Assembly (NCBI RefSeq): GCF_900880625.1
Contig: NZ_CAAHFB010000001.1
Coordinates: forward strand, 992,001 to 1,056,000
Direction of reading: 5' to 3'
DNA from: Halorhabdus rudnickae
GTDB lineage: Archaea > Halobacteriota > Halobacteria > Halobacteriales > Haloarculaceae
DNA: 64,000 nt
In this document: positions 1-64,000 of the stretch, one piece after another
Layout of the letters: each line of letters starts with the position of its first letter
Position numbering within the stretch: position 1 is the first letter of the stretch
Made by a program: the position numbers and the translations under genes
The notes under the pieces: generated by a model
What the model was told of the DNA's origin: nothing
Seen by the model: only the letters and a program-made list of their open reading frames with translations
Database searches by the model: none

Positions 1-1327
1 GACGAGCGATGTCGGTTTGGATGATGTCGCTCTGGAGTTGGGTCAGGAAGTTGTTCTTGACGGCACCGCCGTCGACGCGTAGCGTGGTCGTCTCGATGCC
101 GGAGTCGGCTTCCATCGCCTCGGCGACGTCCCGAGTCTGATACGCGATCGACTCGAGGGTCGCACGAACGATGTGTTCCTTTTTCGTCCCGCGAGTCATG
201 CCGACGATGGTCCCGCGTGCACGGCCGTCCCAGTGTGGGGCGCCGAGTCCAGTAAAGGCTGGCACCATGTAGACGTCGTCTGTCGAGTCGACTGAACTCG
301 CGAGATCTGCCGTCTGTGCAGCATTGTTGATCAGATCCACGTCCTCGAGCCACTCGATGGCGGCACCGGTGATAAAGATCGATCCTTCGAGCGCGTACTG
401 GACGGGTTCGCCTGACATCTGGAAGCCAACCGTGGTCAGGAGTCCGTGTTCGGACTCGACCGCTTCCGTCCCGGTGTTCATCAGATAGAACGAGCCAGTT
501 CCGTAGGTGTTCTTTGCGTCACCCTCATCGAAACACGTCTGTCCGAACAGCGCGGCTTGCTGGTCACCGAGTGCCCCGGCGACGGGGATTTCGGCACCGA
601 GGAACCCGTCCGGATCAGTGTAGCCGTAGTAGTTCTCGTCGGAGGATGGGCGGACCTCCGGGAGCATGGCCTCGGGAACGTCGAACTCCTCGAGGAGCTC
701 CTGATCCCACTCCATGTCGTGAATGTTGTACAACATGGTCCGGGACGCGTTCGTCACGTCCGTGATGTGGTTCCCTGTGAGATTGTAGATGACCCAGCTA
801 TCGGGGGTCCCCATACACAACTCCCCGGCTTTGGCCCGGTCATGTACGTCTTGTGCACGGGACGCTTGCATCTTGAGGGGTTCTGCGTTCTCAAGGAGCC
901 ACTCCGTCTTCGTCGCCGAGAAGTACGCGTCAGCTTCGAGTCCCGTTTTCCCGCGGATCCACTCGACTTTGTCTTCGTCCTGTAACTGCTCGACGCGGTC
1001 GGTCGTCCGCCGATCCTGCCAGACGATGGCATTATGGATGGGCCTCCCGTTCTCTTTGTCCCAAATAATCGTCGTCTCACGTTGGTTCGTAATGCCGATT
1101 CCTTCTAGTTGTTCTGGATCGATCGACTCCGCTTCAAGCGCCTCAAGAACAACCTGTTTCGTATTCTCCCAAATCTCCATCGGATCGTGTTCGACCCAGC
1201 CGGGCTCGGGGTAAATCTGTTCGTGTGTTTCGTACGCATTCGCGACGACCTGTCCATCGTGGTCGAAGACCATGAACCGAGTGCCAGTCGTTCCCTGGTC
1301 GATTGCGCCAATATAGGTGTCCGTCAT
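1..1327 (-). CDS. glpK: Glycerol kinase (3' end outside window)
   Basis: Phosphorylates glycerol with ATP to sn-glycerol 3-phosphate in the cytosol, feeding the divergent glpABC dehydrogenase. The N-terminus reads MTDTYIGAIDQGTTGTRFMV, the phosphate-1 motif of the FGGY kinase family; the last visible residues include LRVDGGAVKNNF, the conserved adenosine-binding segment. About 442 codons are visible, so roughly 70 C-terminal residues lie beyond base 1. The ATG at 1327 is chosen because a TATA-like box is centred 27 bases upstream, the usual spacing for a leaderless haloarchaeal mRNA. No broken frame is seen. Confidence 0.95.
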   Translation of the reverse strand, partial: MTDTYIGAIDQGTTGTRFMVFDHDGQVVANAYETHEQIYPEPGWVEHDPMEIWENTKQVVLEALEAESIDPEQLEGIGITNQRETTIIWDKENGRPIHNAIVWQDRRTTDRVEQLQDEDKVEWIRGKTGLEADAYFSATKTEWLLENAEPLKMQASRAQDVHDRAKAGELCMGTPDSWVIYNLTGNHITDVTNASRTMLYNIHDMEWDQELLEEFDVPEAMLPEVRPSSDENYYGYTDPDGFLGAEIPVAGALGDQQAALFGQTCFDEGDAKNTYGTGSFYLMNTGTEAVESEHGLLTTVGFQMSGEPVQYALEGSIFITGAAIEWLEDVDLINNAAQTADLASSVDSTDDVYMVPAFTGLGAPHWDGRARGTIVGMTRGTKKEHIVRATLESIAYQTRDVAEAMEADSGIETTTLRVDGGAVKNNFLTQLQSDIIQTDIAR

Positions 1328-1348
1328 GGATGGTACTGTGACGACGGG

Positions 1349-1358
1349 AATTTATTAT
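1349..1358 (-). promoter_or_regulatory. TATA-like box of glpK
   Basis: Reads ATAATAAATT on the minus strand, centred about 27 bases before the glpK ATG. This implies a leaderless transcript. The rest of the 206-bp divergent region holds further AT-rich blocks near 1465-1475 and 1496-1506 that could serve glpA. No perfect operator palindrome was recognised. Confidence 0.6.
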
Positions 1359-1533
1359 CGTTGATACCCGTCTGTCCGTATACAACCCCATCGTCCATTA
1401 TAAATCCCCCGGAAAATACGAGAGATAATCGGTGAAATTTAGCCAGTTTTGGATGGTCGAATGAGATATTTATTGCCAGCAGCGGTATCAAAGTAACAAT
1501 AAAGTGTATGCGGATCGTTGGCAGTGATATTGA

Positions 1534-3291
1534 ATGACGACAACATCACCACATGTGCTCGTCATCGGTGGCGGCTCGACAGGGGTCGGGATCGCCCGGG
1601 ACGCCGCGATGCGTGGGTTCGAGGTGACACTCGTCGAGAAGGGGAATCTAACCCACGGAACGACCGGGCGGATGCACGGCCTGCTTCACAGTGGCGGCCG
1701 GTATGCCGTCTCCGACCAGGCGAGCGCACGGGAGTGTATCGAGGAGAACATGATTCTCCGGGACATCGCCACCCACTGCGTCGAGGACACGGGTGGGTTG
1801 TTCGTCAAGCGCCCGGAAGACACCGAGGAGTACTACCAGGAGAAACTCACGGGACTGCGGGAATGTTCGATCCCAGCGACCGAACTCAGCGCCGAGGAGG
1901 CACGCCGAAAAGAGCCGTTCCTCGCGACGGATATCGACAAAGCGATCGAGGTTCCCGACGGGGCGATCGATCCGTTCCGGCTCTGCGTTGCTAACGCCAT
2001 CAGTGCCCAGAACCACGGTGCTCGCATCGAGACGTTCTCGGCAGTGACTGACCTACTGGTCGAAAACGGCGAAATCGTCGGCGCTGAGATCACCCACGAG
2101 AGCGGTGAGGGCAGGCACGTCCACGGGGCCGAGGGGACTGTCGAGGAGATCCGGGTCGACCACATCGTCAACGCCGCGGGGGCTTGGACAGGCGAAATCG
2201 CCGCGATGGCTGACATCGACGTTGAGGTCCGCCCCTCGAAGGGAGTGATGACGATCATGAACGTCCGGCAGGTCGACACCGTGATCAATCGCTGTCAGCC
2301 CAAAGGAGACGCGGACATCGTCGTCCCCCATGAGACGACAGCGATTCTGGGGACAACCGACGAGGAGGTCACTGATCCGGCGGACTATCCCGAAGAGCAG
2401 TGGGAAGTCGACCTCATGATCGAGGAACTCGCGAAACTGGTACCGATCCTCGAAGACGCACGTACGATTCGCTCGTTCTGGGGCGTCCGGCCGCTCTATG
2501 AGCCACCCGAGACGGGCACCGACGACCCGACGGATATTACACGGGAGTTCTTCCTGCTCGATCACGACGAACGCGACAATATGCCGGGTATGACGACCAT
2601 CGTCGGCGGAAAGTTCACGACCTACCGGCTGATGGCCGAGCAACTCGTCGATCACCTCGCCGACCGGTTCGGGATGGAGACAACCTGCCGGACCGCCGAA
2701 GAGCCCCTTCCGGGCAGCGAAGACGAGGGCGTCATCGAGGATGCCATGGACGACTTCGGCCTGCGCTCTCCGGTCGCCAAACGGAGCGCAGAGCGCCTGG
2801 GTTCCCGGACCGAAGACGTCCTCGACACAGACGAGCCGAACCCGGTCGTCTGTGGATGTGAAGCAGTCACGCGTGCGGAAGTCGCCGACGCCATCGAACA
2901 ATCGGGGACAGATCTCAACGCCGTTCGGATCCGGACGCGGGCCGGGATGGGCAACTGCCAGGGCGGCTTTTGCAGTCACCGGTTGGCGAACGAACTCCAC
3001 CCCGAATTCGACGAGGGACAAGCGCGCACTGCCCTCGGCGAACTCTATCAGGAGCGCTGGAAAGGCCAACGCCACGCCCTCTGGGGGAAACAGCTCTCTC
3101 AGGCGATGATCACCTACGCCATGCACGCGATGACGATGAACCGAGACCGCGATCCCGCCAGCGATGGCGAGTCGCTCGACTTCGGGGCGTTCGATTCCGG
3201 ACCGCCGACCAACGCGGCCGAGGGCCTGTCTGGAGACGGCACAGCAGGCGTTGCCACCGACGGCGGCAGGGGGGGCGGCCATGGCGATTGA
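1534..3291 (+). CDS. glpA: Anaerobic-type glycerol-3-phosphate dehydrogenase subunit A
   Basis: FAD-dependent oxidation of glycerol 3-phosphate to dihydroxyacetone phosphate; the catalytic subunit of GlpABC. The N-terminal dinucleotide fold carries GGGSTG at about residues 10-15. A C-terminal BFD-like [2Fe-2S] domain has the cysteines C440, C442, C475 and C480. The 585-residue length fits haloarchaeal GlpA. The extreme C-terminus is a glycine-rich tail. It overlaps glpB by 11 bases, so translation is probably coupled. It is divergent from glpK, which makes a complete glycerol uptake-to-triose module. Confidence 0.95.
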   Translation: MTTTSPHVLVIGGGSTGVGIARDAAMRGFEVTLVEKGNLTHGTTGRMHGLLHSGGRYAVSDQASARECIEENMILRDIATHCVEDTGGLFVKRPEDTEEYYQEKLTGLRECSIPATELSAEEARRKEPFLATDIDKAIEVPDGAIDPFRLCVANAISAQNHGARIETFSAVTDLLVENGEIVGAEITHESGEGRHVHGAEGTVEEIRVDHIVNAAGAWTGEIAAMADIDVEVRPSKGVMTIMNVRQVDTVINRCQPKGDADIVVPHETTAILGTTDEEVTDPADYPEEQWEVDLMIEELAKLVPILEDARTIRSFWGVRPLYEPPETGTDDPTDITREFFLLDHDERDNMPGMTTIVGGKFTTYRLMAEQLVDHLADRFGMETTCRTAEEPLPGSEDEGVIEDAMDDFGLRSPVAKRSAERLGSRTEDVLDTDEPNPVVCGCEAVTRAEVADAIEQSGTDLNAVRIRTRAGMGNCQGGFCSHRLANELHPEFDEGQARTALGELYQERWKGQRHALWGKQLSQAMITYAMHAMTMNRDRDPASDGESLDFGAFDSGPPTNAAEGLSGDGTAGVATDGGRGGGHGD

Positions 3292-4567
3292 CTCGGACGT
3301 ACTCGTGATCGGTGGCGGGATCGCCGGGATCTCGACGGCACTCGCAGCCCGCCAGGCAGGTGCGGATGTCCGACTCGTCAGCGAGGCCGAGACGACGCTC
3401 CATCACGCAAGCGGCCTGCTCGACGTCCTCGGGTACCCACCGAACACCGACAGTGCAGGACCGGTGGCCGATCCGTTCGACGCCATCGCGGACCTCCCAG
3501 ACACCCACCCGTACGCAATCGTCGGCGAGCAGGCTGTCCGGGACGGCCTGTCGATGTTTGACGACGTACTCGGCGAGGCGTATCGAGGTGACCACACCGA
3601 TGTGAACGCACTGGTTTCGACCCACGGCGGGACGGTCAAACCGACGGCACGGTATCCCGAAAGCGTGGCGGCGGGCCTCGCGAGCGACGACCGCGCAATG
3701 GTACTGGTCGACTTCGAACGCCTCACCGGATTCGACGCCGGTGTTGCCGCCGACCACCTCGCAGCCGCTGGCATTCCGGCTGAAACGAATGCGGCGACCG
3801 TCGAGTTCCCTGTTGTCGTACGGGACGACGCGAAAGTGACGCGCTACGCCCATCTACTCGACGAGAACCCGACAGTCACAACAGACAGCAAGAATCGCCC
3901 CGTCAGAACTGCCCTCGCTGAGGCGATCGAACCGCACGTCGGCGACGCCGAGCGGATCGGGTTTCCCGCCGTGCTGGGCGTCGATCACCCGGCGGAAATC
4001 AGGGCTGAACTGGAGGATCGTCTCGACGCGGCGATCTTCGAGATTCCGATGGGGCCACCAAGCGTTCTCGGACTCCGTCTCGAGGAGCGGCTCTACGCCG
4101 CCCTTGATCGGGCCGGGGCAGATATCGAGGCGGGTGGTGGTCCGATCGTGGACTTCGACGCCGACGGTGAACGGATCTCGGAGATATACATGGATCGATC
4201 CGGGAGCGAAATTCCCTACGCAGCAGACCAGTACGTCCTCGCAACGGGCGATGTGGCCGGTGGCGGCATCGACTCCGACCGGGAGGGCGTCACCGAGCCA
4301 ATCTTTGGCTGTCACGTTCCCCATCCGGCGGATCGCTACGAGTGGTTCGAGGAGACAGCCTTCGGCGATCACGCCTTCGCCGAGTTCGGGGTAGTCCCCG
4401 ACGAGACGCTTCGACCGGTCACTGAGACAAGCGATCCCGAGTTTTCGAATCTCCGGGCTGCAGGGGCTGTGATCGGCGGCTACGATTATCCGGCCGAGAA
4501 ATCCGCGAGCGGTGTTTCGATCGCGACCGGCTACACTGCCGGTCGGCGTGCAGCGAAGGAGGTCTGA
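3281..4567 (+). CDS. glpB: Glycerol-3-phosphate dehydrogenase subunit B
   Basis: Flavoprotein subunit of GlpABC, thought to pass electrons from GlpA to GlpC. The ATG at 3281, inside the glpA end, gives MAIDSDVLVIGGGIAGIS, with the dinucleotide-binding GGGIAG near residue 11. A longer frame exists upstream but is overlapped by glpA coding sequence, so the internal ATG is preferred. Product is 428 residues. The C-terminal part keeps an FAD-type GYDYPAEKSASGVSIATGY segment. The stop lies 4 bases before glpC. Confidence 0.93.
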   Translation: MAIDSDVLVIGGGIAGISTALAARQAGADVRLVSEAETTLHHASGLLDVLGYPPNTDSAGPVADPFDAIADLPDTHPYAIVGEQAVRDGLSMFDDVLGEAYRGDHTDVNALVSTHGGTVKPTARYPESVAAGLASDDRAMVLVDFERLTGFDAGVAADHLAAAGIPAETNAATVEFPVVVRDDAKVTRYAHLLDENPTVTTDSKNRPVRTALAEAIEPHVGDAERIGFPAVLGVDHPAEIRAELEDRLDAAIFEIPMGPPSVLGLRLEERLYAALDRAGADIEAGGGPIVDFDADGERISEIYMDRSGSEIPYAADQYVLATGDVAGGGIDSDREGVTEPIFGCHVPHPADRYEWFEETAFGDHAFAEFGVVPDETLRPVTETSDPEFSNLRAAGAVIGGYDYPAEKSASGVSIATGYTAGRRAAKEV

Positions 4568-4571
4568 TCTA

Positions 4572-5882
4572 ATGAGTGACACTGAATCACGAGACCGTCG
4601 TGAGGATGAGCAGCGAGCCACAGAAGACGCCTACGAGCCACGGGAGGTCTTCTCCACGACAACGGAGATGGATCTTCGGTCCGGGGCCGACAACTGTACG
4701 AAAGTCGGAACCTGTGACGCCGAGTGTCCCGTCGCCGAAGTCAACGACGACTTCCCCGGCCCGCAGTTCCAGGGGCCCGAACAATGGCGACTCTCACAGA
4801 AGGACGAGGTCGAAATCGATGACTCGATCACCGAGTGTTCGAATTGTCTGCAGTGTGATAGCGGGTGTCCCTCCGGCGTGCCATTCAGCGAGATGCACAA
4901 CACGGCACGAGCGAAGTACGTCCTGGAGGAACAACCGCTCTCGATCAAGAAGATCCGCAATCGGATTCTCGCAAACTACCGGACCTCGGCCTGGCTGGCC
5001 TCGAAGCTCCCACGGACGGCGAATTTCTTCATGAACAACGGGGCGGTCCGGTGGCTCATGGAGAAGACGATGAAGATCCCAAGCGAACGCGAATTTCCGG
5101 AGTTTGCCACCCAGACGTTCAGAGAGTGGTGGGACGAACGGGGCGGCGCACAAGTTCACAGCGAGGAGAAACGCGTCGCGTACTTCCACGGTTGCTATTC
5201 GAACTACAACACGACCGAGGTCGCGAAAGCGATGGTCCGGGTCTACGAATCGATGGGCTACGAGATCACCGTTCCAAAACAGAAGTGCTCGGGGACACCG
5301 ATGTTTGCCAACGGCCGGGTCGACGACGCGCGTCGTCACGCGAAGGTCAACGTCGAGCATCTCGGCAACGCCATCGAAGAAGGCTACGACATCATCTGCA
5401 CCTGTTCGTCATGTTCGCTCGCCCTCCGCCAGGAGTACCCCGATCTCTTCGACCTCGACGGGATCGACGAACTCGCCGCCCACACCTACGACGCCTTGGA
5501 GTACCTTCGTATCCACGAGGATATTGAATCTGAACTCGCAGGGGCTGACGCCGACGATTTCCCCGACGTCGCCTACCACGCGCCGTGTCACTCCCGCAAT
5601 CAGGGCCTCGGACGACAGGCCGTCGAACTGTTCGAAGACGTCGAAGGAGTCACTGTGACCGACGTCGGCGATTCCTGTTCGGGAATCTCGGGCACCTACG
5701 GCTGGAAATCCGAGAAGTACGAGACCTCGATGGAAATCGGCGAAGAGATGTTCGAACACATGGAGGAGGCCGACGGCCAGGCCGGCATGACCGAGTGCCC
5801 CACCTGCTCGATGCAGATGGAACACGGGACGGGCTACGAGATCCACCATCCGATGCAGCTACTGGAGACGGCACTCACGTGA
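4572..5882 (+). CDS. glpC: Glycerol-3-phosphate dehydrogenase subunit C, iron-sulfur/CCG protein
   Basis: Membrane-associated electron-transfer subunit that delivers GlpAB electrons to the quinone pool. Two [4Fe-4S] sites are visible: a first cysteine group around C42, C48 and C52, then CSNCLQCDSGCP at about residues 89-100. Two cysteine-rich CCG-type domains follow, with CSGTPMF and APCHSRNQG segments and the terminal CPTCSMQM. The ATG at 4572 sits 4 bases after the glpB stop; the longer upstream frame overlaps glpB. Length 436 residues, normal for the family. Last gene of the operon. Confidence 0.93.
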   Translation: MSDTESRDRREDEQRATEDAYEPREVFSTTTEMDLRSGADNCTKVGTCDAECPVAEVNDDFPGPQFQGPEQWRLSQKDEVEIDDSITECSNCLQCDSGCPSGVPFSEMHNTARAKYVLEEQPLSIKKIRNRILANYRTSAWLASKLPRTANFFMNNGAVRWLMEKTMKIPSEREFPEFATQTFREWWDERGGAQVHSEEKRVAYFHGCYSNYNTTEVAKAMVRVYESMGYEITVPKQKCSGTPMFANGRVDDARRHAKVNVEHLGNAIEEGYDIICTCSSCSLALRQEYPDLFDLDGIDELAAHTYDALEYLRIHEDIESELAGADADDFPDVAYHAPCHSRNQGLGRQAVELFEDVEGVTVTDVGDSCSGISGTYGWKSEKYETSMEIGEEMFEHMEEADGQAGMTECPTCSMQMEHGTGYEIHHPMQLLETALT

Positions 5883-5977
5883 GCCGATACCGTCGACACG
5901 CTCGCGACCGAACCCGTCGACAGTTGGTCCTCCGCCCAGATACCTCGTGTTCGGGTTCCGAATCGTGACTGCGACGT

Positions 5978-6430
5978 TCAATCCTGTGCCTTGACAAACG
6001 TCACCGGACAGGAAGCTTCGAGCATGATGTCTTGGGCGACGCTCCCGAAGACGGCCTTGCCGCTCGGTGAACGTTTTCGACCGCCGACGACGATCCGGTC
6101 GGCATCGATCTCTCGACCGAGATCGACGATCTCGGTGGCGTGGTCCCCAACCCGCCCACGGACCCGGTACTCAATCCCGGCATCCTCAAGAACGTCACCG
6201 ATCGTCCGGATCGTGGCGTGGCGTTTGGCGACCTCGTCTGGATCTGCGTTAGACCCGCTGCCGAAGTCCAGCCTCTGTGCCGCCTGATCGAACTCCCCGG
6301 GGGTGAATACGTGAGTGAGGACGACCGACGCGCTAGCGGGCCCAGTGACTTCGACGACTGTTTCGGCAAGTTCCTCGGCGCGATCGCTGTCTTTCGGTCC
6401 CACGGCCAGCATGACGGTTTCTAGCGTCAT
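5978..6430 (-). CDS. UspA-family universal stress protein
   Basis: Single 150-residue Usp domain starting MTLETVMLAVGPKDSDRAEE. The nucleotide-binding loop near the C-terminus reads VVGGRKRSPSGKAVFGSVAQ, matching the G-x2-G-x9-G-[ST] pattern of ATP-binding Usps. A longer frame starts 51 bases upstream but adds an atypical N-terminus, so the ATG at 6430 is preferred. It stands alone between glpC (convergent) and ppc. The physiological role cannot be read from sequence. Confidence 0.85.
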   Translation of the reverse strand: MTLETVMLAVGPKDSDRAEELAETVVEVTGPASASVVLTHVFTPGEFDQAAQRLDFGSGSNADPDEVAKRHATIRTIGDVLEDAGIEYRVRGRVGDHATEIVDLGREIDADRIVVGGRKRSPSGKAVFGSVAQDIMLEASCPVTFVKAQD

Positions 6431-6610
6431 AAGCGACCGTAGGAACTCCAGGGTAACGAAACTATGTGCTAGAAAGACCACCTCGTTATTCTATTCGATC
6501 AGAAAACGAGACCGCAGTCGCCCCGACGTTCAGATGACGAGAACAGGATTGTCGCGTCGATCAGAGGACGACAGCGTCGCCGCGTCGATCTGATCGGGTT
6601 CGGCGCGACG

Positions 6611-9307
6611 TCATCCCGTATTCTTCATGCCGGCCGCGATGCCGTGGACGGTCAGTCGCAGCGTCCGGCGTTCGGTCTCGGTAAGGTGAGATTGAGCGAG
6701 CAAGCGGGTCTGCAGCAGGTTCAGGGGATCGACGTACGGGTTCCGGCGCTGGAGGTTCTCTTCTAACCAGGGCCGGTTGAGCAGGGTCTCACGCCCGGAA
6801 ATCTCTCGCAGGAGGGAGACGGACTCCTCGTATTCGTTGCGGATTCGCGGGAAGATGCGCTCGCGAACGTCGTCGTCAGCCAGATCGGCGTACTGGGTCG
6901 CGATCTCCATGTCGGACTTGGCCAGAGTCATCCCGGCGTGGTCGAGAATCGTCCCGAAGTACGGCCACTCCTCGTACATCTCCTGTAGGGTCTCCATGTC
7001 GCCGCCGTCGTCGAGGTACCCCTGGATGCCCGTCGCGACGGAGTACCAGCCAGGGACGATACAGCGAGCCTGGGTCCAGGAGAATACCCACGGGATGGCC
7101 CGCAGGTCCTCGACAGAACGGTCTTCACTTCGGGAGGCCGGCCGCGAACCCATGTTGAGGTTCTCGATGACTGTGATCGGCGTCGCCTGCTCGAAGTACT
7201 CGACGAACCCGTCAGTCTCCAGGAGATCACGGTACTCCGCGCGGGCGTGCTCGGCCGCCGTCTCGAAAGCCTCAATCCACTCCTCGGGAATGTCCTCGAC
7301 GGGGTTCTGCATGGCGTTGTACCGCGCCAGGACCTGTGCGTTGAGCATCTGCTCTAAGTTACGCTCGGCGACATCGGGGTTGGCGTACTTCTCGGCGATC
7401 GCCTCGCCCTGCTCGGTAAACTTGATCTGGCCGTTGACGGTTTGGTTGGGCAGTGCAAGCATCGCCTCGTGCATCGGCACGCCGCCCCGAGAGATCGAGC
7501 CACCGCGGCCGTGGAACAGACGAAGGTTGACGTCGAAATCCGCGCAGATGTTCGCCATGCGCTTTTGATTGCGGTACAGTTCCCAGTTGGCCGCGAGGTA
7601 GCCATTCTCCTTCGAGGAGTCCGAATACCCGAGCAGGATCTCCTGGGTGTTGTTCCGGGCGTCTAAGGCCTGGCTGTAAGCCTCGTTCTCGAAGAGTGTC
7701 CCCAGCATCTCCCGGACACGCGTGAGGGCGTACTCACTTTCGAACAGCGGGACGATGTCGAACCCACAGTAGCCGGGCAAGTCGACGATACCGGCCTGAT
7801 CGCCCAGGAAGAGGACTTCCAGAGCATGAGAGGCCTCTTCGAACCAGCTGATCGCGTAGGTGTCGATGGCGTCGACGCCGTACTCACGCTGCCAGTGGGC
7901 GGCCTCGGAGAACAGCGTCAGAACCTTCTGTGAATCCTCCGAGAGCCCTTCGGCCTCACCGATGTCGATGACGGGTTCGTCCTGGAGAATTGCTTCAGTC
8001 AGGAATTCGACGCGTTCGTCCTCGTCCATCGACTCGTAGTCGATGCCCTCCCGATCTAAGGTCTCGATCAACGCGTTCGTGTGTTTCTCGCGGTGATCTC
8101 GCAGGTCGAGATTCGCCAGCGAGAAACCGAACGTCTCGACTTTGCGGATGAGCGGGTCAACGTGGGCTTGGACGATTTCGTCCGCGTTGTTTGCCCGGAG
8201 ACTCTCGGCGATGATCTCCAGATCGGCAAGAAGCTCACCGTCGTCGTCGTACGCGCCAGATCGGACGTCATCGACGCGAAGGACGCTTTCGCGCATCAGC
8301 TTCAGTTTCTGCCGGTAGGGCTCGTCGGGGTAGCGCTCCTCGACCTCGTTGGCGACGCCCGGAAGCTGTTCTTTGTGCGCCTCGAGATTCTCGGCGAAGG
8401 GCTCACCGAGAGCCAGATTGTCGATATCCTGACTCAACACACCGGAGAGTCGTTTGAGTTCGTCCCGATACAGTTCGAGGACGACGCTACGCTGGCGGTC
8501 GAGGGTCTCGTGCGTGACCTCGGGCGTGACGTAGGGATTGCCGTCACGGTCGCTGCCTGCCCACGACCGGAACTCGTACAGTTTCGGCACGTCGACTTCA
8601 CTGTCGTAGGTTTCCTCAAGAGCGTGCTCGAGTTCGTCGTAGACTTCACTGATGATGTCGAACAGGCTGTTCTCGAGGTACCACTGGATATTCAGCGTCT
8701 CGTCAGTCACGTCGGGACGGCGATCCCGGACCTGTGGCGTCTGCCAGAGGCTCGTCACTTCCGCCCGCAGCTCGCGCTTCAGCCGACGCTCGTCCCGGTC
8801 CGTGAGACGGATCTGATCGAGATCCTGAATAATCTTCCCGACCGACCAGAGCTTGGCCTTAATGGTCTTGCGCCGCGCTTCCGTCGGATGGGCCGTGAAC
8901 GTCGGCTCGATCATGACGTCCTCGAGAATCTCCTCGACGGTGTCAGGATCGGCCCCCTCAGCAGAAAGGGTCTCGACGGCTTCCTCGACAGTCTCGGAAA
9001 GCTCACCGCTCTGAACTCCCTCTCTGATCTCGCGGACGCGTTCGCGTTCTTCGGCCAGGTTAACGAGTTCGAAGTAGGTAGTGAACGCGCGAGCGACGAC
9101 GTCTTGCATCTCCGGAGACAGCCGATCGAGTTCGTCGTGGATCGGATCCCGAGAATCCTCCTCACCGCGCCGGTAACCGATCGCGTTGTTCCTGATCGTC
9201 TCGACGACCTCGAACGCGTCCTCGGAGTTTTGCTCCTCGATGACGACCCCCAGCAGTTCCCCCAGTTCGCGGACATCCTGGGTTAGTTCTCTGCCGTGTA
9301 AAGTCAT
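6611..9307 (-). CDS. ppc: Phosphoenolpyruvate carboxylase
   Basis: Carboxylates PEP with bicarbonate to oxaloacetate, the anaplerotic step. The bacterial-type 898-residue protein carries the catalytic-histidine signature FTAHPTEARR in the N-terminal third and GYSDSSKENGY with the phosphate-binding region in the middle, followed by HGRGGSISRGG. The C-terminus ends MKNTG, close to the terminal -NTG common in this family. The ATG at 9307 is supported by a TATA-like element centred 27 bases upstream. Downstream, a 7-bp inverted repeat (6559-6595) could mark the transcript end. Confidence 0.95.
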   Translation of the reverse strand: MTLHGRELTQDVRELGELLGVVIEEQNSEDAFEVVETIRNNAIGYRRGEEDSRDPIHDELDRLSPEMQDVVARAFTTYFELVNLAEERERVREIREGVQSGELSETVEEAVETLSAEGADPDTVEEILEDVMIEPTFTAHPTEARRKTIKAKLWSVGKIIQDLDQIRLTDRDERRLKRELRAEVTSLWQTPQVRDRRPDVTDETLNIQWYLENSLFDIISEVYDELEHALEETYDSEVDVPKLYEFRSWAGSDRDGNPYVTPEVTHETLDRQRSVVLELYRDELKRLSGVLSQDIDNLALGEPFAENLEAHKEQLPGVANEVEERYPDEPYRQKLKLMRESVLRVDDVRSGAYDDDGELLADLEIIAESLRANNADEIVQAHVDPLIRKVETFGFSLANLDLRDHREKHTNALIETLDREGIDYESMDEDERVEFLTEAILQDEPVIDIGEAEGLSEDSQKVLTLFSEAAHWQREYGVDAIDTYAISWFEEASHALEVLFLGDQAGIVDLPGYCGFDIVPLFESEYALTRVREMLGTLFENEAYSQALDARNNTQEILLGYSDSSKENGYLAANWELYRNQKRMANICADFDVNLRLFHGRGGSISRGGVPMHEAMLALPNQTVNGQIKFTEQGEAIAEKYANPDVAERNLEQMLNAQVLARYNAMQNPVEDIPEEWIEAFETAAEHARAEYRDLLETDGFVEYFEQATPITVIENLNMGSRPASRSEDRSVEDLRAIPWVFSWTQARCIVPGWYSVATGIQGYLDDGGDMETLQEMYEEWPYFGTILDHAGMTLAKSDMEIATQYADLADDDVRERIFPRIRNEYEESVSLLREISGRETLLNRPWLEENLQRRNPYVDPLNLLQTRLLAQSHLTETERRTLRLTVHGIAAGMKNTG

Positions 9308-9330
9308 ACCACTGGATGACGGGTCCACCG

Positions 9331-9338
9331 ATTTAACA
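9331..9338 (-). promoter_or_regulatory. TATA-like box of ppc
   Basis: GTTAAAT-type element on the minus strand, centred about 27 bases before the ppc ATG, predicting a leaderless mRNA. Confidence 0.55.
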
Positions 9339-9775
9339 CTAGCGGAATTGGGAAGCAAAGACGTCTGTATTAGTTTACTATCGCCAACGGCGCAGTATTG
9401 CGATTCCGTCGTCTAGACGTCCACTATCTTTGAGGATAGTGTCAGATTACTAGCTGTTATCTGGCTCACTGGTCGGTAAAGGAAACAGTTTTTTACAGAT
9501 TCGCAGTACGCTATCGACCGACCCCCTATATCGAGGGTCCGCCACCGACCCCGATCGAGCGGTACGGGTCACGAATGATCTGACAGGTATCATCCTCTCG
9601 TCCAGCGATCCGGCCATAGAACGATCATGAACGACCATTTTAGAATCCCCACACAGGTTACATACGATCCGATAAAATCGTGAAAAACCCAACAGGGCGT
9701 ACTTAAACACCCCGAATTATGGGGGTAGGGTTTAGTTATTATCTGTTACATACTACAAAGTAGGTGGACTCACTG
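9339..9775. other. Long intergenic region between ppc and the por operon
   Basis: No convincing gene is seen. It contains a perfect 6-bp stem ACTATC-TTTGAG-GATAGT at 9423-9440. Near its right end lie several AT-rich promoter candidates: ACTTAAAC (about 9701), TTTAGTTATTAT (9731-9742) and TTACATA (9746-9752). The last is centred 27 bases before the small ORF at 9776. An 86-codon minus-strand frame here has no family features and is treated as chance. Confidence 0.5.
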
Positions 9776-9838
9776 ATGGCCAGTGACGCGGTACGTGCGA
9801 CACAGGGGGTCAGCCAGGAGCCCACCGCAGTACTCTAG
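9776..9838 (+). CDS. 20-residue leader ORF in frame with porC
   Basis: ATG at 9776 encodes MASDAVRATQGVSQEPTAVL and ends in TAG at 9836-9838. The very next codon is GTG (9839), in the same frame as the POR gamma subunit. A TATA-like TTACATA is centred 27 bases before this ATG, so a leaderless transcript would begin with this ORF. It may be a translated leader peptide, or an ancestral N-terminus cut by a nonsense mutation. Translation has not been shown; only the open frame, spacing and promoter position are visible. Confidence 0.4.
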   Translation: MASDAVRATQGVSQEPTAVL

Positions 9839-9847
9839 GTGATTCCA

Positions 9848-10387
9848 ATGGACGAAATACGCATTCACGGTCGTGGTGGCCAGGGTTCGGTGACGCTGGC
9901 ACAGCTGTTAGCACAGGCGGCCCACGAGGAAGGTACGTGGGCACAGGCGTTCCCGGCGTTCGGCGTCGAGCGTCGTGGCGCGCCCGTCGAGGCGTTCGCG
10001 CGCTTCGACGAGGAGAAAATTACGGATCGCAGCCAGGTCGACGAACCGGACTACGTGATCGTCCAGGACACGAGTCTGCTGGAGTACGTCGATGTGACTG
10101 ATGGCCTCAACGAGGATGGCCTCGTCTTGGTCAACACGGGTGCCGATCCCGAGGAACTCGACCTGGAGACCGACGCCGAAGTCGTCACCGTCGATGCGAC
10201 GGACATCGCCCTGGAGCACCTCGGGAAACCAATCATGAACACCGCGCTACTGGGTGCGTTCGCGGGTGCGACGGGCCTGCTGGGACAGGAGAGCATGGAA
10301 GCAGTCATCACCCAGAAGTTCTCGGGTGAGATCGGCGAGCAGAACGTCGCCGCAACCAACGACGCGTACACGGAGGTATCAGCATGA
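9848..10387 (+). CDS. porC: Pyruvate:ferredoxin oxidoreductase gamma subunit
   Basis: Gamma subunit of the four-subunit 2-oxoacid:ferredoxin oxidoreductase. MDEIRIHGRGGQGSVT at the N-terminus is the family signature; 179 residues is the usual gamma size. The ATG at 9848 is preferred over the in-frame GTG at 9839 because a GGTGA purine-rich segment precedes it and homologues begin close to this Met. It overlaps porD by 4 bases (ATGA). The assignment to pyruvate rests on the beta subunit of this operon. Confidence 0.9.
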   Translation: MDEIRIHGRGGQGSVTLAQLLAQAAHEEGTWAQAFPAFGVERRGAPVEAFARFDEEKITDRSQVDEPDYVIVQDTSLLEYVDVTDGLNEDGLVLVNTGADPEELDLETDAEVVTVDATDIALEHLGKPIMNTALLGAFAGATGLLGQESMEAVITQKFSGEIGEQNVAATNDAYTEVSA

Positions 10388-10677
10388 GCCAGTCAGACGA
10401 CCCATACGAGAATCTCAAGATCACGACCGGTGCCGTCGCCGAAGCGAACACGTCCCGCGTGAACAAGACCGGTTCGTGGCGGCAGTTCAAGCCAGTCATC
10501 AATGTCGACGCCTGTATCGCCTGCGGGCAGTGTGATACGTATTGTCCGGACCAGGCGGCCAAGCCGGTCGAGGGCGAGGACTACTACGGCTTCGACCTCG
10601 ACTACTGCAAGGGCTGTGGCATCTGTGAGGAGGTTTGCCCGACCGACGCGATCGACATGATCCGGGAGGAGAAGTAA
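10384..10677 (+). CDS. porD: Pyruvate:ferredoxin oxidoreductase delta subunit (2x[4Fe-4S])
   Basis: 97-residue ferredoxin-like subunit that carries electrons from the TPP site to ferredoxin. Two complete C-x2-C-x2-C-x3-CP motifs are present: C44, C47, C50, C54 (CIACGQCDTYCP) and C75, C78, C81, C85 (CKGCGICEEVCP). ATGA overlap with porC and one base before porA, so clearly co-transcribed. A separate delta polypeptide is typical of the four-subunit enzymes of anaerobes rather than of the two-subunit enzyme best known from haloarchaea. Confidence 0.93.
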   Translation: MSQSDDPYENLKITTGAVAEANTSRVNKTGSWRQFKPVINVDACIACGQCDTYCPDQAAKPVEGEDYYGFDLDYCKGCGICEEVCPTDAIDMIREEK

Positions 10678-10678
10678 C

Positions 10679-11905
10679 ATGGCGAAAGCAGAACAAAACC
10701 CCTCGGACGAACAGAAGGTAATGAAGGGGACCTCGGCCGTGGCGAAAGGCGTCATGGCCGCCAACCCCGATGTCGTCTCGGCGTACCCGATCACGCCCCA
10801 GACGGGTGTCGTCGAGAAGCTCTCTGACCTCGTCGCCGACGGTGAACTCGACAGTGAGTTCATCAAGGTCGACAGCGAGTTCAACGCCGCCTCGACGTGT
10901 ATCGGCGCCTCGGCTGCCGGTGCTCGGGCCTTCTCGGCAACGTCGAGTCAGGGTCTGAAGCTGATGAGCGAACCGCTCTTTACGGCGGCGGGCATGCGCC
11001 TGCCAATCGTGATGGCGGTCGCCAATCGGTCGCTGTCGGCTCCCCTCTCTATCTGGGCCGACCACACCGACGCCTTCGCCGAACGGGACGGCGGCATGCT
11101 GCAGTTCCACGCCGAGGACGTCCAGGAAGCCATCGACCACGTCCTGATGGGCTTTCGGGTCGCCGAGCAGGTCAACCTGCCCGTCCTCTCGAACTTCGAC
11201 GGGTTCATCCTGACCCACGTGCAGGAACCCGCAGACATCCCGACTGAGGCGGAAGTCGACGAATTCCTCCCGCCGCGTGACCCCGAGTACACGCTTGACC
11301 CCTCGGACCCGAAGACGATGGGTGCGTTCGCCCGACCGGAACACTGGACGGAAGCCCGCTACGAGATCCAGCGAGCCATGGAGGACTCCAAGGACGTCTG
11401 GGCCCAGACTGTCCAGGAGTTCAAGGAGGTCTTCGGCCGGGACTACACCGAGCACAACGGCATGCTCGACACCTACCACGGGGACGCCGACTACCGCCTC
11501 GTGGCGCTCGGTTCGATGTGCGGGACCATCCGCGGCGTCATCGACGAGTATCGCGAGCAGGGTGTCGATGTCGGCCTCGTCCGCCCGCGCGTCCACCGGC
11601 CGTTCCCGACCGAGGAACTCCGCGAGGCGCTTGGCGACGCCGAGGCCGTCGGTGTGCTGACCAAGGAGATGTCGCCCGGCTACGAGTCCGCGTTAGCCGG
11701 CGAGATCAAGGGCACGCTATACCACGCCGAAAACCAGCCGCCGATCAAGAGCTTCGTCGTCGGCATGGCCGGCCGAGACATCACTGCTTCGGACATCGGC
11801 GCGATGATCGAGGAGACGATGGAGGCCTCGGCGCCGATGGCCTTCGACGAACAGGAATCGTGGCCGCAGCTCCGTGAGGAGTTGCTCGCGGACGGAGGTG
11901 ACTAA
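10679..11905 (+). CDS. porA: Pyruvate:ferredoxin oxidoreductase alpha subunit
   Basis: Alpha subunit (408 residues) with the pyrimidine-binding and transketolase C-terminal domains. MKGTSAVAKGV and AYPITPQTGVVEKL near the N-terminus, then SQGLKLMSEPLFTAAGMRLP, are characteristic of PorA. It lies between delta and beta with gaps of one or two bases. The strong similarity of its first 200 residues to the pyruvate-specific class supports pyruvate as substrate over 2-oxoglutarate or branched-chain 2-oxoacids. Confidence 0.92.
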   Translation: MAKAEQNPSDEQKVMKGTSAVAKGVMAANPDVVSAYPITPQTGVVEKLSDLVADGELDSEFIKVDSEFNAASTCIGASAAGARAFSATSSQGLKLMSEPLFTAAGMRLPIVMAVANRSLSAPLSIWADHTDAFAERDGGMLQFHAEDVQEAIDHVLMGFRVAEQVNLPVLSNFDGFILTHVQEPADIPTEAEVDEFLPPRDPEYTLDPSDPKTMGAFARPEHWTEARYEIQRAMEDSKDVWAQTVQEFKEVFGRDYTEHNGMLDTYHGDADYRLVALGSMCGTIRGVIDEYREQGVDVGLVRPRVHRPFPTEELREALGDAEAVGVLTKEMSPGYESALAGEIKGTLYHAENQPPIKSFVVGMAGRDITASDIGAMIEETMEASAPMAFDEQESWPQLREELLADGGD

Positions 11906-11907
11906 CA

Positions 11908-12867
11908 ATGAGTTCCGATCTGCAAGACCAGGACTTCACCGACGAAGTCGAACACGACGAGGAACTGTGGAACCCCGGCCACCGTGCGTGTGCCGGGTGT
12001 GGTCCCGCACTGGCGATGAAGTACATCACCGAGGCTGCCGGCGAGAACACCATCATCAGCCAGCCGACGGGCTGTATGGAAGTCGTCTCGACGCCATACC
12101 CCGAGAGTTCCTGGGGTACCAGCTACATCCACAACATCTTCGAGAATGGGGCCAGCGTCGCTTCGGGTATCGAGGCTGCCTACAAGTCCTTCGACCGCCG
12201 CGACCCCGATCACCTGGATGTCGAGGACTCGGATGACCTCAACATCATCGCCGTCGGTGGCGACGGTGCGACCGCCGACATCGGGATCCGCGCCCTCTCG
12301 GGCATGATGGAGCGAGGCCACGATGTGCTTTACATCATGTACGACAACGAGGCGTACATGAACACGGGCGTCCAGCGCTCCAGCCAGACGCCCTTTGGCG
12401 CGTCGACGACGACCTCGCCCGCCGGCCAGGAGAGCATCGGCAACGACACCAACAAAAAAGACATGACGTCGATCGCTGCCGACCACGGCGTCGAGTACGT
12501 CGCGACGGCCTCGATCTCGAACCCTCACGACTTCAAGCAGAAGGTCGAGAAGGCTCTCGAGATCGACGGGCCGAAGTTCCTGCACGTCTACTCGCCGTGT
12601 CCGGTCGGCTGGAGCTACGAGTCCTCGAAAACGGTGGAACTGGCCGAACTCGCCGTCGAAACCGGCCTGTTCCCGGTCTTCGAGATGGAAGACGGCGAGA
12701 TCACGTCGGTCAACAAGATCAGCGACCGCAAGCCGGTTCGCGAATGGCTCGAAATGCAGGGCCGCTTCAAACACCTCTTCGACGGCGAAGAGCCAAGCGA
12801 GGAGGCCATCGAGGAACTCCAGAACTGGATCGACGAGCGCGCCGAGGATCTCGGACTGGACGCCTGA
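11908..12867 (+). CDS. porB: Pyruvate:ferredoxin oxidoreductase beta subunit, TPP-binding
   Basis: Oxidatively decarboxylates pyruvate to acetyl-CoA with its partners. The 319-residue protein has CAGC (C28, C31), C56 and a later SPCPVGW cysteine that together would ligate the proximal [4Fe-4S] cluster. The TPP motif GGDGATADIG lies near residue 118. NTGVQRSSQTPFGA is the form seen in pyruvate enzymes, whereas 2-oxoglutarate and 2-oxoisovalerate enzymes usually show a GGQ variant. Last gene of the operon; a T-rich stretch follows at about 12885-12915. Confidence 0.93.
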   Translation: MSSDLQDQDFTDEVEHDEELWNPGHRACAGCGPALAMKYITEAAGENTIISQPTGCMEVVSTPYPESSWGTSYIHNIFENGASVASGIEAAYKSFDRRDPDHLDVEDSDDLNIIAVGGDGATADIGIRALSGMMERGHDVLYIMYDNEAYMNTGVQRSSQTPFGASTTTSPAGQESIGNDTNKKDMTSIAADHGVEYVATASISNPHDFKQKVEKALEIDGPKFLHVYSPCPVGWSYESSKTVELAELAVETGLFPVFEMEDGEITSVNKISDRKPVREWLEMQGRFKHLFDGEEPSEEAIEELQNWIDERAEDLGLDA

Positions 12868-13086
12868 GCTGACCCCCCACCTGTCGCATCTTTCTGTCCG
12901 TGAAGTCTCTTTTCGAACGATTATATTCGAACGTTCGACTGCGTTCGTCACCAACCCCGGTGAGAATTCCGGACGATCAACGGGAACATGACAGGACAGA
13001 GAAACATAATTCCCGGCCATGATTGGCCATCGTCTCGGCCGACACTGGCCCGAAGCCAATCAGTGAACAGAGAGTTGGTAGAAGAA

Positions 13087-13094
13087 TATTTATA
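13087..13094 (+). promoter_or_regulatory. TATA box of transducer gene
   Basis: TATTTATA centred 27 bases before the ATG at 13117, predicting a leaderless mRNA. The upstream 220 bases hold a repeat of TTCGAACG (near 12913-12936) and a GGCCA-TGAT-TGGCC palindrome at about 13015-13028 of unknown meaning. Confidence 0.65.
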
Positions 13095-13116
13095 CCCTAT
13101 CTTTTAAGATACAAGT

Positions 13117-14583
13117 ATGTTGGATTTATCGATACGGGAAACGCGCGTCGTCCTTTCCTTACAGGTGGTGCACGTCGTGTGGCAGGCGCTCCTTCCGTTC
13201 CTGGCCCCTGGATCGTTGTATCCAATACTGGCTGGCACTGGATTCGTGTTCGCGGCCGGGGCACTCGGGTACGCACTCGTCCGTGAGCGCGAACGAGCCG
13301 CGTCGTTCCGTTCCGAACGCGCGGACCTCCGATCGAAAGTGACAACACTCAAGGACGAACGGGCGTCACTCGAGTCGGAACTCGAAGACGTCCGCACGGA
13401 GTTGGAGTCGACCCGGAGGACGTTAATTCCCGAAAGCGGGATGGAAATCGCACCGGCACCCGATGGCGGCGTCGCTGCGTCGGACGGGAATTCCTTCGAG
13501 GAACTCGACAGCTACATCCGCGAGGGCGCACAGCAGCTCGACGCGGCCGGCGACGGCGACCTGACGGTCCGGATGGACGCCGAGACGGCCTCAAAAGCCA
13601 TGAATGAACTCGCCGGGGAGTTCAATGAGATGGCGACGACCTTCCAGCAGACCATCGAGACGGCGAGTGACTTCAGCGGGGAGGTCTCGGGATCGAGCGA
13701 AGAGGTCACGACAGCAACCGAAGCTGTGCGCGAGGCCAGCGAAAGTATGGCCGACAACGTCCAGCAACTCGCGGATGCCTTCCACGAGCAACACGAGCAG
13801 GTGACACAGATATCCGAGGAAATGGGCGAGATGTCCGCCACCATCGAGGAAATCGCCGCTTCCTCGGATGAAGTTGCCGAGAAGGCCGACCAGACCGAGC
13901 GCCAGACCGTCGAAGGAATCGAGGCTACAAGGGAGGTCAGCGACGCCATGAACGAGGTGGACGAGCAGACCGAGGGAGTCGTCGAAACCGTCGAGACGCT
14001 CGACGACCAGATGAGCGAAGTGGGCCAGATCGTCGACCTCATCGACGATATCGCCGAACAGACGAACATTCTCGCTCTGAACGCCTCGATCGAGGCCGCA
14101 CACGCCTCGAGCGGGGATAACAACGGCTTCACCGTTGTCGCCGACGAGGTGAAGTCACTCGCCGAGGAGACCAAAGACGCCACCGGCGAGATCGAATCCC
14201 TCATCATGGATATCCAGGATCAGACGACCCAGGCGGTCGATGAGATCAGGGAGATGCGCGAGACAGTCGGCCAGAGCCAGGAGACGATGGACGAAGGACT
14301 GGAGGCCTTGGAATCGATCCTCGACTTTGTCCAAGACACGACCAGCGGTGTCAAAGAGATCAGCAACGCGACGGACGATCAGGCGGCCTCCAGTGAGGAA
14401 GTAGCCAGCATCGCCGACAGCGCCGCCGAGATCAGCCGCGAAAACATGGAGAGTGCCGAGAACGTCGCGGCCATCGCCGAGGAACAGACCCTCGCGCTCG
14501 GCGAGATGTACGTCAACGCGAAGATGCTCAGCATGCGTGCCAAGCAGCTCTCGGCGCTGTTCGACCGATACGAGACTGAGTGA
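13117..14583 (+). CDS. Methyl-accepting-type chemotaxis transducer (Htr family)
   Basis: 488-residue transducer. Two hydrophobic segments near residues 8-28 and 32-52 anchor it with almost no extracellular loop, so any ligand must be sensed in the membrane or cytoplasm. A coiled-coil and HAMP-like segment follow ([20 protein letters not shown]). The long signalling helix contains the hairpin tip [17 protein letters not shown], the site that binds CheA/CheW. Glutamate-rich heptads supply potential methylation sites. The stimulus is unknown. Start supported by the TATA box at 13087. Confidence 0.9.
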
Positions 14584-14639
14584 CGCGTCTCACCGTCGAC
14601 GGTATTCTCCAAGCATTCCTTTTGACGGCGACCTATTCC

Positions 14640-15809
14640 TCACTCCGGTGGGTTTGACTCCGGCGTCGTCCGGTCGGGGCCCGTCTCCGCGTCGTCAGCC
14701 CGACCGTCGTCAATCTGACCGTGGTCAGCCGGTTCCTCGGCCTGGCCGTCGTCGATCTGTTCGTCGTCCGCAACCTCGTCAGCCTGGCCGTCATTCGCGA
14801 CCTTGTCTGGCCGGCTGTCGCCGGTCTGTCCGTCGGCGGCCACCTCGTCACCGCTGGCCGGGGCGTCCTCGTCTCGATCACCGTCGCACGCCACAGGTTC
14901 GGCGTCGTCGCCCACACTTTCGAGTCGGTCAGCCGCGTTCGCCATGGCAGCGGCAGTCTCGTCGTTATCTTCGAGGACGTCCCCGGTGTGGAATTCCATC
15001 TCGCCGCGGGCACGGATAGTCCCCTCGACGGTCGCGTTCTCGTGGAGGGCGACGTCCTCGGCGGCAATGTCCCCCCAGACGTGGACGCCAGGACCGATCG
15101 AGACGGTGCCCTCGCGGGTAGTCACGTCGCCTTTGATCTCGGTGGCCCGCCCGACGGTGACGTCAGCCCGTGCGCGAAGACTTCCGAAGACGATAGTGTC
15201 CCGACCGACGGTGAGCGACTCGGCCCGGAGGTTGCCGTGAAGGCGGCAGTCGTCGCCGATCCGCGCTGGCGCAGAGACTCGCCAGGCGTCGTCGCTAACG
15301 TGGGCCCCTCGCGGGAGAACGACCGGTTCGTACTCGCGGTCGTCCTCGGTCATCGTCGCAAGCACGTCCTCGGCGGCCTCCTCCTCACCGATCCGCAGAA
15401 GGTGACCCAGATAGACGAACAGGAAAACGATCGTCGGCATCGGATTTCGGATGACGATCCAGCCGTTGGCCTCGAATCCCTCGTCGATGTCGACGTCGTC
15501 GCCGATGTCCAGATCGCCAGCGACCTTCAACTCGCCGCCGACGTGGACCCGCTCGCCGAGGTAGGCGTCCTCCCCGACGAGGACGTCCTCGGCGATGTCA
15601 CACCACATGTCCAGCCGACAGTCGCCCGCAGCCTCGATGTGACCGCCAAAGCGTACCCGCTCGCCCGCAATGACGTTGTTCCCTCTGACGCCGAACTCGA
15701 CGGTACTCTGGCCACCGACGATCACGTCGCCGTCGGCGACGAGGTCGTGCTCCTCGACGGTCGTCCCGTCGGGGATGACCAGTTCCTCAAGCGGCGTCGA
15801 TCCCAGCAC
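14640..15809 (-). CDS. Bactofilin-like / polymer-forming beta-helix protein with acidic tail
   Basis: 389 residues beginning at GTG. Residues 1-120 and about 190-290 consist of short repeats such as ADGDVIVGGQSTVEFGVRG, the hexapeptide-like strands of a left-handed or bactofilin beta-helix. A hydrophobic segment (PTIVFLFVYLGHLL) lies between them. The last 110 residues form a very acidic, low-complexity tail with repeated (A/I)DDGQ(A/I)D units, expected to be disordered. A role in cell-envelope or cytoskeletal scaffolding is inference from the fold; no enzyme motif is visible. TATA-like box centred 27 bases upstream. Confidence 0.6.
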   Translation of the reverse strand: MLGSTPLEELVIPDGTTVEEHDLVADGDVIVGGQSTVEFGVRGNNVIAGERVRFGGHIEAAGDCRLDMWCDIAEDVLVGEDAYLGERVHVGGELKVAGDLDIGDDVDIDEGFEANGWIVIRNPMPTIVFLFVYLGHLLRIGEEEAAEDVLATMTEDDREYEPVVLPRGAHVSDDAWRVSAPARIGDDCRLHGNLRAESLTVGRDTIVFGSLRARADVTVGRATEIKGDVTTREGTVSIGPGVHVWGDIAAEDVALHENATVEGTIRARGEMEFHTGDVLEDNDETAAAMANAADRLESVGDDAEPVACDGDRDEDAPASGDEVAADGQTGDSRPDKVANDGQADEVADDEQIDDGQAEEPADHGQIDDGRADDAETGPDRTTPESNPPE

Positions 15810-15832
15810 ACGTCAATTAAGGGGAATCCGAC

Positions 15833-15840
15833 ATATTAAA
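15833..15840 (-). promoter_or_regulatory. TATA box of bactofilin-like gene
   Basis: TTTAATAT on the minus strand, centred 27-28 bases before the GTG start at 15809; supports both the start and a leaderless mRNA. Confidence 0.6.
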
Positions 15841-15934
15841 CCCCCAGCCCGCGTCTGACTAGTGTCTGACGCCAGAATGGAACGTCCCGGATCTGTCCGC
15901 GACGCTTATGGGGGCGACCGCGTAACTCACGCCT

Positions 15935-16132
15935 ATGACTGCCTTATCCTTCGACGAACACGGAGTCGACGTCGTCTACGAGGGCGTCGACTTCCGCCTC
16001 GAGAAAGGGCTGATAGAAGACGCCGTCGAGAAGTCCTACCCCGACGTGACCGACCACGAGGTCCTCCAGCTCGTCGATCCCGAACCCGCGCTATCCGGCG
16101 AACCACGCCGGATCGTCGAGATCATCGAGTGA
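15935..16132 (+). CDS. Small conserved haloarchaeal protein (DUF5800-like)
   Basis: 65-residue acidic protein, MTALSFDEHGVDVVYEGVDF at the N-terminus. It matches my recollection of the DUF5800 family, conserved across haloarchaea without known function. No metal motif, membrane segment or catalytic residues are evident. A TTATGG element centred about 28 bases upstream suggests a leaderless mRNA. Family name uncertain; the gene itself is well supported by codon use and by the conserved-looking ALSGEPRRIVEII end. Confidence 0.7.
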   Translation: MTALSFDEHGVDVVYEGVDFRLEKGLIEDAVEKSYPDVTDHEVLQLVDPEPALSGEPRRIVEIIE

Positions 16133-16216
16133 CAGCTGCTCGAGACAGTCGCCATCGTCCGACGAGGGGCAGGCACAATCACTAAGGACCAGTTCCCTGT
16201 TGGGTATAGCAAGCAG

Positions 16217-16855
16217 ATGCCGTTGCTCATCGACATCCGGAAACTGCGGGTCATCAATCAGCTCATCAAAGCGGGCGCGGAGAACGCGGCGTCGTCGCTC
16301 GGCTCGCTCGCCGGGGTGGACGCGACGGTCGACATCAAGAGTCTGGCGTTCGTCGACCCACCAGACATCGCCCAGGAGATCGGTACGGACCCGATCTACA
16401 GTGCGAGCATCCGACTCGAGGAACCGCCCTACGGCGTCTTTCTATTAACCTTCTACGAGGAGACAGCTCGCGAGATGGCCGAGTTGCTGACCGGGACCGA
16501 GGTCGACGGCGAGTTCAACCAGCTGCAGGAGAGCGCCCTCCAGGAGGTCTGTAACATCCTCACGTCGGGGTTCGTCGACGGAATCGCCAACACGCTGGGG
16601 ACGACCATCGACATGGGGACACCGACGCTCCGGAAGGCCGACGGTGAGGAAATCGCCGAGGACGCTCTCTCGCACGTACGAGTGGACTCGCTATCGATCG
16701 TGCTGGACAGCATCGTCGACGTGACTGACCGAGCAGAAGCCTTCAAGGTCCGGCTGTTCCTGATTCCCGATCCGGGATCGTTCGTCAATCTGCTCGACCG
16801 GCTCGATCTCGGCGAGATCGACGATTCCGATACGGAAGCCGATCCGGTGTTCTGA
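16217..16855 (+). CDS. CheC-family chemotaxis phosphatase-like protein
   Basis: 212 residues. The segment ESALQEVCNILTSGFVDGIA is the E-x2-N helix of CheC-family phosphatases that dephosphorylate CheY-P. A C-terminal beta-rich half ends FLIPDPGSFVNLLDRL. The other canonical helix near the N-terminus (IKAGAENAASSLGSLAG) lacks the clear E/N pair, so this may be a single-site CheC paralogue. It stands apart from the cheD/cheC pair near 63 kb but lies in the same neighbourhood as the transducer at 13 kb. Confidence 0.75.
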   Translation: MPLLIDIRKLRVINQLIKAGAENAASSLGSLAGVDATVDIKSLAFVDPPDIAQEIGTDPIYSASIRLEEPPYGVFLLTFYEETAREMAELLTGTEVDGEFNQLQESALQEVCNILTSGFVDGIANTLGTTIDMGTPTLRKADGEEIAEDALSHVRVDSLSIVLDSIVDVTDRAEAFKVRLFLIPDPGSFVNLLDRLDLGEIDDSDTEADPVF

Positions 16856-16928
16856 TCGCGTCGTCACCCGAGCCCTCGATGGCTGCCGATTCCAATGTTT
16901 TGATGGGCCGGGAGTTCAATCCGAGCAT

Positions 16929-17381
16929 ATGACACCCGCAGACGCATTCGTCGCCGGAATACACCTCCTGTTCGCTGCACTGTGGACTGGGAGCGTCCTG
17001 TTTCTCACGCTTGCAGTCCTGCCAATCGCTCGGGACGGAACGCTCGACAGCGAGCCCCTCAGCAGACTCACTACGCGGTTTGTCTGGATCGCCCGCGCGG
17101 GGGCACTCGTGACACTGCTGACCGGGGCTCACCAGGCGGCGACGTCGTACACTGCGGATGGCCTCCTCGAGACCACGCAGGGCCACCTCGTGGTCGGGAT
17201 GGTCGTCCTGTGGTTCATACTCGCTGCGCTCTCGGAGATCGCGGCCGCCCGGCTCTCGGACGGTACCGCAGAACGGAAGGTTCGAACGCCGGCCACGAAC
17301 GCCCGGCCGTTCCTGCTCGCGGCCTCGATCGTGGCCGTCCTGTTGCTGTTGGACGCGGGAGCACTGGCAGCACCTTGGTGA
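16929..17381 (+). CDS. Four-helix membrane protein, CopD-like
   Basis: 150 residues with four hydrophobic segments (about 7-30, 50-70, 86-106, 128-146). The first, AGIHLLFAALWTGSVLFLTL, with His and Trp facing the bilayer, resembles CopD/YubP-type or cytochrome-like copper-resistance membrane domains. No copper-binding Met cluster is apparent, so function is open. A TTTTGAT element lies 28 bases before the ATG. Confidence 0.6.
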   Translation: MTPADAFVAGIHLLFAALWTGSVLFLTLAVLPIARDGTLDSEPLSRLTTRFVWIARAGALVTLLTGAHQAATSYTADGLLETTQGHLVVGMVVLWFILAALSEIAAARLSDGTAERKVRTPATNARPFLLAASIVAVLLLLDAGALAAPW

Positions 17382-17408
17382 AAATGAAAGAACGAACGAC
17401 GAGCGCCC

Positions 17409-18914
17409 TCAGACGTCTTCGGTCTCGGCGTTGGGCGCGTTGCGCTTGACGCTCTCGATCCCGTCGCGGGCGGCACTCCAGTCGTTGTATCCCTGACTGC
17501 CGTCCGCGAGGATGTTCCCGTTGCGGTGACGGAGTCGCCAGCGCCATTTCCCGCCTGCGTCCTCGTAGATCTCGAAGGCAGCCGGACTCACTTCGAGGGC
17601 GTCGGCATCCGGTGCGTACTTTTCGACACGCTCGCGGGCCGTCTCTGCCTCAGTACGGTCAGTGTAGCCCTCGCCGCTATCGGCAACGATCCGGTCGTTG
17701 CTCGCGAGCAATCGCCAGCGATACTCGCCTGCATTGTCCTCGTAGATTTCGAACTCGTAGTCAGCGAGGTTCTCACGGATGCGGTCGACGGCGCGGCTGG
17801 CGTCGTTGTACCGCGAGTAGCCCTGGCCACCGTCAGCGAGGATGTTCCCATTGCGGTGGATCAACCGCCAGCGGTACTCCCCGGTGGCGTCCTCGTAGAT
17901 TTCGAAGGCGGTCGGGTCGATCCGGAGATACTGGGCCGGGCCGACGTACTCCCTGATTCGTTCGAGCGCCCGTGAGAGGTTGCCCCGGGAGGCGTATCCC
18001 TCGGCGGAGTCACAGAGGACGTTGTCGTTGTCGTGGCGGAGTCGCCAACGATGTTCCCCCGCGTTGTCCTCGTAGCGTTCGAACGTCGACTGACTGTCTA
18101 TTTCGGCGACTGGTTCGAAGGTCTCCTCCTCGGCTGGCAGATCTGCCTCGTCCTCGATGAGCAGCACCGTCGCGCCGAGAGCGTCTCGACGGACGCCCGC
18201 GAGCCCCTTCTGGGCGTTGTGTTTGCGGGTGTAGCCCTCGCCCCCTTCGGCGATGACGTTACCGTTGCGATGACGAAGCCGCCAGCGCCACTCCTCGGCT
18301 GCGTCCTCGTAGAGTTCGAATCGAGATTGGCTCCGCCGAAGGTGTCCCAATCTGGCCGCCAAGTCCGCCTCGTCAGCCTGGGTATCAGCCAGCTCCGCGC
18401 CCAGGCGTTCGGACTCGGCTTCCGTCTCGGTGAGTTCCTGGCGCAGCCGGTCGGATTCGGCTTCTGACCGGGCGAGTTCCTCATCACGGATCGTGAGCAA
18501 CGGGACGAACACGCCCGCAAAGCCCATCACGAGCAGCCCGATCGAGTACACGGCGATGATCGGACTCGCCTGGGGTCGCCAGTCGCCCGGATACACCGTC
18601 ACGAACCACGCGATCCCCGCCAGACAGAGCACCATTCCGGCCAGCAGAGCATACGACGCGCGATTCCCCAGCGGCAATCGTACGATTGGTCCGGCGACGA
18701 GTAACGCGAGACCGAAGGCGCCCATGATGATGCCCCAACCGCGGAGCTGGGTGCCGGCCTCGCTGGTCATCACCAGCAGAATGCCTAGAATACCGAGCAA
18801 CAGTCCGAGCACAACCACCCAGTAACCCATCACTTCGTCCTCAGTTGCTGGAGTGCCGATACGCCGGCGATACCACTCGTTGAGGTATCCTTGTCTAGAA
18901 CTCTCTGAATCCAT
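17409..18914 (-). CDS. Membrane protein with coiled coil and five DUF1508 repeats
   Basis: 501 residues from the ATG at 18914. Four hydrophobic helices in the first 140 residues are followed by a 45-residue glutamate-rich coiled coil. Five copies of a roughly 50-residue DUF1508/YegP-type unit follow, each with the core (F)E-x-YED-x-x-G-E-x-RWRL and GN-(I/V)-x-AD-x-x-x-GY. Copies begin near the repeats SRFELYED, STFERYED, TAFEIYED, YEFEIYED and AAFEIYED. DUF1508 usually occurs as one or two copies in small soluble dimers. A GTG at 18929 is an alternative start, but the TATA-like element at 18947-18954 would place the mRNA start beyond it. Confidence 0.75.
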   Translation of the reverse strand: MDSESSRQGYLNEWYRRRIGTPATEDEVMGYWVVVLGLLLGILGILLVMTSEAGTQLRGWGIIMGAFGLALLVAGPIVRLPLGNRASYALLAGMVLCLAGIAWFVTVYPGDWRPQASPIIAVYSIGLLVMGFAGVFVPLLTIRDEELARSEAESDRLRQELTETEAESERLGAELADTQADEADLAARLGHLRRSQSRFELYEDAAEEWRWRLRHRNGNVIAEGGEGYTRKHNAQKGLAGVRRDALGATVLLIEDEADLPAEEETFEPVAEIDSQSTFERYEDNAGEHRWRLRHDNDNVLCDSAEGYASRGNLSRALERIREYVGPAQYLRIDPTAFEIYEDATGEYRWRLIHRNGNILADGGQGYSRYNDASRAVDRIRENLADYEFEIYEDNAGEYRWRLLASNDRIVADSGEGYTDRTEAETARERVEKYAPDADALEVSPAAFEIYEDAGGKWRWRLRHRNGNILADGSQGYNDWSAARDGIESVKRNAPNAETEDV

Positions 18915-19053
18915 AGTATTCACGCTCACTTATACAGATGGATAATACTTATAGATTTGTACCGATAGGTTGGCAGATCCACGATTGCTGGGACATCGGA
19001 GACAGGATAGGAGTTCCCCCAGCGAGACCGAACTTTCCGGTGATACGAACAGA

Positions 19054-19968
19054 TCAGACGTCTTCGAAGAGATCCGTCGAAAGGTAGCGTTCGCCAGTGT
19101 CCGGCAACAGGGTAGCGACGACAGCGTCGTCGGGATACCCTTCGGCGACCCGTTTGGCGGCGAGGGCCGCAGCGCCCGAGGAGATCCCGACGGCGAGTCC
19201 CTCCTCGCGGGCGATTCGGCGCGCCTCGGCGATCGACTCCTCGCGTTCGACGGTGACGACCTCGTCGAGTAGTTCAGTCCGCAAGATCTCGGGCACGAAG
19301 CCAGCACCGATCCCCTGAATGCCGTGGCTACCGGAGTCTTCGCCGGAGAGAACCGCCGATTCGGCGGGTTCGATCCCGACCACGTCGACGTCGGCCTCGA
19401 CTTCCTCCCGGAGGAACTCGCCGACGCCCGTGATCGTCCCGCCGGTTCCGATGCCCGCGACGAACGCGTCGAGTTCACCGTCGGTAGCGTCCCAGAGTTC
19501 CGGCCCGGTCGTCTCCCGGTGGGCGCCCGGATTTGCGGGGTTCTCGAACTGCTGAGGGACGAACGAATCGTCGTACTCCGCGGCGAGTTCGTGTGCGCGG
19601 TCGATCGCGCCGCTCATACCGCCGTCGGCGTCGGTCAACACAAGTTCCGCACCGAGTCCGGCGAGTAGTTGGCGGCGCTCCTCGCTCATGGACTCGGGCA
19701 TGGTGAGCACGAGATCGTACCCCTTCGCGGCACAGACACTCGCAAGGCCGATCCCGGTGTTCCCGCTCGTGGGCTCGACGACAACCGTATCTTCGGTTAT
19801 CTCCCCACTCGCCTCGGCAGCCTCGATCATCGAGCGCCCGATGCGATCCTTCACCGAGTATGGGTTGAACGATTCGACTTTCGCGAGCACCGCTGTCCCA
19901 GACCCGTCATCGAGTCGGAGTAGCGGCGTGTTCCCGATCAGTTCAGTGATGTCGTCGACGGTGTCCAT
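19054..19968 (-). CDS. cysK: Cysteine synthase (O-acetylserine sulfhydrylase family)
   Basis: PLP-dependent enzyme that makes cysteine from O-acetylserine (or a related activated serine) and sulfide. 304 residues. The Schiff-base lysine lies in FNPYSVKDRIG; the substrate loop SGNTG and the phosphate-binding GTGGTITG glycine loop are present. The ATG at 19968 is supported by CTTAAATAG centred about 30 bases upstream; 29 upstream codons of the open frame lack family resemblance. Confidence 0.92.
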   Translation of the reverse strand: MDTVDDITELIGNTPLLRLDDGSGTAVLAKVESFNPYSVKDRIGRSMIEAAEASGEITEDTVVVEPTSGNTGIGLASVCAAKGYDLVLTMPESMSEERRQLLAGLGAELVLTDADGGMSGAIDRAHELAAEYDDSFVPQQFENPANPGAHRETTGPELWDATDGELDAFVAGIGTGGTITGVGEFLREEVEADVDVVGIEPAESAVLSGEDSGSHGIQGIGAGFVPEILRTELLDEVVTVEREESIAEARRIAREEGLAVGISSGAAALAAKRVAEGYPDDAVVATLLPDTGERYLSTDLFEDV

Positions 19969-20084
19969 GGCACTAATACGGTCCCCGTTGTCACTATTTA
20001 AGGTCGTCCGAAAGTCCCAGCGGACGGGAATACACCCGGACTGATGCGGGTTCAATCACCGAGTCGGCCAAAAGACGGGTCAGG

Positions 20085-20723
20085 TCACAGTTCGGTCAGC
20101 AGTTCGTCCATCAGTTTCGACTGGGCGGCCGCGAGATGTTCGGTGAACGTCGAGGAGTCGATGCCCAGTTCGGCGGCGACATCGGTCGCGTTTGCTTCCC
20201 GCGGGTAAGAAAAGTATCCCATCTGGTAGGCCGTCTCAAGGACTTCCTGCTGGCGATCAGTTAGCCGGTTGCGGTTGATCGGAACGACGTCCGTGCTGCC
20301 CTCCTCGTCGCTGTCGACCTGCAGCAAGTAGCGGATCCGGACGGACCCGTACCGCTCACGAAGGTCCGTCACGAGGTCACGAAGGTCCTGAATGGCCGTG
20401 AGGTGCAACGAGAGTACCAGCGAACCATCCTGGGCGCGAATTTCAGAGATCGGGTGGCTATGGTCCTCGACGAACTCACAGACGCAGTCGAGCGGTTCGT
20501 GCCGGAATCGATAGACGTTCGTCGAACGGTATTCGAACAGCTGTGAGAGCCGATCGTCCGAGAAGTCCGTCTCGCCGCTGGCGGTGAACTCCTCGGTGAT
20601 CGAACTCGCGTCCTGTCCCGCCCGCGAGACGGAGGTGAGCGGGCCCTCGGCCCGTTCGGAGAGTTCCGCGACGGGGCAAGTGTCCGGAGAGAGGACCTCG
20701 ACTTCCGCACGCATTCCCGGCAT
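20085..20723 (-). CDS. Bat-type helix-turn-helix transcription regulator
   Basis: 212 residues. The C-terminal 60 residues form the HTH_10 (bacterio-opsin activator) domain: LTDRQQEVLETAYQMGYFSY, then AELGIDSSTFTEHLAAAQSK as recognition region. The N-terminal part has CPVAELSE, a pattern common in this class of haloarchaeal regulators, and a sensor-like domain of unknown ligand. Either Met at 20723 or 20714 could be the start. It lies divergent from the nucleotidyltransferase gene, 172 bases away; its target genes cannot be read from the sequence. Confidence 0.85.
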   Translation of the reverse strand: MPGMRAEVEVLSPDTCPVAELSERAEGPLTSVSRAGQDASSITEEFTASGETDFSDDRLSQLFEYRSTNVYRFRHEPLDCVCEFVEDHSHPISEIRAQDGSLVLSLHLTAIQDLRDLVTDLRERYGSVRIRYLLQVDSDEEGSTDVVPINRNRLTDRQQEVLETAYQMGYFSYPREANATDVAAELGIDSSTFTEHLAAAQSKLMDELLTEL

Positions 20724-20895
20724 TGTTGACTCGACGTAGGTCCGGACGGGCCATAACCCACCGGGCCATTCCCATCGACTGAAAACGCCGTAGCGGCGTA
20801 GTACACGGCAAAAATAGCCGCATCGGATACGACCGGGAAACACGTCTATCGTCCGAATGAAAAAGGCCTTAGACCGGGGCCCCGATCTCGGTGAT

Positions 20896-21864
20896 ATGCA
20901 AGCCGTCGTACTTGCCGGAGGTTACGCGACGCGTCTCTGGCCAGTCACCCGCAATCGACCGAAAATGTTCCTCCCGATCGGTGAGACGACTGTCATCGAT
21001 CGCATCCTCGAGGATCTGGAAGCTGACGATCGCATCGAGGATGTCTACGTCTCGACGAACGAGCGCTTCGCGGACGATTTCCTCGACCATCTCGCAGAGA
21101 GCGACTTCGAGAAGCCGACGCTCTCGGTCGAGGAGACCGTCGAGGAAGACGAGAAGTTCGGCGTGATCGGAGCCCTGGCACAACTTGTCGACCGTGAGGG
21201 CTTGGACGGAGAGGACTTGCTCGTCATCGCTGGAGACAATCTCATCAGTTTCGACGTCAGCGACTTCCTCGATAGCTTCCAGAGCCACGGTCAGCCGACA
21301 CTGGCAGCGTACGATGTCGGCTCGCGGGAACGGGCGAAATCGTACGGTCTCATCGCCGTCGAGGACGATCGCGTCGTCGACTTCCAGGAGAAGCCGTCGA
21401 ATCCCGACAGCACGCTCGTCTCGATCGCCTGTTATGCGTTCCCCGCCGAAGACGTTCGCTTCGAGGAATATCTCGGGGGCGGGAACAATCCAGACGAGCC
21501 GGGCTGGTTCATCGAGTGGCTCGTCGATCGGGGGGACGTCCGTTCGTTCACCTTCGACGGCGCCTGGTTCGACATCGGGACGCCGGAGAGTTACCTCGAT
21601 GCCGTCGCATGGGAACTCGACGGCGACAGCGTTGTCGCCGAGAGCGCAACCGTCGACAACGCCGAGATCGGCGAGAACGTCCACGTCATGGACGGAGCGA
21701 CCGTCGAGGACTCGACGGTCGCCGAGTCGCTTATCTTCCCGGACGCTACTGTCCGGGACTGCGAGCTCCGCGACACGATCATCGACCAAGAAACTCACGT
21801 CGAGAACCTCGACCTCGCTGGCGCGCTGATCGGTGCCCACACCCATATCACGAACGGTCAGTAG
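20896..21864 (+). CDS. Sugar-1-phosphate nucleotidyltransferase
   Basis: 322 residues. MQAVVLAGGYATRLWPVTRN contains the G-x-G-T-R-type nucleotide-binding signature of glucose-1-phosphate thymidylyltransferases, followed by the KMFLPIGE substrate segment. The C-terminal 80 residues (ATVDNAEIGENVHVMDGA onward) form short left-handed beta-helix repeats. It likely makes an NDP-sugar for glycan or exopolysaccharide synthesis; the base and sugar are not determined by sequence alone. The internal ATG at 20896 is chosen because the motif starts there. Confidence 0.88.
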   Translation: MQAVVLAGGYATRLWPVTRNRPKMFLPIGETTVIDRILEDLEADDRIEDVYVSTNERFADDFLDHLAESDFEKPTLSVEETVEEDEKFGVIGALAQLVDREGLDGEDLLVIAGDNLISFDVSDFLDSFQSHGQPTLAAYDVGSRERAKSYGLIAVEDDRVVDFQEKPSNPDSTLVSIACYAFPAEDVRFEEYLGGGNNPDEPGWFIEWLVDRGDVRSFTFDGAWFDIGTPESYLDAVAWELDGDSVVAESATVDNAEIGENVHVMDGATVEDSTVAESLIFPDATVRDCELRDTIIDQETHVENLDLAGALIGAHTHITNGQ

Positions 21865-21954
21865 TGTCCGCGACCAGTCTCAGCGAGGCGACTCAAAAGT
21901 ACGTCAGGAACGGTCCGTCGTTGCAACGTGACTACGGGCGCTGTTTCCGTCAGG

Positions 21955-22683
21955 CTACGCCAGCCAGGCGTCCTCGACCCGGATCGACCCCCGCGTCCCA
22001 TCCCACTCGATGCCGTACTCGAGTTCGATCGGTCGATCCATGTGTGGCCCGTCAGTGACAAGTGTCTCGAACTCCCCGCCTTCGCCGAGGATATGAACGC
22101 CGTACTCCTCGTTGAGTGAACGGAGGTCCGTCAGGGCATCCTCGTCGAGCCGGCGCCCGAGCCACGTCTCGTCCATGCCACCAGCAGCCACCCGGACAAT
22201 GCGAATCTCGAAGCCCGCTGCCAGCATCTCACTGGCGAGCGTCTCGGGATCGCCTTGCCAGAGGGGAGCGAACAACTCGGCGCCGAGCCGGTCGGCCAGC
22301 CCCTCGATCCGTGTGGTCTGGTACTCGCTCTCGACGGCACCCGCGACGATTCCGGCTACGCCGCCCGGCAATGCGGCGTCGAGGTCGCGGACGGCCGCCT
22401 CGAGGGGTTCGAGTTCGGCGTCACCCTGTGTGCCCGCGTCGACGGCGGTATCGGCCTCGAAGTCATCAGGTTCGACCTCGAGGAGTTCGATGCCGATGCT
22501 CTCGGCCGCCAGTCGAGCCAGCTCAGTCGCCGGAACGTGATACATGTAAGAGTCCCCACTCGGGTGGACCGTGACGAGTCGTTCGACGGCCAGATCACGC
22601 TCCAGGGCACGATACAGCGCCCAGGAAGAATCCTTGCCGCCGGAGAACAGCGACACCCACGCGCCCGCCCCGCGATCGTTCAT
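21955..22683 (-). CDS. Diphthine--ammonia ligase-like ATPase (DPH6 / MJ0570 family)
   Basis: 242-residue PP-loop enzyme: WVSLFSGGKDSSWALYRA holds the SGGKDS pyrophosphatase loop. Downstream segments such as ESEYQTTRIEGLADRLG and APLWQGDPE match the DPH6 (ATP_bind_4) family, which amidates diphthine on elongation factor 2. The ATG at 22683 is supported by a CTAAATC box centred 27 bases upstream. Substrate assignment follows the family; no experimental hint is in the window. Confidence 0.85.
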   Translation of the reverse strand: MNDRGAGAWVSLFSGGKDSSWALYRALERDLAVERLVTVHPSGDSYMYHVPATELARLAAESIGIELLEVEPDDFEADTAVDAGTQGDAELEPLEAAVRDLDAALPGGVAGIVAGAVESEYQTTRIEGLADRLGAELFAPLWQGDPETLASEMLAAGFEIRIVRVAAGGMDETWLGRRLDEDALTDLRSLNEEYGVHILGEGGEFETLVTDGPHMDRPIELEYGIEWDGTRGSIRVEDAWLA

Positions 22684-22764
22684 GTCCCGGCTAGCCGTGT
22701 CGCCGGATTTAGGCCTGCCGGTCGAAGCCACGGCAGTCGAGTGAGAACAGTACCACGCCTCGAC

Positions 22765-22917
22765 TCAACGATGGACCGTGACAGTCACCGCGCCACAGGC
22801 ACACTCATAGACGTGGCGGGTTCCGCCGGGGGACTCGTAGACGAGCTGACGCTCGTCAGCCGAGAGCAGCCGGTCACAGCCCTCGGCGTCACAGGTCGGC
22901 GTGAGCGATTCGAGCAT
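22765..22917 (-). CDS. 50-residue small zinc-ribbon-like protein
   Basis: MLESLTPTCDAEGCDRLLSA starts a 50-residue acidic protein. It has a C-x4-C knuckle (C9, C14) and a second C-x-C (C39, C41), enough ligands for one zinc ion. Translation ends at the TGA at 22765-22767. TTTCATAC centred about 28 bases before the ATG fits a leaderless promoter. Small cysteine-pair proteins of this size are common regulators in haloarchaea. Function is unknown, and it is too short for usual gene finders. Coding support comes from GC-rich third positions and the paired cysteines. Confidence 0.55.
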   Translation of the reverse strand: MLESLTPTCDAEGCDRLLSADERQLVYESPGGTRHVYECACGAVTVTVHR

Positions 22918-23062
22918 ATCTACCAGTAGGTCACCGAACAGTATGAAAGCGATCCGACCCCGGAGTGAAAGTGAAAGTGCGAGGCGGCGGCCACGACGTC
23001 AATCGTGTTTCGCGAGTGGCGTGCCGGGGAAGTCAAGCCGGGCGACGACCGGTACCTCTCCT

Positions 23063-23215
23063 GAAAATCGGGCGATATATGGAGAAGATCTAATTACCTT
23101 CGAAGGAAACACTTCGAATACCGTGACTCCGATCGAGATCCCGGCAGGGGCGGAGACGGTCGAGTTGGCGCTTTCGCTGCCGGACAGATCGATCAGCAAC
23201 AGCTACCAGTTATAA
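23063..23215 (+). pseudogene. C-terminal fragment of an unknown protein
   Basis: The reading frame from ENRAIYGEDLITFEG through the TAA at 23213 reads like a beta-rich protein end with LSLPDRSISNSYQL. The preceding bases in the same frame are arginine-serine rich and do not look coding. The piece is more AT-rich than the flanks. It could be a decayed or transferred gene end. No family recognised. Confidence 0.35.
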
Positions 23216-23297
23216 ATGGCTGTGGTAGAGTCTCACATTCGAGCGAATTGGCCCTCGATCCCGTGATATGACCACTCACGGACCACGGTGACCGGAA

Positions 23298-23305
23298 TAT
23301 TTAAA
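23298..23305 (+). promoter_or_regulatory. TATA box upstream of coiled-coil gene
   Basis: TATTTAAA, a strong archaeal TATA element. The predicted start near 23328 leaves a 5' leader of about 135 bases before the ATG at 23463. A perfect 7-bp stem with a 3-base loop, GAACGCT-TCG-AGCGTTC (23334-23350), would sit at the very 5' end of the RNA. Confidence 0.55.
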
Positions 23306-23462
23306 CTATGGGGCGATGTAGTAGCAACTACCTGAACGCTTCGAGCGTTCGGCAGTATCGCGCGACGCCCAGCATGACAGGGAAGCTACTTATCAGGCGC
23401 CAGCAGGTCGGGAGAGACCGTACTGTCGAACGCCGAGGCGGGAACGGCACAGAGAGTCAACC

Positions 23463-24353
23463 ATGACAGATTCGATAGACCAATCCAAGAACGTATCAGT
23501 AACAGACGACGACCTCGAGAACAAATCCAAGGGCGAGCTCATCAAACTCGCTGGCCAGCTCAGAGATCGACGTAACGATCTCAACCAGATGGCCTCCGAA
23601 CGGGCCTCCGAGCGAGACGACCTCAACGCCAAAACCCGCGATAAGGTCGACGAGGCCCAGGAACACCGCGAGAAGCGCGACGAGCTCAACGAGCAGGTTC
23701 AAGAACACAAGGAGAAGCGAAACGAGCTCAACGCCGAGGCGAACGAGCTCTTCGACGAGGTCGAACAGAAAAAAGAAGAGCTAGAACTCAACGAGGGCAA
23801 GAGCGTCGATCAACTCGAAGAGGAAATCGAGGACCTCGAGTTCAAACAGCAGACGGAAGTGCTTGGTTCCGAAGAGGAGCAGGAACTCATCGAGAAAATC
23901 GAGGACAAACGTGAGCAACTTGCCGAACGCAAGGAGAAGTTAGAGCAGACTGACGACGTCGACGAGATCAAGGCCGAGGCCCAGGAAATCCGCTCGGAGG
24001 CCAGCCAACACCACCAGAAGGTGACCGAGCTGGCCGACGAGGCTCAAGAGCACCACAACCAGATGATTGAGGCCTATCGCGAGGCCGACGAGGTCCGCGA
24101 CGAGGCCGACGAGATGCACGAGAAGTTCGTCGAGGCCCAGGAGGCCGCCGACCAGCACCACGAGGACTTCGTGCGCGTCCAGAAGCGCCTGCGCGAACTC
24201 GACAAGAAAGAAGAAAAAGAGGAGCGCTCGCGCCGCGAAGAGGAGAAAGAGGCCGCCCGCGAGGAGGCCGAAGAGATATACCAGCAGTTCAAGGACGGCG
24301 AGACCCTCGACACCGAGGACCTGATGAAGCTCCAGAAGACCGGACTGCTCTAG
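23463..24353 (+). CDS. Archaeal coiled-coil protein (COG1340 type)
   Basis: 296 residues, almost entirely charged heptads rich in Glu, Lys, Arg and Gln; a single long coiled coil with no membrane segment. Segments such as LKIAGQLRDRRNDLNQ-like and EHREKRDELNEQV belong to the widespread archaeal COG1340 family, sometimes misnamed phosphoserine phosphatase. No catalytic motif of a phosphatase is present. Function unknown; its near-universal presence suggests a basic cellular role. The long structured leader is described separately. Confidence 0.75.
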   Translation: MTDSIDQSKNVSVTDDDLENKSKGELIKLAGQLRDRRNDLNQMASERASERDDLNAKTRDKVDEAQEHREKRDELNEQVQEHKEKRNELNAEANELFDEVEQKKEELELNEGKSVDQLEEEIEDLEFKQQTEVLGSEEEQELIEKIEDKREQLAERKEKLEQTDDVDEIKAEAQEIRSEASQHHQKVTELADEAQEHHNQMIEAYREADEVRDEADEMHEKFVEAQEAADQHHEDFVRVQKRLRELDKKEEKEERSRREEEKEAAREEAEEIYQQFKDGETLDTEDLMKLQKTGLL

Positions 24354-24392
24354 ACGGTCGACTGTTCTCAGGTGGGGGCCACGGTAACGAGG

Positions 24393-24401
24393 ATTTTTAT
24401 T
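24393..24401 (+). promoter_or_regulatory. TATA box of DUF373 gene
   Basis: ATTTTTATT centred 27 bases before the GTG at 24424; this spacing is the main reason for accepting GTG as the start. Confidence 0.6.
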
Positions 24402-24423
24402 CATCCCCGGCTACCTCCCGGAT

Positions 24424-25560
24424 GTGAGCACGCTGGTGGTGTGTGTAGACCGGGGAAGCGACCTCGCTGGAGCCGCGGACCCGCCGGTCGTGGGGTTCGA
24501 AGCGGTCGAGTCGTTAGTCACGGAATTCGGTATCGACGATCCCGAAGACAGCCGCGTGAACTGCCTTCTCGAAGGACTTCGTATCACGCGCGACCTCGAG
24601 GACAACGGCGAGGACGTGACGGTCGCTGTCCTCTCCGGTGGCAGTGAGACTGTCGGCGTCGATCGGTCGGTAGCCCGCCAGACCGACGAACTGCTCGAGT
24701 CACACGATCCCGACTCCGCGATCGTCGTCACTGACAGCCCGGAAGACGAGCGACTCGTTCCGATCGTCGAGAGCCGGATCCCCGTCGACGCCGTCGACCA
24801 GGTGATCGTCCGTCAGGCTCGGGACATCGAGTCGACGTACTACCTCCTCAAACAGTTCATGGCCGACGAGGAACTCCGCGAGACCATCTTGGTTCCCATC
24901 GGGGCAGCGCTGCTCGCGTTGCCGGTCCTCCTTTTGGTACTCAATAGCGTGACCATGACTGTCGGGGCGATCGCAGCGGCCGTCGGGCTGGTACTGCTAT
25001 ACAAGGGCCTCGGCATCGACGAGTACCTCGCAACGCTGCCCCGGCAGATACACGACGCGCTGTACTCCGGGCAGGTGTCGCTGGTAACGTACGTCGTCGC
25101 CGCTGGCCTGACGCTGATCGGCCTGTTCGTCGGAGCACTTGGCGTCTCGGCCACGGCCTCTGACGCCGAGGTCATCCTGGCGATGCGTTTCGGGTTCGAT
25201 AGCGTCCCGTGGCTGACCGCAGCGGCGCTGGCCGCAAGCACCGGGCGCTTGCTCGACGAGTTGCTCCAGCGTGATGGCGTTCGGAGTGCCTATCTCAATC
25301 TCCCGTTCGGCGTCGTCGCCGTCGGACTCGTGGTTCGGGGAGTCACCGGTTACTTCCTCGAACGGGCAGCCGTGTTCGCCTCGATACGGATCTCGGCGGT
25401 CGACCTCGGACCGATCGTCGTCGAAGGGTTCGCGGTCTCTCCCGGGGCCAGACTCGCGCTGTTCCTGTTGGCCGGTATCCTCGTCAGCCTGATCGGCGTC
25501 CGGTTTGCCGCCTACGTGAGCGGGACGACCGTTCAGGAAGATCTGGCGTCGGAAGCCTGA
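24424..25560 (+). CDS. DUF373 family membrane protein
   Basis: 378 residues. The soluble N-terminal 150 residues (STLVVCVDRGSDL, then VAVLSGGSETVGVD) are the DUF373 core. About six hydrophobic segments follow from residue 158 to the end. The family is archaeal and of unknown function. GTG start, leaderless. It is followed 42 bases later by another uncharacterised archaeal gene, DUF371, on the same strand; the two may be co-expressed. Confidence 0.85.
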   Translation: MSTLVVCVDRGSDLAGAADPPVVGFEAVESLVTEFGIDDPEDSRVNCLLEGLRITRDLEDNGEDVTVAVLSGGSETVGVDRSVARQTDELLESHDPDSAIVVTDSPEDERLVPIVESRIPVDAVDQVIVRQARDIESTYYLLKQFMADEELRETILVPIGAALLALPVLLLVLNSVTMTVGAIAAAVGLVLLYKGLGIDEYLATLPRQIHDALYSGQVSLVTYVVAAGLTLIGLFVGALGVSATASDAEVILAMRFGFDSVPWLTAAALAASTGRLLDELLQRDGVRSAYLNLPFGVVAVGLVVRGVTGYFLERAAVFASIRISAVDLGPIVVEGFAVSPGARLALFLLAGILVSLIGVRFAAYVSGTTVQEDLASEA

Positions 25561-25602
25561 TCGAAACGCACGTCTCAAGTACCGTCGTCCGGAGCCACGA
25601 CC

Positions 25603-26016
25603 ATGGACGAACGCATTCGTGCTCGGGGAGACGACAACGTGACCGCGACGCACCAAAGTACGCTCGAGCTCACGAGCGACGACTACCTCACCCCGGCCGG
25701 AGACTGCATCGTCGGGATCGAGGCCGACCGCGTTCCCGCGGACTTCGATCCCGGATTCGTCGAAGCCTGCCAGGATCGGGACAGTCAGATCACGGCCACG
25801 CTCTCGACCGACAGCCACCAGTTCGAGATCATCGGACGGGGACACCCTGACCTCACCTTCGAGAACGACCGCAGCCTCGTGCTCCGAACCAGCGACTACG
25901 TCGACGATCGAACCGTAATGATCGACGCGGATGCGGCGGCCGCCGACGTGGATCGCGATCTGATCGAGGCGCTTTCGGCCGGTGAGTCGGTCACGATGAC
26001 CCTGGCCGTCGAGTGA
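25603..26016 (+). CDS. DUF371 family protein
   Basis: 137-residue soluble protein. HQSTLELTSDDYLTPAGDCI and the later IIGRGHPDLTFENDRSLVLR are the DUF371 hallmark segments, a small archaeal beta-rich family without an assigned function. The window adds only context: immediately downstream of DUF373 and upstream of endonuclease III. Confidence 0.85.
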   Translation: MDERIRARGDDNVTATHQSTLELTSDDYLTPAGDCIVGIEADRVPADFDPGFVEACQDRDSQITATLSTDSHQFEIIGRGHPDLTFENDRSLVLRTSDYVDDRTVMIDADAAAADVDRDLIEALSAGESVTMTLAVE

Positions 26017-26136
26017 TCGTCCTCAGCGGTCGGACGTGAAGTATAGCACACAAAATACGATGTGGACACAAGTGACGGGTGGAAGACGAACGGACGTGTC
26101 CGATCGTTTTTGTCCGTGGCTGACGGAATCAGGGAT

Positions 26137-26985
26137 ATGAGCGAGGATGTAGAGCCGAGTCGGAACATCAGCGGCGGAGGCGACGGCGGTGGATCGACGA
26201 CGGCCTTCGAAACCGACGCGGGCGCCTCCACTCGAGCCGGCACAGTCGTGGATCGGTTAGGGGAGTTGTACTGGCAGAAAACCTACGGCGGCCAGGACGC
26301 CTTCGAATGTCTCGTTCGGACGATCCTCAGTCAAAACACCAGCGACGCGGCGAGCCAGCCGGCTCACGACGCCCTGATGGAACGGTACGGAGCGAACCCG
26401 GACACCGCCGCTCGTGAGGGTGAGACGGAACCGGATCTCGTCGAGGCACTGGCCGACGCCGACCGGGCACAACTTGCCGAGACGATCTCCGGGGCGGGAC
26501 TGCACAACCAGAAATCCGCCCGGATCATCGACATCGCGGAACGGATCCGAACCGAGTACGGTAGGGAAGCCGACTTCGACGCGTTCGTGCGTGACGAAGA
26601 CGCTGAGGAAGTTCGGGAGACACTGCTGGAACTGAGCGGTGTCGGTCCCAAGACGGCCGATTGCGTTCTGCTGTTCGCGGGCGGGCGCGACGGGGTCTTT
26701 CCCGTCGATACGCACGTCCATCGGATCTATCGTCGGCTCGGGATCGCCCCGCCGGACGCCGACCACGAGACAGTCCGGGCGGTGCTCGAAGAGATGGTTC
26801 CCGAGGAGAGATGTGGCTTCGGTCACACCGCGAGCATCCAGTTCGGCCGGGAGTACTGCACGGCGCGCAAGCCGGCCTGTCTCGACGGTCCCGAGGCGTG
26901 CCCGCTGTACGACCTCTGTGATCGCGTCGGTGTCGACCCAGCAAACGGCGAGGTCGTCGATCCGGCCGAGACAGTCGAAAGCTGA
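26137..26985 (+). CDS. nth: Endonuclease III (DNA glycosylase/AP lyase)
   Basis: Base-excision repair enzyme for oxidised pyrimidines. The helix-hairpin-helix ELSGVGPKTADCVLLFAGG and the following catalytic Asp in PVDTHVHR are present; the catalytic Lys usually lies in this HhH region. 282 residues from the ATG at 26137. The C-terminal iron-sulfur loop reads CTARKPACLDGPEACPLYDL plus a final Cys, giving C-x6-C-x6-C-x5-C, with a longer middle spacing than the classical C-x6-C-x2-C-x5-C. A low-complexity Gly/Ser N-terminus precedes the domain. Confidence 0.9.
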   Translation: MSEDVEPSRNISGGGDGGGSTTAFETDAGASTRAGTVVDRLGELYWQKTYGGQDAFECLVRTILSQNTSDAASQPAHDALMERYGANPDTAAREGETEPDLVEALADADRAQLAETISGAGLHNQKSARIIDIAERIRTEYGREADFDAFVRDEDAEEVRETLLELSGVGPKTADCVLLFAGGRDGVFPVDTHVHRIYRRLGIAPPDADHETVRAVLEEMVPEERCGFGHTASIQFGREYCTARKPACLDGPEACPLYDLCDRVGVDPANGEVVDPAETVES

Positions 26986-27013
26986 GAACGTCTGAGAACG
27001 AGTCGCCCGAGAT

Positions 27014-27991
27014 TCAGGCTTCGATCGCAGCGTCGATCCGTTCGAATTGCTCGTGAGTGAGATCGACCTCGATGGCGCCGAGATTCTCTTCTAGCTGGTC
27101 GGTCGTTCGTGCGCCGATGATTGGAACGATCGTGAGATCCTCGTGGGCCAGCAGCCAGGCGAGCGAGATCTGGGCGGGCGAGGCATCGACTTCCGCGGCC
27201 ACCGCGCGAATTTCCTCAAGGACGTCCCAGGCTTCCTGCCGGAGGTACCAGTCTTGGAAGTGCTCGTCGATGTCTCCCCGCGAGCCGTCGGGTGCCCGAA
27301 CCTCGCTGTCCCCGACGCGTTCGTACTTGCCAGTGAGGAATCCGCCGTGCAGCGGCGAGTACGGACAGACTGCGAGGTTCTGGTCAGCACAGACGTCGAG
27401 GTACTCAGCGACCGGTTCGCGGTGGACTGCCGAATACTGGGGTTGGGTGACGGTGAAGGCCTCGTCGTTGTTGACGTCGGCTTTCCAGAGGCCCTTGGTG
27501 AGTTTCCAGGCGTCAGCTGTCGAAAGACCGACGTAGTGGACCTTACCCTCGCTGATCAGGTCGTCGATGGTCCGCAGCGTCTTTTCGATTGGCGTCTCGT
27601 CGTCGAAGCGGTGCAAATAGAGGATGTCGAGGTAGTCGGTGTCGAGTTTCTCCAGAGACGCTTCGACCTCCGCGCGGACGTTCTTCGCCGAGAGGTTCTC
27701 CTGAAACCGCGAGACATCCGACCAGAAACACTTCGAAGCGACAACGTAGTCCTCACGATCTTGGTCGTCGAGCCACTCGCCGATCCATCGCTCCGAGTCG
27801 CCACCACCGTACCCGTTGGCCGTGTCGATGAAGTTCCCACCAGCCTCAGCGTAGGCGTCTAACAGCTCGTGTGCATCTTCACGATCCGTCTCGACGACGC
27901 CGGTGTCCTCGTGTTCCATGCCGAAGCGCCAGGTTCCCAGCGCGATCGGCGATACTTCGAGCCCGGTCTCTCCGAGTCTGACGTATTCCAT
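27014..27991 (-). CDS. Aldo/keto reductase
   Basis: 325-residue NADPH-dependent oxidoreductase of the AKR superfamily. MEYVRLGETGLEVSPIALGT is the classic start; FIDTANGYGGG contains the catalytic Asp and Tyr; the catalytic Lys and His appear in VVASKCF and LHRFD. The C-terminal VPIIGARTTDQLEEN is the cofactor-binding loop. The substrate cannot be deduced. The ATG at 27991 is supported by CTTATG centred about 28 bases upstream. Confidence 0.88.
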   Translation of the reverse strand: MEYVRLGETGLEVSPIALGTWRFGMEHEDTGVVETDREDAHELLDAYAEAGGNFIDTANGYGGGDSERWIGEWLDDQDREDYVVASKCFWSDVSRFQENLSAKNVRAEVEASLEKLDTDYLDILYLHRFDDETPIEKTLRTIDDLISEGKVHYVGLSTADAWKLTKGLWKADVNNDEAFTVTQPQYSAVHREPVAEYLDVCADQNLAVCPYSPLHGGFLTGKYERVGDSEVRAPDGSRGDIDEHFQDWYLRQEAWDVLEEIRAVAAEVDASPAQISLAWLLAHEDLTIVPIIGARTTDQLEENLGAIEVDLTHEQFERIDAAIEA

Positions 27992-28111
27992 ATTGGGATT
28001 GGTGGTGATGGACACGCATAAGTCCGATGTGATAATTCGTACCAACTGTGAATCAATGGAGCGATCAGTCGCCGATGAAAGAGAGAGGCGACGGCTATCG
28101 TCTGTCTCGCC

Positions 28112-28567
28112 TCAATCGAGCGAGCGAACGCCAACAGCGAGCATCGCCGTCGTAATCAGCGCGAACGCGAGCAGCGACAGGTTCGGTATCGAGAGGCCGA
28201 GCACTCGCAACTGAACGGTCCCGCACCCACCACCGATAGTACACGCACCCCCCGTCGCGGCCGAAACCTGTATCAGGGAGTGATAGGCTGCAATCCCGAT
28301 CCCGAGTACCGACAGCGGGAGAACCGTCCGGTAAATCCGCCGTCGATTCCCGAAAGTGGCCACACCGAGGACAACAACGAGCGGGTACATGAGGATGCGC
28401 TGATACCAGCACAGCCGGCAGGGCACCAGTCCGAGCCCAAGGCTCAGATAGAGACTGCCGGCAGTCGCGACGATGGCGACGAACGTCGCACCTGCGAGGA
28501 GCGATCGCTGACGATCGAGCAGTAAGCTACGTGTCGAACGACGGCCGGGTGCGCTTGTATCGTTCAT
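28112..28567 (-). CDS. dsbB: DsbB-type disulfide bond formation membrane protein
   Basis: 151 residues with four hydrophobic helices. CRLC after the second helix and a second pair CTIGGGC in the loop before helix four are the two redox pairs of DsbB, which re-oxidises thiol oxidoreductases with quinone at the membrane. QRILMYP after CRLCWY is the family's quinone-site arginine segment. No dsbA partner is present in the window. Confidence 0.88.
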   Translation of the reverse strand: MNDTSAPGRRSTRSLLLDRQRSLLAGATFVAIVATAGSLYLSLGLGLVPCRLCWYQRILMYPLVVVLGVATFGNRRRIYRTVLPLSVLGIGIAAYHSLIQVSAATGGACTIGGGCGTVQLRVLGLSIPNLSLLAFALITTAMLAVGVRSLD

Positions 28568-28608
28568 GGGATCGACGAAGAGTCCCGAATGAGATCCTCC
28601 AAGATCGG

Positions 28609-30525
28609 TCAGACGAACCGGAACGTCTCTAGGTTCTTTGGCGCGAACGTCCGCAAGTTGTAGTCGTGATACAGCGCCGAAGAGAGATCCTGTACGGAGG
28701 ACTCGTCACCGTGGACACAGAGGATCTTCTCCGGGCGCGGGTTCATCGTCTTCACGAAGTTCTCCAGGCCCTGACGGTCTGCGTGGCCCGAGAAACCATC
28801 GACGGTCTCGACACCCATTTCCAGCTTCAGGGTGTTGCCCCGGCTGCCGTTGCCCAGCGGGATCTCGTCCCAGCCGTTCTGGATCCGCCGACCCAGCGTT
28901 CCCTGTGCCTGGTAGCCGACAAACACGAGTGTCGAGTCTGGATCCGGACCGACGTGCTCGAGCCAGGACATGATCGGCCCGCCAGTGACCATCCCCGAGG
29001 TCGAGAGGATTATCGCCGGCTCGCCATCGGCGACTTCCTGTCGCTCGTCCTCACCGCCGTCGATATGGTTGAACTGGTCGGCGAGGAATGGGTTCTCGTC
29101 GTCGTGGAAGATCCGATCCCGGAGGTCGTCCCGGAGGTACTCGGGATACGTGGTATGAATGGCCGTCGCTTCCCAGATCATCCCGTCGAGATGAACCGGC
29201 ATCTCCGGAATGTCGCCGCTTCGCATCGCCTCTTCGAGGACCAGCATCAGCTCCTGGGACCGTCCCACAGCGAACGCCGGGATCAGGACTTTTCCGTCCT
29301 GTTCGTACGTTTCCCTGATGACCTCCTTGAGCTTCTGTTCGGAGTCTGCCTGGTCGGTCTGGTAATCGTTGCGACCGCCGTAGGTCGACTCGAGGACGAG
29401 CGTCTCGACGCGAGGAAATTCGTTGACTGCGCCGTTGAACAGCCGCGTGTCGTCGTAGTGGATGTCACCCGAGAACGCGACGTTGTACAGCCCATCACCG
29501 ATGTGGAAGTGTGCGACCGACGAACCGAGGATGTGGCCGGCATTGTGCAACGTGAGCTTGATGTCCGGCGAGATATCGGTCACGTCGCCGTACTCGATCG
29601 GGATGGTGTGTTTGATCGCCTCCCGGACCATCTCGGAGTCGTAAGGCGGGCTCCGCCCTTCCTTGGAAGCGACGTCGAGGTAGTCAAGCGTGAGCAGACC
29701 CATCAGATCGCGGGTCGGCTCGGTCGTGTAGATCGGGCCATCGTACCCGTACTTGAACAGAAGCGGGATGAGCGCCGAGTGATCGAGGTGGGCGTGTGTC
29801 AAGACGACGGCGTCGAGCGAACTCGGGCCAGATCCCAGCGCCTCGGGCACCTGGAGGTACGGAACCTCGCCCTCTGCACCCGGCTTGTCGCCACAGTCGA
29901 TGAGAACGCGGGTTTCGGGTGTCGAAAGGATGAACGAGGCGCGACCGACCTCTCGACAGCACCCGAGCGTGGTGATGCGGACCCACTCGTCGTCGGACAT
30001 CTCCTCGCGGTGGATCTGTCTGCCGACGCGTTCCAGGATGTCCCGACGGTCTTCGCGTTCCTGAGTGAGGAAGCTCCGGACGTTGCTGACTGTCGCCGAC
30101 TCGATCGGTGGCGTCCGGACCACCTCGGGCGTCCAGCCGACCTCCTTGGTGATTTCCCGGAGCGTTGAGCCGTGTCGTCCGATCACCATGCCCGGTTTCT
30201 CGGCTTCGATGACAACCTCGCCGGTGTCCTCGTGGAAGTCCAGATCGGTGACGCTGGCCTCTTCGGGGATCACCGAGAGAATCTGGTCTCTGGCATCCGA
30301 GGGCCGCGAGAGGACCTCGGGATCGGGCCGGACGGTAATTCGCTTGCGGAGTTTCGAGGCCAGCCGGCGAACGAGGTCGCCGTTGCCCGCGAACGTCTTG
30401 GGATCGCGGGTGTAAACGACCAGTTCCGGCCCCTCGAAAGTGACCTCCGTGATGGAGATGTCGTTCGGTACTTCGCGTTCGATCGTCGCCTTCGTGTCCT
30501 CGAGTTGCTGATCTACCTTGCTCAT
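28609..30525 (-). CDS. fttA: FttA / aCPSF1, KH-beta-CASP transcription-termination nuclease
   Basis: 638-residue archaeal factor that cuts nascent RNA and terminates transcription. The N-terminal 180 residues hold KH domains (IIEAEKPGMVIGRHGSTLRE-like GxxG at IGRHGS). The metallo-beta-lactamase core follows, with the zinc motif HAHLDHSALIP, and the beta-CASP region includes GDIHYDDTRLF and SGHADRQGL. The ATG at 30525 is preferred over an upstream Met six codons earlier. No TATA is placed 27 bases upstream; an AT-rich stretch near 30630 suggests a leader of about 80 bases. Confidence 0.93.
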   Translation of the reverse strand: MSKVDQQLEDTKATIEREVPNDISITEVTFEGPELVVYTRDPKTFAGNGDLVRRLASKLRKRITVRPDPEVLSRPSDARDQILSVIPEEASVTDLDFHEDTGEVVIEAEKPGMVIGRHGSTLREITKEVGWTPEVVRTPPIESATVSNVRSFLTQEREDRRDILERVGRQIHREEMSDDEWVRITTLGCCREVGRASFILSTPETRVLIDCGDKPGAEGEVPYLQVPEALGSGPSSLDAVVLTHAHLDHSALIPLLFKYGYDGPIYTTEPTRDLMGLLTLDYLDVASKEGRSPPYDSEMVREAIKHTIPIEYGDVTDISPDIKLTLHNAGHILGSSVAHFHIGDGLYNVAFSGDIHYDDTRLFNGAVNEFPRVETLVLESTYGGRNDYQTDQADSEQKLKEVIRETYEQDGKVLIPAFAVGRSQELMLVLEEAMRSGDIPEMPVHLDGMIWEATAIHTTYPEYLRDDLRDRIFHDDENPFLADQFNHIDGGEDERQEVADGEPAIILSTSGMVTGGPIMSWLEHVGPDPDSTLVFVGYQAQGTLGRRIQNGWDEIPLGNGSRGNTLKLEMGVETVDGFSGHADRQGLENFVKTMNPRPEKILCVHGDESSVQDLSSALYHDYNLRTFAPKNLETFRFV

Positions 30526-30753
30526 AGCTGCAAAACACACAGGGCGTCCCGGTCCCCACCGTGGAACTGAGTCGACCGCACCACTGCTACAGCAGTCCCG
30601 TGCTGTCGATGAGTGGGACCCCGACTGAATAGTAATGTCATGATACGATAGCGCTTCCCGCTCGTGTGGTACTCCGGACCAGTCTGACTAACGCTGAGAG
30701 TCCGGAAAACCGATCTCCACGTTGGGGTATCCTTCTCTGCTAATAAAAACCTT

Positions 30754-30801
30754 CGGAAACTACAGGGCTGATACACGAGAGAACGTTCCGGAAACTACAG
30801 G
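30754..30801. repeat. 13-bp direct repeat pair
   Basis: CGGAAACTACAGG occurs at 30754-30766 and again at 30789-30801, start-to-start distance 35 bp, between the divergent fttA and the hypothetical gene at 30826. It could be a tandem operator or a slippage scar. Confidence 0.6.
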
Positions 30802-30825
30802 CTCGAACCCGTTGTGAGTGTGCCT

Positions 30826-31323
30826 ATGCGCGTGACACCGGCTGTCGTCGCCGCCGAACGGACCTGGGTCGAAGACCGCGGCGAGGTCGTCGTCCCGCTG
30901 GTCAATCGGGTCCGTCGTGATCTCGGCGACGCGTTCGATACGACGGTGGATCCGATCACCGACGAACAGTACCACGACGCCGTCGAGACGGTCTTCTCGG
31001 ACGGAGACCGGGCCGTCAACGTCGCCGCGCTGGTCGCCATCCTGCGGGACCTCGACGTCGAAGGTGACTACCCGGGATTCGTCGTCGACGAACAGCTCGG
31101 TCGACAGCTGGCGGCGACGATCGCGGGTGGCCAGCCACTGTCGACGCTCGCAGAAGCCACGTTCCACTACGCGGACGTGACGACCCACGGAGATTCCGAC
31201 GACGACGCTGCGGGGCTGGACGATCTGGACGCAGCGCTGGCTGCCGGGTTCCAGACGCGATTGCCTGGCTGGGAGTGGACCAAGGGAGAGAGTCCGTTCG
31301 GGGTCGAGCCGGACGGCGAGTGA
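30826..31323 (+). CDS. Conserved-looking haloarchaeal hypothetical protein
   Basis: 165-residue acidic protein starting MRVTPAVVAAERTWVEDRGE. It contains no recognised motif, membrane segment or cysteine. Codon use and amino acid composition are typical of real haloarchaeal genes. An in-frame GTG at 30814 is an alternative start. It follows two 13-bp direct repeats and precedes the aspartoacylase-like gene on the same strand by 72 bases. Confidence 0.6.
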   Translation: MRVTPAVVAAERTWVEDRGEVVVPLVNRVRRDLGDAFDTTVDPITDEQYHDAVETVFSDGDRAVNVAALVAILRDLDVEGDYPGFVVDEQLGRQLAATIAGGQPLSTLAEATFHYADVTTHGDSDDDAAGLDDLDAALAAGFQTRLPGWEWTKGESPFGVEPDGE

Positions 31324-31395
31324 ATGCGGTCTTCTACCGGTGTCCACCGACGCGTATTCCGGTAGCTCTTGTGGCTCGGTCGTCTACGTACCGCC

Positions 31396-32214
31396 ATGCG
31401 AATCGAGCAACTGGGGGAGGGGGAGCCGGAACTGGCGATCGTGGCGGCGATCCACGGCGACGAACCGTGTGGCGTCCGGGCAGTTGAGCGATTGCTTGCC
31501 GACGAATCGACGGTAGAACGACCGGTCCGGCTGATCGTCGCAAACGAGAAAGCCCTGGCCGAAGGTGTCCGCTACGTCGATACGGACCTCAACCGGGCAT
31601 TCGACGAGGAGACGTCCGAGGACGCTCACGAGCGGGAGCTGGCAGTCGAACTCGCCGAGGCGGTCCGGGGATGTACGGTGCTGTCGATCCACTCGACGCG
31701 CTCAGCGGCAAAGCCCTTCGCGATCACGTCCGGACTGAACGACCTCGCCCGGGAGATCGTTCCTCATCTGTCCGTTCGGGCGCTGGTCGAGACCGGCGTC
31801 AATGCCGAAGGACGACTGTTCGCCGCGGAGGCGGACATCCTCGAAGTCGAGGCTGGCTATCAGGGTTCGGTAGAGGCCGCCGAGAACGCCTACCGGCTGG
31901 TCCGGGAGTTCCTGACGACGACGGGCGCCATCGCCGGTCAGACCATCGCTCACGATCTCGAGGTCTACGAGCAGGGCGAACCGGTCGAGAAACCCCCCGC
32001 AGAGGAGTACGAGGTCTTCGCCGAGAACTTCGTCCACGTCGACGCCGGGGAGACCTACGCCGCGGTCGACGGGGAGGGACTGGCAGCCCAGGAGGGGTTC
32101 GATCCCATCCTCTTTTCGGCGTACGGCTACGAGCACATCTTCGGCTATCGGGGGACCTTCGCCGGGACGCTCCGGACGACCGAGGACGGGACCGCGACGC
32201 TGACGGCCGACTGA
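31396..32214 (+). CDS. Succinylglutamate desuccinylase/aspartoacylase family hydrolase
   Basis: 272-residue zinc hydrolase of the M14-like AstE/AspA family. IVAAIHGDEPCGVRAVE gives the HGDE zinc pair, DTDLNRAFDEE the substrate-binding DLNR, HSTRSA the third zinc His, and ILEVEAGYQG the catalytic Glu. Substrate unknown; desuccinylase or deacylase of an N-acyl amino acid is likely. The ATG at 31396 is preferred because homologues begin near MRIEQLG. Confidence 0.82.
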   Translation: MRIEQLGEGEPELAIVAAIHGDEPCGVRAVERLLADESTVERPVRLIVANEKALAEGVRYVDTDLNRAFDEETSEDAHERELAVELAEAVRGCTVLSIHSTRSAAKPFAITSGLNDLAREIVPHLSVRALVETGVNAEGRLFAAEADILEVEAGYQGSVEAAENAYRLVREFLTTTGAIAGQTIAHDLEVYEQGEPVEKPPAEEYEVFAENFVHVDAGETYAAVDGEGLAAQEGFDPILFSAYGYEHIFGYRGTFAGTLRTTEDGTATLTAD

Positions 32215-32255
32215 CCTCGCCCGCTTGCGGATGCGTGGCGGCGCGAACACGGCGG

Positions 32256-32262
32256 GTTTAAG
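32256..32262 (+). promoter_or_regulatory. TATA-like box upstream of proS leader ORF
   Basis: GTTTAAG inside GGCGGGTTTAAGCCGCCC, centred 27 bases before the ATG at 32286 rather than before proS at 32429. The TATA lies in a GC-rich inverted repeat (GGCGG...CCGCC). Confidence 0.5.
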
Positions 32263-32285
32263 CCGCCCCTCGTGGACACACGAGT

Positions 32286-32330
32286 ATGAGCGGCGAGCAG
32301 GCTTCAACCACAACAGGTGTCCATCTGTAA
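32286..32330 (+). CDS. 14-residue leaderless upstream ORF of proS
   Basis: Encodes MSGEQASTTTGVHL then TAA. The start is exactly where the upstream TATA box predicts transcription to begin, so ribosomes loading on a leaderless mRNA would read this ORF first. ProS begins 98 bases later in a different frame. It could be a regulatory leader peptide or a remnant. Not shown to be translated. Confidence 0.35.
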   Translation: MSGEQASTTTGVHL

Positions 32331-32428
32331 TCTTGCCGTGCCGACCGGCAATGGGGAGTTGATGCGTTACCACGGATAAACGCTCGCACGAAGCGACCAT
32401 CACGCCGAGCGAACACGAGGTTCGACCA

Positions 32429-33880
32429 ATGTCAGAGCAAGAACTCGGAATCACGACGAGCAAAGAACACGAAACCGGAGAATGGTACGCCGAACTGGTC
32501 CAGAAGGCCGGCCTGGCCGACTACGCCCCGATGGGCGGGTTCATCGTTACCCGCCCCCGCGGGTACGCTATCTGGGAGCGCCTCAAGAACCATCTCGACG
32601 GCTGGTTCAAACAGACCGGTGTCCAGAACGCGTATTTCCCGCTTTTCATTCCCGAGCCGTACCTCGAAAAAGAGAAAGACATCGTCGAAGGGTTCGATCC
32701 CGAGGTGGCGTGGGTCACGAAGGGGGGCTACGACGAACTTGAGGAGCGTCTTGCAGTCCGCCCTACCAGCGAGAGCATCATCACGCCCTTCCTCGCACAG
32801 TGGACTCGCTCGCACCGTGACCTCCCGATCCGGGTCAACCAGTGGTGTAGCGTCGTCCGGTGGGAGGCCACCGAGACCAAACCGTTCTTCCGCACCAAAG
32901 AGTTCCTCTGGCAAGAGGGTCACACCGCCCACCACGACGCTGAGGACGCTATCGAGGAGATGGAGACGCGCCTCGATCAGTACGAGCGCCTCTACGAGGA
33001 GGTGCTGGCGATGCCCGTCCTGATCGGTCGCAAACCCGAACACGACAAATTCCCCGGTGCCCACACCACGACGTCCGTCGAAGCGTTGATGCCCGACGGC
33101 AAATCCGTCCAGGGCGGAACCTCCCACTATCTGGGGACCTCCTTCGCGGAGGCCTACGACGTGACCTACGTCGACGAGGACGAGCAAGAGCGGACGGCCC
33201 ACACGACCTCCTGGGGGCTGTCCTGGCGGGCGCTGGGCGCGCTGTTTATGACCCACAGCGACGACCAGGGACTGGTCTTGCCGCCGACGCTCGCCGAGAC
33301 CCAGGTCGTGATCGTTCCCATCTGGGACGAGGAAAGCAAGGACGACGTGCTGGAATACGCCGAGGCAGTCGAGGCAGATCTCCGAGAGGCAGGCGTTCGC
33401 GTCGAACTCGACGACCGCGATCACCGCAATCCCGGGTTCAAATACAACGAACACGAACTCAACGGCGTCCCGCTGCGGATCGAAGTCGGTTCCTACGAGG
33501 TCGACGACGATGAACTCACGCTCGTCCACCGACCCGACGGCGAGGAGCTCACGGTCGATCGAGAGGGCGTCGCCGACACCGTCGAAGAACACCTCGATAC
33601 CGTCTTCGCGAAACTCTACGCCAGTGCCGAGGAAACCCTGGAGGGAGAGATCCGCGAGGCCGAGTCCCGCGAGGAGATCCTCGGCACCATCGGCCAGCAC
33701 GGCGGGTACGTCAAGTGTGGCTGGTGCGGTGACGAGGATTGTGAGGAGCCGATCAAGGACGCGATCGCGGCCGAGATCGTGATGGTCCCGAAGGACCGCG
33801 ACGAAGAGCCAATCCACGACGAATGTGCGATGTGTGGGGAGGAGGCCGAAGAGACGGCCTACTTCGCAAAGACCTATTGA
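32429..33880 (+). CDS. proS: Prolyl-tRNA synthetase
   Basis: 483-residue class II aminoacyl-tRNA synthetase of the archaeal/eukaryotic type. VRPTSESIITPFLAQW (motif 1/2 region), FFRTKEFLWQEGHTAHH and the glycine-rich motif 3 (GTSHYLGTSFAEAYDV, AHTTSWGLSWRALGALF) are clear. The C-terminal zinc-binding domain has CGWCGDEDC and CAMCGEEA pairs and ends in KTY, an almost invariant terminal Tyr. Its last 57 bases are repeated, diverged, 192 bp downstream. Confidence 0.95.
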   Translation: MSEQELGITTSKEHETGEWYAELVQKAGLADYAPMGGFIVTRPRGYAIWERLKNHLDGWFKQTGVQNAYFPLFIPEPYLEKEKDIVEGFDPEVAWVTKGGYDELEERLAVRPTSESIITPFLAQWTRSHRDLPIRVNQWCSVVRWEATETKPFFRTKEFLWQEGHTAHHDAEDAIEEMETRLDQYERLYEEVLAMPVLIGRKPEHDKFPGAHTTTSVEALMPDGKSVQGGTSHYLGTSFAEAYDVTYVDEDEQERTAHTTSWGLSWRALGALFMTHSDDQGLVLPPTLAETQVVIVPIWDEESKDDVLEYAEAVEADLREAGVRVELDDRDHRNPGFKYNEHELNGVPLRIEVGSYEVDDDELTLVHRPDGEELTVDREGVADTVEEHLDTVFAKLYASAEETLEGEIREAESREEILGTIGQHGGYVKCGWCGDEDCEEPIKDAIAAEIVMVPKDRDEEPIHDECAMCGEEAEETAYFAKTY

Positions 33881-33884
33881 GCGT

Positions 33885-33946
33885 ACTGCGCGAGCACAGC
33901 GAGCGCAGTTTCCCCGCGACAAACAGCGTGAGTCGCGGCTCTTTTC
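33885..33946 (+). terminator. Double hairpin with T tract after proS (copy 1)
   Basis: ACTGCGC (33885-33891) pairs with GCGCAGT (33903-33909); CCGCGAC (33914-33920) pairs with GTCGCGG (33932-33938), followed at once by CTCTTTTC. This resembles an intrinsic terminator of proS. Confidence 0.55.
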
Positions 33947-34076
33947 ATCGACGTTTTGCGACGAGTGGGTCCGAGCGAACGGAGTGAGCGAGGAACCCCG
34001 AGGAGGAAAAGGTCGTGTGCGATTTGCGGTGAAGAGGCGGTTGAGACGGCCTACTTCGCAAAGACCTATTGAGCGT

Positions 34077-34138
34077 ACTGCGCGAGCATAGCGAGCGCAG
34101 TTTCCCCGCGACGAACGGCGTGAGTCGCGGCCCTTTTC
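34077..34138 (+). terminator. Second copy of the double hairpin
   Basis: Same two stems as copy 1, intact, with substitutions confined to the loops and tail (CCCTTTTC). On the opposite strand it also lies just past the dapE stop, so it may separate converging transcripts. Confidence 0.5.
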
Positions 34139-34213
34139 ATCGACGTTTTGCGACGAGTGGGTCCGAGCGAACGGAGTGAGCGAGGAACCCCGAGGAGGAA
34201 AAGGTCGTGCCGT

Positions 34214-35305
34214 TCAGTCAGTGACGAACCGTTCGACAGCCGCAGTGAGTATGTCCGCCGCCCGCCGGACGTCCCGTCGGTCGACGTATTCCCGCGGGGA
34301 GTGTGCCACTGGCCCCTCGTCGTCGGCCAGCACGCCGGGACCGAAGACGACCGTCGGCGCGAGCGTGGCAAACTGCGCGGCCTCCGTCGCCGCACCGAAC
34401 GGCCGGACCGTCCCACCACTCGCCTCACGAAGAACTTCGACGATCCGCGCCTCGGGGTCGGTCTCGAAGGCTTCGGGAAACGGCGTATCCGGGCGGATCA
34501 GGTCCACGTTGACGGTAGCGTCCGCGGGCAACGCATCCCGCAGGTAGGTTTGCAGAGATGCCGGAAATTCCGTGCTGCGCTCGGGCGGCACGCTCCGCCG
34601 GTCGAAGGTGACCGTCACCTCGGCCGGCACCTGATTGGGTGCCTCCCCGCCCTCGATCATCGTGGGCGTTAGCGTCGGAGATCCCAGCGTGTCGTGCTCG
34701 CCGGGACCGTGTGTATCGTCGTAGCGATCCATCGCGTCGATCACCGGCCCCACCGCCCGCATCGCGTTCGTCCCGTCGCTCGGATCGCTGGCGTGGGCGC
34801 TCTCACCGCCCAGCGTGATCTCCCCCTCGAACTGACCGCGGGCGGCGTAGCAAACGTCCAGCCCCGTCGGCTCGCCGACGATCGCGGCGTCAACGTCAGT
34901 ATCGAGCGTCTCTACGAGATGTGCCGCGCCGGTCTGAGTCGTTTCCTCGTCGGGCGTGACTGCAAGGGTGACGCGCCCATCGGCGGGATCAGCTCGGAGA
35001 AACGCCCCGACCATCGCCGCCAGCGGCCCCTTCGCGTCACAGGCACCGCGTCCCCGGACGATCTCGCCGTCGCGTTCGTACGGAACGTGCGGTGGTACTG
35101 TATCGAGGTGTGTGTTGAACAAAAGGCGGGGGCTGTCGCCAGCGTCGCCACCACGTCGCGCGATAACGTTGCCACCCTCGTCGACGCGGACGTTCACGCC
35201 CGCATCTTCGAGCGTCTCGACGAGCAGCGATCGCATCGAATCGACCGACTCGTGGGACGGCGTCCGGACCGCGCGTTGGTGAAAGTCGAGAACGTCGACG
35301 GCCAT
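34214..35305 (-). CDS. dapE: Succinyl-diaminopimelate desuccinylase (M20 family)
   Basis: Zinc-dependent hydrolase releasing succinate from N-succinyl-LL-diaminopimelate in lysine synthesis. 363 residues. The metal motif FNTHLDTVPPH, GRGACDAKGPLAAMVGA with the bridging Asp, and PDEETTQTGA with the catalytic Glu pair are visible; GEPTGLDV follows. It shares one base with lysA (TGATG), so the two are translationally coupled. Without context an ArgE/CPG2-type peptidase would be possible; the lysA neighbour and dapA/B/D beyond favour DapE. Confidence 0.88.
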   Translation of the reverse strand: MAVDVLDFHQRAVRTPSHESVDSMRSLLVETLEDAGVNVRVDEGGNVIARRGGDAGDSPRLLFNTHLDTVPPHVPYERDGEIVRGRGACDAKGPLAAMVGAFLRADPADGRVTLAVTPDEETTQTGAAHLVETLDTDVDAAIVGEPTGLDVCYAARGQFEGEITLGGESAHASDPSDGTNAMRAVGPVIDAMDRYDDTHGPGEHDTLGSPTLTPTMIEGGEAPNQVPAEVTVTFDRRSVPPERSTEFPASLQTYLRDALPADATVNVDLIRPDTPFPEAFETDPEARIVEVLREASGGTVRPFGAATEAAQFATLAPTVVFGPGVLADDEGPVAHSPREYVDRRDVRRAADILTAAVERFVTD

Positions 35306-36564
35306 CACTCGTGCTCCGGGTCGGGCGCACCAGGGGCATCGGCTTCGACGCGCGTGACGTCGGCCATCGTCTCCCGGCGACGGACGACCCGCGCGCCGTC
35401 ACCGTCGATCGCCACTTCGGCAGGCCGAGGCTGTGAGTGGAAGTTGTTCGCAAGTTCGTACCCGTAGGCCCCGGCGTTGCCGATCGCGAGAACGTCCTCC
35501 CGTTCGGGACGGGAGATCGGTCGGTCAGTGGCGAAGACATCGGCGCTGGTACAGCAAGGACCGCCGACCGAGACCGGTTCGGGGTCTCGCCCAGGCGCTG
35601 AGACGTTCCGGATCGGATGATAGGCGTCGAACATCGCCGGCCGGATCAGCGTCGATAGCGAGGCATCGACGCCGACCACGGTCGCTTCCGGCGTCTCCTT
35701 GACCGTGTTGACGGTCGTGAGGATCAACTCGGCGTCGGCGACAATGTACCGCCCTGGTTCGAACTTCGGGGTCGCATCGAGGTCGCCGATCGCACCACGG
35801 ACCGTCTCGGCCACGCCTTGGAGATCGAGTGGTGGTTCGTCCTCGCGATAGGGGACACCGAATCCACCGCCGAAATCGACGAACTCCAGATCGCCGTCGC
35901 CGACCTCCCGAGCCAGGTCGGCTACCTTGCCCAGCGCACGGGCGTGGTCCTCGACTTCGTCGGTGAGAACGCCACTGCCCACGTGGGCATGAAGGCCGAC
36001 GAGATCGAAGCACTCCCGGAGGTCGTCGGCGAGTTCGGGAACGCGCTCGTAGGGAATTCCGAACTTGGCGTCCTTGCCCGTCGCAACCTTCTCGTGATGG
36101 CCTGTGCCGATACCGGGATTGATCCGGATGGCAACGCGACCGTCGTACCCCCGCGCCTGGAGGCGATCGAACGTATCCTCGGCACCACCGGTAATCGTGA
36201 GTCCTGGGTTGTCCCCAGCGAGTTCGACCGCGTAATCGAGGTCTGCGTCGGGCGGATTGACGGCGGTGTACTGGAGCGTATTCGGGTCAGCGCCTGCCTC
36301 GATTGCCCGCTTCAGTTCGCCACGGGCGGCACACTCGATGGTCGCGCCGCTGTCGAGTAACGTCGAGAGGACGGCTCGACCCGTGTGGGCCTTCGCGGCG
36401 TACATCACCTCGGCGTCTGGAAAGGCCGCGTCGAACCGGCGGTAGTTTGCGGCGACACGGTCGGGATCGAGGACGTACAGCGGCGTCTCGTACTCGGCGG
36501 CCAGATCGAGTAGTCGATCGTGGTCCCAGTCGGCCAGACGCCGGACCGGCGGCGAGTGACTCAT
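35305..36564 (-). CDS. lysA: Diaminopimelate decarboxylase
   Basis: PLP enzyme converting meso-diaminopimelate to lysine. 419 residues from the ATG at 36564 (a GTG 12 bases upstream is less likely). EVMYAAKAHTGRAVLS carries the Schiff-base Lys, and GGAEDTFDRLQ, VGSGV and the later GPCCTSADVF with the substrate-site Cys are conserved. It begins what is left of the downstream half of the dap operon; dapF is not adjacent. The promoter would lie in the 670-base region now shared with the inserted GH31 gene. Confidence 0.92.
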   Translation of the reverse strand: MSHSPPVRRLADWDHDRLLDLAAEYETPLYVLDPDRVAANYRRFDAAFPDAEVMYAAKAHTGRAVLSTLLDSGATIECAARGELKRAIEAGADPNTLQYTAVNPPDADLDYAVELAGDNPGLTITGGAEDTFDRLQARGYDGRVAIRINPGIGTGHHEKVATGKDAKFGIPYERVPELADDLRECFDLVGLHAHVGSGVLTDEVEDHARALGKVADLAREVGDGDLEFVDFGGGFGVPYREDEPPLDLQGVAETVRGAIGDLDATPKFEPGRYIVADAELILTTVNTVKETPEATVVGVDASLSTLIRPAMFDAYHPIRNVSAPGRDPEPVSVGGPCCTSADVFATDRPISRPEREDVLAIGNAGAYGYELANNFHSQPRPAEVAIDGDGARVVRRRETMADVTRVEADAPGAPDPEHE

Positions 36565-36722
36565 TAGCGAAGACACGGGAAGGTCGATAACAAGGATTGC
36601 GCTTCGGCGTTTCGCGCTCTTGATGGTCGACAGAGAGTAAACGCGACTCCGAAAACCAACTATCCAACGTCAGAGACCGTTGGTTGTGTGCTGGTGTCCG
36701 TTGTCGATCACCTCTCTCCGAC

Positions 36723-36946
36723 ATGGAACAGGGCAGAGATGTCGCATACGGAGCTGAGTAAGCGCGAATTGCCATTGACTACGGAGCCGTCGACAGTCTG
36801 CTTGTTTCCGACGCCCGACCGTCAGCGGAGCTTTGTGAGCTGGAGGCTTCGACGATCGACCAGGGCGGTGAGTGTCTCGTCGTGCCGGCTGACACAGATA
36901 GGGTACAGTTCGATGGCGCCAGTGGCAACGATGCCGCTGCCGGGAT
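36723..36946 (+). pseudogene. Remnant of an eRF1-domain-3-like gene (release factor/Vms1 type)
   Basis: Frame 36732 reads GRDVAYGAE, then a TAA stop, then ARIAIDYGAVDSLLVSD, ELCELEASTIDQGGECLVVP and DTDRVQFDGASG. The pattern YG-x-x-x-V-x-x-A-x-x-x-GAVD-x-LLVSD ... GG-x-x-x-VVP-DT matches the C-terminal domain of archaeal release factor aRF1 and baeRF/Vms1 relatives. The in-frame stop and loss of the C-terminal end show that it is dead. It lies in the DNA separating lysA from GH31. Confidence 0.55.
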
Positions 36947-36964
36947 GTCTTTTTCCACCGGGGA

Positions 36965-37075
36965 AATCCCCACATCTATTTATTTAATTCCATCCCCCAC
37001 TATATTTTATCACTATTATGTCGGCCAGAAGTTTATTATTCCCCGGCGAAATGATTCCAACTGAAATGTGTAAAG
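36965..37075. promoter_or_regulatory. AT-rich island upstream of GH31
   Basis: TATTTATTTAATT, CTATATTTTATCAC and TTTATTATT fall within about 80 bases, far below local GC content. Several TATA-like elements are present, but none at the usual 27 bases from the GH31 start candidates, implying a leader of 150-200 bases. A foreign origin of this DNA is possible. Confidence 0.45.
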
Positions 37076-37236
37076 AACAAGAATTTCGGTAGAGACTGAA
37101 TCATAGTGGTAACTGAATCCATGGCAACTGGTACGTACAGATCACTGGATCGGATCCCGGGATCTGTGCGATGAACCACCGTGGACCGTCGCCCACCGAA
37201 CTGCCCTCCGAACACATACCACCACCGACACACCCA

Positions 37237-40071
37237 ATGTTTGACGACAATCCAAACGACTCCGGCTTCCATCCGGTCGGACGCCGCACAGTGTTGAAAT
37301 CAACGGCCGCCCTTCTAGCAGGGAGCGCTCTCACATCGGCCCCCGCATCGGCCCACCACTTCGGTTCGAAGGTCCACTACGAACCGCAGGTCGACGAGGA
37401 CGAGCTCATGCAATTGTCCGTTGAAGGCCATGAAATTCTCGATGACGGAGTGAAACTCGACCTCGGGAGTCACGAAGGATACATTCGCCTGTTCAGTGAC
37501 ACGCTCGCTCGCGTTTCCATCGTGGACCCCGGTGAGGAGGAATACGAATCCCGAGGAATCAACAACGGACGCGACGACTGGGATACCCCGGACTTTCGTG
37601 TCGAAACGAGTTCCGAAACGATCGCCATCGAAACCGACACCATCGCTGTCGAAATCAATACTGAACTCTTCGGCGTCCGGTTCCTCAACGAGGACGGGAC
37701 CGTCGTCAACGAGGACTATCTAGACAAGGGGTCGTCGGGATACGTACCGTCTCCCGAGCGCGACGGGACAGCATCCGACTCGACGCCAACGACGCCGTCA
37801 TCGTATGCGTATTACAAAAACGAGAGCGACCTGAAGTCGGGGTCGTCGGGATACGGCTCAGCCACGCAAAACGATGTCGAGATGACCGATCCGACCCCGA
37901 ACGAGCCGCTTCCCTACGTGTACAAGAAGGCCGACGAAGACGAGGCCTTCTACGGGTTCGGCGAGCAGCCCGAACTCACCCTCGACCAGCGCGGGAAGAA
38001 ACTCGAAAACTGGAACACGGATCAGTACGGGTACTTCTACACGAACGACTACGTCTACACCTCGATCCCGTTCTTCGTCGGCCTGAAGGACGCTGGTGCC
38101 TACGGTATCTTCTTCGACAACCCGCACCATACGGTGTTTCATACACCCAAAGTGGCAAACCCCGAGGGCGTCGAAGAGACCTACGACACCAACGCCGGCG
38201 AGGACTACTACTATTTCGTCGGCGACGGTGGACAGTTGACGTACTACTTCGCCTACGGGCCGGAGATCAGCGACGTGCTCGACAGCTACACGAGCCTGAC
38301 TGGGACGATCAACCTGCCACCCAAGTGGGCGATGGGTTTCCACCAGAGCAAGTGGGAGTACAGCCCCGAGGAACTCGTCGAAGTGCCACAGCGGTACCGG
38401 GAGGAAGGAATACCACTGGACGCAATGCACTTCGACATCGGCTATATGGACAACTACCGCGTCTTCAGTATTCAGGACACCCATCGGGATGCGCTGCAGT
38501 CACTCAGTGATGAACTACCGGAGCTCAAGACAGTCGCCGTCAACGACCCGGGCGTCGCAGTAGACCAAGCGGTTGACATCGATGGTGACGGGGAGCTCGA
38601 ACCGTACGACCCGTATCTCGAAGGGACTGCCAACGACTACTGGACCAAGGACGCTAACGGCGAGCCCTTCAAAGCGAGAGTCTGGCCCGACGTCGCGGTG
38701 TGGCCCGACTTCTCCCGTTCGGAGGTTCGAAGCTGGTGGGCCGAACAACACGACGTGTTGTTCGACGCGGGCTTCGACGGGGTGAAAAACGATATGGGGG
38801 AACCGTCGATCTTCCAGCAAAACGGTAGTTACGACTGGACGATGCCAGTGGATAACGTCCACGGAACGGGAGACGACACGATGTTACACGAGGAGTACCA
38901 CAACATGTACGGGTTCGACTACGCGCGGGCGGCACGCGAGTCGTTCGACCTCTTCAAGCCCGACGACCGTCCGTTTCTGTTGAACCGGAACCTCTACGCT
39001 GGCGGTCAGCGGTACGCGGCTATCTGGACCGGCGACTGCGTGAGTGAATGGGCCCACCTTCAGATGCAGATACCGATGATGCTGAACATGGGACTGTCCG
39101 GGCTGGCATTTTGCGGGCACGATGTCGGTGGATTCGTCGGGCGGCCGTCTCCCGAGCTATTCAAGCGCTGGACAGCGGTGGGTGCGTTCATCCCCTTTTT
39201 CCGGAACCACACGGACACCCACAAGAAGCAAGACCCGGACCTCCCGCGCAATCAACACCCCTGGACGTTCGGCGAGGAAGCGGTGGATATCACGAGGAAG
39301 TACACCGAGCTGCGATACAAACTACTGCCGTACCTCTACAACGAGTTCCGGGATTCCTCGGAGAGTGGAAAGCCCATCTTCCAACCGCTCGTCTACCAGT
39401 TCCAGAACGACGACGAGGTCCGCGACATCGCAGACCAGTTTCTCTTCGGCGACGACATGCTACTCGCACCGGTCGTCGAAGCGGGCGTGACCGAGCGCGA
39501 TGTCTATCTCCCGGACGGTGAGACGTGGGTCGACTTCTGGAACAACGAGGTGTACGACGGCGGCCAGTGGATGACCGTCGAAGTCCCCATCGACCACCTG
39601 CCGATCTACGTTCGCAAGGACTCGATCATCCCGACGCGCGAAGTGCAACAGTACACGGGAGAAAAGCCGCTTACGACGCTTCAACTAAACACCTATCTCG
39701 ACGAAGAGGCTTCGTACTCGTTCTACGAGGACGACGGTGCGACCACCGGTTTCGAGGATGGCGAGTACAACGTGACGAACTTCACCATCACGGAGACGGA
39801 AAAAGGCGTCGTCACCTTCGACGCTCGGGCAGAGGTTCGGAACTACGACGACTCGCAGCTGTCGTCGTACCTGTTGGGACTCGACCGTTCGAGAGCGCCC
39901 AAAAAGGTCCAAGCAGGGCCGACGATGTACGACGAAGTCGCCGCTGACACGGTCGAAGACACGGTGAACTCCTTTGCCTACAGCGAAGACGAGAGCGCCG
40001 TGCTGGTCCACATTCCAGCCGGCGAGGAGGACAGCGTGACGCTCTTTTTCGACGAACACGATCGACAGTAG
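37237..40071 (+). CDS. Tat-exported GH31 family alpha-glucosidase-like enzyme
   Basis: 944 residues from the ATG at 37237; an ATG at 37171 would add 22 proline-rich residues. The signal peptide has the twin-arginine GRRTVLKS (R16, R17), a hydrophobic core and a likely cleavage after APASA at residue 39. The GH31 nucleophile lies in DGVKNDMGEP (about D519) and the acid/base Asp in WTGDCVSEW (about D600). The C-terminus is the GH31 beta-sandwich (YEDDGATTGFEDGEY). It probably hydrolyses alpha-linked glucosides, or alpha-xylosides, outside the cell after Tat export. It stands in the middle of the minus-strand dap operon. Confidence 0.88.
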   Translation: MFDDNPNDSGFHPVGRRTVLKSTAALLAGSALTSAPASAHHFGSKVHYEPQVDEDELMQLSVEGHEILDDGVKLDLGSHEGYIRLFSDTLARVSIVDPGEEEYESRGINNGRDDWDTPDFRVETSSETIAIETDTIAVEINTELFGVRFLNEDGTVVNEDYLDKGSSGYVPSPERDGTASDSTPTTPSSYAYYKNESDLKSGSSGYGSATQNDVEMTDPTPNEPLPYVYKKADEDEAFYGFGEQPELTLDQRGKKLENWNTDQYGYFYTNDYVYTSIPFFVGLKDAGAYGIFFDNPHHTVFHTPKVANPEGVEETYDTNAGEDYYYFVGDGGQLTYYFAYGPEISDVLDSYTSLTGTINLPPKWAMGFHQSKWEYSPEELVEVPQRYREEGIPLDAMHFDIGYMDNYRVFSIQDTHRDALQSLSDELPELKTVAVNDPGVAVDQAVDIDGDGELEPYDPYLEGTANDYWTKDANGEPFKARVWPDVAVWPDFSRSEVRSWWAEQHDVLFDAGFDGVKNDMGEPSIFQQNGSYDWTMPVDNVHGTGDDTMLHEEYHNMYGFDYARAARESFDLFKPDDRPFLLNRNLYAGGQRYAAIWTGDCVSEWAHLQMQIPMMLNMGLSGLAFCGHDVGGFVGRPSPELFKRWTAVGAFIPFFRNHTDTHKKQDPDLPRNQHPWTFGEEAVDITRKYTELRYKLLPYLYNEFRDSSESGKPIFQPLVYQFQNDDEVRDIADQFLFGDDMLLAPVVEAGVTERDVYLPDGETWVDFWNNEVYDGGQWMTVEVPIDHLPIYVRKDSIIPTREVQQYTGEKPLTTLQLNTYLDEEASYSFYEDDGATTGFEDGEYNVTNFTITETEKGVVTFDARAEVRNYDDSQLSSYLLGLDRSRAPKKVQAGPTMYDEVAADTVEDTVNSFAYSEDESAVLVHIPAGEEDSVTLFFDEHDRQ

Positions 40072-40257
40072 GCGATCGCTGCTACTGTCTCGTGTATCAG
40101 CTTCCACTGTCGACAATCCCATCACACCGGCTGGTGACCCCGACTGACGAGGGGAGATTCTCGAAAAAACAGCCGGGTAGGTGATCGTGCCTACGAGTTC
40201 CCATTGCCCCGCGTGGGGGGACAAACATACTCCCCACTTCCACAACGTGTTTCCGTC
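40072..40257. other. GH31-dapD convergent intergenic region
   Basis: 186 bases between the stop codons of convergent genes. No ORF or clear T-tract terminator was recognised beyond short imperfect repeats such as GGGGACAAAC and TCTCGAAAAAACAG (the latter carries an A run that would read as T6 on the minus strand). Confidence 0.4.
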
Positions 40258-41085
40258 TCACTCCCGGAGCGCGTCCTCTCGCTCGGCCCCGTCCAGCGTC
40301 TCCTCCTCGACGTGGGTCGCCACCACGGCGGGCTTGTAGGCCCCGCCCTCGAACAGATCGTGCTCGCCGACGGAGGACTCGACGAAACGCTGGAAGGCCC
40401 GCCGCTCGGGTGGGAGGTGTCCGTAGACGATCTCCTCGTCGACCAGATCGTACACCGGGATCCGGGGTGACAGCAACGTGTTCTCCCCGACGATCGAACC
40501 CTCGCCGACGACGAACCCCGAGGTGACCCGACTGCCAGCACCCAGCGCGACGCCGTCCTCGACGATCACCGGCGCGTCCTCGACGGGTTCGAGCACACCG
40601 CCGATGACGGTGTTCGCGCCGAGTTTCACGTCGTCGCCGATCTGTGCACACGAGCCGACCACGTCGTTGGAGTCGACCAAGGTTCCGTCGCCGACGTGTG
40701 CGCCGACGTTGACGAAGGACGGACTCATCATGATCGCGTCACTGCCGACGTACGCGCCCCGTCGGAGGACCGTCCCGTCGGGCGTGTTTCGAGTTCCTCG
40801 ATCCCCGAGGTCGGCGGTGTCCCGGAGCGGGAGGACGTCGTGGTAGGTCACGTCGCCGTACTCCCGGGCCTGGGTCTCCCGGAGGGTGAAGTTCAGCAGG
40901 ATGCCCTGCTTGACCCACTCGTTTGCTTCCCAGGTGCCGTCTTGCTTCTCTGCGGCCCGTACCTCGCCGGCTTCCAGGGCTTCGAGGAACTGATCGAGCG
41001 TGGCCTGCTGGTTCTCGGTGAGATCAGCGGGGGTAAGGTCGTCCGATCGTTCCCAGAGCGTCTCAACGTCGGCTTTCAGGCTCAT
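40258..41085 (-). CDS. dapD: Tetrahydrodipicolinate N-succinyltransferase
   Basis: Succinylates tetrahydrodipicolinate in the succinylase branch of lysine synthesis. 275 residues. Left-handed beta-helix with GAYVGSDAIMMSPSFVNVGA, then GTLVDSNDVVGSCAQIGDD and the following repeated hexapeptides, all characteristic of DapD. It starts one base after the dapB stop. Its transcript would run into GH31 on the opposite strand, the insertion point of the operon. Confidence 0.93.
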   Translation of the reverse strand: MSLKADVETLWERSDDLTPADLTENQQATLDQFLEALEAGEVRAAEKQDGTWEANEWVKQGILLNFTLRETQAREYGDVTYHDVLPLRDTADLGDRGTRNTPDGTVLRRGAYVGSDAIMMSPSFVNVGAHVGDGTLVDSNDVVGSCAQIGDDVKLGANTVIGGVLEPVEDAPVIVEDGVALGAGSRVTSGFVVGEGSIVGENTLLSPRIPVYDLVDEEIVYGHLPPERRAFQRFVESSVGEHDLFEGGAYKPAVVATHVEEETLDGAEREDALRE

Positions 41086-41086
41086 G

Positions 41087-41848
41087 TCATCCCTCGATTA
41101 CGTCCCCGAAGGTATAGAATCCCGGATCCCGGCCAGCGAGCCAGACCGCGGCGTCGAGTGCCCCCGCGGCGAAGACCCCGCGGTCCTCCGCGCGGTGGGT
41201 GAGCGTCAGCACCTCGTCGTTGCCGGCAAACATGAGTTCGTGCTCGCCGCGAACGTCGCCGGCCCGCCGGACGTGGACGCCGACCTCGCCGTCCTCGCGC
41301 GGGTCGATACCCTCCCGGCCGTAAACTTCCTCGAAGTCGTCACGCTCCTCAGCAAGTGCGTCGAGCAGTGTCTTCGCTGTCCCGCTGGGCGCATCCTGCT
41401 TGTCATTGTGATGGGTCTCTGTGAGTTCGACGTCGTAGCCTGGCAGCGCTTCTGCGGCCGCCCGGACGGTCGACAGCAGTGCCTGAATCCCGCGGGCGAA
41501 ATTCGCGGCCTTCAGGACTGCCACGTCCTCGCTTGCACGCGTCAGGCTGTCGAGCTGGCCGTCCTCGAAGCCCGTGGTGCCAGTCACGAGTGGGACGGCC
41601 GCCGCCGCACAGGCGTCGGCGAATGCGACGGTCGCCTCGGGGACCGAGAAATCGACGATCGCGTCCGGTTCGTGTGTCGCCAGCAACGCCCCGATGTCTT
41701 CCGGGTCGTGGACCGGCTTGTCGGCGACCGTTTCCGTGTCTGTGTCATCCACGGCGAATACCACAGTGACGTCTTCCCGATCGCCCGCCGTCTCGATGAC
41801 TGTCTCCCCCATGCGTCCAGCCGCCCCGGTGACGCCGATTCGTCTCAT
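41087..41848 (-). CDS. dapB: 4-hydroxy-tetrahydrodipicolinate reductase
   Basis: NAD(P)H-dependent second step of lysine synthesis. 253 residues. GVTGAAGRMGETVIE is the cofactor-binding loop; ETHHNDKQDAPSGTAKTL contains the catalytic His pair and Lys; TGTTG is the substrate loop. The ATG at 41848 is chosen because the motif starts at residue 4 and the longer frame overlaps dapA. It lies between dapA and dapD. Confidence 0.93.
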   Translation of the reverse strand: MRRIGVTGAAGRMGETVIETAGDREDVTVVFAVDDTDTETVADKPVHDPEDIGALLATHEPDAIVDFSVPEATVAFADACAAAAVPLVTGTTGFEDGQLDSLTRASEDVAVLKAANFARGIQALLSTVRAAAEALPGYDVELTETHHNDKQDAPSGTAKTLLDALAEERDDFEEVYGREGIDPREDGEVGVHVRRAGDVRGEHELMFAGNDEVLTLTHRAEDRGVFAAGALDAAVWLAGRDPGFYTFGDVIEG

Positions 41849-41879
41849 GTCCTCCGCTCCGTGCTCGGCCCCGGAATGA

Positions 41880-42803
41880 CTATCGGTCCGTCGTCTCGAC
41901 TGGCGTCTCGATGTCGATCGGGTCGAGATCATCGAGAACGTCTCGGAGATACTGACGGTGCTCTTCAGATAGTCGCGTCAGTGGCGGTCGGAGTTCCGGC
42001 GAGCCCAGATCCCGGATCGCCATCGCCTCTTTGATCGGAATGGGATTAGTCTCGACGAACAGCGCCCGCGAGAGCGGACCGAGTTCGTGATGCAACTCGC
42101 GGGCGCGTTCGAAGTCCCCCGCGAGTGCCGCCCCGACCATCGCGCAGGTCCGGACGGGTTCGACGTTTGCGACGACACTGATCGCGCCGCGCGCGCCGAT
42201 CGACAGCATCGACAGCGTCAGCGGGTCGTCGCCCGAGAGAACGGTAAAGTCTTTCTCGCGGGTACGTTCGACGATTTCGGTGATCTGTCCCATATCGCCC
42301 GAGGCAGCTTTGAACGCCTGAATGTTCTCGTGGTCGGCCAATGCGACGGCCGTGTCGGGCGCGATGTTCCGCCCGGTGCGGGACGGAACGTTGTAGACGA
42401 TCTGTGGAAGGTCGATCTCGTCGGCGATCGTCAGGTAATGCTCGCGGAGCCCGCGCTGTTCGGGCTTGTTGTAGTACGGCGAGATGAGCAGGAGGGCGTC
42501 CGCGCCGGCGTCGCGTGCTCGCCGGGAGAGCGACAGCGCCTCGCGGGTGTTGTTGCTTCCGGTGCCAGCGATCACGGGCACGTCTTCGAGAGCGTCGGCG
42601 ACGGCTTCGATCACCTCGACGTGCTCGTCGTGGCTGAGCGTGGCGCTCTCGCCGGTCGATCCGACAGGGACGACCCCGTCGACGCCAGCGGCTTCGAGTC
42701 GCCGGGCGTTGGCCCGCAGTTGGTCGAAGTCGATGCTTCCGTCCGCGGCGAAGGGCGTCGTCATCGCGGGATAGACGCCCTCGAACAGTGGTTGTGGTGG
42801 CAT
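41880..42803 (-). CDS. dapA: 4-hydroxy-tetrahydrodipicolinate synthase
   Basis: Condenses pyruvate with aspartate semialdehyde, the entry of the lysine pathway. 307 residues. GSTGESATLSHDEH is the substrate-binding loop, PYYNKPEQRGL contains the catalytic Tyr, VYNVPSRTGRN follows, and the Schiff-base Lys lies in AFKAASGDMG. The ATG at 42803 matches homologues; the longer frame adds residues that do not look coding. First gene of dapABD; it reads away from the kinase gene. Confidence 0.93.
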   Translation of the reverse strand: MPPQPLFEGVYPAMTTPFAADGSIDFDQLRANARRLEAAGVDGVVPVGSTGESATLSHDEHVEVIEAVADALEDVPVIAGTGSNNTREALSLSRRARDAGADALLLISPYYNKPEQRGLREHYLTIADEIDLPQIVYNVPSRTGRNIAPDTAVALADHENIQAFKAASGDMGQITEIVERTREKDFTVLSGDDPLTLSMLSIGARGAISVVANVEPVRTCAMVGAALAGDFERARELHHELGPLSRALFVETNPIPIKEAMAIRDLGSPELRPPLTRLSEEHRQYLRDVLDDLDPIDIETPVETTDR

Positions 42804-43110
42804 TGATGTGATCGGGATGCTGGGTGATTGACGCGCAACACCAAAAAACCGGCCCGGAACGGGGTCGCTACGCTCGCCCCGAGCCACTCAGAGACGCTTC
42901 AGTTTCGGAACTTGTAGCCATAGACTGGCTACCCGCCCGCTCGCCACCCACACACGGGACTGTCCGGACCCGGCCCGCGATTGTGGTGACGACGTCATGT
43001 GTCTACCCCCACTGCGCGAGGACTTATGGATTGTGTTCAGAGGGTGTCTCGGGCATATGAGTTTCTGCGAGACAGTTATTGCTCCTGAAAACGGGGCCAG
43101 TACAGTCATA
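42804..43110. other. Intergenic region between dapA and the kinase gene
   Basis: No gene recognised. Contains a CGGGG...CCCCG stem around 42855-42876 and a 6-bp stem GTAGCC-ATAGACT-GGCTAC near 42914-42932. The minus-strand GGTTTTTTGG around 42840-42849 is a weak promoter candidate for dapA. Confidence 0.4.
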
Positions 43111-43132
43111 CGTGCACAACGAGTTGTGTACG
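43111..43132. promoter_or_regulatory. Inverted repeat just before the kinase start
   Basis: CGTGCACAAC-GA-GTTGTGTACG, a 22-bp repeat with one mismatch pair, ending 9 bases before the ATG at 43142. Position and symmetry suit an operator of a dimeric regulator. If translation began at the upstream ATG 43079 it would lie inside coding sequence. Confidence 0.45.
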
Positions 43133-43141
43133 CGCAGAGAC

Positions 43142-44836
43142 ATGGGCTGGCAGTTCACGCTCACTGCGCTGCCGCTTTTCGCCGCGACACTGATCGCCAC
43201 ATCCGTAGCGGTGGCCGTCTTCCGGAAGCGTGACGCGCCGGGCGGCCAGCCCCTCGCCGTCATCGCTGTCGCCGCCGGCTGGTGGTCACTGACCGCGGGG
43301 CTCGAACTTTTCAGGACGGACCGACTCACCAGTATGCTCCTCACGAAGGCCACATATGTCGGAATCGCGGTTATCCCCGTCGCCTGGGTGGTATTCGTCC
43401 TCGAGTACACCGGGCGGCGCGACTGGCTGACAGATCCGCGTCTCGGTCTGCTCGCGGTCGTTCCAACCATCAGCATCCTGGCGGCGCTCACCAACGAGCC
43501 AGTCGGCATCCACTCGCTGTTCTGGGAGACCCTCGTCGTCACGGATACCGCAGCGGCGGTCCCGGACTCGCTGTACGGTCCGCTATTCTGGGTTCATACG
43601 GCGTACTCCTATGCGCTGCTGGCATTCGGATCGTACCTGTTGTTCGAACTCGTCGTTTCCGCGGACCATCTCTACCGGGCCCAGGCGGGTCTGTTGCTGA
43701 TGGCCGTCCTCGCGCCGTGGGGGGCGAACGCGTTCAATCTCACCGGTATGATCCGGACGCCGTACGATCCGACGATCCTCGGGATCGTACTGACCTGCGC
43801 GCTCCTGCTCACGACGGTCTATCGCCATCGGTTCCTCGAGGTCGTCCCGGCGGCCAGGAAACTTGCCCAGACGGAACTCCGAGAGACACTGGACGATCCG
43901 GTAGTCGTCGTCGACGATGGGTATCGCGTCGTCGATGTGAACCCTGCTGCGGTAGACGTCTTCGATGTCGAGCGGGCGGCAGTGATCGGTACGGAACTCG
44001 GAGTCGTCAGTCCGGAACTGTGTGACTGGCTGGAAGGCGACCGTACCGAGCGGACCATCACCTGCGAGGTCGACAACGCCGACCGGTACTTCGACGTCCA
44101 GGCCACGGCACTCTCCCAGCGCAACGGCACAGCTTCGGGGACATTGCTCGCATTGCGGGACGTGACCGCCAGACAGCACAACCGCCAGCAGGTCAGCGTC
44201 CTCAACCGGCTGCTCCGGCACAACCTATCGAACACCGTCACGACGATCCTGGGCAACGCGGAGTACGCCGCCACCCAAGCGCGCAGCGACGAAGTTCGCG
44301 AACGGTTGGAAGTAATCGAAGAGAACGCCGAGATCATGATGAACAAACAGGAGAAGCTCAACCGCGTTCTCCGGACGTTCGAACGCGAACGCTACGCGTG
44401 TGAGTCCCTCGATACCCTATTGAACGACGTCGTGGAGACGGTCCGAGAATCGTATCCGGCGGCAGACCTAACGGTCGAGTTCGACGATGCGTCGCTGTCC
44501 TTCGACGGCCAGGATCGACTCGAGATCGCCCTCGAAGAACTGCTGACGAACGCGATCGAACACGATCCCGACGACGCACCGACGGTGACCGTCACAGCTA
44601 CAGTCGCGGACGGGACGGCTACGATCACGGTCGACGACGACGGTCCTGGGCTCCCCGAGCACGAACTAGAGCCGATCACGAACGGCGAGGAGACCCAGTT
44701 GTCACACGGCAGCGGCGTGGGACTCTGGCTAGTCTCCTGGATTATCCATTCGCTGGACGGGGCCGTCGACTTCGAGACCGGCGGGGACGGCACGACCGTC
44801 ACGTTGCGGGTCCCTGGACGACAGACCGACACCTAA
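43142..44836 (+). CDS. Histidine kinase with N-terminal 7TM domain
   Basis: 564 residues from the ATG at 43142. Seven hydrophobic helices fill the first 235 residues (histidine-kinase 7TM domain), followed by a PAS-like domain (DDPVVVVDDGYRVVDVNPAA). The H-box is LLRHNLSNTVTTILGNAEYA, and the ATP domain has the N-box ELLTNAIEHDPDD and G1 DDGPGLPEHE, then SHGSGVGLWLV. No cognate response regulator is adjacent, which is common in haloarchaea. The ligand is unknown. Confidence 0.88.
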   Translation: MGWQFTLTALPLFAATLIATSVAVAVFRKRDAPGGQPLAVIAVAAGWWSLTAGLELFRTDRLTSMLLTKATYVGIAVIPVAWVVFVLEYTGRRDWLTDPRLGLLAVVPTISILAALTNEPVGIHSLFWETLVVTDTAAAVPDSLYGPLFWVHTAYSYALLAFGSYLLFELVVSADHLYRAQAGLLLMAVLAPWGANAFNLTGMIRTPYDPTILGIVLTCALLLTTVYRHRFLEVVPAARKLAQTELRETLDDPVVVVDDGYRVVDVNPAAVDVFDVERAAVIGTELGVVSPELCDWLEGDRTERTITCEVDNADRYFDVQATALSQRNGTASGTLLALRDVTARQHNRQQVSVLNRLLRHNLSNTVTTILGNAEYAATQARSDEVRERLEVIEENAEIMMNKQEKLNRVLRTFERERYACESLDTLLNDVVETVRESYPAADLTVEFDDASLSFDGQDRLEIALEELLTNAIEHDPDDAPTVTVTATVADGTATITVDDDGPGLPEHELEPITNGEETQLSHGSGVGLWLVSWIIHSLDGAVDFETGGDGTTVTLRVPGRQTDT

Positions 44837-44885
44837 CGGTCGTCGCCGGTCGTTCCTCGAAGAGATCGCATCGGAGACGTGCTCG

Positions 44886-46040
44886 TCACTCGCCAAAGTC
44901 GACCGCGTCGGCGTCCTGGCGTGCCCGGCTCGCGGCCGTCTCCAGATCGAATTCCCGGACGATCTCGCCGTCCCGGAGCAGTGGCTCGAACAACGACTCT
45001 GCGTCCGTCGGCCCCGGTCGATCGGCAAGGCCGACCTCGTGACCGCCCGCCGCAGTCCGATAGACGGCCTTCTCCCCGGAGAGTTTCCCGCGCTTGGCGA
45101 CCGGTTCGCCGTCGATCTCCACGATGTCCAGGGCAAAATCCTTCGGATCGGCGTTAGAAACGTACCCGCCGACGCCGAACCCGTCGGCGACGTCCCGAAG
45201 CTCCCGGAGTGTCGCGGGATCGAGCCCGCCACTGAGGAAGATCCCAACGTCGTCGTACCCACGGGCGTCGAGTTCCCACCGGACTTCCTGGACGATCCGC
45301 CGGAAGTCTCCGCGGCGTGAACTCGTCGTGTCCAGTCGGATGCTGTCGAGACCATCGACGGCCTCGACGGCCCGGATCGCCTCGTCGACCTCGTCGCTGT
45401 AGGTGTCACACAGTGTGACGCGGGGCGTCTCGTCGGGGACCGCCTCGTCGAAAGCACGCCAGGCGTCCTCCTGATTGCCCCGGCCGAAGCAGATGACCAG
45501 CGCGTGGGGCATCGTTCCACCGGCCTCCCGGCCGATCACCTCACCGGCGGCGACGTTCGAGATGCCGTCCAGGCCGCCCAGCAGGGCGCTGCGCTCGACC
45601 ATCGCGCCCAGCGACGGGTGGACGTGCCGGGACCCGAAGCTCAGTACCGTCGAGTCTGGCGCAGCCAGCCGGGCGCGGAGGGCGTTGGTAGCGATCCCGG
45701 TGGGATGGGAAAGAAAACCCAGCAGGGCAGTCTCCAGTCGCGCGAACTCGCGATAAGGGCCCTCGATCCGCATCACCGGTCCGTGATCGAACAGCTGTCC
45801 TTCCGGAAGAGAGTCGACATCGACGGGGTGGCCCGCGAGCAGATGAGCGGCGTCTTTCAGCCCTGCCAGGACGGCGAAGTCGCCGGTCGGAAACTGATCG
45901 GCCGAGACCTCCGCCACGACGTGAGGGTTCTTTTCGGCGTGCTCAAGAGCCTCCATCGTCCGGTCGAAGTAGGCGTCGGTCGCCCGTCCCGACGCGATGG
46001 CGGACGGGGGAACGATATCGAACGGCGTCTCCTTGGTCAT
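44886..46040 (-). CDS. pncB: Nicotinate phosphoribosyltransferase
   Basis: Converts nicotinate and PRPP to nicotinate mononucleotide in NAD salvage. 384 residues. GRATDAYFDRT at the N-terminus, FGSRHVHPSLGAMVERSALL in the catalytic domain and the PRPP-binding IFLSGGLDPATLREL with neighbouring GVGGYVSNADP are family features. It partners functionally with the nicotinamidase gene 1.9 kb away on the other strand. Confidence 0.88.
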   Translation of the reverse strand: MTKETPFDIVPPSAIASGRATDAYFDRTMEALEHAEKNPHVVAEVSADQFPTGDFAVLAGLKDAAHLLAGHPVDVDSLPEGQLFDHGPVMRIEGPYREFARLETALLGFLSHPTGIATNALRARLAAPDSTVLSFGSRHVHPSLGAMVERSALLGGLDGISNVAAGEVIGREAGGTMPHALVICFGRGNQEDAWRAFDEAVPDETPRVTLCDTYSDEVDEAIRAVEAVDGLDSIRLDTTSSRRGDFRRIVQEVRWELDARGYDDVGIFLSGGLDPATLRELRDVADGFGVGGYVSNADPKDFALDIVEIDGEPVAKRGKLSGEKAVYRTAAGGHEVGLADRPGPTDAESLFEPLLRDGEIVREFDLETAASRARQDADAVDFGE

Positions 46041-46096
46041 GCTACCGATCGCTTCTCGCTGCGTGTAAAAAACCTGTCCGGTCGTCCGTATCGAAC

Positions 46097-47755
46097 TCAG
46101 CGTCTCCGGATGAAGGTCACGGCGAGGGCGAGAAGTCCCGCGAACGCGCCCAGAACGGTAAACCCGGGGCCGTCAGTCGAGGTGACGACGTTCGTGCCGT
46201 CACCACCGCCCGATTCCGTCGTCGCCGTCCGTTCGCCTTCGGGGGCGGCCCCCGCCCGAACCGCCGAGATTTCTTCGACGTTCGGGGCGTTGACGATGAC
46301 CATCGTCTTGCCACTTTGATTCAGGTAGAACGCGTCACCGAACTCCGTGGAATCCGGGATCCGCCAGGTCCCGAGTCGACCCTCGACGGCCTCCGCACCG
46401 CGGATTTCGAGCAATCGCTGGTAGCCCGCTCGGAATTCAGCGGCGTCCTCGGTTGAATCCCAGACTGTCTTGTAGACGAAGCCGGTTTCGTTGGTCTCGC
46501 TAGACTCGTTGGTAACGTACGACACCAGTTTGTCGCCGTCCCAGCCAGCCGTGTAGCTGTGGTTGTAATTGTGCGGATCGAATTCCTGGACGCCACCGTC
46601 CGATCCGTAATTGATGTGGTTCACCAGCGGGATGATAGCCTGGTCAGGAGGGAGCCGTTCCTCGAAGGTGGGGTACCACAGCGTGACGTACAGCCCCGCC
46701 TCACCGAAGGTGGCGTAATTATGACTCCCGTTGAGTGCAAGCACCCGCCAGCGATCGTCGCTCCGGTCAGAGACGGAAAGATTCGTGGGCACGTCTTCAG
46801 GGTACTTCTCGGGATGAATCGTCTGCTCGGTCGACGCAGGCGGGTTCTCGTAGACAGCGTTGACGGCCTCCCAGCCACCCTCCTCGCGGATCTCCTTGAC
46901 GAAGGGCGGACCATCACTGTAGGGCTGCAGGCGGATCTGATAGAGACCAAAGTGGGGTTGAAAGTCCGAGGGGACTTGTGACCCCTCGGGCATGAGGCAG
47001 CTCCCTTCCCACTCGTTCTCACAGTGTTGCTGGTAGAGGTGATCGACGTAGTTTCCGTCACCCTCGATGATCCCGTCTTTGGCGTTGTGAAGCTCCTGGG
47101 TCGACTGATTGTACGACGTGATGTTGAACCGCTGGTCTTGGAGCGCGTGGAACAGTTCCTGTGAGAGGGTGATCTCGTTCATCTTCGGCGTCGAAGTGTT
47201 CTCCGAGACGATCTTGATCTCGCCCGCCGAAGGATCGTAGAAGCCACCGACGCCGCCGGCCTGGTTGTCGGCCTGGACCGCGGTCGCGTCAGTGGACTCG
47301 TTGACCATCAACAGCGCCTCGTACTTGACGTTCTGGTGGAGACGCTGGGCGTCGGTCATACTCGAGGTGTCGTTGCTGACGCGGTCCTCGTAGGCCGACC
47401 GACTGATGACCTCGACCGGAGGCTGTTCCTCGAATTCGATACGACGGATCTGCTCAACACGGGCCATGCCGCGGGCGACCACTGCGTCGAGTTCGGAGTC
47501 ATTCAATCCATCCGCAGGCGTGACGCTGATCGACTCGTTGTACCAGTACCCCGCTTCCCACCCGAGGACGTCCGCCGCAGGATCGGGCGGGTGCTGGTCT
47601 GCGACCGTCGAGGACTGCGTTGTATTCGTCGCCTGGAGGGCGTCGTCGTCCAGAGCTGTCGATGCTGACTGGGGGGACTCGACCGCCGCGACGACTGGGA
47701 GACCGACCAGCGCCACCGCGACGATCACCACTAGAAGGTGCGTTCGGGCGACCAT
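46097..47755 (-). CDS. PGF-CTERM surface protein of the Hvo_1808 type
   Basis: 552 residues. An N-terminal signal peptide (VVIVAVALVGLPVVAAVES) and a C-terminal PGF-CTERM anchor (GPGFTVLGAFAGLLALAV followed by RRR) place it on the cell surface, where archaeosortase processing is expected. Many N-x-S/T sites suggest heavy glycosylation. The middle has LSQELFHALQDQRFN and, about 20 residues on, IIEGDGNYVDH, the layout of a zincin metallopeptidase except that the first His of HExxH is Gln. The start at 47755 is the Met before the signal peptide. Confidence 0.8.
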   Translation of the reverse strand: MVARTHLLVVIVAVALVGLPVVAAVESPQSASTALDDDALQATNTTQSSTVADQHPPDPAADVLGWEAGYWYNESISVTPADGLNDSELDAVVARGMARVEQIRRIEFEEQPPVEVISRSAYEDRVSNDTSSMTDAQRLHQNVKYEALLMVNESTDATAVQADNQAGGVGGFYDPSAGEIKIVSENTSTPKMNEITLSQELFHALQDQRFNITSYNQSTQELHNAKDGIIEGDGNYVDHLYQQHCENEWEGSCLMPEGSQVPSDFQPHFGLYQIRLQPYSDGPPFVKEIREEGGWEAVNAVYENPPASTEQTIHPEKYPEDVPTNLSVSDRSDDRWRVLALNGSHNYATFGEAGLYVTLWYPTFEERLPPDQAIIPLVNHINYGSDGGVQEFDPHNYNHSYTAGWDGDKLVSYVTNESSETNETGFVYKTVWDSTEDAAEFRAGYQRLLEIRGAEAVEGRLGTWRIPDSTEFGDAFYLNQSGKTMVIVNAPNVEEISAVRAGAAPEGERTATTESGGGDGTNVVTSTDGPGFTVLGAFAGLLALAVTFIRRR

Positions 47756-47868
47756 ACCAACCCTCGGGGCGAGCTCCTTACAAATGCCCCGATCGGGACA
47801 GGTGAGCCGGTCGACGGAGCCACCCGCTATGCAGGGCCGACGTGACCGATCCACTGACGGCCCCGACG

Positions 47869-47876
47869 ATTTTTAC
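47869..47876 (+). promoter_or_regulatory. TATA-like box of nicotinamidase gene
   Basis: ATTTTTAC centred about 30 bases before the ATG at 47903, consistent with a leaderless or very short leader mRNA. Confidence 0.5.
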
Positions 47877-47902
47877 CGTGGCGAACCGACGCACCGATAG
47901 TC

Positions 47903-48475
47903 ATGTCATTCGATCCAGACGCGACGGCAGTGGTCGTCGTGGACATGCAAAACGGCTTCTGTCGCCCGGACGGGAGTCTCTACTCCCCGCCGAGTGAAGA
48001 CGCGATCGTACCCTGCGTCGAACTGATCGACCGCGCCCGGGACGTCGGAGCGTCGGTCGTCTATACCCGCGATGTCCATCCGCCCGAGCAGTTCGCGGAC
48101 GCTCACTACTACGACGAGTTCGAACGCTGGGGAGAACACGTCCTCGAAGGGAGTTGGGACGCCGAACTCGTCGCCGAACTCGACGAGCGGCCGGCGGATC
48201 TCGTCGTCGAGAAACACACCTACGACGCCTTCCACGAGACCCAACTGGAGGGATGGCTCGACGCCCACGGCATCGACGATCTGCTGATATGCGGGACGCT
48301 GGCGAACGTCTGTGTCCTCCATACGGCCGCCAGTGCCGGCCTGCGGGACTACCGTCCCGTCCTGATCGAGGATGCCATCGGGTTCATCGAGAACGATCAC
48401 CGCGAGTACGCCCTCGAACACGCCGACTGGCTGTTCGGCGAAGTACGCGACCGCGAGTCGATCGAGTTCGACTGA
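47903..48475 (+). CDS. pncA: Nicotinamidase-like isochorismatase-family hydrolase
   Basis: Hydrolyses nicotinamide to nicotinate, supplying pncB. 190 residues. The Asp-Lys-Cys triad is visible: VVVVDMQNGFC (Asp), VVEKHTYDAF (Lys) and CGTLANVCVLHTA (Cys). Metal ligands TRDVHPPEQF and nearby His fit. Together with pncB this restores the nicotinamide salvage route. The stop codon is directly followed by the GNAT start. Confidence 0.87.
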   Translation: MSFDPDATAVVVVDMQNGFCRPDGSLYSPPSEDAIVPCVELIDRARDVGASVVYTRDVHPPEQFADAHYYDEFERWGEHVLEGSWDAELVAELDERPADLVVEKHTYDAFHETQLEGWLDAHGIDDLLICGTLANVCVLHTAASAGLRDYRPVLIEDAIGFIENDHREYALEHADWLFGEVRDRESIEFD

Positions 48476-48949
48476 ATGATTGGGTCTCGTCCAGAGAGAG
48501 CTGTGCGGCGGTATGAGCCAGGCGACGGACCGGCCGTCGAGAATCTCTACCGACGGGCGCTCCGGGAAGCGGGGACGGACCCAAACGACGTCCCGAACAA
48601 CGGCGATCTGCGAGCGATCGGGCAGATCTACCTCGATTCGGGCGGAGAGTTCCTAGTGGCCGAGAGCGACGAGGAGATCGTCGCGTGCGGTGGACTGCTC
48701 CGGGACGGGTCGACCGCCGAACTCAAGCGGATCGCCGTCGATCCCGGCCACCAGCGCGAAGGCCACGGGACGGCGATCGTCGACGGACTCGAACGCGCGG
48801 CCCGCGAGCGTGGCTGTGCTCGGATCGGACTGACGACTGCCAGCCGACAGACGAGTGCAACCGACTTCTATCCGGATCGGGGCTACGAACGGCTCGGAAC
48901 GGAACAGGTGAACGGCTACGAGCTGATCGACTTCGGCAAGCGATTATAA
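48476..48949 (+). CDS. GNAT-family N-acetyltransferase
   Basis: 157 residues beginning right after the pncA stop, so co-transcribed. The acetyl-CoA loop reads RIAVDPGHQREGHGTAIVDG (R/Q-x-x-G-x-G/A). The C-terminal FYPDRGYERLG is typical. Substrate unknown. The sequence suits a small-molecule or protein acetyltransferase. Confidence 0.82.
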   Translation: MIGSRPERAVRRYEPGDGPAVENLYRRALREAGTDPNDVPNNGDLRAIGQIYLDSGGEFLVAESDEEIVACGGLLRDGSTAELKRIAVDPGHQREGHGTAIVDGLERAARERGCARIGLTTASRQTSATDFYPDRGYERLGTEQVNGYELIDFGKRL

Positions 48950-48976
48950 GTCGCGACTTGGTGAACCGTCGGGGTC

Positions 48977-49044
48977 GACGCCACAAATGGCGTCAGGGCT
49001 GCCAGCGGCTAAGACTCTCCGGCGGGAGTCACCGACAGCCGCTG
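48977..49044 (+). other. Nested stem-loops between GNAT and pyrC
   Basis: A perfect 7-bp stem GACGCCA-CAAA-TGGCGTC (48977-48994) is followed by an 8-bp stem CAGCGGCT (49003-49010) pairing with AGCCGCTG (49037-49044). The latter encloses a smaller stem of CTCC-GGCG-GGAG with flanking GA/TC. It is upstream of the pyrC promoter, so it would lie in the 3' tail of the pncA-GNAT transcript or in a separate RNA. Confidence 0.5.
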
Positions 49045-49083
49045 AGCACGACGAGTTTCGGGGCGAGCGCGACACTCCGGGAC

Positions 49084-49091
49084 ACTTAGGG
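49084..49091 (+). promoter_or_regulatory. TATA-like box of pyrC
   Basis: ACTTAGGG-type element centred 27 bases before the ATG at 49115; weak in sequence, correct in position. Confidence 0.4.
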
Positions 49092-49114
49092 TCCCGGGGC
49101 ATCGATCCGGGTCC

Positions 49115-50476
49115 ATGCTCATCCGGAACGCCACGCTTCCCGACGGCCGTCGTCGCGACGTTCGCATCGAGGGCGAACAGATCGCGGCCGTCGAAGAAGA
49201 CCTACCCCCGGTCGAGGGCGAGCGCGAAATCGACGCCACGGGCAAGCGCCTGCTGCCGGGGATGATCGACACACATGTTCACTTTCGCCAGCCGGGCGAC
49301 CCCCACAAAGAGACCTGGGAGACTGGATCACGGAGCGCCGCAGCCGGCGGCGTCACGACAGTCGTCGACCAGCCCAACACCGACCCGCCGACCATCGACG
49401 GCGACACCTTCGAGGAGAAGGCGGCGTTCGCCACAGACTCGGTCGTCGACTTCGGTCTCAACGGTGGGGTCACACCCGACTGGGATCCCGACTCGCTGTT
49501 CGATCGGCCGATCTTTGCGCTCGGAGAGGTATTTCTCGCGGATTCGACCGGCGAGATGGGGATCGACGAGCAGCGCTTCCGGGACGCACTCGAGGTGGCC
49601 CAGCGCCACGACGTGACCGTTACCGTCCACGCAGAGAACGCAGCGAAGTTCAACGTGGGGACGCGCGAGCGGACAGACGCCGACGCGTGGTCGGCCTACC
49701 GGACGGCCCGCGCCGAGATCACAGCCGTCGAACGCGTCTGTGAGCTCGCGGCGGAGTACGATGTCCACCTGCACGTCGCTCACGCGAGCACGCCGGAGGC
49801 GATTGACGCAGCCCGCGACGCGGGAATCAGCTGCGAGGTCACGCCACACCACCTCCTGCTCTCGCGTTCGAACCTCGATGAACTGGGGACGTTCGGCCGC
49901 ATGAACCCACCGTTGCGCCGCGAGAAACGCCGCGAACGCGTCTACGACCGTGTCCGGGACGGTCAGGTCGACATCGTCGCGACGGACCACGCACCCCACA
50001 CCCGCGCGGAGAAGGACGCGAGCATCTGGGAGGCCCCCAGCGGCGTCCCTGGCGTCGAGACCGTCCTCCCCCTCCTGCTCGAGGAAGCGCGACGCGGCCA
50101 CCTCACCTACGAGCGCGTCCGCGACCTGACGGCCGCCAATCCGGCGACACTGTTCGATCTGCCGAAGAAGGGACGGATCGCCGAGGGCTACGATGCCGAT
50201 CTCGTCTTGGTCGATCCAGGACAGACCCGCGAGATCCACGGCGAGGACCTCCATACTAACTGCGAGTGGACGCCCTTCGAAGGATGGCGCGGCCTGTTCC
50301 CCAAGCTGACGATGGTCCGGGGGACCGTTGTCTACGAGCGGACCGACGACGGCGAGGTGTTCGACGACCACCAGGGACGCAACGTTCGCGTAGCACGTCC
50401 CGTCCCGGACCAGACTATCGAGCGCAACGAGGAGGGCCAACAGCCACAGGGGACAGAGAACACCGACGAACCGTGA
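49115..50476 (+). CDS. pyrC: Dihydroorotase
   Basis: Cyclises carbamoyl-aspartate in pyrimidine synthesis. 453 residues. Zinc motif DTHVHFRQPG, the HVAHASTPEA histidines and the catalytic VATDHAPH are class I dihydroorotase features; FNVGTRERTDAD is in the loop region. Allantoinase and hydantoinase relatives share the fold, but the DHAPH and overall form favour dihydroorotase. A Gln/Asn/Glu-rich tail of about 20 residues ends the protein. Confidence 0.85.
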   Translation: MLIRNATLPDGRRRDVRIEGEQIAAVEEDLPPVEGEREIDATGKRLLPGMIDTHVHFRQPGDPHKETWETGSRSAAAGGVTTVVDQPNTDPPTIDGDTFEEKAAFATDSVVDFGLNGGVTPDWDPDSLFDRPIFALGEVFLADSTGEMGIDEQRFRDALEVAQRHDVTVTVHAENAAKFNVGTRERTDADAWSAYRTARAEITAVERVCELAAEYDVHLHVAHASTPEAIDAARDAGISCEVTPHHLLLSRSNLDELGTFGRMNPPLRREKRRERVYDRVRDGQVDIVATDHAPHTRAEKDASIWEAPSGVPGVETVLPLLLEEARRGHLTYERVRDLTAANPATLFDLPKKGRIAEGYDADLVLVDPGQTREIHGEDLHTNCEWTPFEGWRGLFPKLTMVRGTVVYERTDDGEVFDDHQGRNVRVARPVPDQTIERNEEGQQPQGTENTDEP

Positions 50477-50608
50477 GACGGGGCTAACCCCGACGGATCG
50501 GAGTCGACCGATGAGACGCCTGCCAACTCACCGGACGAACGAGGATCGGAGCCAGCAACAGCGGATGGGATCGACGACTGACCGACCTCGATCACTCCGT
50601 GCAGCCAG

Positions 50609-51361
50609 TCACTCTCCACTATCGACGTGGAAAGAGTGCCCGCATTCGGGACACTCGACTTCGTCGTGGCGCAAGGCGACGCTATGCTCCCGGACCTCGC
50701 GCATGACCTCGGAGATGCGGTCCTCGGCCTCGAGTTCCTCATCGACGCTCAACTCGACGCCCTCGACTTCCAGGAGGAACTTTGCGACCTCAGTGGCCTC
50801 GTACATCAGGTCGTCGAGTTCGTCGGCGGTGAAAAAATCGCTCATCGCCCCGTAGAGGAAGGTTGCGCCGGCCATCTGGACCTTCTCTTCGAAAGAGGCC
50901 CGAGCCTGATTGACCGCCTGCGGGGAGTACGTGTCAGTCATGAACGGGACCAAGTCGGGCAGGTTCTCGCCGATCTTGGTCATCTCGACACCGGTCTCGG
51001 TACGGAAATCCGCACACAGCCGGGCAATGGCCCACTCACGGGCGGTGATGTAGGTACGCTCCCGGAGGAAGTCATTGGCACGGTCATACGTGCCACCGTC
51101 GATCTTTTGAAACCGATCGTAAGAACGGACATCCGCGGGTGGCTCGGACCCCGAGTGGTCGTCAGCCGGCTCGTCGCTAGTTCGGTTGCCACCTTCCGAG
51201 GCAGTTGCCGGTGTGTCGTCCCCCGCCGGCGCGTCGGTGGGAGGCCCCTCGGATGGCGAACCGTCCGACGTGGACCCATCGGTGGCGTCATCGTCGGTTC
51301 CCTCGACCGTCCGTGGCGTCTCCACGGCCGGTCCTGAATCGTCCGCGGGATCGTCGACCAT
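50609..51361 (-). CDS. Conserved haloarchaeal protein (DUF5806-like) with zinc-ribbon tail
   Basis: 250 residues. The first 80 residues are low-complexity Asp/Thr/Ser/Pro and probably disordered. The conserved core from RSYDRFQKIDGGTYDRAND to the C-terminus is mostly helical and ends in CPECGHSFHV, a single zinc knuckle half-site. I recall the family as DUF5806, function unknown. A GCTTTTTCG element centred 27 bases before the ATG suggests a leaderless mRNA, divergent from the UspA gene 96 bases away. Confidence 0.65.
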   Translation of the reverse strand: MVDDPADDSGPAVETPRTVEGTDDDATDGSTSDGSPSEGPPTDAPAGDDTPATASEGGNRTSDEPADDHSGSEPPADVRSYDRFQKIDGGTYDRANDFLRERTYITAREWAIARLCADFRTETGVEMTKIGENLPDLVPFMTDTYSPQAVNQARASFEEKVQMAGATFLYGAMSDFFTADELDDLMYEATEVAKFLLEVEGVELSVDEELEAEDRISEVMREVREHSVALRHDEVECPECGHSFHVDSGE

Positions 51362-51425
51362 GCGGGCCAGTCCGGCCCGGGGTCGAAAAAGCGTGTCGAC
51401 GCCTCCGGAGGGTCACGGAACGGAG

Positions 51426-51434
51426 TTTTTTTAT
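51426..51434 (+). promoter_or_regulatory. TATA-like box of UspA-GNAT pair
   Basis: TTTTTTTAT centred 27 bases before the ATG at 51457, which decides that start over the longer open frame. Confidence 0.6.
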
Positions 51435-51456
51435 CCATTACACCAATGGAGAGCGT

Positions 51457-51825
51457 ATGAAGGTTCTGCTGGGAGTCGGCGGGAGCGAGAACTCCCGACG
51501 GGCGCTCGAGGAGACCATAGAGCGCGTCCAGGAGACCGGCGACGAGCTAACGGTCGCGATCTTCAACTCCGAGGAGATCGAGTCGACGTTGACCGACATC
51601 GAAACCGACGTCCGGACGGCCCTCGAGGATGCCGACGTCGAGGCGACGGTACGCCGGATCACGGACCACCCCGGTGGCGAGTTAGTTCAGATGGCCGATC
51701 AAGAAGAGTTCGACCGACTCGTCATCGGCGGCGGGACTCGAAGTCCGCTCGGAAAGATTCAACTCGGCTCGATCGCTGAGTTCGTCGTACTCAACGCTGA
51801 AACGCCGGTGACTCTTATCAGATGA
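51457..51825 (+). CDS. Short UspA-family protein
   Basis: 122 residues, shorter than the usual 140-150. MKVLLGVGGSENSRRALEET opens it and VIGGGTRSPLGKIQLGSIAE gives the C-terminal ATP-binding loop. ATGA overlap with the GNAT gene downstream indicates a two-gene operon. The shortness removes part of the central helix region, with no frameshift visible. Confidence 0.85.
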   Translation: MKVLLGVGGSENSRRALEETIERVQETGDELTVAIFNSEEIESTLTDIETDVRTALEDADVEATVRRITDHPGGELVQMADQEEFDRLVIGGGTRSPLGKIQLGSIAEFVVLNAETPVTLIR

Positions 51826-52358
51826 GTGAGGATCGTTCCTATCCGACGGAGGTTTCGGGACCGTTCCCCGCCCCGCCACACGAGTTCGTCGACGACGAAG
51901 GGAGAGACATCGTCGTCCGGGTCGCTGAAGACAATCGTGAGGACCTCGTCGCCATGTACGAAGACTTCGATCCGCAGGACCGCGCCCAGGGTATTCCACC
52001 GGTCGGCGAACGCCAGATCAGACGCTGGCTCGACCGGGTCTTCGATGAGGAATGCCTGAACGTGATCGCCTGGCACGGTGAGGACGCGGTCGGCCACTCG
52101 ATGTTGGTACCCGACGACAAAGGTGCCTACGAACTGGCGATCTTCGTTCTCGGGAGTCACCAGTCGGCGGGTATCGGCACGGAGTTGGTCCAGACCCTCC
52201 TGGGGTACGGGAAAACACAGGGGATCGACCGAGTCTGGCTGACCGTCGAACGATGGAACGAACCGGCGATCGGCCTCTACCAGAAGGTCGGTTTCGAGAT
52301 TCGCAACACCGAGAGCTTCGAACTCGAGATGGCGATCCGGATCGCGGATCGGGAGTGA
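51822..52358 (+). CDS. GNAT-family N-acetyltransferase
   Basis: 178 residues. The central loop YELAIFVLGSHQSAGIGTEL contains the acetyl-CoA Q-x-x-G-x-G/A-type site; ERWNEPAIGLYQKVGFEI is the typical C-terminal signature. It shares four bases with the UspA gene. Substrate unknown; acetylation linked to a Usp would be inference only. Confidence 0.85.
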   Translation: MSEDRSYPTEVSGPFPAPPHEFVDDEGRDIVVRVAEDNREDLVAMYEDFDPQDRAQGIPPVGERQIRRWLDRVFDEECLNVIAWHGEDAVGHSMLVPDDKGAYELAIFVLGSHQSAGIGTELVQTLLGYGKTQGIDRVWLTVERWNEPAIGLYQKVGFEIRNTESFELEMAIRIADRE

Positions 52359-52376
52359 AACGGTCGAGGCGTCGGG

Positions 52377-52829
52377 CTACACCGACAGGACGGGCTGGCT
52401 GGCATAGGAGAGGACGTACTCGGCAACCCGCCCGAGCATCGCCCCGGGATCGTTCATGGCCGACTCCCGCGGGACGACCAAAAAATCGGCCGCGACCTCG
52501 TCGGCCGCATCGAGTACGACGCTGACCGGATGGCGGCTTAGCGAACTCGCCGAGTAACCGAACGCGGCTGACTGAGAGAGTGAAACCTCGTAGCCGGCGT
52601 TCCGTACGTGTTCGCGGATCGCTCCCATGAACGCTCGGTGCTCCTCGGCGACGCTATCGGCTGCGATGTCACCGGCTTCGAGTCCGCGTGCGACGTGTTC
52701 CTCGGTGATGTGCAACACGTGGACATCCGCGTCATAGCGTTGGGCGATCGCCAGTGCGTGTTCTACAGCCCGTTCCGATTGGTCGGTCCCGTCGACGGGC
52801 ACGAACACTGTATCGATCTCAACATCCAT
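52377..52829 (-). CDS. UspA-family universal stress protein, variant nucleotide loop
   Basis: 150 residues; start MDVEIDTVFVPVDGTDQSER is typical. The C-terminal loop (VVPRESAMNDPGAMLGRVAE) departs from the usual GxxGxxG(x9)GS(T) consensus, so ATP binding may be lost. It is convergent with the GNAT gene and divergent from the next UspA gene. Confidence 0.85.
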   Translation of the reverse strand: MDVEIDTVFVPVDGTDQSERAVEHALAIAQRYDADVHVLHITEEHVARGLEAGDIAADSVAEEHRAFMGAIREHVRNAGYEVSLSQSAAFGYSASSLSRHPVSVVLDAADEVAADFLVVPRESAMNDPGAMLGRVAEYVLSYASQPVLSV

Positions 52830-52962
52830 TGTCCCTCTCTGGGAGAGGCATAGTCAAAAAACCTACCGGCAGAGGCCGGGTCCCTCAAGCGAGCCACCAG
52901 GGGCGGTCCCCCGGTGACAGATATTTCGGCGATTCCGACGTTGTAGTCCAGGGGCCGCCGCA

Positions 52963-52970
52963 TCTATATA
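52963..52970 (+). promoter_or_regulatory. TATA box of UspA-DHH operon
   Basis: TCTATATA centred about 27 bases before the ATG at 52994; supports that start and a leaderless mRNA. Confidence 0.65.
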
Positions 52971-52993
52971 GGGTGGGCGAACTATCCTCGCCC

Positions 52994-53449
52994 ATGTACG
53001 AAACTGTAGTGCTGGCGACCGATGGCTCGGCGAGCACCGAGCGGGCGGTGACCGTGGGGCTGGACCTCGTCCGCCGATTCGACGGAGCTGTCCACGCGCT
53101 GTACGTCGTCGACGAGGGTGAAGTCGCCTCGACTCCCGAAGACGTGCGGGCGGATCTCCGAACGTCCCTCGAACGGCGCGGACAGGAGGCACTCGAACGG
53201 ATCGAGGGAGAGAGCGACCGCGAAGTATCGACGGCGATCCGTTCGGGGAAGCCTGCGACGGAGATCTGTGAGTACGCGAGCGACGTCGGCGCCGACGTCG
53301 TGGTGACCGGAACCCGAGGTCGTCACGGCGAACACGCGTTGCTACTCGGCAGCGTCGCCGAAGCCGTCGTCAGAACATCGCCGGTCCCCGTGTTGACTGT
53401 CCGGCAACTCGAAGACGGCGAGGTACCCGCTCGTGAGCGAGGGGCCTGA
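52994..53449 (+). CDS. UspA-family universal stress protein
   Basis: 151 residues: MYETVVLATDGSASTERAVT and TGTRGRHGEHALLLGSVAEA include the full G-x2-G-x9-G-[ST] nucleotide loop. It is followed after two bases by the DHH gene, so both sit in one transcript. Preferred over a longer open frame by the TATA position. Confidence 0.88.
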   Translation: MYETVVLATDGSASTERAVTVGLDLVRRFDGAVHALYVVDEGEVASTPEDVRADLRTSLERRGQEALERIEGESDREVSTAIRSGKPATEICEYASDVGADVVVTGTRGRHGEHALLLGSVAEAVVRTSPVPVLTVRQLEDGEVPARERGA

Positions 53450-53451
53450 GC

Positions 53452-54519
53452 ATGGACGAGTGGCTCATTGATGACGAACGGCTGTCCATCGAGCGCAAGT
53501 CGATTCTGCCCGGCGAGGGCTTTTTCTATCCCGATACAGTCGAGGAGGCCAAACGCGAGCAGGAGGCGGCCAAGCGCCTGGAGGGGGCCGAACAGATCGT
53601 CGTCGCGGACCCCGACGCGGACGGTCTCGCCTGCGTCGCGTTGATCCGGGACGCCGTCGGCGAGGCGCCGCTGCTGCCGGCCAGTCCACACGATCTGGAA
53701 CGTGCACTCTCCTGGGTCGCCGAATACGCGGAGAGCGGGGCCGACATCTACGTCTGTGATCTCTGTCCCGACGACGCGGGCGACCTGGAACCGCTTGCGG
53801 ACCTGACCGAAAGCGACGGCGACGTTCGCTGGTTCGACCACCACCAGTGGGACCGCGACCTCGCGACGCTGGTACGGGACGCCGGAGTCGATCTGACAGT
53901 CGGCGAGTCCGAGGAGGAGTGTACCGCCGACGTGGCGCTCCGGGAACTCGCCGCCGACTTCGACGACCGCTTTGCCGACCTGGCGGCCGCGACGCGGGAT
54001 CACGACCTCTGGATCCGTGAGGATCCGCGTAGCGACGACCTTGCGGACCTCGCTCACTGGCTCGAACCCGAGGAGTACATCGAGATCGTCCGTGAACACG
54101 GCGCCGATCTCCCCCCCGACGCCGAAGAGCTACTCACGGAGCAACGCGTCGAGAAGCAGGCGCTAATCGAAAAAGCCGTCGAACGCGCCGAGTTGCGCGA
54201 GATCGGTCCCTGGACGGTCGGGGTCACCTACGGTCGCTGCTCGCAGAACGAGGTGGCCGAAGCGCTCCGCGAGCAGGGTGCCGACGCCGCAGTCATCGTC
54301 AAACCCGCCGGATCGGCGTCCATCCGGGGAACCGAGAACTTCGAACGCGCCCACGAGGTTGCCGGCCAGGTCAACGGCGGCGGCCACCCGAAGGCGGCGG
54401 GCTGCAAGCCCGACGTCTACGACGACATGCTCGATTACGCCCATCACTGGGCGACACGGGGCGCGGTAGCCAAGCAGGCGATCGTGGATGCCTTCCGGCG
54501 ATTGGACATCGACGCATAG
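53452..54519 (+). CDS. DHH-family phosphoesterase
   Basis: 355 residues with the DHH/DHHA1 two-domain layout. VVADPDADGLACVAL (motif I), CDLCPDD, WFDHHQWD (the DHH motif), RDHDLW, and GGGHPKAAGC in the DHHA1 part. Such proteins hydrolyse oligonucleotides, nanoRNA or cyclic dinucleotides, and archaeal relatives are called RecJ-like; which substrate applies is open. It is downstream of UspA in the same operon. Confidence 0.88.
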   Translation: MDEWLIDDERLSIERKSILPGEGFFYPDTVEEAKREQEAAKRLEGAEQIVVADPDADGLACVALIRDAVGEAPLLPASPHDLERALSWVAEYAESGADIYVCDLCPDDAGDLEPLADLTESDGDVRWFDHHQWDRDLATLVRDAGVDLTVGESEEECTADVALRELAADFDDRFADLAAATRDHDLWIREDPRSDDLADLAHWLEPEEYIEIVREHGADLPPDAEELLTEQRVEKQALIEKAVERAELREIGPWTVGVTYGRCSQNEVAEALREQGADAAVIVKPAGSASIRGTENFERAHEVAGQVNGGGHPKAAGCKPDVYDDMLDYAHHWATRGAVAKQAIVDAFRRLDIDA

Positions 54520-54524
54520 CCCAG

Positions 54525-54671
54525 TTAGCCCCACGTCCAGTATGCGTCGAGCGCAAACCGGTAGAGCCCGCTGATCCCGATGGCGACCGCGTTTCCGCCG
54601 TGAGGAATCGTCGACTCGGTAGCGCTCGTCCCGTGATTCCCGGCCTGCGTGACGGGGACGTCGCTGCAATC
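54525..54671 (-). pseudogene. Minus-strand C-terminal coding fragment, unknown family
   Basis: The frame ending in TAA at 54525 reads VTQAGNHGTSATES, then GNAVAIGISGLYRFALD and AYWTWG. Third-position GC use looks coding, but no start and no full domain are found, so it is probably a gene end left by decay or by rearrangement. Confidence 0.3.
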
Positions 54672-54726
54672 ACGACTCCGTCGTCGGGCCCTCGGCATCG
54701 TGGGCCGAGACAGGGAGCTTCCGCAG

Positions 54727-54921
54727 CACCAGCGAGACGCCGACAGCCGCGGCGCTTTCTGTCTTGTCGCTTGGACTTATTCGGTTCCCATTGCCTGGGT
54801 CTGGGGTGGAGCTATCGGCTCACTCGGCATCTGGCTATCCATTGCTGTCTCGAACGGCGCCGACGTTGTCATCGTTCACCTGTGGTATCGGCGTGGGACG
54901 GGGCATGTGGGCGACTTCACG
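54727..54921 (+). pseudogene. Fragment resembling a MATE-type transporter
   Basis: The frame around VWGGAIGSLGIWLSIAVSN and HLWYRRGTGHVG resembles the last two helices and RRGTW-type tail of MATE efflux pumps. The upstream sequence in frame has only a poor resemblance, and the downstream tail is charged and cysteine-rich. No complete gene exists here. The surrounding 600 bases hold no other convincing gene. Confidence 0.35.
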
Positions 54922-55126
54922 CAAGCGAAGAGAAACATCGATGGTGTCGCCGTCGACCCGACTGCGACGGACGATCGAACGGAGTGTCGGTGTTGCTGGG
55001 GCAAGCCGCCGCCCAAGCGTGCCAGCATTCGCCCACGTTTCACGGGCTGCTCGATCTAGATTGTCCTCGGGGACCACAGCAGTTAAATATTGACTGAGCG
55101 ATTAGGTAGCGTGTCGACTGTCCGGC

Positions 55127-55375
55127 ATGGACGAAACCACCGAATCGATACGTGAGAGGATCCGGGACGCAAACGAGGATGGCCGTCTGTACTTCTGGGG
55201 AGGGATACTCGCAGCCGCAGTATCGCTTTTCGTCCTCCCGCTTGCCGGACTACTCGCAATGTACTGGAGCTACAAGTTGCACGCCGAGGCAAACCGGACC
55301 GGCCCAGCACTCGTCATCGGCGGGGCTGGCGCGGTCGGATTTATCTACTGGATCGCCTATCTTGCAGTGCTGTGA
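55127..55375 (+). CDS. Small two-helix membrane protein
   Basis: 82 residues: a charged N-terminal helix, then hydrophobic segments near residues 23-46 and 60-80. No family recognised. A TTAAATATT box (55083-55091) lies about 40 bases upstream, giving a short leader. Confidence 0.55.
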   Translation: MDETTESIRERIRDANEDGRLYFWGGILAAAVSLFVLPLAGLLAMYWSYKLHAEANRTGPALVIGGAGAVGFIYWIAYLAVL

Positions 55376-55426
55376 GCCCGTGCAGACGGGGCCTCACCGT
55401 CACTTTTCGACAATGATCCTCGACGA

Positions 55427-55858
55427 TTACTCCTCTACGACCCACTTCTCGCTGTATCGCTGCCCGCAGGCACAAGCCGCGTAGGCGTGGATCACGTCGC
55501 CCTCGGCGTAGATGCCACCCACCTCCTCGTTCTGTGCTTCGGCGAACGCGAAAACGAGTCTGACGTGATGGTCGTCTTCGGGCGCCTCGTCGGCCACCGG
55601 GCAGGTCCCACCGACGAGACTCCGGTCGATCTCGCTGGGCGTGTCCATCGCTGCCTGGGCTAGCGCCATCGGGTCGATCCCGGCGGCCGACTGAAAGGCA
55701 CTGCGGCCCTCCTCGCCTGGCAACACCAAGACCAGCCCGTTCTCGACTGGCTCGGCGTACTCGTCTAAGGCCTCGGGGTTCGATACCGCGTCCTCGTGCA
55801 GGAAGAAAGCGACGTCGTCGGGGCGGTTCCCGGCCAAGAACGCCTCACGATCGGTCAT
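55427..55858 (-). CDS. Haloarchaeal DUF5807-like protein
   Basis: 143 residues from the ATG at 55858; the longer frame overlaps the arlJ 3' region. MTDREAFLAGNRPDDVAFFL and LPGEEGRSAFQSAAGIDP match my memory of DUF5807. The C-terminus has a CACG half knuckle and one more Cys upstream (GTCPVAD). Function unknown. It follows arlJ on the same strand by 79 bases and may be in the same transcript. Confidence 0.65.
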   Translation of the reverse strand: MTDREAFLAGNRPDDVAFFLHEDAVSNPEALDEYAEPVENGLVLVLPGEEGRSAFQSAAGIDPMALAQAAMDTPSEIDRSLVGGTCPVADEAPEDDHHVRLVFAFAEAQNEEVGGIYAEGDVIHAYAACACGQRYSEKWVVEE

Positions 55859-55937
55859 GTGCGACACCGACGCCGCCGACGAGCAAAAAGACGACGTTTC
55901 GCAGTCCCGAGACCGGAACGTCCCGACCCGTAGCGAA

Positions 55938-57683
55938 TCAGATATTGATGACCGCGGAGACGACACCCTTCGTGAAGATCGCGATGATCGCCCCAAGCCA
56001 CGAGAGGACGACGAAGTGCATGTAGCTGTTGAGTTTGTGTCCGCCGTCAGTCGTCCGGATCATCAGCGAGGACAGCAGGGCGTTGAACACGATGACGATG
56101 ATGAGCAGGAACTCGATGGTCGGGATGTCGTAGACAGCAGTGTTGATGAGCGACCCGACGTCCATGCGACTCCCCGCGTTCAGATTGAGGCTCATCGCCG
56201 AGAGGAGGTTGACGACCTGCAAGCCGATGAAAAAGGCAAACGTCGAAGCGGCAGTGATGCCATAGAGGACGCCGATAAGCGTTGTCGTCTCCTGGTCGCG
56301 TTGCTGGCGCAACTGGAGGACCTCGTTCATATTCTCGCTGATGAGTTCGCCGAGTTGCTTGGGACTGCCACCCATCTCGCGACCCACGAGGTACATCTCG
56401 CTGAACGTCTGGATGAGATACGACCGGGACTCAGCGGTGAAGTGTCGCCAGGCCTTCGCGGGTTCGATCCGCATGTTCAGCCGTTTATAGAGGTTGTCAA
56501 CGTTCTCCGAAAGGGGTCCAAAGTCCTTCTTGCGGAGCGATTCGAGGACGGCCCCAGTCGTCGACTGTTTGGCCCCCTCCGTCGATCCCAGCGCCCGGAT
56601 GAAACTCGGGAACTCCTGGTCGCGCGCCTTGATCTGGTTTTCCTCCTGGCGGATCACGATGCCGGGGATGAGCAGCGGCGAAATTGGGACGACCGCGTAC
56701 ATCGACAGCGGAACGGGATCGAAAAACGGCAGGAGCATGTTGAGCGTGATCGGGCTGATCCCGGCGTACCCGCCGAAACTGATGACCGAAAGGACGAGCG
56801 TCAGTACGACTCCAACGGCGAAGCTCAGATTGATCCGCCGGTCCATCGGTGAGTTGACCTCTTCGGGATGATACCAGACAGGGTCGTAGGGAGATAGCGA
56901 ACGGATCGCGACGAAGAACCCGGACTGGATGAAAATGAAGAGGACGATGACAGCGCTGACAGTCATCATCGGGTTCGTCCCTGTCAGGATCGGCAACACG
57001 ACGGCGAACACCAGTGCGAAGGTCATCGAGAGGATCATCGACAGATAGAGGTCTTTCATCACTTCGAGGTTGCCCAGCGCCCCCTCGTAGACAGTCTTGT
57101 AGTTGTCGATGATCATGTCCTGCTCGGAGAGCAGGTAGTCCTCCAGGCTCTGGCCGGCACCCATGGTGTAGGCCAGGCGATCGAAAAAGTCCGAGACGGC
57201 CTCGCTGGGGACCTCCTTGGCTCGCCGGGCACAGGCCTCGTCGAGACTCAAGTTCCAGGTGTCGACCAGTTCGACGACCCGCCCCATCTCGGTCGCGAGT
57301 TCACCGTACTCGTCTTCGGAAGCGAGTGCCCGGAAGACCTCCATCCGGTCGATCTTCGTGGTCGAGAGCACCGTCATGTGCGTGACCATGAGGTGAAACC
57401 GGTTGTTCAACGCCTGGCGGCGCTGGGAGAGTTGCACCTTCGGATAGAAGACGGCGGCCCCGAACAACAACACCCCGAGCAACGGGAACGGAAGCGCGAT
57501 CGAGAGCGGGAGTGGCGCGACCACCGCGATCCCGATCGTGACGAGAAAGAAGACAAAGGCGGGCAACAGGATAGAGAGTACGTACCGCTGGATGGGAATT
57601 CCCATCCGTCGGTAGGAGTCCAGTAGCGATGCGACTGTCCCGGAGATCGTCAGGTCGAGCGTGCTGGCTTCTTCGGAGGCCAT
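55938..57683 (-). CDS. arlJ: Archaellum assembly membrane protein ArlJ
   Basis: Membrane platform of the archaellum motor. 581 residues with the T2SSF/TadC fold duplicated: multiple hydrophobic helices near residues 40-75, 210-260, 300-345 and 490-581. Homologous to PilC, it couples the ArlI ATPase to filament assembly. It overlaps arlI by one base (TGATG). Usual archaeal length about 550-580. It is the last gene of the arl operon in this window. Confidence 0.92.
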   Translation of the reverse strand: MASEEASTLDLTISGTVASLLDSYRRMGIPIQRYVLSILLPAFVFFLVTIGIAVVAPLPLSIALPFPLLGVLLFGAAVFYPKVQLSQRRQALNNRFHLMVTHMTVLSTTKIDRMEVFRALASEDEYGELATEMGRVVELVDTWNLSLDEACARRAKEVPSEAVSDFFDRLAYTMGAGQSLEDYLLSEQDMIIDNYKTVYEGALGNLEVMKDLYLSMILSMTFALVFAVVLPILTGTNPMMTVSAVIVLFIFIQSGFFVAIRSLSPYDPVWYHPEEVNSPMDRRINLSFAVGVVLTLVLSVISFGGYAGISPITLNMLLPFFDPVPLSMYAVVPISPLLIPGIVIRQEENQIKARDQEFPSFIRALGSTEGAKQSTTGAVLESLRKKDFGPLSENVDNLYKRLNMRIEPAKAWRHFTAESRSYLIQTFSEMYLVGREMGGSPKQLGELISENMNEVLQLRQQRDQETTTLIGVLYGITAASTFAFFIGLQVVNLLSAMSLNLNAGSRMDVGSLINTAVYDIPTIEFLLIIVIVFNALLSSLMIRTTDGGHKLNSYMHFVVLSWLGAIIAIFTKGVVSAVINI

Positions 57684-59356
57684 CAGTCTGAGCGGTGGAT
57701 ATCGAAGGGCAGCCCCTCGAGGCCGTCCCGTTGGTAGTTCTCGATCAATTCGTTGACTTCGTGATAGCCCAGAACGTTCTCCTGGATCGCCCGCTCGATG
57801 AGGTTCGCCCTGAACTGCAGGTCGTCGTAGATGTCACGCGTATCCTCGTAGCCCAGTAGCGTCGCGATCTGTTCTTCCAGAACGTAGGAGTTGTTCATCC
57901 CCTGGAAGACAATCTCGTCTTCGACGGGGTCCCAGTAGAAGCTCTGGCGGGTGACGACCCCGTCCATCTCCTTGGAGTAGCCCTCGATTTCCTGGACCGA
58001 CGTGACCCGACGGAGGACGTCGTCGCCCTGCTTGACCCGATTCTGGAACAGCGCGATGTCGGCGTTGTCCATGAACGTCTCGGGGACGTTGATCGGGTCG
58101 CCCGTGAAGCGCTGAATCATCGAGACGATGTCGCTGGCGTGGAACGTCAGCATGACCGGGTGGCCCGTCTGGGCGGCCTGGAAGGCCATTCGCCCCTCTT
58201 CGCCACGAACCTCGCCCACGATGATGTAGTCGGGACGGGACCGTAGTGCCGCGGCGACGAGATCGAACATGTCGACGTCCGTCCCCTCGTCGTCGCCCTC
58301 CCGGGTGAGGAGTTGCTGCCAGGTATCGTGGGGCGGCAACACCTCCGAGGTGTCCTCTGCGGTGTAGATCTTGCTGTCCCGCGGGATGAACGACATGATA
58401 GAGTTCAGCGTCGTCGTCTTCCCCGAGGCCGTCTCCCCGACGACGAACACCGTCTGCTCGTTTTCGAGGGCCAGCCAGAGGTACGCAGACAGTTCGGGTG
58501 AGAGGGTTCCCCACTTGGTAATCTGGAAGATCGACAGGGGAACGTCGTCGCCCTGGCGGATAGTCAGCGAGGGGCCTTTCAGCGAGACGTCGTCCGAGTA
58601 GATGATGTTGATACGCGATCCGTCGGGCAGCGTCGAGTCGATGATCGGATCGTTGTCCGAGACGGGATCACCGATCCGCTCGCCCATGTTGCGCAGCCAC
58701 TGCTCGTACTCCTCGGGTTCCCCGAAGTCGACGGTCGTCTTGATGAGGCTGTAGACGGCGTGGTCGACGTAACACTCGTGTGGACCGATGACGTGGATGT
58801 CCTCGTTGGCCGGATCGCGCATCACCGGTTCGAGTGGACCGAGCCCGACGATGTCGCGGTTGAGCCGGTATCGGATGTTTTCGTAGGTCTCTTCGGTGAC
58901 TTCGACCTTGCCGATGTTGGTGATGTCGTTGAACCGGCTGAGAACGCCGCCTCCCTCGTCGTGATTCTTGACGGCCGTCGTCTCCTGAAGAAGTTCCTCG
59001 ATGCGGTCGTCGTACTCGGCCTCCTCGCTGGGGGCAGGTTTCATGACGCTTTTCTCCAGCAGACGGTTACGGACCTTTTCGAAGACCGTGCGCTCGTCGT
59101 CGGCCAGTTCCGGTTCGATCGCGTAATACTTGATGTCCTGACCGATGTCGCCATAGACGTGCGTGTAGATCGGGCCGCCGACGGGGTAGAGAATATTCGG
59201 TCGGTCGGACTCGTATTCCCCGTCAGCCTCTTCGACGAACATCGGGAACTCGCCGGTGATCTGCTTGAACTTCTGGAGGTGATCACGAAGATGGGGGCGT
59301 CTGGCGGCGTGTTGGCGGAGTTCGTCCGACGGTTTGGGTCTGCCGTGATCTGTCAT
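57683..59356 (-). CDS. arlI: Archaellum motor ATPase ArlI
   Basis: Hexameric ATPase that assembles and rotates the archaellum. 557 residues. Walker A FVVGETASGKTTTLNS, Asp box and Walker B (VGEVRGEEGRMAFQAAQTGH) and the His box are clear, as in type II/IV secretion ATPases. It lies 12 bases after arlH. Confidence 0.95.
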   Translation of the reverse strand: MTDHGRPKPSDELRQHAARRPHLRDHLQKFKQITGEFPMFVEEADGEYESDRPNILYPVGGPIYTHVYGDIGQDIKYYAIEPELADDERTVFEKVRNRLLEKSVMKPAPSEEAEYDDRIEELLQETTAVKNHDEGGGVLSRFNDITNIGKVEVTEETYENIRYRLNRDIVGLGPLEPVMRDPANEDIHVIGPHECYVDHAVYSLIKTTVDFGEPEEYEQWLRNMGERIGDPVSDNDPIIDSTLPDGSRINIIYSDDVSLKGPSLTIRQGDDVPLSIFQITKWGTLSPELSAYLWLALENEQTVFVVGETASGKTTTLNSIMSFIPRDSKIYTAEDTSEVLPPHDTWQQLLTREGDDEGTDVDMFDLVAAALRSRPDYIIVGEVRGEEGRMAFQAAQTGHPVMLTFHASDIVSMIQRFTGDPINVPETFMDNADIALFQNRVKQGDDVLRRVTSVQEIEGYSKEMDGVVTRQSFYWDPVEDEIVFQGMNNSYVLEEQIATLLGYEDTRDIYDDLQFRANLIERAIQENVLGYHEVNELIENYQRDGLEGLPFDIHRSD

Positions 59357-59368
59357 GTGTTCATCCCC

Positions 59369-60133
59369 TCATGCCACGCTGCGCGATTCGATGACGATCC
59401 CCGTCCCCGAACGAACGGAATAGCCAATGGTATCGCCGACCTGTTCACCCATGCCGGCAAAGCGTTTGACCGAGATCTGTCGGCGGACGTCGTTACCGAC
59501 CTCGACCATCTCGAGTTCGATGAACACGTCGGCGATCGCCCGGAACGGGCCGATCGCGTCCTCGTCCAACGTCGAGGGGTCGACCGTGAGCATGATGACT
59601 TTCCCCTCGGCGATAACGTCCCTGAAGAACGAAATGATCTCCAGTGCCGCCTGCCGTTCCTCGTTCTGGCGGACCAGCGCCTCGAACTTCGGGTCGTTTC
59701 GGAGGATGGCGTCGAACGTGTCGATGATGATGACGTCGGTCTCCCACATCACTTCGGCGTCCATCAGTCGCTTGAGCAGATCCATCCGATCGTTCTCCTC
59801 GTCGTCGCCCCCACGGAACGTGTTGGAATCGCCGATGTCAGCGTGCAGGAACAACAGATTCTCGTCGAGGATGTGCTCGACCATGCCGTAATCCAGTGAG
59901 TGCATCTGATCGAGAAAGCTCCCGACAGTCAGCTCCGTTGAGAGCATTGTGACCGTTTGACCGGTCTCACAGAGCCCGTAGCTGAAGCGCTGGCTCATCG
60001 CGGACTTGCCCGCGCCGTAGTCGCCTTCGACGAGGACGATACTGCCGGGCGGGATGCCACCGCCGAGTTCCTTGTTCAATCGGTCGCGCTCGTCCAAACC
60101 CAACGAGTATAGATCAGTGGTTGCGATACTCAT
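59369..60133 (-). CDS. arlH: Archaellum ATP-binding regulator ArlH
   Basis: KaiC/RecA-fold partner of ArlI. 254 residues. Walker A is [15 protein letters not shown]; the Walker B region [12 protein letters not shown] is present. Overlaps arlG (ATGA, four bases). Confidence 0.93.
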
Positions 60134-60585
60134 GTGCGGAACTCGAACACCTCCTGGTCGCCGTTGACCGTGAGCTGGACCCGTACGTCCTCGCCGACCC
60201 CCAGCGCGTGGTCGATTTCGACTCTGACGACGTTCCCGGGCGTCCAGACATCTCCATCGACGACCGTCACCATCACGTCGGGACCGGTCTTGAACTGTCC
60301 GTTGACGAATATATCCATCGCGTCGCTTTCGGCGGCCAATCGCTGGGAGCCGGTATTTTTGACGTACAATGTAATGTTCCCGTTGCCGTCCGTGTCGTAA
60401 ATACCTGCGCCGCTATCGCTGATGATCTCGACGTCCGTACGGACATCTTCGCTGACACCCAGTCCGAGGTCGTCGACGGCTTGGCTAAGTTCGTCGACCG
60501 TACTCGTCAGCACGCCGGCGACGCTGGCGGCGACGATGACACTCGCGATGAAGATGATCAAGTGGGAAGCTGAAACACTAGCCAC
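60130..60585 (-). CDS. arlG: Archaellum stator-type protein ArlG
   Basis: 151 residues with one N-terminal hydrophobic helix ([20 protein letters not shown]) and a beta-sandwich domain facing outward. It forms the filament with ArlF that binds the S-layer. It overlaps arlF by eight bases. Confidence 0.9.
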
Positions 60586-61033
60586 TCTCGGTCACCTCCG
60601 CCGTGGCGGCGACGCCGGGGCCGGAGACGACCTTCACCCGGACGGTTTCGTTGGCCGGGTCGAGGGCCGGCGTCTCGCCGCTGAACGTCAGTTCCTCGCC
60701 GGATTGCCACAGGTCTGTGGTGTTGTCACCCTCGACTTCGCTGTCGAAGTCCGTCCGGTACTCGTTGTTGATGAGGAGGTCCGTCTCGTCGACGTTCAGC
60801 GTCGTCGCCCCGTCGTTGACGACGGTGACGCGGGTGGTGTCGTTGGAACTGTAGAGGACGGCCCCCGTGACGTTGATCGCCGTGTTCTGCTGGTCGAGAA
60901 GGTCGTCGCGGGCGTCACTCCGGGCGTCAGTCACCCGTTCGACGGTATCGTAGGCGGCACTGTGGAACATCCCGAAGCCGATCAACAGTGCGGCGGCCAG
61001 GATGGCTACCGAGGCGCTAACGCTGAATCCCAT
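60578..61033 (-). CDS. arlF: Archaellum stator-type protein ArlF
   Basis: 151 residues from the Met of MGFSVSASVAILAAALLIGF; the longer frame overlaps arlCE. One N-terminal transmembrane helix and an outer beta-sandwich. Several N-x-T/S sites (NVTG, NDTT, NETV, NTTD) suggest glycosylation. Overlaps arlCE by 17 bases. Confidence 0.9.
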   Translation of the reverse strand: MGFSVSASVAILAAALLIGFGMFHSAAYDTVERVTDARSDARDDLLDQQNTAINVTGAVLYSSNDTTRVTVVNDGATTLNVDETDLLINNEYRTDFDSEVEGDNTTDLWQSGEELTFSGETPALDPANETVRVKVVSGPGVAATAEVTESG

Positions 61034-62741
61034 CTGACCCACCTCCGACCGTAGCCGGGATCTGATCGAGTGCGACTGATTCGGCACCGCCGCCGTTGAG
61101 TTGACTCACGTATCGGAGACTCTTGGTGTGGTGATCGATCGTCAGCGTCGTCGCGTCCCCACCGTCCTCGAATCCACGGAGGTACGCCTGGAGTTGCTCG
61201 GCGACCTCATCGTCGATCCAATCGATACGCTCGTAGTAGTGGATGGCCTCCGCGGTGGCCCTGACGCCGACCTCCGAGACCAGAAACTCGAGCCACTCGA
61301 CGACAATCAAATCGGCCAGGAACCCGTCGGGCAACTCCGTAAGGTATGGTTTTCCATCGTCGGTATCGGTCGCGTTTTCCGTTTCACTTGCGTCCCGAGA
61401 CACCGTTTCTGTCTCCGCGGACGCCGTTTTTGGGTCGACGGACTCCGTTTCCGTCTCCATACCAGGTTCGTCTGCAGTTTCCACGTCGATGTCCGCGTCG
61501 TCGGTTCCGTCCTCGTCGAGGTCTTCAGTGTCGTCGGCCTCGACCGCCGGTTCGTCGGGCGCCTCCGACGTCTCGTCGTCCGTCGCTTCGAACGTCTCCG
61601 CGTCGTCTTCCGCTTCGACGGCCGTCCCCTCGTCTTCGATGACCGTATCGAAGAGATCGTCGTCGGCCAACGCGTCGTCGGCCGCCTCGGTCTCCATCTC
61701 CTCGATAGCATCTCCGGCGTCGTCGGTGTCGAAACCCTCGTCGGCCACGTCTTCCTCCACTGGGTCGTCTGCGTCCTCTCTACCCTCGGCCCACTCGGCG
61801 TCGCCGGACTCATATTCGTCTTTCAGCTCCGCGAAGGACTTGCCGCTCTCGCCGCCGGAATCGCCCTCAGTATCGTCGTCGTCCATCTCGAAATCGTCCT
61901 CGAAGTCCTCGTCGAATCCATCGTCGACATCCTCAAAGTCTTCGTCGAATTCGTCGTCGAATGCGACCTCGTCCTCGTCGCTTCCACTCTCGTCACCCAG
62001 CATATCACCGACGTCGGTGTCAGTCTCCATTTCGTCGTCATCCTCAACAAGATCTTCGTCGAAAAATCCCTCTGCGTCGGCGTTAGCGATGCCTTCTTCG
62101 AGTTCCTCGTCGGCTTCGTCGCCGCCGCCGTCATCGAAGAGGCCGAAAGATTGCTCGCCCGGACCGCCCAACCCGCCGGCGTCGATGTCGTCAGCGAAGG
62201 GATTGACGCCGCGGGTCACCATCTCGTAGATGTCGAGCAGTTTCCGGACGTTCTCCTCGACATCATCGACCGTCTCGGAGATCTGCTCGTTCTCGTTGCG
62301 GACCGTGTTGACCGTCGAGGAAAGGCTACCGACCTCGGTTTCGAGTTCGTCAAGCCGGTGTTCGAGCTCGTCAGTGTCCGGGCCGCCGTCCATGTCGCCG
62401 AACTCGTCGCCACCGAACTCGTCGTCGCCGAACTCGCCGAACTCGTCGCCACCCTCGTCGAGACCACCGAGGTCGCCAAACTCGTCGCCACCCTCCTCGG
62501 GCATCAATCCGTCGTCATCCGCGTCTTCGCTGCTATCTCCCGCGTCCTCGTCGGAAAGGATCGAGTCAAAGACCGACTTGATACTCATGCCGACGAACCC
62601 GACCGCCAACACCGCGACAACGACCGGCTCCGGCGAGACCGATCCCACCGGGCCGAGGAACCATCCGCCGGCGTCCAGAAGGGATTGTCCCGCCACCACC
62701 TCCACGTTCGATCCAACCCAGAGGAGGGAGAGACTACTCAT
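61017..62741 (-). CDS. arlCE: Fused archaellum switch protein ArlCE, long form with N-terminal helix
   Basis: Links the taxis machinery (CheF/CheY) to the motor. 574 residues from the ATG at 62741. ArlC-like coiled-coil region about residues 130-190 (LDELETEVGSLSSTVNTVRN); very acidic, low-complexity linker about residues 200-465; C-terminal ArlE-type domain (TELPDGFLADLIVVEWLEFL, IDWIDDEVAEQLQAYL). The first 51 codons include VVVAVLAVGFVGMSIKSV, a transmembrane helix with coding-like third positions. A Met at 62588 is an alternative start giving a soluble protein. Confidence 0.88.
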   Translation of the reverse strand: MSSLSLLWVGSNVEVVAGQSLLDAGGWFLGPVGSVSPEPVVVAVLAVGFVGMSIKSVFDSILSDEDAGDSSEDADDDGLMPEEGGDEFGDLGGLDEGGDEFGEFGDDEFGGDEFGDMDGGPDTDELEHRLDELETEVGSLSSTVNTVRNENEQISETVDDVEENVRKLLDIYEMVTRGVNPFADDIDAGGLGGPGEQSFGLFDDGGGDEADEELEEGIANADAEGFFDEDLVEDDDEMETDTDVGDMLGDESGSDEDEVAFDDEFDEDFEDVDDGFDEDFEDDFEMDDDDTEGDSGGESGKSFAELKDEYESGDAEWAEGREDADDPVEEDVADEGFDTDDAGDAIEEMETEAADDALADDDLFDTVIEDEGTAVEAEDDAETFEATDDETSEAPDEPAVEADDTEDLDEDGTDDADIDVETADEPGMETETESVDPKTASAETETVSRDASETENATDTDDGKPYLTELPDGFLADLIVVEWLEFLVSEVGVRATAEAIHYYERIDWIDDEVAEQLQAYLRGFEDGGDATTLTIDHHTKSLRYVSQLNGGGAESVALDQIPATVGGGSDGIQR

Positions 62742-62961
62742 TACTACATATATCCCATCATACGCCCTTGAATGTACCGTTTAGAGTATCATATGTGATA
62801 ACTGATGATTCTATCCCAATCCATCAAATGGAAATTAGCGTCCGGCAGTCTGTTGTTTCCGGCACGTAATGGGTCGAGGAGCGTCAAAATATCGATTTCC
62901 GAAACGAATGACGCTCGTCAGACAACCGCGATCGAAATACATCACGGGACGGGACAGTCAC
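62742..62961. other. Intergenic region between cheD and arlCE
   Basis: No ORF. Promoter candidates for arlCE on the minus strand: TATATGTA (62745-62752) and CTCTAAACGG around 62774-62784. The second would place the mRNA start about 12 bases before the ATG at 62741. Confidence 0.4.
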
Positions 62962-63477
62962 TCACAGGCGCTTTTCCTCGCGGTTGGCGCTCCTGACGAT
63001 CAGGTCGCCCGTATCGCCTTCCAGTCTGAGTGAGCGGCCGTGATCGCCGCCGACATCCGCTTCGACAACGGGGATATCGAGTGTGGAGAGGGTCTTCCGG
63101 ACGACAGAGAGGTTGCGGGCACCGATGCCGGAGCCGTTCTTCGAGAAGTCCAACATGTCGCTGCCGCCGGCGATCTTTGCGATCATGTTCGAGCGGTGGG
63201 CCCCCTCTCTCTCGAGGGTGTCGACGAGCATTTCGACGCCCGTGTCGGCGAACTTCGCAGGGTTACCGCCGTCGACGTCCTCGGCGGTCGGCAACATCAC
63301 GTGGACGAGTCCCGACGCCTTGGTCTCCTCGTCGTGGAGGGCGACCCCGATACACGAACCTAGACCACTCGTCGTGAGGACGGCTCCATCGGTCGAGATG
63401 TCGTACTCGGCGATGCCGACCTTGATCCGTTCGGTCTGCTTTGTCTCTGCCGTCTGGGATCCGTCGTAGACCTTCAT
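62962..63477 (-). CDS. cheD: Chemoreceptor glutamine deamidase CheD
   Basis: Deamidates receptor glutamines and partners with CheC. 171 residues. The catalytic Cys-His pair is in SGLGSCIGVALHDE and ASGLVHVMLP; the third element is the GARNLSVVRKTL region. ATGA overlap with cheC. Confidence 0.93.
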   Translation of the reverse strand: MKVYDGSQTAETKQTERIKVGIAEYDISTDGAVLTTSGLGSCIGVALHDEETKASGLVHVMLPTAEDVDGGNPAKFADTGVEMLVDTLEREGAHRSNMIAKIAGGSDMLDFSKNGSGIGARNLSVVRKTLSTLDIPVVEADVGGDHGRSLRLEGDTGDLIVRSANREEKRL

Positions 63478-64000
63478 TGGAAGAGTGCGTCGGGGTTAGC
63501 GTCAGTCTCTTCGGCCCGTTCGACCATCAGTGCATCGAGTGCTTCCCGGAGTTCCTGCTCGTTGGGGAGTGCATGGATCTCTGCCTCGAACTCGAGGTCG
63601 TCGGTCCGCATCCGTGAGTCGATGATGAATGCGTGCTCCTGGTGTTGGCCGACCTGTGCCGCCAGCGGATCCAGAATCGCCTGGCCCATGTCGTGAACCA
63701 GTCGGGGCGGCGTGTGATCGACAGACGTCTGAAGGACGTTCGCCCAGCCGTCGACGAACCCGCTGGTCATGATGTTGCCAAGCTCCTCGATTGCGGCCGT
63801 GTGCTGGTCGGTGAGATCGTCGCCGTCCATCTCGATCGGCATCATCGCCTCGGCGACGTTCTTCGCCGACATCTCGTCGAACAAAACCAGCAAGAAGCCG
63901 CTCGGGACCCCCGAGAATTCGACGACGGTCCCAACGTAGCGGGAGTTTTCGATCTGTTTTGGGACGTCCTCGATACGGGCGAAGCTGATCTGGGACACTT
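63474..64000 (-). CDS. cheC: CheC-family phosphatase (N-terminus outside window)
   Basis: CheY-P phosphatase family. IEELGNIMTSGFVDGWANVL is the E-x2-N helix. 174 codons are visible from the GTG at 63998, but homologues have more N-terminal residues, and the frame stays open at the window edge, so the true start is likely beyond 64000. Couples to cheD. Confidence 0.85.
   Translation of the reverse strand, partial: VSQISFARIEDVPKQIENSRYVGTVVEFSGVPSGFLLVLFDEMSAKNVAEAMMPIEMDGDDLTDQHTAAIEELGNIMTSGFVDGWANVLQTSVDHTPPRLVHDMGQAILDPLAAQVGQHQEHAFIIDSRMRTDDLEFEAEIHALPNEQELREALDALMVERAEETDANPDALFQ

Follow-up and report, generated by a model that had tools for sequence, protein, structure and literature searches.

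A GH31 gene between dapD and lysA, and a variant LysA in the absence of DapF, at the lysine locus of Halorhabdus rudnickae

The closest described counterpart of the locus considered here is the lysine gene cluster dapA-dapB-dapD-lysA-dapF-dapE, as present for instance in Natrinema gari J7-2 (PMC10433800). The LysA protein of Thermotoga maritima binds the distal amino group of its substrate by means of residue Glu315, and the E315T variant of this enzyme loses most of its DAP activity and prefers 2-aminopimelate, which carries no distal amino group, while remaining D-specific (PMC8277567). Additionally, isotope labelling of Haloarcula hispanica was interpreted as a dehydrogenase pathway, for which no gene has been identified (PMC10433800, PMC1963480).

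The window analysed in this study is a stretch of 64,000 nucleotides from Halorhabdus rudnickae (G000), which belongs to a set of seven Halorhabdus genomes (G000 to G006) that also includes H. amylolytica (G001). The lysine genes of the window correspond to the N. gari J7-2 cluster in gene set, strand and order except for dapF, and differ from it by a GH31 gene in the middle of the cluster, by the lack of dapF and by variant forms of LysA and DapE. An earlier note on this DNA had described dapA, dapB, dapD, lysA and dapE on the minus strand with a plus-strand GH31 gene between them, and this observation was confirmed (Table 1), whereas its description of the genes as forming the expected pathway was not upheld: dapF, a usual member of the lysine clusters of haloarchaea, is absent genome-wide, and LysA is a variant. 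The GH31 gene is the only substantial gene between dapD and lysA, the remaining open reading frames being overlapping or shadow frames. The lysA reading frame extends over positions 35305-36576 of the minus strand, with a GTG codon at 36576, from which LysA residues are numbered here, and a conserved ATG at 36564.

Table 1. Features of the lysine locus of H. rudnickae (positions within the window).
Feature	Position	Strand	Evidence
dapA	41880-42887	minus	PF00701
dapB	41087-41932	minus	PF01113, PF05173
dapD	40258-41085	minus	PF14805, NF008808
Spacer from GH31 stop to dapD stop	40072-40257		CCCCACGCGGGG inverted repeat, conserved with H. amylolytica
Predicted GH31 alpha-glycosidase gene with Tat signal	37237-40071 (ORF opens at 37171)	plus	Pfam GH31 domains
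AT-rich region upstream of GH31 gene, common to H. amylolytica	36972-37236	plus	blastn, GC profile
Segment unique to this genome, separating the putative lysA promoter from the region upstream of GH31	36613-36971		genus comparison
Decayed aRF1/eRF1-like gene fragment, C-terminal part	36724-36913	plus	78.8% nucleotide identity to L176
Putative lysA promoter element CAATCCTTGTTA, about 27 bp ahead of the ATG	36588-36599	minus	one match per genome in seven of seven genus genomes
lysA, type B, with Thr343 replacing the substrate-binding Glu	35305-36564	minus	TIGR01048 above cut-off; residue comparison
dapE, Gln159	34214-35308	minus	NF006402 above cut-off; residue comparison

The surroundings of the cluster vary within the genus. 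A glycosyltransferase/CofC-like gene lies between dapE and proS in the other members and is missing in H. rudnickae (window positions 33880-34214) and H. amylolytica. The dapE gene of G002 is shortened to about 46 codons next to an intact lysA gene (L034, 8425-8562). Moreover, a short element (GACCGAAGGGAGTGAGCGCC...) follows directly after the dapD stop codon in G001, G004 and G005 (L033, L036 and L037); its end repeats the final bases of dapD, and it is absent from G000 and G006.

The protein deduced from the GH31 gene contains the catalytic domain PF01055 (E=1e-103; 347 bits against a cut-off of 23.5) along with the Pfam domains PF21365 and PF13802, and the Tat motif GRRTVLKS was found, in agreement with the previously proposed Tat export of the product. 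The start codon is most likely the internal ATG at position 37237, because the respective methionine is conserved in Haloarcula pellucida and the nucleotide similarity to this species starts at position 37220. The segments FDGVKNDMGEP and WTGDCVSEW align with the conserved Asp-bearing motifs of maltase-glucoamylase, and both catalytic Asp residues are located within conserved motifs, as is characteristic of the GH31 family; a corresponding enzyme activity is predicted. The protein shares 91% identity with its counterpart in H. amylolytica and 81% with that of Haloarcula pellucida, the closest relative outside the genus, where the gene resides in an unrelated setting. Relatives with 50-81% identity occur in Haloarcula, Natrinema, Halostagnicola, Halogranum and other genera, all in other gene contexts, and none of the closest relatives in other haloarchaea is situated near dap genes. 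In the GH31 tree, the pair from H. rudnickae and H. amylolytica is nested with Haloarcula pellucida (support 100/100), and the distribution of the gene across the haloarchaea is patchy. An examination of GC content and codon use across 36.6-40.2 kb, as suggested in the earlier note, gave a divided result: the GC content of the GH31 gene is low (58.8% versus 62.9 +/- 2.8%), but its codon use is ordinary, with no foreign signature (rank 37 of 73 genes).

The gene order dapABD-GH31-lysA-dapE was detected in two of the seven Halorhabdus genomes, namely H. rudnickae and H. amylolytica. Two further genomes contain empty sites, with a dapD-lysA spacer of 64 bp in G002 and 53 bp in G003, and in the other three (G004-G006) lysA-dapE is located behind secD, 1.2 to 1.8 Mb away from dapABD. 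In most other haloarchaeal families sampled, the genes dapABD-lysA(-dapF)-dapE were kept together. Since dapD directly neighbours lysA in G002, in G003 and in most other families sampled, the arrangement with GH31 is regarded as derived and limited to H. rudnickae and H. amylolytica. Among the 293 genomes sampled across the order, the same arrangement was not seen in distant haloarchaea, the sole other GH31 gene beside dap genes being that of H. amylolytica. The comparison with these sister genomes, and in particular the empty sites in G002 and G003, supports the proposed insertion, and the GH31 gene between dapD and lysA is regarded as genuinely inserted DNA from haloarchaea.

A tree of seven proteins placed G002 and G003 outside a group comprising G000/G001 and G004-G006 (ultrafast bootstrap 88), and because of this basal position the adjacency of dapD and lysA is likely the state of the genus. 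The single-gene tree of CPSF conflicts with this topology, as G000 and G001 group with G002 and G003 (99/92). According to an alternative that we regard as unlikely, dapD and lysA were not ancestrally adjacent in Halorhabdus; instead, a separate lysA-dapE pair came to lie beside dapD by rearrangement in one lineage, and the newly formed junction gained or lost GH31. In many genera of this family, lysA is likewise separated from dapD, so that the adjacency in G002 and G003 could be secondary; moreover, most close genera contain lysA-dapE away from dapABD with the same standalone promoter element, and the CPSF tree unites all four genomes with dapD-lysA linkage. This alternative is opposed by the basal position of G002 and G003 in the concatenated tree and by the secD-lysA context of G004-G006, which was not seen in other genera. 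The GH31 gene could also be older in the genus and have been lost elsewhere.

Traces of integrase or tRNA-type attachment, which the earlier note had proposed to look for, were not found, and the interval does not have the properties of a genomic island: no integrase or transposase reading frame is present between dapD and lysA, no tRNA gene within the 64-kb window, and no direct repeats bracket the insert, around which only short chance repeats occur. The AT-rich island is evident from a GC content of 52-53% at positions 36750-37500, compared with 62% for the window. The AT-rich DNA ahead of the GH31 gene is conserved in H. amylolytica (ATAATAAACTTCT...ATAAAATATAGTG), and positions 36972-40300 form a single blastn block with this species at 89.6% identity, while the adjacent segment of about 360 bp (36613-36971) matched neither H. 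amylolytica nor any other member of the genus. The dead release-factor-like fragment is likewise real and of the aRF1/eRF1 type. Part of positions 36762-36971 shares 69% identity over 55 aa with the C-terminal portion of a G019 protein of the aRF1 type, the parent protein of 380 aa exceeding the TIGR03676 aRF1 cut-off and containing eRF1 domains; at the nucleotide level, the fragment aligns with L176 over 193 nt. A second copy of the release-factor sequence was not found in this genome.

The AT-rich stretch accompanies GH31 in both species, whereas the eRF1 fragment occurs only in H. rudnickae and is absent from H. amylolytica; it is therefore a separate change, and the two cannot be assigned to a single event. 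The related explanation that 36.6-40.2 kb represents one genomic island, with GH31, the eRF1 fragment and the AT-rich DNA arriving jointly, draws on the position of the three parts side by side and on their lower GC content relative to the neighbouring genes. It is largely refuted and extremely improbable, as H. amylolytica has the rest of the interval without the eRF1 segment, and as integrase, tRNA gene and repeats are all absent.

The region upstream of lysA contains the 12-base motif SAAYBCTTGTTA. Each of the seven genus genomes has a single match to this motif, always located about 27 bp (at about -30) before lysA, whatever lies upstream of the gene; a reversed-pattern control yielded one or two matches per genome. 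Approximately 44 bp before the lysA ATG are nearly identical in the empty site of G003 and in both filled sites. The region just before lysA is similar in outline in the three species with relocated lysA, and its core is also found in several other genera. The position of the element would suit a leaderless archaeal promoter. A scan for bacterial promoters yielded one match, which is at chance level and, given the bacterial model, uninformative for an archaeal host. The possibility that the element is a lysine regulon signal was rejected, as it has no other occurrence in the genus genomes.

These observations bear on the interpretation given in the earlier note, in which a functional dapABD-lysA-dapE operon was split and lysA took a new promoter from the inserted DNA. 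This scenario gains from the adjacency of dapD and lysA in G002, G003 and other families, and from the fact that the DNA upstream of lysA beyond about position 36613 is new in this genome. We nevertheless regard it as very unlikely, because the 44 bp before lysA are shared by the empty site of G003 and both filled sites, and because the core element is present at relocated lysA genes and in other genera and, within the genus, has a single occurrence per genome. The same upstream sequence in empty and filled sites, and in outline at relocated sites, argues against a newly acquired promoter, and it indicates that lysA probably already formed a separate transcription unit when the insertion took place; an operon in which lysA lacks a promoter of its own is not what the unique, conserved element suggests. 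Accordingly, the adjacency was interrupted, but the term split operon overstates the case, since the lysA element probably predates the insert. Of the former interpretation, the insertion therefore stands and the new promoter does not.

With good confidence, we favour a joint explanation in which GH31 was inserted into the dapD-lysA spacer, lysA had a pre-existing promoter and the junction was broken independently in G004-G006. A haloarchaeal GH31 gene would have entered the short spacer between dapABD and lysA-dapE along with the AT-rich DNA upstream of it. This would have taken place in the ancestor shared by H. rudnickae and H. amylolytica, or somewhat earlier, and the gene would have been retained as an independent unit that encodes a secreted enzyme cleaving sugars. 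The lysA gene would have kept its promoter just upstream of the start codon, and the insertion would have been tolerable as lysine synthesis would not rely on read-through from dapD. In the G004-G006 clade, the same junction would have been broken independently by relocation of lysA-dapE. Since lysA would already have had its own promoter, the insertion probably broke nothing essential. The lack of a mobile-element trace and the conflicting CPSF tree count against this joint explanation. Taken alone, the insertion is a minor and ordinary case of genome remodelling, of use mainly as a caution against equating neighbouring pathway genes with a single operon.

The main point of interest is the relation between LysA and DapF, which covers several families. 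No DapF protein (PF01678) above the cut-off was detected in the seven genus genomes, and DapF is also missing from several other genera. The weak PF01678 matches that were examined as hidden DapF proteins were rejected, as they represent PhzF or proline racemase proteins. DAP dehydrogenase Ddh (PF16654) was rejected as a substitute for DapF, being absent from 39 of 39 relatives searched with a positive Corynebacterium control. The LysA protein of the window scores 317 bits and thus above the TIGR01048 equivalog cut-off of 297.9. It belongs to a monophyletic clade (100/100), here termed type B, that is common to the genomes lacking dapF and spans the families f1, f5, f6, f7 and f10. Type B was assigned by at least 67% identity to the window LysA, and motif residues were directly checked in 38 type B and 14 ordinary (type A) proteins. 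Residue 343 is Thr in all 38 type B proteins, and Glu in the 14 type A proteins and in bacterial structures.

A survey of 116 haloarchaeal genomes that are at least 90% complete yielded 26 genomes with type B LysA, none of which encodes DapF above the cut-off, and 89 genomes with type A LysA, all of which do; one genome contains neither LysA type. LysA type and DapF presence thus match one-to-one in the 115 genomes with lysA, as an association among genomes that are not independent. An exception comes from a smaller set, in which G021 has an intact dapF gene directly upstream of type B lysA (C40; L234, 1084-3336); this genome is plausibly an intermediate state and also a real exception. Haloarcula hispanica ATCC 33960 (G147) has type B LysA and no DapF in our scan, which disagrees with the report of a conserved dapF in this species (PMC10433800). 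DapE varies in parallel: all 25 genomes with type B LysA have Gln at residue 159 and all 10 genomes with DapF have Arg at this position, although lysA and dapE often move together. Some type B genomes (G007, G014 and G034) contain no close relative of dapE.

The match between LysA and DapF suggests a diaminopimelate route whose final part runs without an epimerase. The substrate of type B LysA is predicted to lack a free distal amino group, as in N-succinyl-DAP, thereby bypassing DapF. We tentatively suggest, at somewhat less than an even chance, that a large haloarchaeal group, to which Halorhabdus and Haloarcula hispanica belong, synthesises lysine without an epimerase. In this simplest reading, type B LysA would act on a succinylated intermediate, most likely N-succinyl-DAP, before DapE, which would then liberate lysine, so that free, symmetric LL-DAP would not arise and DapF would be unneeded. 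In a near variant of this reading, type B LysA would decarboxylate LL-DAP directly. With respect to the stereochemistry, either the D preference of type B LysA would have changed or a transaminase would make the D centre. If true, the epimerase-free reading would explain why the Haloarcula hispanica labelling was read as a dehydrogenase pathway although no Ddh gene is known for it.

Alternatively, type B LysA may be a meso-DAP decarboxylase of the usual kind, with DapF replaced by an epimerase that has escaped recognition, which we consider rather doubtful. Some of these genomes encode PhzF and proline racemase, which are relatives of the DapF fold; type B LysA still exceeds the TIGR01048 cut-off, and DapF and type B LysA occur together in G021. 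A search for a new epimerase among the conserved neighbours of type B lysA gave no apparent candidate, the usual partner being dapE, and no conserved neighbour other than dapE suggests a replacement. Furthermore, an unrelated epimerase does not account for the consistent replacement of Glu by Thr in all 38 LysA proteins, and the same change abolishes most DAP activity in Thermotoga LysA (PMC8277567). The LysA/DapF pattern is testable with existing haloarchaeal genetics.

The GH31 protein shares the full TIM-barrel along with the N- and C-terminal GH31 domains of the alpha-glucosidases (MalA, NF040948; PDB 6JR6, 2G3M and others). It differs from MalA in belonging to a Tat-exported haloarchaeal subgroup, with 386 bits against the NF040948 equivalog cut-off of 800, and its role as a glycosidase is putative. 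With respect to the diaminopimelate decarboxylases of TIGR01048, type B LysA keeps the PLP-binding Lys62, Cys342 and the arginines of the EPGR and RP motifs that contact the distal carboxylate, but the Glu of its CE motif, which binds the distal amino group, is replaced by Thr, and Tyr316, Tyr379, Asn380 and Arg382 are exchanged for Phe, Phe, His and Gln, respectively. The exchange at the site of the distal amino group is identical to that in Thermotoga maritima LysA E315T (PMC8277567), which is an engineered single change, whereas type B LysA is a natural protein with further changes.
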